Assembly (NCBI GenBank): GCA_905182175.1
Contig: CAJJAT010000021.1
Span: forward strand, 1-40,125
DNA length: 40,125 nucleotides
Direction: 5' to 3'
From: Flavobacteriales bacterium UBA1494
GTDB taxonomy: Bacteria; Bacteroidota; Bacteroidia; Flavobacteriales_E; Vicingaceae
Position 1 is the first letter of the stretch. Every line of letters begins with the position of its first letter. Of this stretch, positions 1 to 40,125 are shown in pieces. The position numbers and the translations under genes are program-made. The notes beneath the pieces are model-generated. The model was given only the letters and a program-made list of their open reading frames with translations, ran no database searches and had not been told where the DNA came from.

Positions 1-1607
1 CATCATCATATTTTGATTAATATTTACCTCCAAGTAATCCATGATTCCCGATACCTAACAATAACATTAATTATTCCATAAAATATTTAAACCTTTATCC
101 ATCTTTACCGGCCAAAATGGAGTTTCATCAGCGTTCAAAGACACACCTCCGGATACTCCTGATGTTTGAGTTAATACATACCACATAATCAGGCGATAAC
201 CGACTTAGCTGCGGAATTTGATCAAAAGATTACCTATCTTTCGAATTTATTCTTCAACTAATCATTTCATTAATATCTTTATTTCGGATTGCTCTTATCA
301 CGTTATCAAATTTAATACTGCCAAATTTTTAGGAAATACGATAATTTGTAGCTCTAACGACTTTAATTTTAACTTTCATCGATATTATTAACACTTAACT
401 GCCAGTAATTAATTCGTATTTCATGGTATTAATTATCTGTTTTATAGATATTTATTACTTTACATTACTGCCAATTAGGAAATCTATTGTATCGAAAGCT
501 GCGGACGTTATCAAGAATTTCCGAAGAGTTTTTGAGTTTTCTACAACATGAAATCTATTTTGTTAATTTTCATTCTCTCCCATTGTAAAAAACTCAAGAT
601 CGTCAACGCTAGCTAAGTTTTCGCTTGCCCAACCTCCAATCAGCTAATTAACTCTAACGGTTATATGTAACAAATATGTTTTTATCTTCAACCTATTCCT
701 AAACTTTTTGAAACGATTTAACATAACAACCTATACATGAATAATTAGGATGTAAATTAGAGAAACACTTTTTTCCATTAACAGATCTAGGAATATCTAC
801 ATTACTATTAATGTGATTTATAACCGGTTTATCGCTGTTTATATTTATTTACAGCATAGTATAAGAATAAAACTACAAACTAAAAAAATCGAACTTTTCA
901 TACATAATTTGATTGTTTCCAGAGTTTTCAATACTTCTCTCGTCCTTACAACTATTAATTACTTGCGTGAACTCAAGAAAGCTAAATAGCTTACAAAAAA
1001 GTTTACTTTTGTTATTTTTTTCAGACCTAATTATACCTTGTAAATAAATAAAACACGATTTCATACATTTAAAATTGGCATTTAGTGTGACAAAAAGGTT
1101 TAAGTTCAAAATATAACGAATCCCATGATCACAATCAGTAGGCGTTAGCGATACGTCTGAATCTCCAATTAGGAAACCTCTTCTTTCACCTGCTGCATTT
1201 GGCATAAACTTCAACAATCTTATTACTCCCTGCTTGATTAGTTAATGACTTGCTAATTGTAGAGATCATATCACTTAGCTGTGCGATTATTTGTTGAGTT
1301 AAAAAAATGCCTGTATTCTCGTCAACAATTGCATCACCAAGACCTACCAGGGCGTTAACCTCTATATCAACTACTTCCAAAAAAGTTCCTAAGCCCTTGG
1401 AAAGAGAGTTTTACAAAAAACACATAATTTCCGTGTTGCGTGTTTTTGGCAGTTGAAACAATATAAAAGACGTAAAGTATAGTTTAAATTAATAACAGAA
1501 ATCACCTTTTAAATGAAATAATTAATTCTCAAACATCAAGAAACGTGCCTGTTAAAAAAATGAATAAATTACCCAAAGCCCAATGTAATTGCAGCTAAAT
1601 TGAATTG
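1..1607. other. Gene-free stretch before pcrA
   Basis: No convincing gene is visible in these 1.6 kb on either strand. The sequence is very AT-rich and dense in stop codons, unlike the tightly packed rest of the window. The only protein-like stretch is on the minus strand: about 73 stop-free codons (roughly 1186-1405) followed, in another frame, by 873-1217. The two frames overlap at 1186-1217, so this could be a frameshifted gene remnant, but I recognise no family. Two imperfect copies of an ACTGCCAA...TTAGGAAAT motif lie at 317-337 and 467-483. No tRNA cloverleaf or strong terminator was found. Confidence 0.5.
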
Positions 1608-1615
1608 TATTTTTG
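1608..1615 (+). promoter_or_regulatory. Bacteroidota -7 box (TAnnTTTG) of pcrA
   Basis: TATTTTTG matches the Bacteroidota -7 consensus TAnnTTTG exactly. It ends only 4 nt before the ATG at 1620, so the predicted transcript starts at or next to the start codon (leaderless). A TTG at 1589-1591 could be the -33 element, though the 16-nt spacer is slightly short. The position of the box also argues against the upstream TTG start at 1605. Confidence 0.5.
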
Positions 1616-1619
1616 TCCC

Positions 1620-3998
1620 ATGGATTATTTAGACGGACTAAACCCTTCGCAAAAAGAAGCAGTATTAAGTACCAACGGACCATCAATGGTTATTGCCGGT
1701 GCAGGTTCAGGTAAAACAAGGGTATTGACAGTAAAGATTGCCCATTTAATGAAGAATGGTGTCGACCCTTTCAACATCCTTTCATTAACATTTACCAACA
1801 AGGCTGCTCGGGAAATGAAAGAGCGAATTGGCAAAATTGTTGGGGAAGGTGAGGCTCGAAATATATGGATGGGCACGTTTCACTCTGTTTTTGCAAGAAT
1901 TTTGAGAACTGAGGCAGAAAAATTACATTACCCTTCTAACTTCACTATATACGACACTGCTGACTCTAAGAGTTTGTTGAGGGGTATTATGAAAGATATT
2001 GGTATAGATGACAAGGTCTATAAATTAGGGTTAGTATTAAACAGAATTTCATCTGCTAAAAACAATTTACTTTCTGCAGCAGCATACAACAACAATACAA
2101 CCATACAGGCAGAAGACAGGCAGATGGCCAAGCCAAAGATTGGAGAGATTTATAAAGAATACGAAAGACGCTGTTTTAAAGCAGCTGCAATGGATTTTGA
2201 TGATTTGTTGTTCAAAACAAACATCCTTTTAAAAGATTTTCCTGAGGTGTTGAATAAATATCAACATCGTTTTAAGTACATCTTAGTGGATGAGTACCAA
2301 GATACCAACTTTTCGCAATATGTAATTGTAAAAAAACTGGCTGCTTTAAACGAGAATGTTTGTGTCGTTGGAGATGACGCTCAAAGTATATATGCTTTCC
2401 GTGGAGCAAATATTCAAAATATATTGAATTTTCAAAAAGACTACCCTGATTCAAAAACCTTTAAATTAGAACAAAACTATAGGTCCACTAAAAATATAGT
2501 TAATGCTGCAAACCACATAATAGACAATAACAAGGACCAACTGGATAAAACGGTTTGGACGGATAACGAAGAGGGCGCAAAGATTAAAGTAAGCCGAACA
2601 TTAACAGATAACGAAGAGGGAAATTTAGTTGCAAACAACATCATTGAGCTAAAGCACAACAATCAAGCACAGAACTCAGCTTTCGCTATTTTATACCGAA
2701 CAAACGCTCAATCTCGGGCAATGGAGGAATCTCTTCGTAAAAAAGATGTTCCCTACCGTATATATGGCGGCACTTCTTTTTATCAAAGGAAAGAGATTAA
2801 GGATTTACTCTGTTATTGTAGATTAGCCATTAACCCTGATGACGATGAAGCGTTAAAAAGAGTGATTAACTACCCTGCTAGAGGAATTGGAAAAACAACA
2901 TTAGATAAGGTGATTTTTGCAGCTAATGCAGAGGACAGGAGTATCTGGAAAACGATAAGTGCAGAAAATTTTAGCGCCTTCCCAATTCAAAGTGGAGCAA
3001 AGAACAAGATCTTATTCTTTGTGGACATGATTCGCAATTTCAATACTCTATCTACAAAAAAGAATGCGCACGAATTGGTAGAAGATATTGCTAAGACCTC
3101 TACCTTAACAAATGATCTTTTCTCGGATAAAACACCGGAGGGAGTTGCGAAGTATGATAACATTCAGGAGCTACTAAATGGTATAAAGGAATTTGTTGAA
3201 GATGATGTTGCAAAAGCAATTGATTTAGATAGCCCTCAAATTGAAGAAGGACAGGAGAAATCTTTAGGTGTTTTCTTACAAGATATCGCTTTATTAACCG
3301 ATACAGATAAAGACGATAAAAGTGATAATAACAAAGTTGCCTTGATGACGATTCATGCAGCTAAAGGATTAGAATTTCCATATGTTTTTATAGTAGGATT
3401 AGAAGAAAATTTATTCCCCTCGCAGATGTCATTATCTTCTAGACCAGATTTAGAAGAAGAAAGAAGACTATTTTACGTAGCTTTGACACGTGCTGAAAAA
3501 GAAGTACGACTTTCATATGCTGCAAGTCGGTACCGATGGGGAAACCTAATTTACTGCGAACCAAGTCGATTTATTGAAGAAATCGATGAAAAGTTCCTTG
3601 AATATAATGTTCCTCCGGAAAAACCTCAAAGCTCTTTTGACGATGAAAGAAGCAGTTTTTCTGACAACCAGCAAACTAATTATAGAAGTACATTAAAAAA
3701 AGGTATGGCTAAAGTCACTAAAAAAACTCCAAAAGTTCCGGAACCAAAAATTATACCACCGCACAAGAAAATGGTGAGTATTGATGCATCCAAAAGACCA
3801 ATTGATCCTACTTTTGCCGCATCAGCAAGTAAAGTTGAGATAGGTTTACGCGTCGAGCACCTCAGGTTTGGTAAAGGCGAAGTAACAGGAATGGAGGGCA
3901 TGGAACCAGATAGAAAAGCGACCATTAAATTTGACAACGTTGGTGAAAAGCAACTGCTACTAAAATTCGCTAAACTCAGAATTCTAAAAGATAAGTAG
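1620..3998 (+). CDS. UvrD/PcrA-type ATP-dependent DNA helicase
   Basis: Superfamily 1A 3'-5' DNA helicase of 792 residues, expected to unwind DNA in nucleotide excision and mismatch repair and to clear replication obstacles in the cytoplasm. Visible motifs in order: Walker A AGAGSGKT (26-33), motif II DEYQDTN, motif III GDDAQSIYAFRGA, motif IV LEQNYRS, motif V MTIHAAKGLEFPYVF and motif VI EERRLFYVALTRAE. The C-terminal ~60 residues (GLRVEHLRFGKGEVTGMEG onward) match the Tudor-like PcrA tail that contacts RNA polymerase. The start is set at ATG 1620 (MDYLDGLNPSQ), the usual N-terminus of the family; an in-frame TTG at 1605 adds only five residues and overlaps the -7 box. DUF4290 and murA follow on the same strand. 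UvrD and PcrA cannot be told apart here, so no symbol is given. Confidence 0.96.
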   Translation: MDYLDGLNPSQKEAVLSTNGPSMVIAGAGSGKTRVLTVKIAHLMKNGVDPFNILSLTFTNKAAREMKERIGKIVGEGEARNIWMGTFHSVFARILRTEAEKLHYPSNFTIYDTADSKSLLRGIMKDIGIDDKVYKLGLVLNRISSAKNNLLSAAAYNNNTTIQAEDRQMAKPKIGEIYKEYERRCFKAAAMDFDDLLFKTNILLKDFPEVLNKYQHRFKYILVDEYQDTNFSQYVIVKKLAALNENVCVVGDDAQSIYAFRGANIQNILNFQKDYPDSKTFKLEQNYRSTKNIVNAANHIIDNNKDQLDKTVWTDNEEGAKIKVSRTLTDNEEGNLVANNIIELKHNNQAQNSAFAILYRTNAQSRAMEESLRKKDVPYRIYGGTSFYQRKEIKDLLCYCRLAINPDDDEALKRVINYPARGIGKTTLDKVIFAANAEDRSIWKTISAENFSAFPIQSGAKNKILFFVDMIRNFNTLSTKKNAHELVEDIAKTSTLTNDLFSDKTPEGVAKYDNIQELLNGIKEFVEDDVAKAIDLDSPQIEEGQEKSLGVFLQDIALLTDTDKDDKSDNNKVALMTIHAAKGLEFPYVFIVGLEENLFPSQMSLSSRPDLEEERRLFYVALTRAEKEVRLSYAASRYRWGNLIYCEPSRFIEEIDEKFLEYNVPPEKPQSSFDDERSSFSDNQQTNYRSTLKKGMAKVTKKTPKVPEPKIIPPHKKMVSIDASKRPIDPTFAASASKVEIGLRVEHLRFGKGEVTGMEGMEPDRKATIKFDNVGEKQLLLKFAKLRILKDK

Positions 3999-4063
3999 CA
4001 TTTAATACGCTACAGGCTTTTTAAGCTAACCTTACATTCAAATTACCGAATATCAAACAACAA

Positions 4064-4723
4064 ATGAATTACAATACAAGTCGTTCTAAAATGATTATAC
4101 CGGAGTATGGAAGACACATACAACAATTGGTGGATCATGCAATTAAGCTAGAAGACAAAGAAGAGCAGAATAAAATGGTTTTGGCCATTGTTGATGTTAT
4201 GGGTCAATTGAACCCTCACCTAAGAGATGTCCCAGACTTTACGCATAAACTCTGGGACCACATACACATCATGTCTAATTTTAAATTAGAAGTGGATTCT
4301 CCATATCCTACTCCAACACCGGAGCAGTTTATGGAAAAGCCCAAACCAATGCCTTACCCTGCAGGTAAAATTAGGTTTAAACATTACGGTAAAGGGACTG
4401 AAAGCCTTATTGGGAAGGCCGTCGAAATGGGAGCAGGTGAAGAGAAAAATGCTTTAGTTGAATCCATTGCAAATTTGATGAAGAAGCACTACTTGACTTG
4501 GGGAAGAAGCTCTGTTGATGATGCTCAAATTATATCCGACATAAAAAGAATTTCTAGAGGTAACTTAGAAGTGCAAGAAAGTATAGAGTTAATCGCTACG
4601 AAAGACATTAGCGTGAGAAATACTGCAACAAGCACAAACAACGGCGGCGGCGGAAGAAAGAAACAGCAGAATCAAAACCAAAACGCCAAGAGAAAAAATT
4701 ACAAATCAAAAAAGAAATACTAA
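4064..4723 (+). CDS. DUF4290 domain-containing protein
   Basis: A 219-residue protein of the Bacteroidota-specific DUF4290 family, whose function is unknown. The conserved body covers about residues 1-175 (motifs such as MIIPEYGRHIQQLVDHA and MGQLNPHLRDVPDFTHKLWDH). It is followed by a Gly-rich linker and a very basic Gln/Asn/Lys/Arg tail (about 188-219), which suggests binding to RNA, DNA or ribosomes; that is inference. No signal peptide or membrane segment is seen, so it is cytoplasmic. It lies 65 bp after the helicase and 15 bp before murA, the usual arrangement in this phylum, and is probably co-transcribed with murA. A short run of GGC repeats encodes the Gly linker. Confidence 0.9.
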   Translation: MNYNTSRSKMIIPEYGRHIQQLVDHAIKLEDKEEQNKMVLAIVDVMGQLNPHLRDVPDFTHKLWDHIHIMSNFKLEVDSPYPTPTPEQFMEKPKPMPYPAGKIRFKHYGKGTESLIGKAVEMGAGEEKNALVESIANLMKKHYLTWGRSSVDDAQIISDIKRISRGNLEVQESIELIATKDISVRNTATSTNNGGGGRKKQQNQNQNAKRKNYKSKKKY

Positions 4724-4738
4724 AACGATACAACCTCG

Positions 4739-6064
4739 ATGGGAACTTTTGAAATTACTGGCGGTAAAAAGCTAAAGGGAGACTTAACTCCTCAAGGGGC
4801 AAAAAATGAAGCACTTCAAATATTATGTGCTGTACTACTAACCCCTGAGAAAGTAACCGTTGAGAATATCCCTGACATTATAGATGTCAACAAGCTAATT
4901 GATTTATTGAAAGACTTAGGGGTTAAGGTTGAGGAGATTCCGAATTCTGCAACCAAAGCAGGAAGCAAAACGTTCACTTTTCAAGCAGATGAAATTGACA
5001 TTGAGTACTTAAACACGCAAGAATTTAAGAAAAAAGGCTCAGGGTTAAGGGGATCTGTTATGATTTTAGGTCCATTGTTATCGAGATTTGGCAAGGGATA
5101 TATTCCAAGACCGGGTGGTGATAAAATTGGCAGAAGAAGACTAGACACTCACTTTATTGGTTTCCAAAAATTAGGAGCTAAGTTTATTTACAACAAGGAA
5201 AACAAGTTTTACAAGGTTGAAGCGAGTAACCTAAAAGGGTGTTACATGCTTTTAGATGAAGCTTCAGTAACAGGCACAGCGAACATCGTTATGGCTGCTG
5301 TTTTAGCGAAAGGAACTACTACCATTTATTATGCGGCTTGTGAACCATATTTACAGCAACTATGTAAAATGTTGAACCGAATGGGTGCTAAAATCAGCGG
5401 TATTGGTTCTAATATGTTAACGATTGAAGGCGTGACATATCTCGGAGGCTGTGAGCATCGAATTCTTCCAGACATGATTGAAATTGGAAGTTTTATTGGC
5501 CTTGCAGCGATGACAGGTTCTGAAATTACAATTAAAGATGTTTCTTATCCAGATTTAGGCATTATTCCAGATACTTTCAGAAAACTTGGAATTAAAATTG
5601 AATTACAGGGGGATGATTTATACATCCCTGGGCAAGAGAATTACGAAATTGAGACGTTCATTGACGGTTCAATTATGACAATTTCTGATGCACCATGGCC
5701 TGGATTCACTCCGGATTTATTAAGTATTATTTTAGTTGTTGCTACCCAAGCAAAAGGGTCCGTCTTAATTCACCAAAAGATGTTTGAAAGTAGGTTGTTC
5801 TTTACTGACAAACTAATTGACATGGGTGCCAGAATAATTTTATGTGACCCCCACAGAGCCACTGTGATCGGAATGAACAACGAATCTCCTCTAAGAGGTA
5901 TTCAAATGACATCTCCTGATATTAGGGCTGGTGTCTCCTTATTAATTGCGGCAATGTCTGCAAAAGGAAAAAGTGTCATTCACAACATTGAGCAGATAGA
6001 CCGCGGTTATGGCAAAATAGATGACCGTTTAAATGCAATAGGAGCTGACATTGTCAGATTATAA
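4739..6064 (+). CDS. murA: UDP-N-acetylglucosamine 1-carboxyvinyltransferase (Asp-type MurA)
   Basis: Cytoplasmic enzyme of 441 residues for the first committed step of peptidoglycan synthesis: transfer of enolpyruvate from PEP to UDP-GlcNAc. It has the EPT/inside-out barrel fold. Lys22-Asn23 in PQGAKNEAL match the conserved substrate-binding pair. The active-site loop reads PRPGGDKIGRRRLDTH, so the position of E. coli Cys115 is Asp128 (codon 5120-5122). Asp-type MurAs, as in Mycobacterium, Chlamydia and Borrelia, are not alkylated by fosfomycin, so intrinsic insensitivity is predicted. The gene follows DUF4290 by 15 bp. A weak AT-rich hairpin near 6069-6087 may end the transcript. Confidence 0.96.
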   Translation: MGTFEITGGKKLKGDLTPQGAKNEALQILCAVLLTPEKVTVENIPDIIDVNKLIDLLKDLGVKVEEIPNSATKAGSKTFTFQADEIDIEYLNTQEFKKKGSGLRGSVMILGPLLSRFGKGYIPRPGGDKIGRRRLDTHFIGFQKLGAKFIYNKENKFYKVEASNLKGCYMLLDEASVTGTANIVMAAVLAKGTTTIYYAACEPYLQQLCKMLNRMGAKISGIGSNMLTIEGVTYLGGCEHRILPDMIEIGSFIGLAAMTGSEITIKDVSYPDLGIIPDTFRKLGIKIELQGDDLYIPGQENYEIETFIDGSIMTISDAPWPGFTPDLLSIILVVATQAKGSVLIHQKMFESRLFFTDKLIDMGARIILCDPHRATVIGMNNESPLRGIQMTSPDIRAGVSLLIAAMSAKGKSVIHNIEQIDRGYGKIDDRLNAIGADIVRL

Positions 6065-6230
6065 TCCTGAAGAATAACTTCTTTTAGACACTTTACAATT
6101 CAATTTAATTACTGCGATTCTATTAAATATATACTCATTGACTTTGAAATAAATATAATCTGCAGCAGAATTTATACGACAATAGTCTCTGTTTTAACAT
6201 TTTTTGATTTTTAGACTAACCCATTTCTTG

Positions 6231-6238
6231 TACTTTTA
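6231..6238 (+). promoter_or_regulatory. Possible -7 box of the TlpA-like gene, with downstream hairpin
   Basis: TACTTTTA resembles TAnnTTTG (7 of 8), with a TTG at 6204-6206, 24 nt upstream. Downstream, an inverted repeat GGCATT-ATT-AATGCC at 6245-6259 would form a small hairpin in the 5' leader. The leader would be about 40 nt. Confidence 0.3.
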
Positions 6239-6281
6239 AAGCTTGGCATTATTAATGCCTTCACCAAACTAAACAACTATT

Positions 6282-6854
6282 ATGAAATCGAATAAAATTA
6301 TAGCGATTTGTATTTTAGCAACCTCATTAATCTTGGTTGCTTTTACCAATTCAAACGATTCTAAAGAAACCGTTACTATTCTAGGCAATGAGGTAACCAT
6401 TGGACTTAACATTGGAAATAAGGCGCCTGAAATAAAATTAAATGATCCAAACGGAAAAGAAATAGCGCTATCAGACTTGAAAGGACAAATGGTGTTAATT
6501 GATTTTTGGGCTGCTTGGTGCGGACCTTGCCGAAGAGAAAATCCAAATGTAGTAAAGACATATAATCTGTTCAAAGACAGTAAATTTGAAAATGGAAATG
6601 GATTCACAGTCTATAGCGTTTCGTTAGATAAAGACCCTAAAAAGTGGCAGAATGCAATTATGCAAGATCGGCTCACATGGCCAAATCATGTTAGTGATTT
6701 AAAAGCCTGGGGTACAGCTCCAAGAATAGATTATCAATTTTCTGGAATTCCTTTTGCTGTACTCATCGATGGTAACGGTATTATTGTTGGAAAAGGGAAT
6801 AACGTTAGAGGACAAAATTTAGGAATGCTTCTGAATAATTTTGTAAAAAAGTAA
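6282..6854 (+). CDS. TlpA/ResA-like thiol-disulfide oxidoreductase
   Basis: A 190-residue exported thioredoxin-fold protein. An N-terminal hydrophobic segment (about 5-21) acts as signal peptide or membrane anchor and places the domain in the periplasm. The AhpC/TSA-redoxin core begins at about 45 (GNKAPEIKLNDPNGKEIAL). The active site is WCGPC with Cys80 and Cys83, and the cis-proline loop is GIPFAVLID (Pro157). Members of this family reduce or isomerise disulfides of envelope proteins, including c-type cytochromes; the partner here is unknown. It appears to be a single-gene transcription unit between murA and a strong terminator. Identity as a redoxin is clear; the exact role is not. Confidence 0.92.
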   Translation: MKSNKIIAICILATSLILVAFTNSNDSKETVTILGNEVTIGLNIGNKAPEIKLNDPNGKEIALSDLKGQMVLIDFWAAWCGPCRRENPNVVKTYNLFKDSKFENGNGFTVYSVSLDKDPKKWQNAIMQDRLTWPNHVSDLKAWGTAPRIDYQFSGIPFAVLIDGNGIIVGKGNNVRGQNLGMLLNNFVKK

Positions 6855-6876
6855 TACATAACAACACCTAAGGTAT

Positions 6877-6912
6877 AAAAAAGCTCGATAGGAATTCCTA
6901 TCGAGCTTTTTT
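6877..6912 (+). terminator. Perfect rho-independent terminator after the TlpA-like gene
   Basis: A perfect palindrome, AAAAAAGCTCGATAGGAA and its complement, ends in a run of six T. With two or so bases left out to form the loop it gives a long stem flanked by A and T tracts, so it could work in both directions. It starts 22 bp after the stop codon at 6854. Confidence 0.9.
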
Positions 6913-7654
6913 CGTTTTAAAATCCTTATTAAACTCGCCTCAAGCAATTTACAATTTCTTGAGGCGACTCATGTCGTAATATAATACTGGGTTTTAGCAT
7001 TAATTTTATTTTAATACTCGTAGTAAGATCTATATCTTGCAATACTCCCATTTGCCAATTAACTTTAATTATATCATTTTAAGAATATTAGAAACGCTCG
7101 TAATGCAAATTTATGGAACAAGAGTTGAGAAAATCCTCAAGATATTTCTGTAGCTCATCAAGGTTGTATCATGTAGCATATAACCTTCGAAAACGGCATT
7201 CCCCTCATTAAACCTGATAGCTTCCATATTTCATAGCGATCTAGTCTTATTTAACAACCATACTCTTTTGGCTCCTGTATTAAGGTAAAGCCCGTAATTT
7301 GGAGTATTTTACAAATGTATCCCAAGCAATACCAAAAACCTTAAGAAAATTCAATCTCAATTGCCGTCACTTCGTAAAATCTAGAAGACCTTTTACGGGA
7401 ATTATACTCCACCTGTGACAACCATCAAGCATGTTGCGAAACTACGAGCAAGGTGTAATTTGATACTTTACCACTTATTAACAAGAATCAGCACAGTATC
7501 AGCTTCAGTAAGCTAACAAACCTGCGGGTAATTGTAACGAAAAGGGACTAATGAATTCTAAAAAAAGAAAAGACAAAAATCAAAGAATATATCTTGTACT
7601 TAGATCTTTTTTAAGTGACCAAGTCGGAAACAATTCAAACTTAAATTTTCAAAA
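6913..7654. other. Gene-poor stretch between the TlpA-like gene and grpE
   Basis: About 740 bp with no supportable gene. An inverted repeat CGCCTCAAG/CTTGAGGCG (6936-6944 and 6958-6966, 13-nt loop) lies just after the terminator but has no T run. A 39-codon minus-strand frame at 7111-7227 reads fairly naturally but has no recognisable relatives. The stretch may hold a decayed gene; no tRNA or riboswitch fold was identified by eye. Confidence 0.5.
6936..6966. repeat. Inverted repeat, 9-bp arms
   Basis: CGCCTCAAG (6936-6944) pairs perfectly with CTTGAGGCG (6958-6966) across a 13-nt AT-rich loop. No T tract follows on the + strand, so it is not a typical terminator. It could be an RNA hairpin, a binding site or a remnant of decayed sequence. 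Confidence 0.5.
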
Positions 7655-7661
7655 AATATTT

Positions 7662-7673
7662 GTGTATTTACAC
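7662..7673. promoter_or_regulatory. Palindrome at the predicted grpE transcription start
   Basis: GTGTA-TT-TACAC is a perfect 12-bp inverted repeat. It starts at the last base of a weak -7-like box (AATATTTG, 7655-7662) and would cover the transcription start, a suitable place for a repressor. A similar but longer-spaced palindrome sits in the same position upstream of the mnmD gene (10788-10804). Confidence 0.35.
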
Positions 7674-7695
7674 CCCAAAATTAAATTCTGTCATT

Positions 7696-8319
7696 ATGAC
7701 AAATACTAAACTTGGCAAAGCGTTTGGGAAGGAGGAGTTGAGAACAAAAACTTCAAAAATGAAAGACGAGAAAAACTCAGTAGAAGAGCAAGAAGAAAAG
7801 GTGGAAGATGCCATTGAAAACGAAGATACTGCGGCAGCTGAAGATTCAACTCCAGAAGAAGAGTTAACAGACATTGAAAAGAAAGATATTGAAATTCAAG
7901 AGCTAAAGGAAAAGCACCTCCGATTATATTCTGAGTTTGATAACTTTAGAAGAAGAACACAGAAAGAAAAATTAGAGCTTTACAAAACAGCTGGAGAGGA
8001 TCTTTTCAAAGTATTGTTACCCGTAATGGATGACTTTGAACGTGCCAAAAAGTCAATGGAAGAAACCCAAGACTATGACAGTTTGAAAGTAGGAGTTGAC
8101 TTAATTTATAATAAATTTCAGCACATTTTTAAAACAAACGGACTAGAGCCAATGCCTGATATTGTTGGAAGTGCATTCGACAGTGAGATACATGAAGCCA
8201 TTACGCAAATTCCCGCTCCAACTGATGAAATGAAAGGAAAGGTAGTTGATGTAGTTGAACAAGGGTATACCTTGAAAGAAAAGGTAATTCGTTTTGCCAA
8301 AGTAGTTGTAGGAAAATAA
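7696..8319 (+). CDS. grpE: Nucleotide exchange factor GrpE
   Basis: GrpE releases ADP from DnaK and so drives the Hsp70 chaperone cycle in the cytoplasm. The protein is 207 residues from ATG 7696. An acidic, disordered N-terminus rich in Glu is followed by a long coiled coil ([23 protein letters not shown]) and the C-terminal beta domain ([10 protein letters not shown]... [16 protein letters not shown]), which carries the family signature. ATG 7759 (MKDEKNS) is an alternative start that would remove 21 residues of variable sequence; a GGAAGGAGG run about 25 nt upstream of it is too far for a normal Shine-Dalgarno. dnaJ follows after 8 bp, a standard heat-shock operon; dnaK is not in the window. 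Confidence 0.95.
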
Positions 8320-8327
8320 AACACATC

Positions 8328-9482
8328 ATGGCAAAAAGAGATTATTACGAAGTATTAGGAGTAGAGAAAAATGCTACTACACAAGAAATAAAAAAGGCTT
8401 ACAGAAAGCTTGCTTTAAAATTTCACCCAGATAAGAATCCGGATAACAAAGAGGCTGAGGACAAGTTTAAAGAAGCTGCAGAAGCTTACGAAGTACTGAG
8501 CAACGACGAGAAAAAAGCAAAATACGATCGTTTTGGACATTCCGGAATGGGTGGCGGCGGAGGCTTTGGCGGCGGCGGCGGTATGAATATGGATGATATC
8601 TTCTCACAGTTCGGCGATATTTTCGGCGGCGGCGGAGGGTTTAGCGGTTTTGGCGGCGGCGGAGGTGGTCGTGGAAGCAGACGAGTAAATCGAGGGAGCA
8701 ACATCAGGGTTAAAGTTAAAATGACTTTAGCCGACGTTGTAAATGGAGTTGAGAAAAAGATCAAAGTCAAAAAGTTTATTAACTGTTCTCCTTGCTCTGG
8801 GTCAGGAGCAGCAGGTGGCTCAGGAGGTTTTACTACCTGTGACACGTGTAAGGGAGCTGGTCAAGTAAATAGAGTTACCAATACGTTTTTAGGTCAGATG
8901 CAAACCGCTGCAACTTGCCCAACTTGCGGTGGCGACGGTAAAATAATTACGAATAAGTGTAACTCTTGTCATGGTGATGGAATTGTAAAAGATGACGATA
9001 CAATTGAATTGAAAATTCCTGCAGGTGTGGAAGATGGCATGCAATTATCCGTTTCTGGAAAAGGAAACATGGGCGCTCGAAATGGCGTTGCAGGTGACTT
9101 AATTGTTCTAATTGAAGAAGAAGAACACGAAGACTTGAAAAGAGACGGAAATAATATCCTTTATGACTTATACATTTCATTACCTGATGCTATTTTAGGA
9201 ACCGACGTTACAGTGCCCACGGTAAATGCCAAGGCTAAGATTAAAATCGAACCAGGTACACAAGGGGGTAAAGTTCTTAGATTAAGAAACAAAGGGATTC
9301 CTGAGGTGAATGGCTACAGAACAGGTGATCAAATGGTGAATGTTAATGTTTGGACTCCTCAAACACTTTCGAAAGAGGAAAAAGAAATAATTGAAAAATT
9401 GAGAGGTGCTGATAATTTTAAGCCCAACCCTACAGATCAAGACAAAGGATTCTTTGAGCGAATGAAAGAATATTTCAAATAA
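8328..9482 (+). CDS. dnaJ: Chaperone protein DnaJ
   Basis: Type I Hsp40 co-chaperone of 384 residues that delivers unfolded clients to DnaK and stimulates its ATPase. The J domain (about 1-70) has the essential HPD at 33-35. The Gly/Phe region (about 75-125) is extreme, with several Gly runs written as GGC/GGT/GGA repeats. The zinc-finger domain has all four CxxCxGxG motifs: [24 protein letters not shown] and CNSCHGDG. The C-terminal client-binding domains follow ([11 protein letters not shown]... [21 protein letters not shown]). It is co-transcribed with grpE (8-bp gap) and ends at a terminator two bases after its stop. Confidence 0.98.
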
Positions 9483-9483
9483 T

Positions 9484-9512
9484 AAAAAATCCTGCTTTTA
9501 GCGGGATTTTTT
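9484..9512. terminator. Bidirectional terminator between dnaJ and the YkgJ-like gene
   Basis: AAAAAATCCTGC pairs with GCGGGATTTTTT through one T-G wobble around a TTTTA loop. A and T runs on both sides let it serve dnaJ on the + strand and the convergent gene on the - strand, whose stop codon overlaps it at 9511-9513. Confidence 0.85.
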
Positions 9513-9993
9513 ATTTCATCATTTTTCCTACAACTTCTGCTACTGCAGGACAAAGCCTCGTGTTTTTAGCTGTTACATCCAATATTTGATGCATTCGTTT
9601 ACGGTTAGTATGTGGAAATTCCCTGCAAGCCTTCGGTCGTGAATCATAAGCCATACATTTATTGTCTTCCTGCAAAAAAGGACATGGAGACGATTGTAAT
9701 ACTTGGTCTCCATCCTCATCTATCCTTAAATATTGATCAAAGAATTTAGCAGGTTTTATTCGAAAGTGCGATGCCATTCTCTCTATGTCTTTGTCGTAAA
9801 AGATCGGGGAAGTCGTTTTACAGCAATTAGCACAATCTAAACAATCAATTTTCTCAAAAGCTTTGTCATGAAGGTCATGAAAAGTGTCATCTAAATCTTT
9901 CGGGGGGCGCTTCGCCAATTTTCCTAAAAACTTATTGACTTCTTTGCGATTTGCTTTTGCTACATCTATTTTTTTTTGTAATTCAGGTTTCAT
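9511..9993 (-). CDS. YkgJ-family cysteine cluster protein
   Basis: A 160-residue cytoplasmic protein of the YkgJ/CxxCxxCC family, thought to bind zinc or an iron-sulfur cluster; its biochemical role is not established. The ligand set is visible: CLDCANCC near the middle, CPFL, KCMAYDSRPKACREFPH, and LCPA near the C-terminus. The N-terminal ~40 residues are basic and helical. I place the start at ATG 9993 (MKPELQKK) rather than the in-frame ATG at 10008, because the five extra codons lie in or beside a degenerate 21-bp tandem repeat that occupies the upstream region. The gene is convergent with dnaJ and downstream of mnmD on the same strand. Confidence 0.85.
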   Translation of the reverse strand: MKPELQKKIDVAKANRKEVNKFLGKLAKRPPKDLDDTFHDLHDKAFEKIDCLDCANCCKTTSPIFYDKDIERMASHFRIKPAKFFDQYLRIDEDGDQVLQSSPCPFLQEDNKCMAYDSRPKACREFPHTNRKRMHQILDVTAKNTRLCPAVAEVVGKMMK

Positions 9994-10002
9994 TTTTAAA
10001 TG

Positions 10003-10065
10003 TTGCATGTAGGACGTGGGATGTTAAATGTAAAATTTGGAGAGTTCAATGCAGAATTTGGAGTG
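10003..10065. repeat. Degenerate 21-bp tandem repeat, three units
   Basis: Three directly adjacent 21-bp units lie at 10003-10023, 10024-10044 and 10045-10065. Units two and three match at 17 of 21 positions; unit one is more diverged, about 13 of 21. Each has the form TTNNATGYANNATTTGGAGNG or a variant, and a partial fourth unit may follow. The repeat fills the leader of the YkgJ-like gene, runs into its possible upstream ATG, and by chance creates a 32-codon frame on the minus strand (9996-10091). Confidence 0.7.
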
Positions 10066-10101
10066 TTGAGATTGAATGTACCGCTCGACATATATTAATA
10101 C

Positions 10102-10782
10102 CTAATGATTTCTTTTACCTTCCTTCCTAGCTCTGCACATTTCTCTCTTTCCGCCCTCTGGACCTTTTAACTTTTCTACCGTAAAACCGACTGATTGCAA
10201 TCTTCTTCTTATACTTCCTTTGACACAATAAGTCACCAAAATCCCTTCGGGTTTTAATGCTTTGAATAGTTTCGTAAAAATTGATTCTGACCACATTTCT
10301 TCTTGTTTTTCCGGAGCAAATGCGTCGAAATAAACGACATCAAATTGATCCTCATCTAATCTTAGGCCATCTAACTTAGACTCAAATTTAGTGAGTTTAA
10401 ACCTTTCGGTTAGGTTATTCTCTTCCTCCCAAGGCACAGAATGCAATTTTAGAAATATTGAGTTCTCCATCGAGAGTAAATCAGAGAAATTAATATTTCC
10501 CAATTCACTTAGTTTAATAGGAAATGCCTCTACTGTTTTGTAATTGACGTTTAAATTATTCTCCTCTGCCGCCTTTAATGTTGTCATTACATTTAAGCCT
10601 GTTCCCATTCCTACCTCAAAAACTGAAATTTCATTATTTCCCGCTTTGCTTAAAAGACCGTTCTCAATAAATATATGGTTCGATTCAGCAATCGCTCCGT
10701 GTATAGAATGATAATGCTCTTCCATTTCCTCCAAATAAATAGAAGTGGACCCATCTGCTGTTTTAATAAACTGTCGCTTCAC
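10102..10782 (-). CDS. mnmD: Standalone MnmD-type tRNA U34 methyltransferase
   Basis: SAM-dependent methyltransferase matching the N-terminal (DUF752) domain of MnmC, which methylates 5-aminomethyl(-2-thio)uridine at the wobble position of certain tRNAs. Motif I is EVGMGTGLNVMTTL, the catalytic region is YFDAFAPEKQEEMWS, and the C-terminal signature is TYCVKGSIRRRLQSVGFTVEKLKGPEGGKREM. The FAD-dependent MnmC1 oxidase domain is absent, the normal single-domain form outside gamma-proteobacteria. I choose GTG at 10782 (KRQFIKTADGSTSIYLEE), where homologues begin; an upstream TTG at 10806 falls inside a perfect -7 box. Length is 226 residues. It is divergent from the thioredoxin-like gene. Confidence 0.88.
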   Translation of the reverse strand: MKRQFIKTADGSTSIYLEEMEEHYHSIHGAIAESNHIFIENGLLSKAGNNEISVFEVGMGTGLNVMTTLKAAEENNLNVNYKTVEAFPIKLSELGNINFSDLLSMENSIFLKLHSVPWEEENNLTERFKLTKFESKLDGLRLDEDQFDVVYFDAFAPEKQEEMWSESIFTKLFKALKPEGILVTYCVKGSIRRRLQSVGFTVEKLKGPEGGKREMCRARKEGKRNH

Positions 10783-10787
10783 TAGTA

Positions 10788-10804
10788 GTGTAAATTTATT
10801 ACAC
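10788..10804. promoter_or_regulatory. Interrupted palindrome at the mnmD promoter
   Basis: GTGTAA-N5-TTACAC is a perfect interrupted palindrome directly downstream of the minus-strand -7 box, sharing its last base. It covers the expected transcription start and most of the short leader, so it could be an operator or an RNA hairpin. Compare the GTGTA-TT-TACAC palindrome in the same geometry before grpE (7662-7673). Confidence 0.4.
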
Positions 10805-10811
10805 AAAAATA
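10804..10811 (-). promoter_or_regulatory. -7 box (TAnnTTTG) of mnmD
   Basis: On the minus strand TATTTTTG matches the consensus exactly. It lies 21 nt before the chosen GTG start. A TTG at 10837-10839 is the nearest -33 candidate, with a rather long 25-nt spacer. Confidence 0.45.
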
Positions 10812-10880
10812 CCCTTTCAGTCTGTCCTATTTGTTACAAATTATCCCAAAGTTAGGGAGTAACTTCACAAAAAAATAGAA

Positions 10881-11498
10881 ATGGAAACTCAGATCAACAC
10901 AACTATAACCAAAGATTTGCTAACAAATGCAATGAGCTACCAAGAATACATGACATTACTTTTAAATTTGTTGGACGTTAACAAAACTACTGGAGAGGAT
11001 CAAAGTGAAGCAATGGTAGCATATGGAAAAATGAACGTCCATCGAATGAAACGCTTAAATAAGACAATACAATTACAACCTGAATTGCAAAAAGTACTAG
11101 ACGACTTGACGCGAAAAATGACTTTTTTAGTCATTACAGAAGGCTGGTGTGGTGACGCTGCTCAGAATGTTCCTGTATTTAATGTGCTACGTGATAATTC
11201 TGATAAAATTGACGTCCGATTAATTCTAAGAGATAAAAATTTAGAGATTATGGATGCTTTTTTAACTAACGGAGGTCGTTCTATTCCAAAGTTGATTGCG
11301 CTTGATTCTGAAACATTAGAGATTTTAGGAACTTGGGGACCTAGACCTGAAGCAGCTCAACATATGGTTACAGAATTCAAAAAAATAGAAAATGGAGATT
11401 ACAGTGAGTTTGTTAAAGAAGTTCAACTGTGGTATGCCCATGACAAAACGATTGCCATGCAAGAAGAATTACTTATTTTACTAAATGATTGGAATTAG
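10881..11498 (+). CDS. Thioredoxin-family protein with single active-site Cys (WCGDA)
   Basis: A 205-residue cytoplasmic protein with a thioredoxin-like domain in its second half. The redox motif reads TEGWCGDAAQNVPVF: Cys90 is present but the second Cys of CxxC is Ala. GGRSIPKLIALD is the cis-proline loop. This resembles the Thioredoxin_9-like proteins common in Bacteroidota. With one Cys it could act through a monothiol mechanism or as a thiol-binding protein rather than a dithiol reductase; its partner is unknown. There is no signal peptide. It lies divergent from mnmD and its end overlaps nothing real; the lipoprotein gene starts 49 bp later from its own promoter. Confidence 0.85.
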   Translation: METQINTTITKDLLTNAMSYQEYMTLLLNLLDVNKTTGEDQSEAMVAYGKMNVHRMKRLNKTIQLQPELQKVLDDLTRKMTFLVITEGWCGDAAQNVPVFNVLRDNSDKIDVRLILRDKNLEIMDAFLTNGGRSIPKLIALDSETLEILGTWGPRPEAAQHMVTEFKKIENGDYSEFVKEVQLWYAHDKTIAMQEELLILLNDWN

Positions 11499-11534
11499 TA
11501 CCGCAATATTTAAAACTTTCAACGTTTGTAAAGT

Positions 11535-11542
11535 TATATTTG
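11535..11542 (+). promoter_or_regulatory. -7 box (TAnnTTTG) of the beta-helix lipoprotein gene
   Basis: TATATTTG matches the consensus exactly and ends 5 nt before ATG 11548, predicting a leaderless mRNA. No good TTG -33 element is present at the expected distance. Confidence 0.5.
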
Positions 11543-11547
11543 CACCC

Positions 11548-13011
11548 ATGACGTTCAATAGACTATTCCTCCTTTTTTTTCTGACTTTATTTATTTTTTC
11601 GTGCAGAAACGATGAAGAATTTATTGAAGATAATAGCGCAAAGTTAGACTTCTCAACAGATTCAATTTCATTTGATACCGTTTTTACAACAATAGGATCA
11701 GTCACACAAAATTTTAGAATCTATAACCCGCATAAAAAAGCCATTCGGATTAATTCGATTCGTTTACTTGGAGGTACAAATTCTAACTTTAGAATTAACA
11801 TTGACGGACTATCAGGCAACGACATCAAAAACCTTGAAATACCGGCTCAAGACAGTTTATTTGCCTTCATTGAAGTTACCATTAATCCAGATAACAGTCT
11901 CAACCCTTTTGTAATTGAAGATTTTATAGAATTCACAACAAATGGCAACCAACAACGGATTATTCTTACCGCTTGGGGTCAAAATGCAATTTACTATACG
12001 CCTACCTCATTCAATAGAAATCTTCCAGACTTTACCTGTTTAACAGGACCTTGCAGCGATGTTATCGCTCCCGTTGACGTAACCTGGACAGATAGTTTAC
12101 CCATTGTAATTTATGGTTTTATCGCAATTGACACCTTGGATAAGTTAACCATCGAAGCAGGAACTAAAATACACTTTCACCAAGGTGGCGGCATGTGGGT
12201 TTATCGCGGAGGAAGTTTAACCGTAAATGGAACGAAACAAGATCCTGTTGTATTTAGAGGAGACCGTTTGGAACCAGGCTTTGAAGATGTACCCGGTCAA
12301 TGGGACAGAATTTGGATCAATGAAGGTGCTATCAATACTATTAACTACGCCATAATTCAAAATGCATTTGTAGGGATCCAAGCCGAAGCACTTTTTTTAA
12401 ATGGCACTCCAATCGAACAAGGAAATCTAAGATTAAAAAATACGGTTATTAAAAATTGCTCTGGGATTGGTTTACTAACAGCCTATTTTAACATCGCTGC
12501 TGAAAATACTATAATTACGAATTGCAGAGAGTACAATGCAGTAATACAATGGCTAGGAAACTGGGTATTTGACCATTGCACTTTTGCAAATTACGCCACT
12601 GGTACCGGTCGAGAAACTCCTTCCGTTTTTATAAAAAATAATTATTCGGTTGGTGCCTCTCTATTTGTAGATCCACCAAACGTAACTTTTAGAAATTGTA
12701 TCATATATGGCTCGTTAGATTCTGAGTTCAATATTGAAGAAATAAACAATAAGGGTTCTAACGTAAGTGTTTTAAATTCAATTTTAAAAACGGACGAGAA
12801 TACTTCAGACGCTAATAAATATCTGAATTTACTAAAAAATCCGCTTGACGAAATATTTAAGGATGCCAATGCTTCTGATTTTGAACTTTATGATATTTCG
12901 CGTGCAAGAAACATTGGAAGTGTAGGGGTTGGTAGTTTGGTTCCTTTTGATTATAATGGAAACGACAGACGAATAGACGGACTCCCGGACGCAGGCGCCT
13001 ACGAATTTTAA
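11548..13011 (+). CDS. Lipoprotein with right-handed beta-helix domain
   Basis: A 487-residue lipoprotein. The hydrophobic signal FNRLFLLFFLTLFIFSC ends in a lipobox with Cys as the acylation site, so the mature protein is anchored in the outer membrane or faces the periplasm. After an N-terminal beta-sandwich-like region (FDTVFTTIGSVTQNFRIYNPHKKAIRI, similar to choice-of-anchor/DUF1573-type modules), residues from about 170 show repeated short strands (LTVNGTKQDPVVFRG, NYAIIQNAFVGIQA, LKNTVIKNCSGIGLLTA, ENTIITNC) typical of a parallel beta-helix. The C-terminus, DRRIDGLPDAGAYEF, is the usual end of Bacteroidota beta-helix proteins. No polysaccharide lyase residues could be assigned. The start at ATG 11548 fits the signal peptide and the -7 box. 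Confidence 0.85.
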   Translation: MTFNRLFLLFFLTLFIFSCRNDEEFIEDNSAKLDFSTDSISFDTVFTTIGSVTQNFRIYNPHKKAIRINSIRLLGGTNSNFRINIDGLSGNDIKNLEIPAQDSLFAFIEVTINPDNSLNPFVIEDFIEFTTNGNQQRIILTAWGQNAIYYTPTSFNRNLPDFTCLTGPCSDVIAPVDVTWTDSLPIVIYGFIAIDTLDKLTIEAGTKIHFHQGGGMWVYRGGSLTVNGTKQDPVVFRGDRLEPGFEDVPGQWDRIWINEGAINTINYAIIQNAFVGIQAEALFLNGTPIEQGNLRLKNTVIKNCSGIGLLTAYFNIAAENTIITNCREYNAVIQWLGNWVFDHCTFANYATGTGRETPSVFIKNNYSVGASLFVDPPNVTFRNCIIYGSLDSEFNIEEINNKGSNVSVLNSILKTDENTSDANKYLNLLKNPLDEIFKDANASDFELYDISRARNIGSVGVGSLVPFDYNGNDRRIDGLPDAGAYEF

Positions 13012-13016
13012 TAAGA

Positions 13017-14072
13017 CTAGCTCAATAAAAATTGAATCGTATCAATACCGTCAGCGTAATCCCATAACTCCGGATTTTGAGCTTTACCAAATGCCACCTT
13101 TTGAGGTAACTCTTCGTTGGTTACAACGCATTGCAGCGAGCCTTTTTGTTCCTCAATAATTACCTGTATTTCTTCCAACGTATCATAAAATTCATAAAAA
13201 AGCACACCCACAGGAGAATGAAGCCCTTTATCTTCTTTCATCAATAAGAAGCCATTTTCAATTAACTCCTCTTGATTTAACAAATAGATTGCCTTATTGT
13301 AATCGTAATTGTTTGCATACTTGTTGTGGAAACCAATTTCTTTGTAATGAAACAAAGCTTTAAACACAATATCTAAGTCAAAACCACGAGGTAAATAAAG
13401 TTTTGTAACGTTTCGACAACCTAATCCAAAGTGCTGAAAAACATCATGACTTAACCCATTTAGCTCGTCGCTATTTTCATTTCCATTCAATACTGCGATA
13501 GAAGTCCTATTTCTTCGAATGATGCGCTGCTTGTCCTTAAAATAATATTCAAAATAGCGCGCAGAATTGTCACTACCGGTAGCAATTAGCACATCTATGT
13601 CTTTCAACTGTTCAACAATTTTAATGCAATTATCATCGAGAGAAATTCTTTTAATGACGTTTAATAATAGCATCATTAAACTCTTGTCTTTAGATGAGAG
13701 TTTTGCATGCAATACATTCCCACTTATAATAACCGAAATGGCGTCGTGCAAACCAACCAGTGGAAGGTTTCCCGCCATAATTACCCCCACTTTCTTTGAC
13801 TTCCCTGCCTTAAATTTATAACTTTGAAGCCATTGATCTACTTTCGTTTCGTTCAAAGAATTTGCCCAAGCTGTATAAACCCCTAACACAGAATCTTTGG
13901 TAAACCATCCATTCTCTCTCTTAGCTGTGGTAATCAGGTCAACTGCAAGATTTATCTCGTTTTGAAGATCAATACTTACGATATCGCTTTCTGTGTCATC
14001 AAAACGATTTAAACAGTCCTGAAAAAAAAGTCCTAAGCGCAAAAGTGTTGTTTTATTTGTAGCGGTATTCAT
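13017..14072 (-). CDS. LuxC-family acyl-CoA reductase
   Basis: A 351-residue cytoplasmic enzyme of the LuxC family (aldehyde dehydrogenase-like fold), which reduces long-chain acyl-CoA or an enzyme-bound acyl group to the aldehyde with NADPH. The family motif MAGNLPLVGLHDAISVIISG lies at about 99-118, the nucleotide-binding stretch IATGSDNSARYFEYYF at about 163-178, and the probable catalytic Cys219 sits in FGLGCRNVTKLY. No LuxD, LuxE or luciferase gene is nearby, so bioluminescence is not implied. It is divergent from a 4Fe-4S ferredoxin, an association common in Bacteroidota, and convergent with the beta-helix lipoprotein (5-bp gap). The substrate is unknown. Confidence 0.9.
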   Translation of the reverse strand: MNTATNKTTLLRLGLFFQDCLNRFDDTESDIVSIDLQNEINLAVDLITTAKRENGWFTKDSVLGVYTAWANSLNETKVDQWLQSYKFKAGKSKKVGVIMAGNLPLVGLHDAISVIISGNVLHAKLSSKDKSLMMLLLNVIKRISLDDNCIKIVEQLKDIDVLIATGSDNSARYFEYYFKDKQRIIRRNRTSIAVLNGNENSDELNGLSHDVFQHFGLGCRNVTKLYLPRGFDLDIVFKALFHYKEIGFHNKYANNYDYNKAIYLLNQEELIENGFLLMKEDKGLHSPVGVLFYEFYDTLEEIQVIIEEQKGSLQCVVTNEELPQKVAFGKAQNPELWDYADGIDTIQFLLS

Positions 14073-14094
14073 ATCAATTCTATACTTAAAACGT

Positions 14095-14102
14095 TAAATT
14101 TG
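14095..14102 (+). promoter_or_regulatory. -7 box (TAnnTTTG) upstream of the ferredoxin
   Basis: TAAATTTG matches the consensus exactly in the divergent region between luxC and the ferredoxin gene, giving a leader of about 65 nt. No well-spaced TTG is present. An overlapping weaker box (TCTATTTG, 14105-14112) is an alternative. Confidence 0.35.
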
Positions 14103-14172
14103 TGTTCTATTTGAACCATTCATTTAATCGAATCGTTCTGACTACAAAATTACAAACATAAACGAAACCTAG

Positions 14173-14520
14173 ATGGCAATTATTATAACAGACGAATGTA
14201 TTAACTGCGGGGCTTGCGAGCCTGAATGCCCGAACAATGCAATCTATGAAGGTGGTGAAGAATGGAGATTTTCTGACGGTACCGGCGTAAACGGCGACTA
14301 TAAAACAATGAGCGGTGACGCTATTGGCGCGGATGCAGAAAACGAACCGGTCAGCCTTGACTATTACTATATTGTTCCTGATAAATGTACTGAATGTGTT
14401 GGGTTTCATGACGAACCACAATGTGCTGCAGTTTGCCCTGTAGATTGTTGTGTTGACGATCCGGATGTTAGAGAAACTGAGGAGCAACTGCGCGCAAAAA
14501 AGGACGCTTTACATATTTAA
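14173..14520 (+). CDS. 4Fe-4S dicluster ferredoxin
   Basis: A 115-residue acidic electron carrier. The first cluster motif is CINCGACEPECP near the N-terminus. The second is CTECVGFHDEPQCAAVCPVDCC, with an extended loop between the second and third Cys, as in YfhL/Allochromatium-type 2[4Fe-4S] ferredoxins. The insert between the clusters (about 25-70) and the charged C-terminal helix are typical of the Bacteroidota version. It is divergent from luxC with about 100 bp between, so it may be functionally linked to acyl reduction, but this is inference. The start MAIIITDECINCG is the usual one. Confidence 0.93.
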   Translation: MAIIITDECINCGACEPECPNNAIYEGGEEWRFSDGTGVNGDYKTMSGDAIGADAENEPVSLDYYYIVPDKCTECVGFHDEPQCAAVCPVDCCVDDPDVRETEEQLRAKKDALHI

Positions 14521-14550
14521 TAAGACATTTATACGATTGCGGTGCAATTG

Positions 14551-14580
14551 TTGTTTATCTCCGCAAACATTCTAACTTTA
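14551..14580 (+). promoter_or_regulatory. Promoter (TTG-N19-TAACTTTA) of the secreted protein gene
   Basis: TTG at 14551-14553 and TAACTTTA at 14573-14580 (7 of 8 to TAnnTTTG) are separated by 19 nt, the preferred Bacteroidota spacing. The box ends 5 nt before ATG 14586, predicting a leaderless transcript and supporting that start over ATG 14580. Confidence 0.5.
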
Positions 14581-14585
14581 TGTAT

Positions 14586-15584
14586 ATGCGAATTTTGACA
14601 ACAATTGCACTTTTTTTTTGTACCCAATTCTATTTGAACGCTCAAACGAAGGTCGGGTTGCAACATGTTGACGTAGATAGACCTAAAGCTATTGACCAAG
14701 ACAGAATTGAATTTCTGGCAAATGCCATACTACAAGAATTACCCTCCAAAAAGAAAGACAGCATTAACAACTTATTGATTCATGAACTTGCTTTCGACTT
14801 AACCATAGAGCAAGCGTTTCGTCATTCATTTGACAGGGTAAAAAGCATGAGTATCTTGACTTCGCCAGACTCATCGTTTAAAATATTCAATTGGGAAGTT
14901 AGCTACCTAGATGGAAAAAACAGATATGAAGGTGTGCTGATAAAAAAAGTCCGAAATAATTTTATACTAGAAAAGCTAGAACCTACAGACTCTGTATTTG
15001 ACAGGGATTTTTTTACACGACACCTATTTGACGCTACAAATTGGATACCTGCACTATATTACAAAATCATTCCGGTCACCACTATATTTCAAACCTATTA
15101 TACCCTCCTTGGTTGGGATGGTAATGATTTACTAACCAATAAAAAAATTATTGAAGTGTTGTGGTTTAATAAAGAGGGAAAGACCAACTTCGGGGCAGCA
15201 ATATTCAGAGATGACAGAGCTGTTCAGACAAGAGTGATCTTTGAGTATGGGGGACAAAACTCAATGACTTTAAATTATGAAAAGCAACTGAATAGAATTA
15301 GCTTTAACCACCTTGCTCCCCCAAGTTCTACCTTAGAGGGGATATATGAGTACTATGGAGCAGATGTTAGCTTTGATGCATACGATTGGAATGGAAAATA
15401 CTGGGAATTAACCCAAGAAGTAATTCCAGCTTGGGCGGACCCTAAAGGAAGAACTAATGCAAAAGTGACTGACAAACGATTCAGCAGTGAAGATATTTTA
15501 AATCAACGTGCGGCTAAAAAGATTCTAAAAGATTCCGAGAAAAGACTAAAAAAAGAAGATGAGAAACTTAAAGTAACTCCTTAA
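14586..15584 (+). CDS. Secreted protein of unknown function
   Basis: A 332-residue protein that I do not recognise as a named family. The N-terminus MRILTTIALFFCTQFYLNAQ is a clear signal peptide with cleavage expected after NAQ or just before it, so the product is periplasmic, outer-membrane or secreted. The rest is soluble and mixed alpha/beta (NWEVSYLDGKNRYEGVLIKK, YYTLLGWDGNDLLTNKKIIEVLWF), with a Lys/Glu-rich helical tail. There is no lipobox and no T9SS sorting domain. I chose ATG 14586 over ATG 14580 because of the -7 box spacing. Its last 17 bp overlap the 3' end of the convergent moxR gene. Confidence 0.8.
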   Translation: MRILTTIALFFCTQFYLNAQTKVGLQHVDVDRPKAIDQDRIEFLANAILQELPSKKKDSINNLLIHELAFDLTIEQAFRHSFDRVKSMSILTSPDSSFKIFNWEVSYLDGKNRYEGVLIKKVRNNFILEKLEPTDSVFDRDFFTRHLFDATNWIPALYYKIIPVTTIFQTYYTLLGWDGNDLLTNKKIIEVLWFNKEGKTNFGAAIFRDDRAVQTRVIFEYGGQNSMTLNYEKQLNRISFNHLAPPSSTLEGIYEYYGADVSFDAYDWNGKYWELTQEVIPAWADPKGRTNAKVTDKRFSSEDILNQRAAKKILKDSEKRLKKEDEKLKVTP

Positions 15585-16533
15585 TTATTCTTTCAATAGA
15601 ATAACCCTCTGCCTCCGCCTTATAATTCCGTACAATTCGATGTCTCAAGATGGGCTCAGCTACAGCCTTTACATCTTCAATGTCAGGAGAATATTTCCCA
15701 TTAATTGCTGCATGGCATTTCGCTCCCACTACTAAAAACTGAGATGCTCTAGGGCCTGCTCCCCAACTTAAGAAGTCATTCACCATTTGAGGAGAACTTG
15801 CAGTATTTGGTCTTGTACTTGCAGCTAACTTAACAGCATATTCCAATACGTTATCCGGAACAGGAATTTTTCGGATTAACTGTTGAAAGAAAGTTATTTC
15901 TTCCCCATTCATTACCTTATTAACAGTTTCCGAATAATTCGTTGTAGTTGATTTTACAATATTTATCTCATCTGCTAACGTAGGATAATCTAACCAAATG
16001 TTAAACATAAATCGATCAAGCTGGGCTTCAGGTAAAGGGTACGTTCCCTCTTGCTCAATAGGATTTTGTGTCGCTAAAACAAAAAATGGTTTTGGCAATT
16101 CATAGGTCTTGCCTGCAGTTGTAATTCTTTTCTCTTGCATTGCTTCCAGCAAGGCAGATTGTGTTTTTGGAGGGGTTCTATTAATCTCATCTGCCAACAC
16201 TAAATTTGAAAATAAGGGTCCTGGGATAAACTTAAAATTTCTTGATTCATCTAATATTTCCGCCCCAATAATGTCCGACGGCATCAAATCTGGGGTAAAT
16301 TGAATTCTGTTAAAACTTAATCCTAAAGCTTCAGAAACAGTGTTTACTAAGAGCGTTTTAGCCAAACCTGGCACGCCGACTAATAGACAATGACCGTTAC
16401 TAAAAATTGAGATTAACAAGTTTTTTACAACCTCTTTTTGACCAACAATTACTTTACCAATTTCTAGGTTTAATTCATCGAATTTTTTAACCAAAGCATC
16501 CACTGCCTCTGCATCTGAATTATATTGTTTCAT
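15568..16533 (-). CDS. MoxR-family AAA+ ATPase
   Basis: A 321-residue AAA+ ATPase of the MoxR group, chaperone-like proteins that help assemble or activate other proteins, often enzyme complexes or envelope proteins. Walker A is GVPGLAKT (53-60), Walker B LVLADEIN (111-118), sensor 1 FVLATQNPIEQEGTYPLPEAQLDRF; the C-terminal lid ends RHRIVRNYKAEAEGYS. It is the last gene of the guaB-PPIase operon, starting 1 bp after surA ends. The usual partners, a DUF58 protein and VWA/Bat proteins, are not in the window. Its 3' end overlaps the convergent secreted-protein gene by 17 bp with no terminator between. Confidence 0.94.
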   Translation of the reverse strand: MKQYNSDAEAVDALVKKFDELNLEIGKVIVGQKEVVKNLLISIFSNGHCLLVGVPGLAKTLLVNTVSEALGLSFNRIQFTPDLMPSDIIGAEILDESRNFKFIPGPLFSNLVLADEINRTPPKTQSALLEAMQEKRITTAGKTYELPKPFFVLATQNPIEQEGTYPLPEAQLDRFMFNIWLDYPTLADEINIVKSTTTNYSETVNKVMNGEEITFFQQLIRKIPVPDNVLEYAVKLAASTRPNTASSPQMVNDFLSWGAGPRASQFLVVGAKCHAAINGKYSPDIEDVKAVAEPILRHRIVRNYKAEAEGYSIERIIKELL

Positions 16534-16534
16534 C

Positions 16535-17899
16535 CTATTTCGCGCTTTTTTCTAACCAAGCTTGCTGAAATTCACAGTTCACGCAATACTCAGTATTCAA
16601 CTTAATATATGTTTTTGTTAGATTGTTTTTCACCCAATCTTGTAGAATACTTTGTTCTTTTTCTGCCAAAGCAGCTGTCTTTATCTTTTGGTAATCTTTT
16701 GCTAGACTAGCTCTATGCGGTTCAGTTCGTTTCTGAATTTTTACAATTCGGTATCCAGGCTTTGATCTAGGATCACTAATTATGACTGCATCTGAAATTT
16801 GATCCACATCCATCTTATCAATTACAAAGAATAATGAAGGATCTAATTCATCCATCGGTGTCATTGAACTACTGGTTTGAGGATTCGCTAATATTCCACC
16901 ATTATTTTTTGTGTCCTCATCTTCGGAATACCTTTTAGCGGCTTCTGTAAAACCGACAGCTCCATTATTGACTTTTACCGCAATACTATCTAAACTAGTC
17001 TTTGCTACATCAAAAGAAGCCTTGTCTTGTTTTGGCTTCAGCAAGATATGTCTAACATTGACTTTATTTGCTCTACGCTCGATCAATTGAATGATATGAT
17101 AACCGTATCGAGTTTCAATTATTGGTGAAACATTTCCTACTTTTAACTTAAAGGAAGCAGCACCAAACTCAGGCTCAACTTCGCCTCTACCTACAAACCC
17201 TATTTCACCTCCTTTTAATGCGGATCCTTTATCCTCGGAATACAACAGCGCTAAAGTCGAAAAATTTTCCCCTTCCGTTACTCTTTTGCGGTAATTAGTA
17301 AGTTTATCTTTCACCTCCTTTATCGATGCTTGCGAAGTTTTTGCGTAAATAACAATTTGTGCTAATTCTACTTCAGCATTTATCAAAGGCAGACTGTCTG
17401 TTGGAATTTTTTCGAAATACTCTTTTACTTCTTGGGGTGTTATTGATATTCCTGAAGTAATTTCACTTTGCATTCGCTGAAGAGTTAGCTGCTCCCTTAT
17501 TGGAACTCTAAACTCCTCTTTAATTTTAGCAAGTGGCTTTTTGTAATAATCCTCCATTGCTTGCTGCGATCCAATTTGAGCAATATAGTAACGTATCCTT
17601 CGATCAAGCTCACCTTCTACTTGAGATTCATCTACAAAAATACTGTCTAACCCTGCCTGATTCACTAACATTTTAGAGTATAAAATATCTTCTAAAATTT
17701 TACATCTCGTACCCTTCTCAATAGAAGCAGATTGAGCTAAATAAGCTGCATATTTTGTCTCTAGTTCAGATTTTGTCGCAATTTGGTCTCCAACTACTGC
17801 AATAACCTCATCTAGTACGATTGCCTTTTGGGCTTTTACATTGCTTGTAAAAACAACGATAAAGCACAACGACAGATATATTTTACTCATAAACTTCAT
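16535..17899 (-). CDS. surA: SurA-type periplasmic peptidylprolyl isomerase
   Basis: Periplasmic chaperone/PPIase of 454 residues that escorts unfolded outer-membrane proteins. After a signal peptide (MSKIYLSLCFIVVFTSNVKAQ) comes the SurA N-domain (LDEVIAVVGDQIATKSELE... YYKKPLAKIKEEFR), then two parvulin domains at about 175-275 (GEIGFVGRGEVEPEFGAASFKL, ETRYGYHIIQLIERR) and 280-385, the second more diverged. The C-terminus holds an unusual CVNC pair. ATG 17899 overlaps the upstream gene by 17 bp; ATG 17890 (MSKIYLS) is equally plausible. It lies between a SurA-like lipoprotein and moxR. Confidence 0.9.
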   Translation of the reverse strand: MKFMSKIYLSLCFIVVFTSNVKAQKAIVLDEVIAVVGDQIATKSELETKYAAYLAQSASIEKGTRCKILEDILYSKMLVNQAGLDSIFVDESQVEGELDRRIRYYIAQIGSQQAMEDYYKKPLAKIKEEFRVPIREQLTLQRMQSEITSGISITPQEVKEYFEKIPTDSLPLINAEVELAQIVIYAKTSQASIKEVKDKLTNYRKRVTEGENFSTLALLYSEDKGSALKGGEIGFVGRGEVEPEFGAASFKLKVGNVSPIIETRYGYHIIQLIERRANKVNVRHILLKPKQDKASFDVAKTSLDSIAVKVNNGAVGFTEAAKRYSEDEDTKNNGGILANPQTSSSMTPMDELDPSLFFVIDKMDVDQISDAVIISDPRSKPGYRIVKIQKRTEPHRASLAKDYQKIKTAALAEKEQSILQDWVKNNLTKTYIKLNTEYCVNCEFQQAWLEKSAK

Positions 17900-18728
17900 A
17901 TTCTTTGTTTAACGTTGCAGCCTCAAATATTTCTTCCTTTACTTTGGCAATTAATTCAATTTTCCTTTTATTCAGTAAAATACTTTTTAACTCGTTTTTA
18001 ACCCAACTATATGGTGCAATAGCTCCTTTCTCCAGTGTTTGAAAAGAATTTATATACATTGTGCTTAGGCTGTCTTCAAAAATATTTCGCCCCCCTGCAA
18101 GATTAAGCTTTTTATCTACGGATAATTTCCCAATTTCCTTAATTTTTGCTAATGGAATCCACTCAGAAGTATCCAAATGACAGGCTATTGAAAACTGAGA
18201 GCAAAACTCAATTAGATCTTCCTCGAAATATTTTAAGTCGCCAAACATCCAAAATTCTAATGAATCTTTATCAGGGGCATTGTTAAGAGTTGCTACGAAA
18301 ACAGCTTTAACGATATCTTTTCGTAGCTTAAAATTCACAGAATTTTCCCGATAGTACTTCTTTAGCTCAAAGTTGCTAACCAAAGTGTCTAACTTTTGAT
18401 TGATAATTTGATTTTCAAATGTATAAATCAACAACGAGTTCCTATAGTTTTCAAGCTGTTTTTCAAAACTGGCTTGATTCTCAGTTAAGTTCTCAAGTGC
18501 TTTTTTAAGAAGGAGTTTCTCTTTTACCCAATTATCTACAAATAGTTTTCTTTGAGTTATTGAATCTATCGAATTCTCTTGGGTTAAGAATTCGGGAATG
18601 TCTGTCTCGAACAGCTGACTATTGCCTACCTCAGCAACCTTTAGCGAATCTTCATTCGCATAAAAAAAGCTACAAGCGTTTAAAGAAAAAGATACTACAG
18701 CTACCGCAACAAATTGAACTATTCTCAA
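17883..18728 (-). CDS. SurA-like lipoprotein without a recognisable parvulin domain
   Basis: A 281-residue lipoprotein: the signal MRIVQFVAVAVVSFSLNAC ends in a lipobox (LNAC). The first ~100 mature residues (VAEVGNSQLFETDIPEF, FVDNWVKEKLLLKKALENL) resemble the helical SurA/PpiC N-domain. The centre (KKYYRENSVNFKLRKDIVKAVFVATLN) aligns with the place where a rotamase domain would start, but the GG-x-LG and YGxHI signatures of parvulin are missing. It is therefore likely a holding chaperone or accessory factor for its two PPIase neighbours rather than an isomerase. It sits 5 bp after the large PPIase and overlaps surA. Confidence is high for the lipoprotein, lower for the SurA relation. Confidence 0.75.
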   Translation of the reverse strand: MRIVQFVAVAVVSFSLNACSFFYANEDSLKVAEVGNSQLFETDIPEFLTQENSIDSITQRKLFVDNWVKEKLLLKKALENLTENQASFEKQLENYRNSLLIYTFENQIINQKLDTLVSNFELKKYYRENSVNFKLRKDIVKAVFVATLNNAPDKDSLEFWMFGDLKYFEEDLIEFCSQFSIACHLDTSEWIPLAKIKEIGKLSVDKKLNLAGGRNIFEDSLSTMYINSFQTLEKGAIAPYSWVKNELKSILLNKRKIELIAKVKEEIFEAATLNKEYEVYE

Positions 18729-18733
18729 GGTTC

Positions 18734-20686
18734 TTATTTTAGTTCTTCTTTCAATTCTTTTAACACCTTTTTATCAATGTCATATTGATAGATAGACTTC
18801 AAGTCTTTTATCCACTGCTTCTCCAAATAATTTTGATAATCAGAAGTAATTAGCCCGCGCGAATCGTCTAACGTTTTATAAGTTGGCTCAAGTACCTTTT
18901 GAATTTGCACAAAATGAACTCTTCCATTAACTACTATGTTCTTAGAGCTTCCTTTTTCCCACTCTACTTGGTCAACAAATTCATTTTCTCCTTTCAAGTA
19001 TTTTTTTGTTTCGTATCGCAAATTCAACTGAGAGGAAGTATTAATTTCTTCCATTATCAACTTCACATCAGCACCTTTTTTAATCATTTTCTTCACCTCA
19101 TCTGCTACTTCTTCATTCAAAGCTGAGAATACCATTGCATCTGCTCTTTCTTCCCATTTGTAGCGCTCTTTATTTTCCTGATTAAAGTTACTTAACCCTG
19201 AAGAATCTTTTACCGCCTTAGACCAAACCAATTCGTCTGTCAAATTAAATAATAGAATCCCATCGTGATATTCCTGCATCAAGTACTTAAATTCCGGATA
19301 TTCTTCATCTAACTTGGAGTCTTTGTAATCAAGAATTACTTTTTTTCTAAAAGCTTCATACCTTGCATTAATCAACACTCTAGAATCGAGCATTTTCTTT
19401 GTATTCTGAGTACTGTTCAAATACACTGCAAATTCCTGTTGGTTAACAGATTTATCACCAATTTTAAACAGCTCCTTTGTCAACCCTTTAGCTTTTTCTA
19501 AACTCCATGTTCCAAAGAAGTAGGCCGAATCAATAGTCGAGTAGAAATCGTTTCGCTCTTTTAAAACTTCTTTGAACCCATATTGCTTTTTAATCTTACT
19601 GATAACAGCTCCTTGACTTAAATTTGAACGGCTATCTTTTTTAATCTTTGTCATCATTTCAGCCTCAACTGATTTGTATGTGCCAATCGGATATTGCTCC
19701 ATCCTTTTAATAATGTGCCATCCATAAGGAGTACTAAATGGTTCTGACACATCACCATCTGCTTTCAATGCAAATGCTGCATCTTCAAACTCAGGAGTCA
19801 TTCTGCCCACTCCGAACATAGGAAGAATTCCTCCTTGTGATGAAGTTCTAGTATCGTCTGAAAATTTAGCAGCTAGGTCTTCAAACTTTTCTCCTTGCTT
19901 AAACTTAGCGTAAATTTCTTTGATTTTCCCTTCCGGATCATCTGTTTTAGACAGCTCCTTGTCATTAGAAATTAAAATATGAGCAACTTCTATGTTTCCC
20001 ACGGATGGTCTTTTGTCCACAACTTTTAGTACATGATAACCATACTGAGTTCGTAGAACATTAGATATTTTTCCCACCTCAGTGTTATACGCTTCAGACT
20101 CGAAAGGATACAACATATAAAATGCGGTAAAGTAGCCCAAATCCCCCTCATTTGTCTTTGCAGAAGGATCGTCAGAATATTGCTTCGCCATTAAGCCAAA
20201 ATCTTGCCCATTCTCCACGTTCTTCTTAACTCTTACAGCTCTTTTATAAGCAGCAGCAGTATCTTCAGGACTTGCATTCTGATCAACAGCAATCAGTATG
20301 TGTGATGCTTTTACATCATACTGTAGTCGATCAAACGCTTCCTTTTTTAACGCTTCTATTATTCCATCAGCCGTAAGATAAGGTTGTGCTAGTTGTTTTC
20401 TGTACCCCCCTAGCTCTTTTATGAACGCTTCATCTTTGTCCATGTCCCTCTTTACCGCTTCCATCACCTTCAACTTAAAGTTAACGTACAAATCTAAATA
20501 CTCGTCAACCGTGCTTTTGGTGATAATTTCACCACTGTTGTTTTTTTGGTAAACCCTTTTAAACTCTGATTTAGAAATTTTCTCCTCTCCAAAATCAATG
20601 AAAGTGACATCTGTATTCTTTTGAGCTTGAGCTGCAAAAGAGGACACTAAAAAGGTAATCGCTACTAGGTGCTTTAATTTGAACAT
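18734..20686 (-). CDS. Periplasmic parvulin-type PPIase with two PpiC domains
   Basis: A 650-residue secreted peptidylprolyl isomerase. The signal peptide is MFKLKHLVAITFLVSSFAAQAQ. Two consecutive rotamase domains follow: about 125-215 (KASHILIAVD, GDLGYFTAFYMLYPFE, RTQYGYHVLKVVDKRP) and 230-330 (EVAHILIS, GGILPMFGVGRMTPEFEDAAF, TPYGWHIIKRMEQYP). About 300 residues of helical C-terminal region have no named domain. Start ATG 20686 is chosen because it begins the signal peptide; the open frame extends upstream into guaB to 20776, but that part is not protein-like for this family. It is 19 bp downstream of guaB. It probably folds outer-membrane or T9SS cargo proteins. Confidence 0.92.
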   Translation of the reverse strand: MFKLKHLVAITFLVSSFAAQAQKNTDVTFIDFGEEKISKSEFKRVYQKNNSGEIITKSTVDEYLDLYVNFKLKVMEAVKRDMDKDEAFIKELGGYRKQLAQPYLTADGIIEALKKEAFDRLQYDVKASHILIAVDQNASPEDTAAAYKRAVRVKKNVENGQDFGLMAKQYSDDPSAKTNEGDLGYFTAFYMLYPFESEAYNTEVGKISNVLRTQYGYHVLKVVDKRPSVGNIEVAHILISNDKELSKTDDPEGKIKEIYAKFKQGEKFEDLAAKFSDDTRTSSQGGILPMFGVGRMTPEFEDAAFALKADGDVSEPFSTPYGWHIIKRMEQYPIGTYKSVEAEMMTKIKKDSRSNLSQGAVISKIKKQYGFKEVLKERNDFYSTIDSAYFFGTWSLEKAKGLTKELFKIGDKSVNQQEFAVYLNSTQNTKKMLDSRVLINARYEAFRKKVILDYKDSKLDEEYPEFKYLMQEYHDGILLFNLTDELVWSKAVKDSSGLSNFNQENKERYKWEERADAMVFSALNEEVADEVKKMIKKGADVKLIMEEINTSSQLNLRYETKKYLKGENEFVDQVEWEKGSSKNIVVNGRVHFVQIQKVLEPTYKTLDDSRGLITSDYQNYLEKQWIKDLKSIYQYDIDKKVLKELKEELK

Positions 20687-20705
20687 GATCATTAATTTGT
20701 TAAGA

Positions 20706-22181
20706 TTATCGGCTATAATTTGGTGCTTCTCTTGTAATGGTAACATCATGTGGATGGCTTTCCCTGATTCCTGCATGCGTTATTTTTATAAACTTGGCAT
20801 CGGTTTTTAACTTGTCTACCGTATCACAACCACAGTAGCCCATCCCTGCTCGAATCCCTCCAATCATTTGGTAAATTACCTCACTTAAGGATCCTTTAAA
20901 AGGAACTCGTCCACTAATCCCTTCAGGAACTAGTTTTTTAATATCTTCTTCCATGTCTTGAAAGTATCTGTCCTTCGAACCTTTTTGCATAGCTTCTAAA
21001 GAACCCATGCCTCTGTATCCTTTAAACTTTCTACCTTCATATATTATTGTCTCGCCTGGTGATTCTTCGACTCCTGCAAACAGTGAACCTGCCATAATAG
21101 TATCGGCTCCCGCAGCCAATGCTTTTACGATATCTCCTGTAAACCTTAGTCCTCCGTCAGCAATTAAAGGAACTCCCGTTCCTACTAATCCTTCAGCGAC
21201 CATCATTACGGCAGAAAATTGAGGTACCCCTACTCCTGCTATTACTCGAGTAGTACAGATTGATCCGGGACCAATCCCTACTTTAATGCCATCAGCTCCG
21301 GCCTCTACCAAGGCGATTGCGGCCTCTTTTGTAGCTATGTTTCCAACAATTACTTCCAGATCTTTAAAAGTAGCTTTCACCTTTTTTAGCGTATCAAGCA
21401 CTCCTATCGAGTGTCCATGCGCGGTATCAATAATTACAGCATCTACTCCAACTGCCACTAACGCCTTAACCCGTTCCATAACGTCTCCGGTAACTCCAAC
21501 TGCTGCAGCTACTCTTAGCCGACCAAATTCATCTTTACAAGCATTTGGCCTTTCTTTTACTTTAATGATATCTCGGTAAGTTATCAGTCCGATTAACGTG
21601 TTAGAATCGTCAACAACTGGTAATTTTTCTATTTTATGAGCTTGTAAAATTGCCTCCGCTTCTTTTAATCCTGTCCCCTCGTGTGTTACTATAATATTCT
21701 CAGAAGTCATTACATTGCGAATTTCTTCGTCCATGTTTTTCTGAAATCTTAAATCACGATTGGTAACAATGCCGATTAACTTCATGGATTTATCAACCAC
21801 TGGAATTCCTCCGATTTTATTTTCCTTCATTAACAGCAATGCATCTGCAACTTTTGCTTCAACATTTAATGTAATGGGATCTTGGATCATTCCGCTTTCA
21901 GAACGTTTCACTTTTCTTACCTCAGCAGCCTGTTGTTCGATACTCATGTTTTTATGTAAAACACCTATTCCACCTTCACCTGCGATAGCAATAGCTAAGG
22001 CAGACTCTGTAACAGTATCCATTGCTGCGGAAACTATTGGTGTATTCAAACGTATCTTTTTTGTGAACTGAGACGAAATGTTCACTTCTCTAGGCATTAC
22101 CTCGGAGTAAGCTGGAACTAGTAATACATCGTCGTAGGTAAGGCCGTCGGGAAGAAAACGGCTTTCAGAACTTTTACTCAT
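20706..22181 (-). CDS. guaB: Inosine-5'-monophosphate dehydrogenase
   Basis: Catalyses NAD-dependent oxidation of IMP to XMP, the rate-limiting step of GTP synthesis. The protein is 491 residues, standard for the family. The TIM barrel is interrupted at about 93-210 by two CBS domains ([22 protein letters not shown] and [23 protein letters not shown]). The catalytic loop [15 protein letters not shown] holds Cys309, followed by [20 protein letters not shown] and the flap near [10 protein letters not shown]. It is the first gene of an operon with three folding factors and moxR, which is functionally unexpected. A -7 box lies about 20 nt upstream. Confidence 0.98.
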
Positions 22182-22202
22182 AGTGGCGCTTTTTTAAGCA
22201 GC

Positions 22203-22210
22203 CAAAAATA
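22203..22210 (-). promoter_or_regulatory. -7 box (TAnnTTTG) of guaB
   Basis: On the minus strand TATTTTTG matches the consensus, 21 nt before the guaB ATG at 22181. No clear TTG at -33. It would drive the whole guaB-PPIase-MoxR operon. Confidence 0.45.
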
Positions 22211-22246
22211 GACATTCTTAGGTCGGATTTGCCGTTAATTTAAACT

Positions 22247-22278
22247 AAAAATGGGAGCCCTTTGAGGCTCCCATTTTT
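22247..22278. terminator. Terminator after the giant T9SS protein gene
   Basis: AAAAATGGGAGCC and its exact complement GGCTCCCATTTTT form a 13-bp stem around a 6-nt loop. It lies 22 bp beyond the stop codon at 22301 on the minus strand and insulates guaB from the upstream gene. Confidence 0.92.
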
Positions 22279-22300
22279 GAGTTTATAATTAATAAATATT

Positions 22301-25300
22301 CTATCGAATTAAGGTTACAGTTCCTTTTTTTCGCTTCTCGTTCCCGTCGCCGTCTACATAACGAATCATGTATACATAAGAACCAACAGCAGCATCCTCG
22401 CCTTCAACAGTTCCATCCCATCCTTTATTTATATCCTTGGTGATATAAATTTGCTCCCCCCATCTGTTATAAATAGACATTTCGAATTGACTAAAGTCAA
22501 AAAACTGTCCTTTCGGGCCAAATCTTCTGTTTATGCCACTAGGAGCAAATGCATTGGGAACATACATCAACGGGCTTTGTAATGCCTCAGCAACATTTGA
22601 ATTAGAAACCTGTGACATTAAGTCACTTGGGTAACCGTTAACTGCGCTAGAAAGTAAAGCACCTTGAACCGCTTCTACTCTATAATAAAACTTACCATCA
22701 GAGGTCAACTCTTCAGAAATATCGTCTACATAAACGTTCCAATCAAAAGCGCTATTTGGAGCAAGCCTTTTGTATACTTGAGTTGAATAGATTTGCTCAG
22801 TAGTTCGATAAATGTTGTAATAAGCAACCGTACTGTCCCAATCTAAATACCTGTTCCATCTTAAGGTATTGGTTAAAGCTGCATCATCAGACTGCACCGA
22901 TAAAAAGATTGTTCTACCAAAATTAGATTGACTTGTTATGATGTCACAATCATTTTGAGAAACCACTTGGTAGTAAAGTTCTCCTGCATTTACATCTGCC
23001 GTTTCATCAATAAATGTGAACCGATCTTCTCCTAGTAATTCGTCTGCAGCAAAATATCCTTGCGGCAACATCTCATCAGGATTATCGCCTCTAAAAACGG
23101 TGTACCCTTTAATCGGAGTTATTGTATCTCTGTAATACTCAATCTCCACATGGTTACTTGGCAATACTGTCGCGTACGTTAAGTAGTTGTAAAGCGGAGT
23201 CTCTTCGTAAGCAGAGAAAACAGTATCAACATTAGAAGTTGGCTGCAACCATGCAGGTGCATCAGGATCTAATGACCTTGCCGTTACTTGATAATAATAA
23301 TTGATATCTCCATCCACAATAGAATGATCAAAAATAGAGTCAATTGTTGCAGAGTTTGGAATTTGATTCCATGTTGCTCCATCATCTTTACTAAACGAAA
23401 CGGTGTACTCTACAGCAAAGTTTGGATTAAATCCAACATACTCTGTCCAGGTTACCACATTAGTTGAATCACAGATATTCCATTCTGACTCGACATTCAT
23501 TGATTTATGAAAAAAGATATCTACTTCAGCTACGCGCCCACAGATATCTTTCGCCAACACCCCAACAACTCCAACAGAATCTCTTGCATCTACATCAACG
23601 ATCTCAATTGCTTTAGTATATGGAGGACCAAAACCTTCATTAATAGGCACAGCTCCGTCTAATAGAGGCACAAGAATTGGTCTCCCTGAATTCATCCCAT
23701 TTTGGCTAAAAAACTTCAAACTATCTGCACCAAAGGCATCTCCTATCCAGTAAGCAATCAAACGACTGGAGGTTTTGTCAAAGCTTAACATTGCTAAATT
23801 TTCAGGATCTGGTGGATCCACAACTATGTGTAGTACTGATGCAACATTTGACTGAACTTCACACTCAAAACCAACAGGTTTAAATAAAGTGTCGATGTGG
23901 TTTAATCTATAATTAATAGCAGCTCTGCAGCCGTCAAATTGTATTGTATGTTCAAATACGCCAGGTGTTAAAGCAAAACCAATAGGTTGTAAGGTAGCTC
24001 CTGAATCTGCACTGTTCACGGTAAAAAATTGATTCACAGAAGGATCTGGAACTGCAACGGAATCCCAACTTAGATCAGATATTCGGGCTGCCCCTCCTGT
24101 TGTAGGACGTGCCCTTAAGAAGACGGAACTAATTTTCATTTGAGCAGCTGGCGTTTTACCAAGGCAACCAGAAAGAGATGTAACTTCAAAGTCATAGCGT
24201 TCTATTTGCGCATTAATACCTGTAACCGTAAAGTTATCGTCTGTAATTACCAATGTACTATCTAAATTCCCAGGAATTTCTGTCCAGTTTATAGCAGATT
24301 CCGTTTTGTATCGAATGTTGTAGAATCCGAAATTATTAACCATATCTATAGCAGGAATCCAAGAAATTTTCACTGAACCGTTATCGTTAACAAACGTACA
24401 TCTCGGTGTCGGAGGCGGCGTTATAGCGCTTGTCTTTAAGTCATTTGGCGCTATGTATTCATCTACAGCAGAAATATTTACTGCCCCTCTAGCATCAAAT
24501 GCTACAACTTTGAATTTGTATGTCTTCCCTCTGCTAATTCCAGAAATTACTGCAGTAGTAACGTTTCTGTTGTTAATGGTAGCTGAAAGTTTGTAGCCAT
24601 TGCCATCGTCAAAATTTGCATACACTCTATAACCTGCGACTCCATTCGGAAAACCTCCAGGCTGCAACCAATTAAGCGTATACTCTCCTCTACAATTATC
24701 TATTAAATTACCTGTTGGTACAATCGTATTGTAAACAGCACTGTTGGTAACATTACTAATATCGCAGGCATCTATTGCTTCAATTACAATATTCTGGACA
24801 GTAGTTTGTGCCCCACTTAGAACTACCACAGAGTCTGTCAACGCATTTACAGTTGTAAGAAGATTGGCGGGCGTTAAGCTATTGCGGTAAATGTTGTACG
24901 TTCCTGTTGTTAATTTACCTTTTAAGTTTATTCGTAAGAATACCGTTCCATCCGCTCTAACTTCAATGGTATCGAAGGTTGGATCGGGAATGAATGATAA
25001 CGACTCCATTAAAAGAGTATCAATTGTACTAAACGTGCTAAAGTATAAAGTATCTAAATTACCAGCACGATCAGAAGACCCCTCTTTCAATGTAACTACA
25101 GTATCTCTAGCCTCAATTCTAAAACCCACGTAGTCGTTACAAGAGGTAGCTCCAACACAATAATTTGTTGCATTTGTGTCTCCTACTATATACCAATTCT
25201 TCTTATTCGCACTCCCTCCATTCGTTATGGAATCGTTAGCATGAATATAATAGTGCGTTGGAGACTCGTATCTAAAATAAGAATACGTATTAGAATTCGG

Positions 25301-27211
25301 AGCTTTTGGAGAATTCCAAGTCAAACAAGCTCTTGACCTTGGCGGGTCAGGAAATACTCCTGCGAGCGTATGATCTACTTCAATAATTCTAGCCGGGTCA
25401 GACCATATCGAAGAATTGGTATCTGTACACCCCGACTTAGTTCTCATGCGAACATACCAATCGAAACTTTGACCTCTATTACTTCCAAAAGCTGCTAATA
25501 TATTGTATCCACTATTCGGATCAACCACATTGTTGAAATTATAAGGAGAGTAGTTCGGAGCATTTCTCTCTTGTTGATAGTTTCTAACGTTTGCATCTAA
25601 TGTTAGCCAAGAATTCGGAAATTGGCCATCAGGCACTCTTGCAGAATATGCCTCGTATTTATCATTTTCTCTTACTGGCGGATTAAACTGTCGTGCAGAA
25701 TCGACTGGCGGAACCCAGTTGAATGTTGTTGTTCCATCTAATCCTACAGAAACTCCTTTCATAATAGGTTGGGTTAATGGCTTGGGATCTTTAACTACCA
25801 ACGTAATGGTTGGATAATTTAATCCCGGAACAGGACAGTGATCATCACTTACCCTCATTACAAAATTATAAATCCCTTCATTTGTCCCGGGGAAACCAGT
25901 GCGGGTTTTGATGTGCTTACAATCAGTTTGCCAAACAAACACAGTTCCAATAACACCCAAGCCTTTCAGCACAGAAATAGGCGGAGTTGCTGTTAGATCA
26001 ACGAATGGGTTTGAATCTTCAAGATATGCACAAGGCTCTACATTTGTGGAATTTACGATACAGGGAGAATTCTTTCCTCTTGATTGTGTAAACAGCAAAC
26101 CATCGGGCACCATGGTTAATATTTGTCGAAAGGGAGGCCGATCGATTCTATCATTATCTATTACTTGAACGGAAATTGAGGCAGTCTGACCAGCAACAAT
26201 AGTTGTAATGGTGTTATTTGTTGGAGTCCCATTTATAAAAACCTCTGGGACTCTGTTCTGCCCCGCCCCGGCGCCCGGTAAATTAGGACAAGTGAATATA
26301 GATATTGGAATTTCTCGGAATACAGTAGCAATTTTTCGAGACTCTCTATATGCGTCCACCCGAACAACCGTGATGTATTTTTCAGTTCCAACACCACTAT
26401 ACACGGCCATTGCTGTAACTCCTGATAAAAGGTTTAACGTAGCAGGAATATTGTTGATGTTAGCATTTCTATCAGGTGTAGGATTACTTGGCGAAAATCC
26501 ATTTTTATACGTTAACGCAACAGGATTAGATTGTGGTGGATTGTAAGGCCTATCCCAAGAATAGACCATAGAATCTAAATTATCGTCAATAGCGGTATGG
26601 TTGAAAGTAAACTCGTACCCTCTACAAATTAAAGTTGTTGGCAACGATTTAAAGAGCGGAGAGGAATCAAAGCAAGGGTCTGCGGGAAGACCATTTGGTC
26701 CAGGATACATTATTGCTCTTAGCAACATTTCTCCATACGTATTAACATTAGCTACACCATTAGGTCTACAACAAGGAGACTCCCAGAAAAATTTCCATCC
26801 TGCACCGGGAGGTGTTCCAGATAAGGTAACAGGAGAGGAATTGTAATAATACGCTTGTACTGTGCCCAGATCCTGATTTGCACAACTCAATGGATCATTT
26901 TCATAAGGAATACAACTTGGAGACGTATCCCCGTTATTTGAATTTTGAAGACGGGTTACATCCGGCCGAATTATAATTGAACTCACAACAGAACCACTAG
27001 CATCCCTTGGCAGAGGCACTCCTTGAATATCTATTGTTTCATTTACAAAGGTCCATTGAAGACCTGTGCAATCTCTGTATAGAGCCATTGAAAATATGTA
27101 TTGCCCATTTGCTAAACACCTCCAGCTTATTTCACCACCTAATACATGAGTAGCATTTGCTGTAGTTGCAAAGCCAATAATCGCAGCTAAAATTAAAAAT
27201 ATCTTTTTCAT
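22301..27211 (-). CDS. Giant secreted protein with fibronectin-like repeats and T9SS type B sorting domain
   Basis: A 1,636-residue exported protein. The signal peptide MKKIFLILAAIIGFATTANA is followed by THVLGGEISWRCL, an N-terminal module common in large Bacteroidota surface proteins. The middle holds many beta-sandwich segments resembling fibronectin type III (AGYRVYANFDDGNGY, KTYKFKVVAFDARG, YYYQVTARSLDPDAP, KFYYRVEAVQG). The last ~90 residues (YVPNAFAPSGINRRFGPKG, FSQFEMSIYNRWGEQIY, KGWDGTVEGEDAAVGSYVYMIRY, RKKGTVTLIR) are the CHU_C/gliding-motility-associated C-terminal domain, read by the type IX secretion system. It probably acts on the cell surface in adhesion or motility; no enzymatic domain was found. 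It is a single-gene unit with its own terminator and a possible promoter at 27265. Confidence 0.93.
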   Translation of the reverse strand: MKKIFLILAAIIGFATTANATHVLGGEISWRCLANGQYIFSMALYRDCTGLQWTFVNETIDIQGVPLPRDASGSVVSSIIIRPDVTRLQNSNNGDTSPSCIPYENDPLSCANQDLGTVQAYYYNSSPVTLSGTPPGAGWKFFWESPCCRPNGVANVNTYGEMLLRAIMYPGPNGLPADPCFDSSPLFKSLPTTLICRGYEFTFNHTAIDDNLDSMVYSWDRPYNPPQSNPVALTYKNGFSPSNPTPDRNANINNIPATLNLLSGVTAMAVYSGVGTEKYITVVRVDAYRESRKIATVFREIPISIFTCPNLPGAGAGQNRVPEVFINGTPTNNTITTIVAGQTASISVQVIDNDRIDRPPFRQILTMVPDGLLFTQSRGKNSPCIVNSTNVEPCAYLEDSNPFVDLTATPPISVLKGLGVIGTVFVWQTDCKHIKTRTGFPGTNEGIYNFVMRVSDDHCPVPGLNYPTITLVVKDPKPLTQPIMKGVSVGLDGTTTFNWVPPVDSARQFNPPVRENDKYEAYSARVPDGQFPNSWLTLDANVRNYQQERNAPNYSPYNFNNVVDPNSGYNILAAFGSNRGQSFDWYVRMRTKSGCTDTNSSIWSDPARIIEVDHTLAGVFPDPPRSRACLTWNSPKAPNSNTYSYFRYESPTHYYIHANDSITNGGSANKKNWYIVGDTNATNYCVGATSCNDYVGFRIEARDTVVTLKEGSSDRAGNLDTLYFSTFSTIDTLLMESLSFIPDPTFDTIEVRADGTVFLRINLKGKLTTGTYNIYRNSLTPANLLTTVNALTDSVVVLSGAQTTVQNIVIEAIDACDISNVTNSAVYNTIVPTGNLIDNCRGEYTLNWLQPGGFPNGVAGYRVYANFDDGNGYKLSATINNRNVTTAVISGISRGKTYKFKVVAFDARGAVNISAVDEYIAPNDLKTSAITPPPTPRCTFVNDNGSVKISWIPAIDMVNNFGFYNIRYKTESAINWTEIPGNLDSTLVITDDNFTVTGINAQIERYDFEVTSLSGCLGKTPAAQMKISSVFLRARPTTGGAARISDLSWDSVAVPDPSVNQFFTVNSADSGATLQPIGFALTPGVFEHTIQFDGCRAAINYRLNHIDTLFKPVGFECEVQSNVASVLHIVVDPPDPENLAMLSFDKTSSRLIAYWIGDAFGADSLKFFSQNGMNSGRPILVPLLDGAVPINEGFGPPYTKAIEIVDVDARDSVGVVGVLAKDICGRVAEVDIFFHKSMNVESEWNICDSTNVVTWTEYVGFNPNFAVEYTVSFSKDDGATWNQIPNSATIDSIFDHSIVDGDINYYYQVTARSLDPDAPAWLQPTSNVDTVFSAYEETPLYNYLTYATVLPSNHVEIEYYRDTITPIKGYTVFRGDNPDEMLPQGYFAADELLGEDRFTFIDETADVNAGELYYQVVSQNDCDIITSQSNFGRTIFLSVQSDDAALTNTLRWNRYLDWDSTVAYYNIYRTTEQIYSTQVYKRLAPNSAFDWNVYVDDISEELTSDGKFYYRVEAVQGALLSSAVNGYPSDLMSQVSNSNVAEALQSPLMYVPNAFAPSGINRRFGPKGQFFDFSQFEMSIYNRWGEQIYITKDINKGWDGTVEGEDAAVGSYVYMIRYVDGDGNEKRKKGTVTLIR

Positions 27212-27264
27212 AAAATCACGTTTAATACACTTCTTTGACGCTCCAAGATGCGCAAGGTTGCCTG

Positions 27265-27272
27265 CAAATTTA
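27265..27272 (-). promoter_or_regulatory. -7 box (TAnnTTTG) of the giant T9SS protein gene
   Basis: Minus-strand TAAATTTG matches the consensus. It overlaps the stop codon of the upstream M16 gene and gives a leader of about 50 nt. A TTG at 27297-27299 is 24 nt upstream. Confidence 0.35.
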
Positions 27273-28544
27273 AAGTTTTCCTACAATTATTTTTTTCAAC
27301 GAATTGTATTTTAAATATTGCTTTGCAACTTCTTTAATTTGTTGTGGCGTGACCTGCTTTATTTTTTGAATTAAATTCTCATAGTATGAGTAATCTAATC
27401 CGTGATTGTTCAGCATTTGGAACCTCTCCATTGCGCTAAAAGCACCATCAAAGCCTTTCATTATATTTCCCAATATGTAATTTTTCACCAACTCCAATTC
27501 ATCAGAACTTACAAGTTCTTGCTGCAATTTATTCATTTCAAATTCAATTTCGTCCAAGGTCTTTTTTGTAAAATCTGACCCAACTTCTGTCGAAATCACA
27601 AAATAGGACAACTCATTTAAATGAATCACTCCACTCCCAATGCCATATGTATACCCTTTATCTTCCCTAATATTACTCATTAGTCTCGATCCAAAATAAC
27701 CACCTAGTATAGTATTCGCAATAAACAACGCGGCAAAGTCTTTGTGCCTTCGATTAATTGTGGTTGACCCTAAGCGGATGGCAGATTGAACTGAATTCCC
27801 CTTTTCAATTACAACCATGTCTTTATCGTTTGCTACAATTTCGGTGTTTGTTTCAAAGCTGTTCGAGTTTCTTACTTTTCCTGAAAAAGTTAACTTCACC
27901 GCTTCGATGACCTTTGAAGAGACCTTTCCCGACAAGTAAATTTGAAAGGTCGAGTTTTTGTACTGTTTCTCGTAAAATTCTACTAGATCTATTCTGTCAA
28001 TTTCTTTGAAATGAGCTTCGGTCAACTTCCAACAATATGAATTATCCTTTCCCAAAAGAATCTCTGTAAACTCATTTCGAGCGACCCATGCTACTTTCCC
28101 TTGGTTCACCGTATTTTTTTGTGAAAAAATGTCGAGGTAATTCTTTATCTCCTCCTTCGGAAAAGTAGCCGTTTGAACTAGTTCATATACGTAGGGCAAT
28201 AATTCGGGAACACTCTTCTCCAAGCAATGCAGGACAATAGAACCTTTGTCGGCAGTGCAGGAAGAGTCTATAAATGCGCCATGCGAATCAAAAAAAGATG
28301 CAATTTCAAATGCAGAGCTATTCGCAGTACCCTCAAGTAAAATGTTGTTTACCATAGAGGCGACCAATGACTTTCCCTGGTATTTAGTGCCTGCATCAAA
28401 TTCTAGCTCAATTTTTGTGACTTTACAATCCTCTTGATTCATAACATGATACACACATCCTGAATTTAGTGTTTCAGAAATTGGTTGTTGCAACCTTATT
28501 TCTCCCAAACTATTCATTTTCGGTCTTACTTTCCTATCCAACAT
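27270..28544 (-). CDS. M16-family peptidase-like protein, inactive partner
   Basis: A 424-residue protein with the M16 (insulinase/pitrilysin) two-domain fold but no HxxEH zinc motif: the matching helix reads SLVASMVNNILLEGT. The R/Y pair of the C-terminal domain is recognisable in FGSRLMSNIREDKGYTYGIGSG, which is typical of the non-catalytic subunit in M16B heterodimers. It lies directly after the active partner, overlapping it by 11 bp, so translational coupling is likely. ATG 28544 (MLDRKVRPKM) is preferred over 28517 because homologues begin with a similar LDR-x-x-x-P segment. No signal peptide is seen, so the pair is probably cytoplasmic. Confidence 0.9.
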   Translation of the reverse strand: MLDRKVRPKMNSLGEIRLQQPISETLNSGCVYHVMNQEDCKVTKIELEFDAGTKYQGKSLVASMVNNILLEGTANSSAFEIASFFDSHGAFIDSSCTADKGSIVLHCLEKSVPELLPYVYELVQTATFPKEEIKNYLDIFSQKNTVNQGKVAWVARNEFTEILLGKDNSYCWKLTEAHFKEIDRIDLVEFYEKQYKNSTFQIYLSGKVSSKVIEAVKLTFSGKVRNSNSFETNTEIVANDKDMVVIEKGNSVQSAIRLGSTTINRRHKDFAALFIANTILGGYFGSRLMSNIREDKGYTYGIGSGVIHLNELSYFVISTEVGSDFTKKTLDEIEFEMNKLQQELVSSDELELVKNYILGNIMKGFDGAFSAMERFQMLNNHGLDYSYYENLIQKIKQVTPQQIKEVAKQYLKYNSLKKIIVGKL

Positions 28545-29781
28545 TCTTTTTCGCTTTATATATTAATTTCGACCGATTCTCTTTTCTCAACAATGCCTTG
28601 GCAACCCTCTGAATGTCAGAAGTCGTCACTTTTTCGTATAATTCAAACTCGTAGTTAAATAATTCAGGCTCTTTTAGCAAAGATGAGATTGCCAATCCCA
28701 TCGCTTTATTTAAAGCCGAAGTTTTACCAAACTCATACGTAGATTCGGCTTTATTTTTAACTTTTTGAAGCTCCTCCTCCGCTATCTTATTTTCAATAAT
28801 GTTGCGTAACTCTTCCTCAATTAACTTTTCTGCATTTTCAAAAGTCACTCCTTCAGAAAGCTTTGCCGAAACAATAAACAACCCTGCCTCTGTATCTCCC
28901 GATATATAGGCATTAATTTCAACAAAGGATTCGGTTCCTTTCAACAATCTTTCGTAAAACCTTGACGAATCTCCACGGGACAAAATATCAGATAGCAGGT
29001 CAACAGCATAATAATCTTCATGAATTCTAGGCGGCATGTGATATGCAAAGTACAACGCATTCAATGGCACGTCTCGCTCAACTTCCAATGTACGTTCTTT
29101 TGTTTGCACAGGCTCCAACGGCAAGTTTCGAACCCTCTTTTTTTGCTCAGGAATATCCCCAAACCACTTCTCGGTTAATCTTATTACCTCCTCAAACTCT
29201 AGATCTCCTGATATGGCCAATGTTGCATTTCCAGGAAAATAGTGCTTGTCAAAAAATGCTTTTACATCCTCCATTGACGCCTCTTCAATGTGCTCAATTT
29301 TCTCGCCGATTGTAGCCCACCTGTAAGGATGAGTCTTGTACGCCAATGGCCTCAGCAATAAATAAACATCTCCGTAAGGTTGATTCAAATACATCTGCTT
29401 AAATTCCTCTATTACAACACTCCGTTGCACCTCTAAACTTTTATCTGAAAACGCCAAACGCAGCATCCGATCCGACTCCAACCAAAAAGCAGTTTCAACA
29501 TTCTCTTTGGGAAGAGTAATGTAGTAATTGGTAATATCAGTGGAAGTAAAGGCATTGTTTTCGCCACCTACCGCTTGCAGGGGGGTATCAAATGAAGGAA
29601 TATTTACTGACCCTCCAAACATTAAGTGTTCAAACAAGTGTGCAAATCCTGTCTTACCAGGCTCTTCATCTTTAGATCCGACATCGTACAAGACATTAAA
29701 TGCAACAATTGGAGTTGTTTTGTCCTTATTAAAAATTAATTGCAAGCCGTTTTTAAGGGTATGCCGTTCAAATTCTACCAT
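28534..29781 (-). CDS. M16-family zinc peptidase, active partner
   Basis: A 415-residue metallopeptidase of the M16B type. The inverted zinc motif HLFEH is at 48-52 (FAHLFEHLMFGGS), with the further Glu ligand in the VVIEEFKQM region. The C-terminal half carries the SRFYERLLKGTESFVEINAYISG segment. M16B pairs degrade peptides inside a clam-shell heterodimer of an active and an inactive subunit; the following gene supplies the inactive one. No signal peptide is present. A promoter of the form TTG-N20-TAATTTCG is seen upstream (29806-29836). The outer-membrane barrel gene is divergent. Confidence 0.93.
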   Translation of the reverse strand: MVEFERHTLKNGLQLIFNKDKTTPIVAFNVLYDVGSKDEEPGKTGFAHLFEHLMFGGSVNIPSFDTPLQAVGGENNAFTSTDITNYYITLPKENVETAFWLESDRMLRLAFSDKSLEVQRSVVIEEFKQMYLNQPYGDVYLLLRPLAYKTHPYRWATIGEKIEHIEEASMEDVKAFFDKHYFPGNATLAISGDLEFEEVIRLTEKWFGDIPEQKKRVRNLPLEPVQTKERTLEVERDVPLNALYFAYHMPPRIHEDYYAVDLLSDILSRGDSSRFYERLLKGTESFVEINAYISGDTEAGLFIVSAKLSEGVTFENAEKLIEEELRNIIENKIAEEELQKVKNKAESTYEFGKTSALNKAMGLAISSLLKEPELFNYEFELYEKVTTSDIQRVAKALLRKENRSKLIYKAKKNVG

Positions 29782-29805
29782 ATATCAAATTCCTAAAATG
29801 ATGCT

Positions 29806-29836
29806 CGAAATTAAGGTTAAATCAAAGGAAGTGCAA
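29806..29836 (-). promoter_or_regulatory. Possible promoter of the M16 pair
   Basis: On the minus strand TTG (29836-29834), 20 nt, then TAATTTCG (29813-29806; 7 of 8 to TAnnTTTG). The leader would be about 20 nt. Confidence 0.35.
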
Positions 29837-29880
29837 CAGTTTATATCAGTCTCAGTAGCATGCTTAAAATTAAATTATTG

Positions 29881-29888
29881 TATATTTG
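29881..29888 (+). promoter_or_regulatory. -7 box (TAnnTTTG) of the DUF6089 gene
   Basis: TATATTTG matches the consensus exactly and ends 5 nt before ATG 29894, again predicting a leaderless transcript. No good -33 TTG is seen. It supports the start at 29894 rather than any upstream codon. Confidence 0.5.
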
Positions 29889-29893
29889 TAACT

Positions 29894-30814
29894 ATGAATA
29901 AAATTATATTCTTTATCGCTTTCTGCAGCTTACTAACGACCAAAATTTCAGCACAATACAGCATTGATTTTGGAGTAAGTGTTGGAGGTTCTAATTACAT
30001 TGGAGAAACTGGTGGAGGTGGAACAGAACCAAAACCTTGGCTTTTAGACATGATTGTGGCCAAATCAAGTTTGAGTGTAGGTGGATTTTATAGAATGAAT
30101 TTTACACAAAGTATTGCAGCAAAGTTTTCTGTAAATTATGTAAGAATAACGGGAGCTGACAGCCTATCAGGTATCGCAACTCAAATTGGACGGAATTTAA
30201 GCTTTCGCACGGATATATATGAAGCTGCTATCCAATTGGAGTATTATTTCTTTAACTTCAGAGATATCAGTAGAGCTTCCAATGCAAGAATAGATTTTGG
30301 AAGCTACTTTTTTGTTGGAGGGGGTGCAGCGCTCTTTAATCCGAAAGCAAGTTACCAAGACGAATGGATAGATCTTAGGCCTCTTCGAACTGAAGGGCAA
30401 GAAAAGGAATACGATTCATACGCCATTGTGGCACCCATAGGCATTGGAGTAAATTTTACGTTCGATAGAAAAATTAAGTTAGGAATAGAATTTGGCTACC
30501 GATTTACCAATACAGACTACTTAGATGATATTAGTGACAGATACGCGGCTCCGGAAGATTTAGGTTTTAACGATGCCAGAACGCAGAATATTGCTAATCG
30601 AAGTGCAGAAGCCTTCGCAAGAGGAGATGCAAGGCTAGAAGGCCTTACATTAAGGAACTTTCAGCCGGGTGCTATACGAGGAAACCCTGAAACTAATGAT
30701 GGTTACCTGTTGGGGCAAATTTCTTTAAGTTACAACATTGCGAGCAAAAACTCTTTCAGCAAGGCAAGATACAATAGCATCATTAATAGAAAAAGAAAGA
30801 GAACTAAATTTTAG
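29894..30814 (+). CDS. DUF6089-type outer membrane beta-barrel protein
   Basis: A 306-residue exported protein with signal peptide MNKIIFFIAFCSLLTTKISAQ. Alternating strands (YSIDFGVSVGGSNYIGE, SVGGFYRMNF, AAIQLEYYFFNF, IDFGSYFFVGGGAALFNP, IKLGIEFGYRFTNTDYLDDIS) fit an 8-stranded outer-membrane barrel, and the pattern matches the Bacteroidota DUF6089 family of unknown function. A loop rich in Asn/Ala/Arg (ARTQNIANRSAEAFARGDAR) precedes the last strand, and the C-terminus is strongly basic (RKRKRTKF). The open frame runs about 360 bp further upstream through the antisense of the M16 gene, but the signal peptide and -7 box fix the start here. Confidence 0.88.
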   Translation: MNKIIFFIAFCSLLTTKISAQYSIDFGVSVGGSNYIGETGGGGTEPKPWLLDMIVAKSSLSVGGFYRMNFTQSIAAKFSVNYVRITGADSLSGIATQIGRNLSFRTDIYEAAIQLEYYFFNFRDISRASNARIDFGSYFFVGGGAALFNPKASYQDEWIDLRPLRTEGQEKEYDSYAIVAPIGIGVNFTFDRKIKLGIEFGYRFTNTDYLDDISDRYAAPEDLGFNDARTQNIANRSAEAFARGDARLEGLTLRNFQPGAIRGNPETNDGYLLGQISLSYNIASKNSFSKARYNSIINRKRKRTKF

Positions 30815-31053
30815 TACTTGGAGGTTTAAGCTTGAGGCTGGAGGTAAAAGTGACTATCCTTATAACTTGAAATTACTTTCGGATAAGTTAGTACCATCAA
30901 TTATTTAATCTTTTTCATGAACCCTTTTCAAATTATTGAGCAAATTAGTCTACATAAATGTCACCCTTCTTTATCAAATTAAAACACACTTTGCAGCTTC
31001 CTTTTTGCAAACATCCGAACTGCGAATGGATTTGAAGTAGTGCTGATTTTACA
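30815..31053. other. Intergenic region with degenerate GAGG-rich repeat
   Basis: 239 bp between the convergent DUF6089 and GT2 genes. Bases 30816-30850 hold a short GGAGG/TTGAGG-rich stretch of three related pieces (TTGGAGG, TTGAGG, TGGAGG), similar in style to low-complexity intergenic repeats of Bacteroidota. No terminator hairpin with a T run was found for either gene. Confidence 0.4.
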
Positions 31054-31803
31054 TTACTTCTTAACGTATTGAATGATCTTTCGCAGAGGCTTAAACAACA
31101 AGGTATATGACTTAGGGGTTAATCCATTCATGATCCATGCTTTTCGGTCTTCTTTATTAGCCTTCACTCTATTCTTTAAGGAGGAATTGCTCATTCCGCC
31201 AACCCGCATGCGCACCAATGGCCTCGAAATATAACAAGTAGAAAGTTTGTTTTTAAACAATAACCGTAGCATTAACTCATAGTCAGACGCTGACTTTAAG
31301 GACAAGTTAAAATTGCCATACTTTTCATAAGCCGTTCGCTTAACAAAAAAGGTAGGATGAGGCGGCATCCAACCATATAAAAACTTTCTGCGACTGTACT
31401 TTCCCGACACCCACTTGCGAATCACTTTATTTGTGTCCTCTGCAGCTACATAATACAAATCGGAATACAAGCTATCCGCCTTTTCTTCTTGCATTTTTTC
31501 TACCACCTCGCCAATCACCTTATCGTCTATGTAAAAATCATCTGCATTCAAAATGGCTATTATGTCCCCTTTACAAAGTTGGATTCCTTTGTTGATTGCA
31601 TCGTACATGCCTTTGTCTTTTTCAGAAAGAATGGTCGAAATGTCCCGCTTGTATTTTCCTATAATTTTCAAGGTGTCGTCAGTAGATTCTCCATCTATGA
31701 TGATGTAATCAATGTCTGGATAACTTTGCCCCAAGACAGACTGAATAGTCCCTTCTATGGTTGCGGCGGAATTATAACATACAGTAATGACGGAAACTTT
31801 CAA
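31054..31803 (-). CDS. Family 2 glycosyltransferase
   Basis: A 249-residue GT-A fold glycosyltransferase of GT2. The N-terminus MKVSVITVCYNSAATIEGTIQSVL and the nucleotide-sugar motif DIDYIIIDGESTDDT are typical, and NADD at about 86-89 is the DxD-type metal site. GWMPPHPTFFVKRTAYEKYG and ASDYELMLRLL form the acceptor/base region. It is similar to WcaA/colanic-acid type enzymes that add one sugar to a lipid-linked repeat unit on the inner face of the membrane. It is the last gene of the polysaccharide cluster, 4 bp after the carbamoyltransferase. The sugar is not predictable. Confidence 0.93.
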   Translation of the reverse strand: MKVSVITVCYNSAATIEGTIQSVLGQSYPDIDYIIIDGESTDDTLKIIGKYKRDISTILSEKDKGMYDAINKGIQLCKGDIIAILNADDFYIDDKVIGEVVEKMQEEKADSLYSDLYYVAAEDTNKVIRKWVSGKYSRRKFLYGWMPPHPTFFVKRTAYEKYGNFNLSLKSASDYELMLRLLFKNKLSTCYISRPLVRMRVGGMSNSSLKNRVKANKEDRKAWIMNGLTPKSYTLLFKPLRKIIQYVKK

Positions 31804-31807
31804 TTAT

Positions 31808-33529
31808 CTAATTTCTTTTAATTACAAAATTTTCCAGTACCAAAACATCCATTTGAGTTCTTAAATAGCAATCTAGTGCTTCAGCAGGCGTATTTACGAT
31901 AGGTTCGTTTTCGTTAAATGAAGTATTCAATAAAATAGGAGTTCCTGATAACTCATGAAACTTTGAAATTAAATCGTGGTACCTATCTCCTTTCGATACG
32001 GTTTGCAACCTTCCGGTTCCATCTACATGAGTTACAGCTGGAATTTCAGAATGTTTTTCTTTTTTTATTGGATAAACCTTTTCCATAAAAGGAACCTTGT
32101 CCGTTTTTTCAAAATACTCAGAAACATACTCTTCAAGAATTGAAGGAGCAAAAGGCCTAAAACTTTCTCTTCTCTTAATTTTGGAATTAAGCAGCTCTTT
32201 TGCATCCGCCCTTCTTGGGTCAACTAAAATAGACCTATGTCCTAACGCTCGAGGACCAAATTCCGCTCTTCCTTGAAACCATCCAACAACTGCTCCATTG
32301 ATTAATTCGGTAGCAACAGTATCTATTAGCTCATTATCAGAGTACTTCGTAAATTCAACATCTCTATCCTTTAAACACGCCTCTATTTCTAAATCATTGG
32401 TCTTGTACCCCGTATATGCATCATAAACTGCTGGAAGTCTATCGTTCTTCTGAATGTGGTTAAATAACCATAAAGCGGACCCCATTGCAGTTCCAGCATC
32501 ATGACCTGCAGAAGGAATATAAACTTCTTCAAACTTCGTATTCTCTAAAATTTTCCCATTCGCAACTGAATTTTGAGCTACTCCTCCAGCAATGCAGACA
32601 CTTTTTAAGCCGGTTCTTTTCTGCAAATGATTTAGTATATGAAAAATCAGCTCTTCTGTCACTCTTTGAACTGAAGTTGCTATATCTTTGTGTTTTTGGG
32701 TCAATTCATCTCCCCCTTTCCTTGCCGGACCTAAAAGCACTTCTAGTTCACTTGAAAATATAGACTCCATACTTGGGTCGCCACCTTCCCAGCTCATACT
32801 CACACCTTCTTTAGCGTGCTTAAAATATTTTGTATCTAACTCAAATAGTCCATTGTCTTTAAATCGAATTACCTTTCGTAATTCTTCTACAAACTTCGGC
32901 TCACCATATGGCGCTAATCCCATCACCTTATACTCATCCCCATAATGAGAAAACCCTAAATATTGAGTTAATGAAGTATAAAAAATACCCGCTGAATGAG
33001 GATAAATTACCGAATCGATCACTTCAATTTGATTCCCTTTCCCTTTTGCGATCATGGTAGAAGTGAAATCTCCAAAACCATCAATAGAAAGAATTGCAGA
33101 TTCATCAAATGGAGAGGCAAAAAATGCACTAGCCAAATGACTTCTATGATGTTCAATATTATGAATTTCAGCTTTAAGTTCAGATTCATTAATTCCAAAA
33201 ACCTCACAAAGTTCCGATTTCACATTACCGACTTTTTTCGTATTCGAGAGTCTATCCTTTAATGCTTTGATGGATACTAAATTCTTTACAGAATGAACTA
33301 TTTTCTTGTGAATATTTGCAGATGGGTTTCTTGAAATGGTAACATGATCTAATTCCCCAATAGAAATCCCTGCTTCTATTATACAAAACTTAATGGCTTC
33401 TGAAGGGAAACCCGCCCAATGTTTTATTCTCCTAATTCGCTCTTCTTCAGTTGCCGCTACAACTATACCATCCTTTAAAATACAAGCTGATGAGTCTCCG
33501 TGGTAAGCATTTATTCCTAGAATGTACAT
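31808..33529 (-). CDS. NodU/CmcH-family O-carbamoyltransferase
   Basis: A 573-residue enzyme that transfers a carbamoyl group from carbamoyl phosphate, through carbamoyl-adenylate, to a hydroxyl. The N-terminal Kae1/YgjD-like domain has NAYHGDSSACI, ATEEERIRRIKHWAGFP, the metal-binding HHRSHLASAFF, and LSIDGFGDFTS. CIAGGVAQNSVANGKI and AGHDAGTAMGSALW follow. The C-terminal carbamoyltransferase domain has QGRAEFGPRALGHRSILVDPR and KRRESFRPFAPSI. Family members modify Nod factors, antibiotics and surface glycans; in this cluster the target is very likely a sugar of the exopolysaccharide or O-antigen. It lies 38 bp after a GT4 and 4 bp before a GT2. Confidence 0.94.
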   Translation of the reverse strand: MYILGINAYHGDSSACILKDGIVVAATEEERIRRIKHWAGFPSEAIKFCIIEAGISIGELDHVTISRNPSANIHKKIVHSVKNLVSIKALKDRLSNTKKVGNVKSELCEVFGINESELKAEIHNIEHHRSHLASAFFASPFDESAILSIDGFGDFTSTMIAKGKGNQIEVIDSVIYPHSAGIFYTSLTQYLGFSHYGDEYKVMGLAPYGEPKFVEELRKVIRFKDNGLFELDTKYFKHAKEGVSMSWEGGDPSMESIFSSELEVLLGPARKGGDELTQKHKDIATSVQRVTEELIFHILNHLQKRTGLKSVCIAGGVAQNSVANGKILENTKFEEVYIPSAGHDAGTAMGSALWLFNHIQKNDRLPAVYDAYTGYKTNDLEIEACLKDRDVEFTKYSDNELIDTVATELINGAVVGWFQGRAEFGPRALGHRSILVDPRRADAKELLNSKIKRRESFRPFAPSILEEYVSEYFEKTDKVPFMEKVYPIKKEKHSEIPAVTHVDGTGRLQTVSKGDRYHDLISKFHELSGTPILLNTSFNENEPIVNTPAEALDCYLRTQMDVLVLENFVIKRN

Positions 33530-33567
33530 TTTTTCTTATTTACTAAATAGTCAGCTAAATTATCATT

Positions 33568-34698
33568 TCAATTTGAAAGAAATAAATCTATATTACTATT
33601 AATTATGTCTTTATTGACGAAGGTTTTGTTAGAATATTTGAAACATGATTGAGACCAATTTTTATATTGATTATCTCCCATGGAATAAGCATATTCCATT
33701 TTGACCTTCCAAGAAGAAATATCGTGTAAAGCTAAATCAAACCCGACTTGTTCTTCCTCTAATCCAACCCAAGGAGTTTGATCACTTATAATAACCGGAA
33801 CTCCAATGTTAATTGCTTCTACAATTGAGTGTCCGTAGTTTTCATTAAAGCTTGGAAGAACATAGAATTGATACTTTTTAAGTGTTTCATTCACCTTATC
33901 AGGAGATAAAATTCCCTTGTATGCGACCCGACTATCTTTATCTATATAGTTCAGACATTGACGCCAGTAATCATCCTCTTCTATTGGTCCGAAAATATCA
34001 AATTGCAACTCTGTTAGCTCTTTTAAGGAAGATAGTAATCGTAAGAAATAAATCAAGTTTTTTTTCTCCGAGACTCTAGATATAAAGACCAATTTGAGCT
34101 CATTCTCTTTCTTAAATCCTTCCTGTAGTTCTCTTTTTCCTGGTTCAGAAGATATATTTTGTGCGACAAAAATTTTAGCTCCATCTCCAAATACATTTTT
34201 TACTTCTTTTGCTTCTTGATCAGTGGAAGTATGCCAAATAATATTTTTTAATACCAAAAACTTTGCTAAACCTAAAAATATTTTCTTCTTCATTGGTTTT
34301 ATAGCCAACGCACCTGCCCCTAACATCCCTCGTGGAGCAATGATGTTTCTGACTTTTGTTTTCGCCTGAAAGTACATCAGAGGTTTTATAGTATATCCGA
34401 GAGAGAACATACTATTGTAGTACACAATTTCTGGCTGTTTATTTTCGATAATGCCTTCGTATATCTTCTTCCTATCAGCACTCTCATTCAAATAGTAAAT
34501 TGAATATTTATCTCTGTTGATTTGACAGTTCACCTTAACATCTAAAACCGTTCCATCTGCATCTCTATTTGAAGTCACAACTGTAAAATCGCATTCATTC
34601 GAAATAGCCCCTATAATATTAAAAACAGATTTAATGGGTCCTCCAGCTTTATAAGCAGGATAAAACCAATCTATGAATATAATTACTGCTCTTTTCAT
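33568..34698 (-). CDS. Family 4 glycosyltransferase
   Basis: A 376-residue GT-B fold glycosyltransferase. The N-terminus has the acceptor-domain signature FYPAYKAGGPIKSVFNII, the centre the linker KLVFISRVSEKKNLIYFLRLL, and the donor-domain EX7E motif is ENYGHSIVE in FNENYGHSIVEAINIGVPVI. It probably adds a hexose to the lipid-linked repeat unit. It follows the next GT4 by 1 bp and precedes the carbamoyltransferase, all on the minus strand. The donor sugar cannot be inferred. Confidence 0.92.
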   Translation of the reverse strand: MKRAVIIFIDWFYPAYKAGGPIKSVFNIIGAISNECDFTVVTSNRDADGTVLDVKVNCQINRDKYSIYYLNESADRKKIYEGIIENKQPEIVYYNSMFSLGYTIKPLMYFQAKTKVRNIIAPRGMLGAGALAIKPMKKKIFLGLAKFLVLKNIIWHTSTDQEAKEVKNVFGDGAKIFVAQNISSEPGKRELQEGFKKENELKLVFISRVSEKKNLIYFLRLLSSLKELTELQFDIFGPIEEDDYWRQCLNYIDKDSRVAYKGILSPDKVNETLKKYQFYVLPSFNENYGHSIVEAINIGVPVIISDQTPWVGLEEEQVGFDLALHDISSWKVKMEYAYSMGDNQYKNWSQSCFKYSNKTFVNKDIINSNIDLFLSN

Positions 34699-34699
34699 A

Positions 34700-35692
34700 T
34701 TAACTTGAAGCCACCTTTTTATACACTCTCAAGTACTTCTCTCCTATATCTCTTGGGTTAAATCGTTTTATATTTTCTTGCCCAAGCACGACAAGCTCTG
34801 CACTAAACTTTTCATCCTTTAATATTTTTTTTACTCCTTTCCTTATTTGTTCTACTGAATATGGATTCACAAGCAATGCTCCCCTCCCAGCAATCTCAGG
34901 CATTGACGCAACGTTACTAGTAAGCACAGGACGCCCCGTGGCTTGTGCTTCTATGATAGGCAGACCAAATCCTTCATAAGTAGAAACAAATAAGACAAGA
35001 TCTGATAATGCATAAAGATCATTTAATTCTTTATTGGACACTGATTCAAAATAATCATATATAATACCCCTTCGCTTCATCTTCGCTTTCTGAATAGGAG
35101 TTGGTTTTCCTACTATAATCAACCTACAATTGAAACCGGCTAGAGCTTCTACCACACGTAAAAGATTCTTGTTTTTTTTCACACCTATTTGCAAAAGAAT
35201 AGGGGGGTCATTTTTTTGTTCAATCTTCTGCTGGTAAAAAAATTCAGGAGAAACTGAGTTGGCAATGGTGATATATTTGCTTCTCGAAACATTATATCTG
35301 GCTACAACTTCACTACATGTAAATTCAGAGATAAATATAATCTGCTGAACCCGGGATATTGGAAGTTTAAACCATAAGTATTCAAATATTTTTTTCCTCA
35401 ATCCCTTGTAAGTATAAACAGGGTATATATCATGAACTGTTAAGATAGATCCCTTTTTAGGAAGAAAAACAGCGATATAATTTATATCCCCACTTATATG
35501 ATTCACATCTCCCCTTTTAAGTCCTGCATACATCGCATTTAACACTCTTCTAACTATTCCTTTACTTTCAAATGGCATTATACACACTTGAAAATTTACC
35601 TTATTTGCTAAAAATGGCAATAAAGAAGAATAAACTCGCTCTATGCTATGTTGCCCAGGATATGGTTTTCTTAAAAACAAGACTACCTTCAT
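34700..35692 (-). CDS. Family 4 glycosyltransferase
   Basis: A 330-residue GT-B glycosyltransferase, slightly short for the family. LTVHDIYPVYTYKGLRKKIFEYLWF lies in the acceptor domain, PPILLQIGVKKNKNLLRVVEAL in the linker, and YEGFGLPIIEAQATGRPVLTS holds the EX7E motif of the donor site, followed by EIAGRGALLVNP. It resembles mannosyltransferase-like enzymes of O-antigen clusters. Its ATG overlaps the stop of the upstream polymerase gene by 4 bp, a sign of translational coupling, and its stop lies 1 bp before the next GT4. Confidence 0.92.
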   Translation of the reverse strand: MKVVLFLRKPYPGQHSIERVYSSLLPFLANKVNFQVCIMPFESKGIVRRVLNAMYAGLKRGDVNHISGDINYIAVFLPKKGSILTVHDIYPVYTYKGLRKKIFEYLWFKLPISRVQQIIFISEFTCSEVVARYNVSRSKYITIANSVSPEFFYQQKIEQKNDPPILLQIGVKKNKNLLRVVEALAGFNCRLIIVGKPTPIQKAKMKRRGIIYDYFESVSNKELNDLYALSDLVLFVSTYEGFGLPIIEAQATGRPVLTSNVASMPEIAGRGALLVNPYSVEQIRKGVKKILKDEKFSAELVVLGQENIKRFNPRDIGEKYLRVYKKVASS

Positions 35693-37035
35693 AGCATTCG
35701 ATTTTTCTCAGCTTCAAAGGCACCCAAAAGAAAAAATAAAGTAGCTGTACCACTTAGGACTATAGAAACGCAATACATAAAGATAATGTAAATCGAAAAT
35801 CTATTTGCGGCAATCTTGCGATCCATGGCAATATTAATAAATGGAATAAGAAGAATAAAGAGCCCAATAATACCGAAGTCATATATAAATATCAATAAGT
35901 CAGAGTTAAATGGGACTAAAAATGTGCCATTATTTAAAATTCCTGCCTTTCCTGGATATTCTTTTGCCAAAGCTAAGTTATATACCCCTGGGCCTAGCCC
36001 TATTACAAACATCCCAAGGTTATTGACCATAAATTCTTGACCATATACTTCTGACCTTATTATATTGCTCTCCAGTTGCCCTTCCACCCGAATATCATAT
36101 ACCAGGTTTAGGTAATCGCTCTCACTTGCAAAAGCGACGATTCCTACAAAACCAAAAAAGAAAATATATCGAATAATTTGACCGTTGTAGTTCCGAAATA
36201 TTGAATAAAGCAATAGAAGCATGATAAAAACTGCCAATACAAAATAAATAGAAGTAGAATATGTTAGCCATAGTACTACGAAGTGAAAAATCAGAACAAT
36301 AATTAAGGGGAAAAATCCGATACGATTCTTTATGCTTTTGTAATACTTTAAAATGATTAAAATCCCAATCACAATAAAATAAGTGAGTCGCTTGGGTTCA
36401 TTAGCTAAAGAATTTACTCGGAAAATCAATTCTTCATTATTATTAAACCCTCCAAAACCAGATGTTTTATCAGAATAAACTATCCCGCGATAAGGCCATC
36501 CAAATTCATTGGCATAAAACTGATAAACTCCATATAAACACAAGATACTAGTCGTAATTAAGAAGCTTTTTAATAACCGCTGGACACCTAATTGTAGTGT
36601 GCATTCCTTCCGAACTATCAAAAAAATTAACATGTAATTCAGATACCCAATTGCTTGAATAATTAAGCGAGTTCCAACAATTGAGCTCGTAAGGTAGCTC
36701 GAATAATAATTCGAATAAAATGATCCTATTACAGTTGAAAAAATAACCATGACCAGCACTGTTATAATCCAAAATTGATTTTTAACAGAGTTTTTATAGT
36801 AACCTATTCCTTTACTGGCGACCGTAGCAATCACAAAAACCGCAGGCACTAATTTATCGGGCGTTAACCGTGGACCCACTTCAATAAAAAAGAAAAAACT
36901 GAGGCAAGCCGGTAGAATAAAAAGTATCCGATGAGGTTTAGTAAACCCTGCAAATACAGCGTAAGCCATCAAACTATAAACAACAATATAATCTATAGGC
37001 CCATGCCCCAGTACATTACCCATGATATGTCTCAA
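35689..37035 (-). CDS. Wzy-like O-antigen/exopolysaccharide polymerase
   Basis: A 448-residue integral membrane protein with about 11 predicted hydrophobic helices. The large outer loop near residues 330-390 carries FVIGLGPGVYNLALAKEYPG and FNSDLLIFIYDFGIIGLFIL, matching the O-antigen ligase/polymerase (Wzy_C-like) pattern of G-x-GPG-x-(F/Y) followed by a loop before two helices. It is expected to join repeat units on the periplasmic side. Ligase and polymerase roles cannot be separated by sequence alone, but its place among GT4 genes favours the polymerase. ATG 37035 overlaps the upstream GT4 by 20 bp; ATG 37023 is an alternative. No Wzx flippase is in the window. Confidence 0.82.
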   Translation of the reverse strand: MRHIMGNVLGHGPIDYIVVYSLMAYAVFAGFTKPHRILFILPACLSFFFFIEVGPRLTPDKLVPAVFVIATVASKGIGYYKNSVKNQFWIITVLVMVIFSTVIGSFYSNYYSSYLTSSIVGTRLIIQAIGYLNYMLIFLIVRKECTLQLGVQRLLKSFLITTSILCLYGVYQFYANEFGWPYRGIVYSDKTSGFGGFNNNEELIFRVNSLANEPKRLTYFIVIGILIILKYYKSIKNRIGFFPLIIVLIFHFVVLWLTYSTSIYFVLAVFIMLLLLYSIFRNYNGQIIRYIFFFGFVGIVAFASESDYLNLVYDIRVEGQLESNIIRSEVYGQEFMVNNLGMFVIGLGPGVYNLALAKEYPGKAGILNNGTFLVPFNSDLLIFIYDFGIIGLFILLIPFINIAMDRKIAANRFSIYIIFMYCVSIVLSGTATLFFLLGAFEAEKNRML

Positions 37036-38194
37036 TTAAGCGGTCTACTGCATTTTCCCAAGTATACGTATTTATAAATAAGTTATACTTCTTCTCGTCG
37101 ACCTTTAGATGATCGACTATTTTTATGTAATGATGGATCAATTTATTCTGATTTGCATCTTTTAAGTCAATTAATATACCATCTACCATATCCATCATTT
37201 CAGGTATTGCCCCCACTGGAGTTGCTATAACAGGTAATCGATAAGAAACTGCATCTAAAACAGTCATGCAAAACCCCTCTTCAGATGACAATTGTAGGTA
37301 CAAATCTGCAGATTGATATAATTCAATTAATGTTTCTTCAGGAATATTATGATTTACTGTAACCACCTTATCCAATTTCCTTTTATTGAGCGCATTTAGA
37401 AAGTATTTGTAATATCTTTTATTTCTTATTGGACCTACAACATTCCATTTAAATTCTACTCCATTATTCAATAAGTAATGAGCAATATCTGCTATTAAAT
37501 GTTGGTTTTTATGCGGGACAAAACCTCCTACGGTTAATAAACGAATCGGGCCAGAAGAGCGCTCTTTTGGTAACACAGAAACCTTAGCTCCCCCATGACC
37601 GATTACTTTTATTGAAGAGTTTTCTACATAACTCATAAGATTCACTCTAACTTCTTCGCTAGGGACAATATAAACGTCAAACTTATTTTTTTGAATTCGT
37701 CTGCGATTCATAAAACCTACGATTTCTTTACGAGCTGTATCTTTAAGATACAGCAAAGTAGAGTCTCCCCTCCAAGAGTTAGAACACTCCTGAGGCGGAA
37801 TGTTATGAATGGTATTAATTGTTCTTATCCTTTTCTCTCTTAATTTTTTAGTATCCAGAATTTCGGCTATAAATAGACCAAATAAAATATGTATTAAATT
37901 AATATTATAGTTCTGAGATAAAGTAAAAACACTATTCTTTATATAAGTACAATAGAGGTTTCGTTCCTCTGCATCAAAATTTAACTCTCCAACTGACTTA
38001 ACTCCTAATTTTAAAAGGACCAATGGAGATGAGACATGCTTCTCTTCAACAATTTTACCGAGCTCACCAACTGCTGGAGCCAGTAAATACACCTTATTTA
38101 TCTTTTTTGATAGTGTTACAGCTGTGTTTTCTACATAGGAAACAGTGCCCCCAATTTTAGGAAAATAATGCTCGGAAAGTAAAAGGGCATTCAT
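37016..38194 (-). CDS. Family 4 glycosyltransferase
   Basis: A 392-residue GT-B glycosyltransferase. The N-terminus MNALLLSEHYFPKIGGTVSYVENTA is the classic GT4 acceptor segment with the GG loop. RLLTVGGFVPHKNQHLIADIAHYL is the linker. The donor motif reads SSEEGFCMTVLDAVSYRLPVIATPVGAIPEMM, where the second Glu of EX7E is Asp, a tolerated but less common variant. An upstream ATG at 38200 adds two residues. It lies downstream of the broken acyltransferase and overlaps the polymerase gene. Confidence 0.9.
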   Translation of the reverse strand: MNALLLSEHYFPKIGGTVSYVENTAVTLSKKINKVYLLAPAVGELGKIVEEKHVSSPLVLLKLGVKSVGELNFDAEERNLYCTYIKNSVFTLSQNYNINLIHILFGLFIAEILDTKKLREKRIRTINTIHNIPPQECSNSWRGDSTLLYLKDTARKEIVGFMNRRRIQKNKFDVYIVPSEEVRVNLMSYVENSSIKVIGHGGAKVSVLPKERSSGPIRLLTVGGFVPHKNQHLIADIAHYLLNNGVEFKWNVVGPIRNKRYYKYFLNALNKRKLDKVVTVNHNIPEETLIELYQSADLYLQLSSEEGFCMTVLDAVSYRLPVIATPVGAIPEMMDMVDGILIDLKDANQNKLIHHYIKIVDHLKVDEKKYNLFINTYTWENAVDRLIETYHG

Positions 38195-38297
38195 GATCAC
38201 CTAGTGTTGATTCCTTAAAATATTAGGTATGCTAAATTATAGTATTATCTTGATATGTTAGCCAATCAATAAGCGTTTAATTACTAAAGGATATAAT

Positions 38298-39423
38298 TCA
38301 ATTCAGGGGAGGACTCGTTGCTCCCGTTATTCTTCTTTTTAATTTCAAAAAGTGTTTTTCAACAACATGATAACTAGACCAAGCTATTATCATTGATAAC
38401 AATAGACTTATTATATTTTCACCAATACTCACCCAATAAATCGAATCTTCAAGCTTTATGATCTTAGTGATGTTAAATAAAATCAAGATACCTATTGGAT
38501 ATTTACAATAAAGGTCATAGGTATACTTCCCCCAATAATTTAAAAACTTTACCCTCCCTAAATTAAAAAGAGGGTTCTTCACAAACACCTGTTCAAAAAT
38601 GATGTAGGCAAAAAAAAATCCTGATAGAGTCGTAAAAAAAGCAATTCCAAGAGAAGATGTAAAGTAAATGGGGTAAAGAAAGATCATCGTCAAGCCAAAT
38701 ACATAAATACCAGAATTGACTAGTTTAGGAATGAAGATCGAAGATTGAAGAAATTTTTTCGCAAAACAAAAATAGCCCAACAAGCAACCTATGCCTAAAA
38801 CTCCCATAACGCTAAACGTATGATAGACTAACGTTTTAAAATCTTCAAAATTTAAATACCTAAAATAAATCGACCCAGCAATGATAGCCACTATAACCCA
38901 TAAAGGAAGTTTTCTAAAAAAGAACAGTAGAGGCCAAAATAAATAAAATTATTCCTCTACACCTACAGACCACAAAACAATTAAAAATTATTTAAGGGAT
39001 ATGCATCGTGTAAGACTAATTGAAAATTAGGAATGAAAAACAGATAATAATAGAGCGATGCAGTTTCAACTTTCCCTGTCTTAGTAATAATTTCAATAAA
39101 AGATCAAACAAAATAAAAGCATATGCTAAAATCATAAAATAAAGAGGCCAAATCCGCAGTACTCTTCTCGCCCAGAAATTAAGAATATTATACCGCTTTT
39201 TTTCCGATTTATTTTCCTCCACTAGCAATAAGTAAGTAATCAGGAAGCCACTTAAAACAAAAAAAAATCCACTCCTAACCGACCATATTGGTAAACTGAA
39301 AGCATCAATTTGAATACTGAGTTATCTAAAATAGACGATTGTGTTGTATTAAATCCATACACTAGAAACACTCCAAGAAAGGCAATAAATCTCCAAGCAT
39401 CCAAGTTTTTGAAAAAAACTCAT
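38298..39423 (-). pseudogene. Acyltransferase 3 (OafA/YrhL-like) pseudogene
   Basis: Pieces of one membrane O-acyltransferase can be read in order across several frames: DAWRFIAFLGVFLVYGFNT (start region, from ATG 39423), RLGVDFFF/VLSGFLITYLLL, FWARRVLRIWPLYF, LYYYLFFIPNFQLVL, LWSVGVEE-stop-FYLFWPLLFF, then an open C-terminal half. The frame breaks at the A7 run 39412-39418, the A9 run 39259-39267, near 39100-39115, and at the A5 run 38983-38987. An ochre stop replaces Gln of VEEQFYLFWP at 38949-38951. The catalytic His of the first helix appears as Tyr. A GTG at 38891 opens the intact 197-residue C-terminal part (38298-38891), which lacks the active site. The family acetylates surface glycans; here it is most likely dead. 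Confidence 0.88.
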
Positions 39424-39568
39424 TTTCCTGCACTTTTTAGGGTTACTTGCATTTTATTTTATTTTCTCTTTAATTATTTCATCCATTTTCAATAGATGAA
39501 AGGCGATTTTTATTTTCAGGTTACACTGTCTTACGACTAGAAGAACGATCATATTCTCTGCACTTACC
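39424..39568. other. Short spacer with no gene
   Basis: 145 bp between the GT2 and the broken acyltransferase. It is AT-rich, with no terminator and no clear TAnnTTTG box on the minus strand. Confidence 0.4.
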
Positions 39569-40125
39569 TTAGTTCATATACTTAGCACCAGAAGATTTCA
39601 TTTTTAAAGCATTCACAAAGGATCTTATAATCCTTCCTGAAGCCAACAACCACAATTGAGGTCGCATCAAAGTAGTCCTGTTAAAAATCAGATAACGTAT
39701 GGTAGCATGATAATACAACAAACAATACTTAATCGGCGCCATTCTTAAATCGAAATAGATTGCACCCTCCATGTTGTGCTGCTCTTTTATGTAATTACCT
39801 TTATTCCAAGACCTTATGCCTCCTAAAGGATTTCCGATATGGACTAAGCTCGCTTTCGGATCAAAAAGAAAAGGGCCATATTTCCGATGTATTCTTAAGC
39901 AAAAATCTCCTTCCTCTCGGTGAGCTCCCTTCAAGTAATTTTCGTCCATTCCACGAACGGCGATAGCATAATCTTTCCTTACGGATAAGTTATTTGATCT
40001 GCCCACTGAAATATACGCGTTACATCCGAAATTACTTGGAAAATATAACCAACCTGCCTCTGCCGAAAGGTAGCTCATCCAATGTCGTTGATACGTTTTC
40101 TTTTGATTGCCTTCTAATTCTAATG
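39569..40125 (-). CDS. Family 2 glycosyltransferase, cut by the window edge
   Basis: The C-terminal part of a GT2 enzyme; the frame stays open to base 40125 with LELEGNQKKTYQRHWMSYL before the first internal Met, so the N-terminal catalytic half lies outside the window. ISVGRSNNLSVRKDYAIAVRGMDENY matches the (G)xNLSVRR-D...GGFDE block, and HREEGDFCLRIHRKYG matches the ED-x-DLxLR base region, with Glu-Glu-Gly-Asp in place. The ~70-residue C-terminal tail is basic and partly hydrophobic (RMAPIKYCLLYYHATIRYLIF), as in membrane-associated GT2s. It is the first visible gene of the polysaccharide cluster. Confidence 0.88.
   Translation of the reverse strand, partial: LELEGNQKKTYQRHWMSYLSAEAGWLYFPSNFGCNAYISVGRSNNLSVRKDYAIAVRGMDENYLKGAHREEGDFCLRIHRKYGPFLFDPKASLVHIGNPLGGIRSWNKGNYIKEQHNMEGAIYFDLRMAPIKYCLLYYHATIRYLIFNRTTLMRPQLWLLASGRIIRSFVNALKMKSSGAKYMN

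Follow-up and report, generated by a model that had tools for sequence, protein, structure and literature searches.

A probably dead accessory AT3 acyltransferase gene in a polysaccharide cluster of Flavobacteriales bacterium UBA1494

Introduction

The closest functional counterparts of the gene described here are the stand-alone surface-polysaccharide O-acyltransferases of the AT3 family (Acyl_transf_3, PF01757). An R-X10-H motif and its role have been described for the AT3 protein OafB in the accessible portion of PMC9833829, and the same motif of AT3 is given in the accessible portion of PMC9558356.

The closest parallels for the loss of such a gene come from pneumococcus. Extracts of the respective papers describe a frameshifted wcyO in the absence of wcjE (PMC6218050), frameshifts in wciG (PMC11934437), wciG deficiency in 20C (PMC11705870), and the case of wcjE in 11E (PMC4072641). 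Capsule loci are well known for O-acetyltransferase losses of this type, and the event described below is of this known kind, an ordinary dead gene. For marine Bacteroidetes, the partial texts returned by a literature search contained nothing on pseudogenes of this sort.

The window, that is, the whole stretch of DNA analysed, is an entire contig of 40125 bp (C21) from a 3.33 Mb genome in 45 contigs. Its AT3 gene shares with the functional family whole-length homology, the RXXR motif, the Arg of R-X10-H, and glycosyltransferase neighbours. Unlike a functional AT3 gene, it has a broken frame and a Gln-to-stop change, and the His of R-X10-H and a second invariant His are gone. With pneumococcal wcjE, wciG, and wcyO, as presented in the extracts available, it shares the loss of an accessory acyl decoration by inactivating mutation within a working polysaccharide locus. 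The pneumococcal loci come from a pathogen whose capsule chemistry and serology are known, whereas the glycan made by the cluster in the window is putative.

Results

The gene cluster

The AT3 gene is the second of eight genes on the minus strand, listed in the order of transcription.

39569 to 40123, minus strand: GT2-like glycosyltransferase, C-terminal part, upstream neighbour, truncated where the contig ends (40125)
38298 to 39423, minus strand: AT3 (Acyl_transf_3, PF01757) pseudogene, identified by frame-tolerant profile alignment and a Pfam match of the read-through
37016 to 38200, minus strand: GT4 glycosyltransferase, intact, downstream neighbour of the pseudogene
35689 to 37035, minus strand: membrane protein in the polymerase (Wzy-like) position, of a length as in relatives; putative name, no Pfam match
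34700 to 35692, minus strand: GT4 glycosyltransferase, intact
33568 to 34698, minus strand: GT4 glycosyltransferase, intact
31808 to 33529, minus strand: carbamoyltransferase, intact
31054 to 31803, minus strand: GT2 glycosyltransferase, intact

For every complete gene of the cluster, two or more relatives give an unbroken alignment that covers almost the whole gene. The part of the GT2-like gene that is present has 51–56% identity to homologues in three relatives and no Pfam match. The description of the cluster as otherwise intact, made in the original prediction, applies to the other complete genes; the gene beyond the pseudogene is truncated by the end of the contig.

Third-position G+C is 0.448 in the GT2 gene that ends the cluster, compared with 0.26–0.31 in the five other genes of the cluster for which it was determined; this GT2 gene is perhaps a newer arrival. 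At the far end of the window, positions 1–1604 hold a sole ORF of at least 100 codons (873–1217, 114 aa). Scans of the window for tRNAs and Rfam families gave no matches, in this segment or elsewhere.

Lesions of the AT3 gene

The coordinates and strand first proposed are right. AT3 homologues match three different minus-strand frames within 38298–39423 (tblastn). The region was aligned in a frame-tolerant manner to a profile of 45 rows, comprising 44 homologue ORFs of at least 300 aa and the copy from the L069 locus described below, with X at its stops. The alignment scores 498 log-odds units, against 20 for the other strand and 16–20 for three shuffles, and contains three frame changes and one in-frame TAA. 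The positions of the frame changes are identical at shift penalties of 10, 14, 18, and 24. The lesions, from the start of the gene to its end, are as follows.

39412 to 39418, minus strand: A7 run near the gene start, site of the first shift originally predicted; upstream of the aligned region, probable
39357 to 39359, minus strand: His-to-Tyr at the R-X10-H motif, Arg kept; His in 43 of 45 rows
near 39265, in the A9 run 39259 to 39267, minus strand: frame change, by profile alignment
near 39083, within the stretch 39067 to 39115, minus strand: frame change away from any run of 5 or more, by profile alignment and by tblastn pieces ending in two frames
near 38988, beside the A5 run 38983 to 38987, minus strand: frame change, by profile alignment
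38949 to 38951, minus strand: in-frame TAA, Gln-to-stop in the EEQFY block; Gln in 44 of 45 rows
38514 to 38516, minus strand: Gly-to-Asp; Gly in 43 of 45 rows
38499 to 38501, minus strand: second His-to-Tyr; His in 45 of 45 rows

Three of the four frameshifts that had been predicted (A9, A5, and a further shift) are thus recovered by the profile alignment. The fourth, at the A7 run, precedes the aligned region; an ATG just upstream in another frame makes it probable. The predicted CAA-to-TAA stop within VEEQFYLF and the His-to-Tyr change at the expected catalytic position both stand at the codons listed.

Near-invariant columns are those with the same residue in at least 93% of rows. The pseudogene is altered at 5 of 34 such columns (two His-to-Tyr, Gln-to-stop, Ala-to-Gly, and Gly-to-Asp), of which two are among the 27 in the N-terminal half and three among the seven in the C-terminal half. 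The 44 intact homologues show 0–4 changes, with a median of 1, at 34–36 columns. Five near-full intact homologues differ at 3–4 columns, so the count of five is by itself not decisive; another homologue, L012_16_307, which is truncated where its locus begins, lacks four. The RXXR motif is present (RRVLRIWP is readable in one frame), and its columns are unaffected by the losses, while R-X10-H is broken. The decay, originally called recent, is so only in relative terms, since these five positions are altered besides the frame lesions.

A single open frame of about 360–400 codons is absent; the longest minus-strand stretch in 38201–39568 has 216 codons. The read-through, with X at the stop, scores 55.7 bits against PF01757 (cut-off 31), and a genome-wide PF01757 search omits the locus. 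The gene thus combines whole-length homology to a functional family with disabling lesions in the profile alignment, as a pseudogene does. With at least four frame breaks (three shifts and one stop) and two near-invariant His residues lost, a working enzyme is not to be expected from it.

In a leave-one-out control, no frame change was called in 43 of the 44 intact homologues and one was called in the remaining homologue (L029). Because the homologues were selected as ORFs of at least 300 aa, the absence of stops among them is by construction, and the control gauges the false calls of the method. An AT3 ORF of at least 300 aa is present in all 41 search-fetched loci of the alignment, a search that favours intact genes. 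Among 87 other matches in a search of 395 genomes drawn from the class, six cross a stop codon; one of the six, L025, is also among the 41 loci.

Mutation, assembly error, or phase variation

The lesions might instead have arisen in sequencing or assembly, by errors at A/T runs or by merging of strains near the contig end, the true gene being whole. Three of the proposed shifts, including the probable one, do lie in or beside A/T runs, but one frame change has no run of at least 5 at its site, and neither substitutions at near-invariant sites nor a nonsense codon is an error of runs. Open ORFs of the genome contain 57 A/T runs of at least 7, including a run of 10 and three runs of 9. This control covers open ORFs of the window and two other genome stretches (62,733 bases summed, overlaps counted twice) and is one-sided, the ORFs having been picked as open. 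Within the pseudogene itself, an A9 run at 38610 and an A7 run at 38634 sit in the open half. The assembly is fragmented and the contig ends about 700 bp past the gene; against this, the complete neighbouring genes align to relatives without a break, as described above. Assembly error is therefore an unlikely cause of the lesions, and a whole gene behind them is improbable.

The same runs (A9, A5, and probably A7) would fit a phase-variable gene caught in its off state and switched by changes in run length. Phase variation of O-antigen acetylation has been reported, in the portion available of PMC9558356, by an epigenetic route. The gene carries at least four independent lesions, however, with one shift away from any run, a nonsense codon, and lost His residues. 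No one slippage event can repair it, and no single reversible tract accounts for its state. These several independent lesions refute a single-tract switch, and the probability left to phase variation is negligible. Mutational decay is the reading that we retain as very likely.

The C-terminal half

All frame changes and the stop fall in the N-terminal half of the pseudogene. The remainder is open.

38298 to 38891, minus strand: C-terminal half in one open frame, 197 codons from GTG; stop to stop, 38301 to 38948, 216 codons

This half could in principle be retained as a small membrane protein. Four or five lesions placed at random would all miss this half with a chance of 0.05 or 0.024, respectively. 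Open as it is in frame, the C-terminal half has nevertheless also lost conserved residues: the three altered positions out of its seven near-invariant ones include the His found in all 45 rows. It lacks the R-X10-H and RXXR blocks, and the ORF alone gives no Pfam match at E 0.001. Retention as a protein is accordingly very improbable, and decay of the whole gene is preferred.

The codon-position G+C of this half is nearly flat (0.313, 0.318, and 0.323). As a sign of decay this measure was set aside as not decisive, the intact AT3 genes of the genome being fairly flat as well.

A query with the C-terminal ORF as a single protein, which reaches close relatives only, found no close intact orthologue in genome_contigs or viral_contigs. 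Among 395 genomes drawn from the class, its best other match is at 40%.

The GT2/GT4 junction in relatives

The pseudogene occupies the junction between the GT2-like gene and the first GT4 gene. At E 1e-15, the neighbouring GT4 protein has homologues in three other genomes among 46 of the order, with identities to the window protein of 51% (G060), 48% (G005, same genus), and 43% (G010). A scan of named genomes gave five loci: NORP85, NORP294, and UBA5081 (Flavobacteriales bacterium MAGs, which make up this set of three), L069, and a Phocaeicola match. The distant Phocaeicola locus (L072) was left out of the junction count. Loci L064 and L065 were searched for cluster proteins.

Three of the four relatives have no AT3 gene at the junction; the fourth is L069. 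The GT2-GT4 spacers of the three measure 54, 73, and 249 bp in G005, G060, and G010, and no AT3 remnant in them was taken as real (best E 0.008 over 45 queries). The AT3 gene of the window cluster is thus accessory, and by losing it the genome returns to a condition that is common among relatives.

A broken orthologue in L069

L069 is the MAG contig CAJXEB010000047.1 of an uncultured Flavobacteriaceae (ERR599008_bin.83), from a run, ERR599008, that we take to be of Tara Oceans. Its GT2/GT4 gap contains two AT3 genes side by side, opposite to the cluster strand, one intact (5434–6534) and one broken (6726–7850). No closer relative of the window gene was found than the broken gene, which is on the minus strand, has 62% identity to it, and is its sister at 100/99 support. 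The broken gene shows no frame changes. Its frame contains two TAA stops, of which one falls on a near-invariant Leu and the other on a site that is not conserved, and a Gly-to-Trp change affects another near-invariant position. A tblastn search with the open piece of this gene gave 60 phage and 181 plasmid records, with identities below 60% among the matches listed (8 of each), and hence no sign of a close mobile donor in those collections.

The L069 copy resembles the window gene in lineage, in its GT2/GT4 junction, and in being broken. It differs in its opposite orientation, in keeping R-X10-H and the second His, and in its intact AT3 neighbour. Because their lesions differ, the two copies most likely broke independently. 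A tree built on two GT4 proteins of five genomes unites L069 with G060 (98) and not with the window. This grouping with a relative that has no AT3 at the junction, together with the opposite orientations, fits two separate insertions at the junction. A single AT3 gain followed by inversion and loss is a conceivable alternative.

Intact AT3 genes and the meaning of the loss

A genome-wide search for PF01757 finds two intact AT3 genes above the Pfam cut-off in the window genome, on contigs C3 and C30. Loss of all acylation, one possible sense of the lost O-acyl decoration originally predicted, does not follow since these two genes are kept; loss of one accessory decoration is likely.

The C30 gene (L015, 8256–9906) lies between a presumably gyrB-like gene and a gene matching the exosortase family, with a presumably glycine hydroxymethyltransferase-like gene on the side away from gyrB. 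It is sister to the intact AT3 gene of L069 at 97/89. The window genome and L069 thus each have one dead AT3 gene of one lineage and an intact AT3 gene of another. It is possible, although we regard it as doubtful, that the junction is an AT3 exchange site in this Flavobacteriales group, which one lineage entered at least twice, in opposite orientations, and where it died independently, the second lineage being intact. If so, the dead gene would record that one surface decoration was exchanged for another and not simply lost.

The reading that we hold very likely is a simpler one, that of a dead accessory gene for an AT3 membrane O-acyltransferase, gained at the junction and then decayed. An ancestor would have acquired the gene at an exchange-prone GT2/GT4 junction. 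Judged by position alone, the enzyme probably added O-acyl groups to the repeat unit that the cluster produces. Its donor would have been cytoplasmic acyl-CoA, as other AT3 proteins are thought to use acyl-CoA from the cytoplasm. Under relaxed selection, slippage at A/T runs and point mutations would then have broken the gene, and the cluster, including its carbamoyltransferase, would still make the glycan minus one decoration. None of the observations bears on phage or predator pressure, which the original prediction named as a possible cause of the loss.

A single dead accessory gene, taken alone, changes little, and the broken orthologue at the same junction adds slight interest. The junction is one place where gain, loss, and decay of AT3 genes can be traced across relatives. 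It suggests a turnover of acyl decorations as in pathogen capsules, here in a group known from metagenome-assembled relatives.

Two further observations concern the same-genus relative G005. Its locus L059 (G005:C175) contains, at 10822–12555, an AT3-domain protein of 577 aa with PF01757 over residues 11–321. The gene is flanked on both sides by GT4 genes of this same cluster and lies on the opposite strand, and the C-terminal extension of the protein may, judging from its length, be an SGNH part. In the same locus, the gene in the polymerase position (8522–9837) aligns in two pieces with a frame change near 9694, and may be broken or mis-assembled there.
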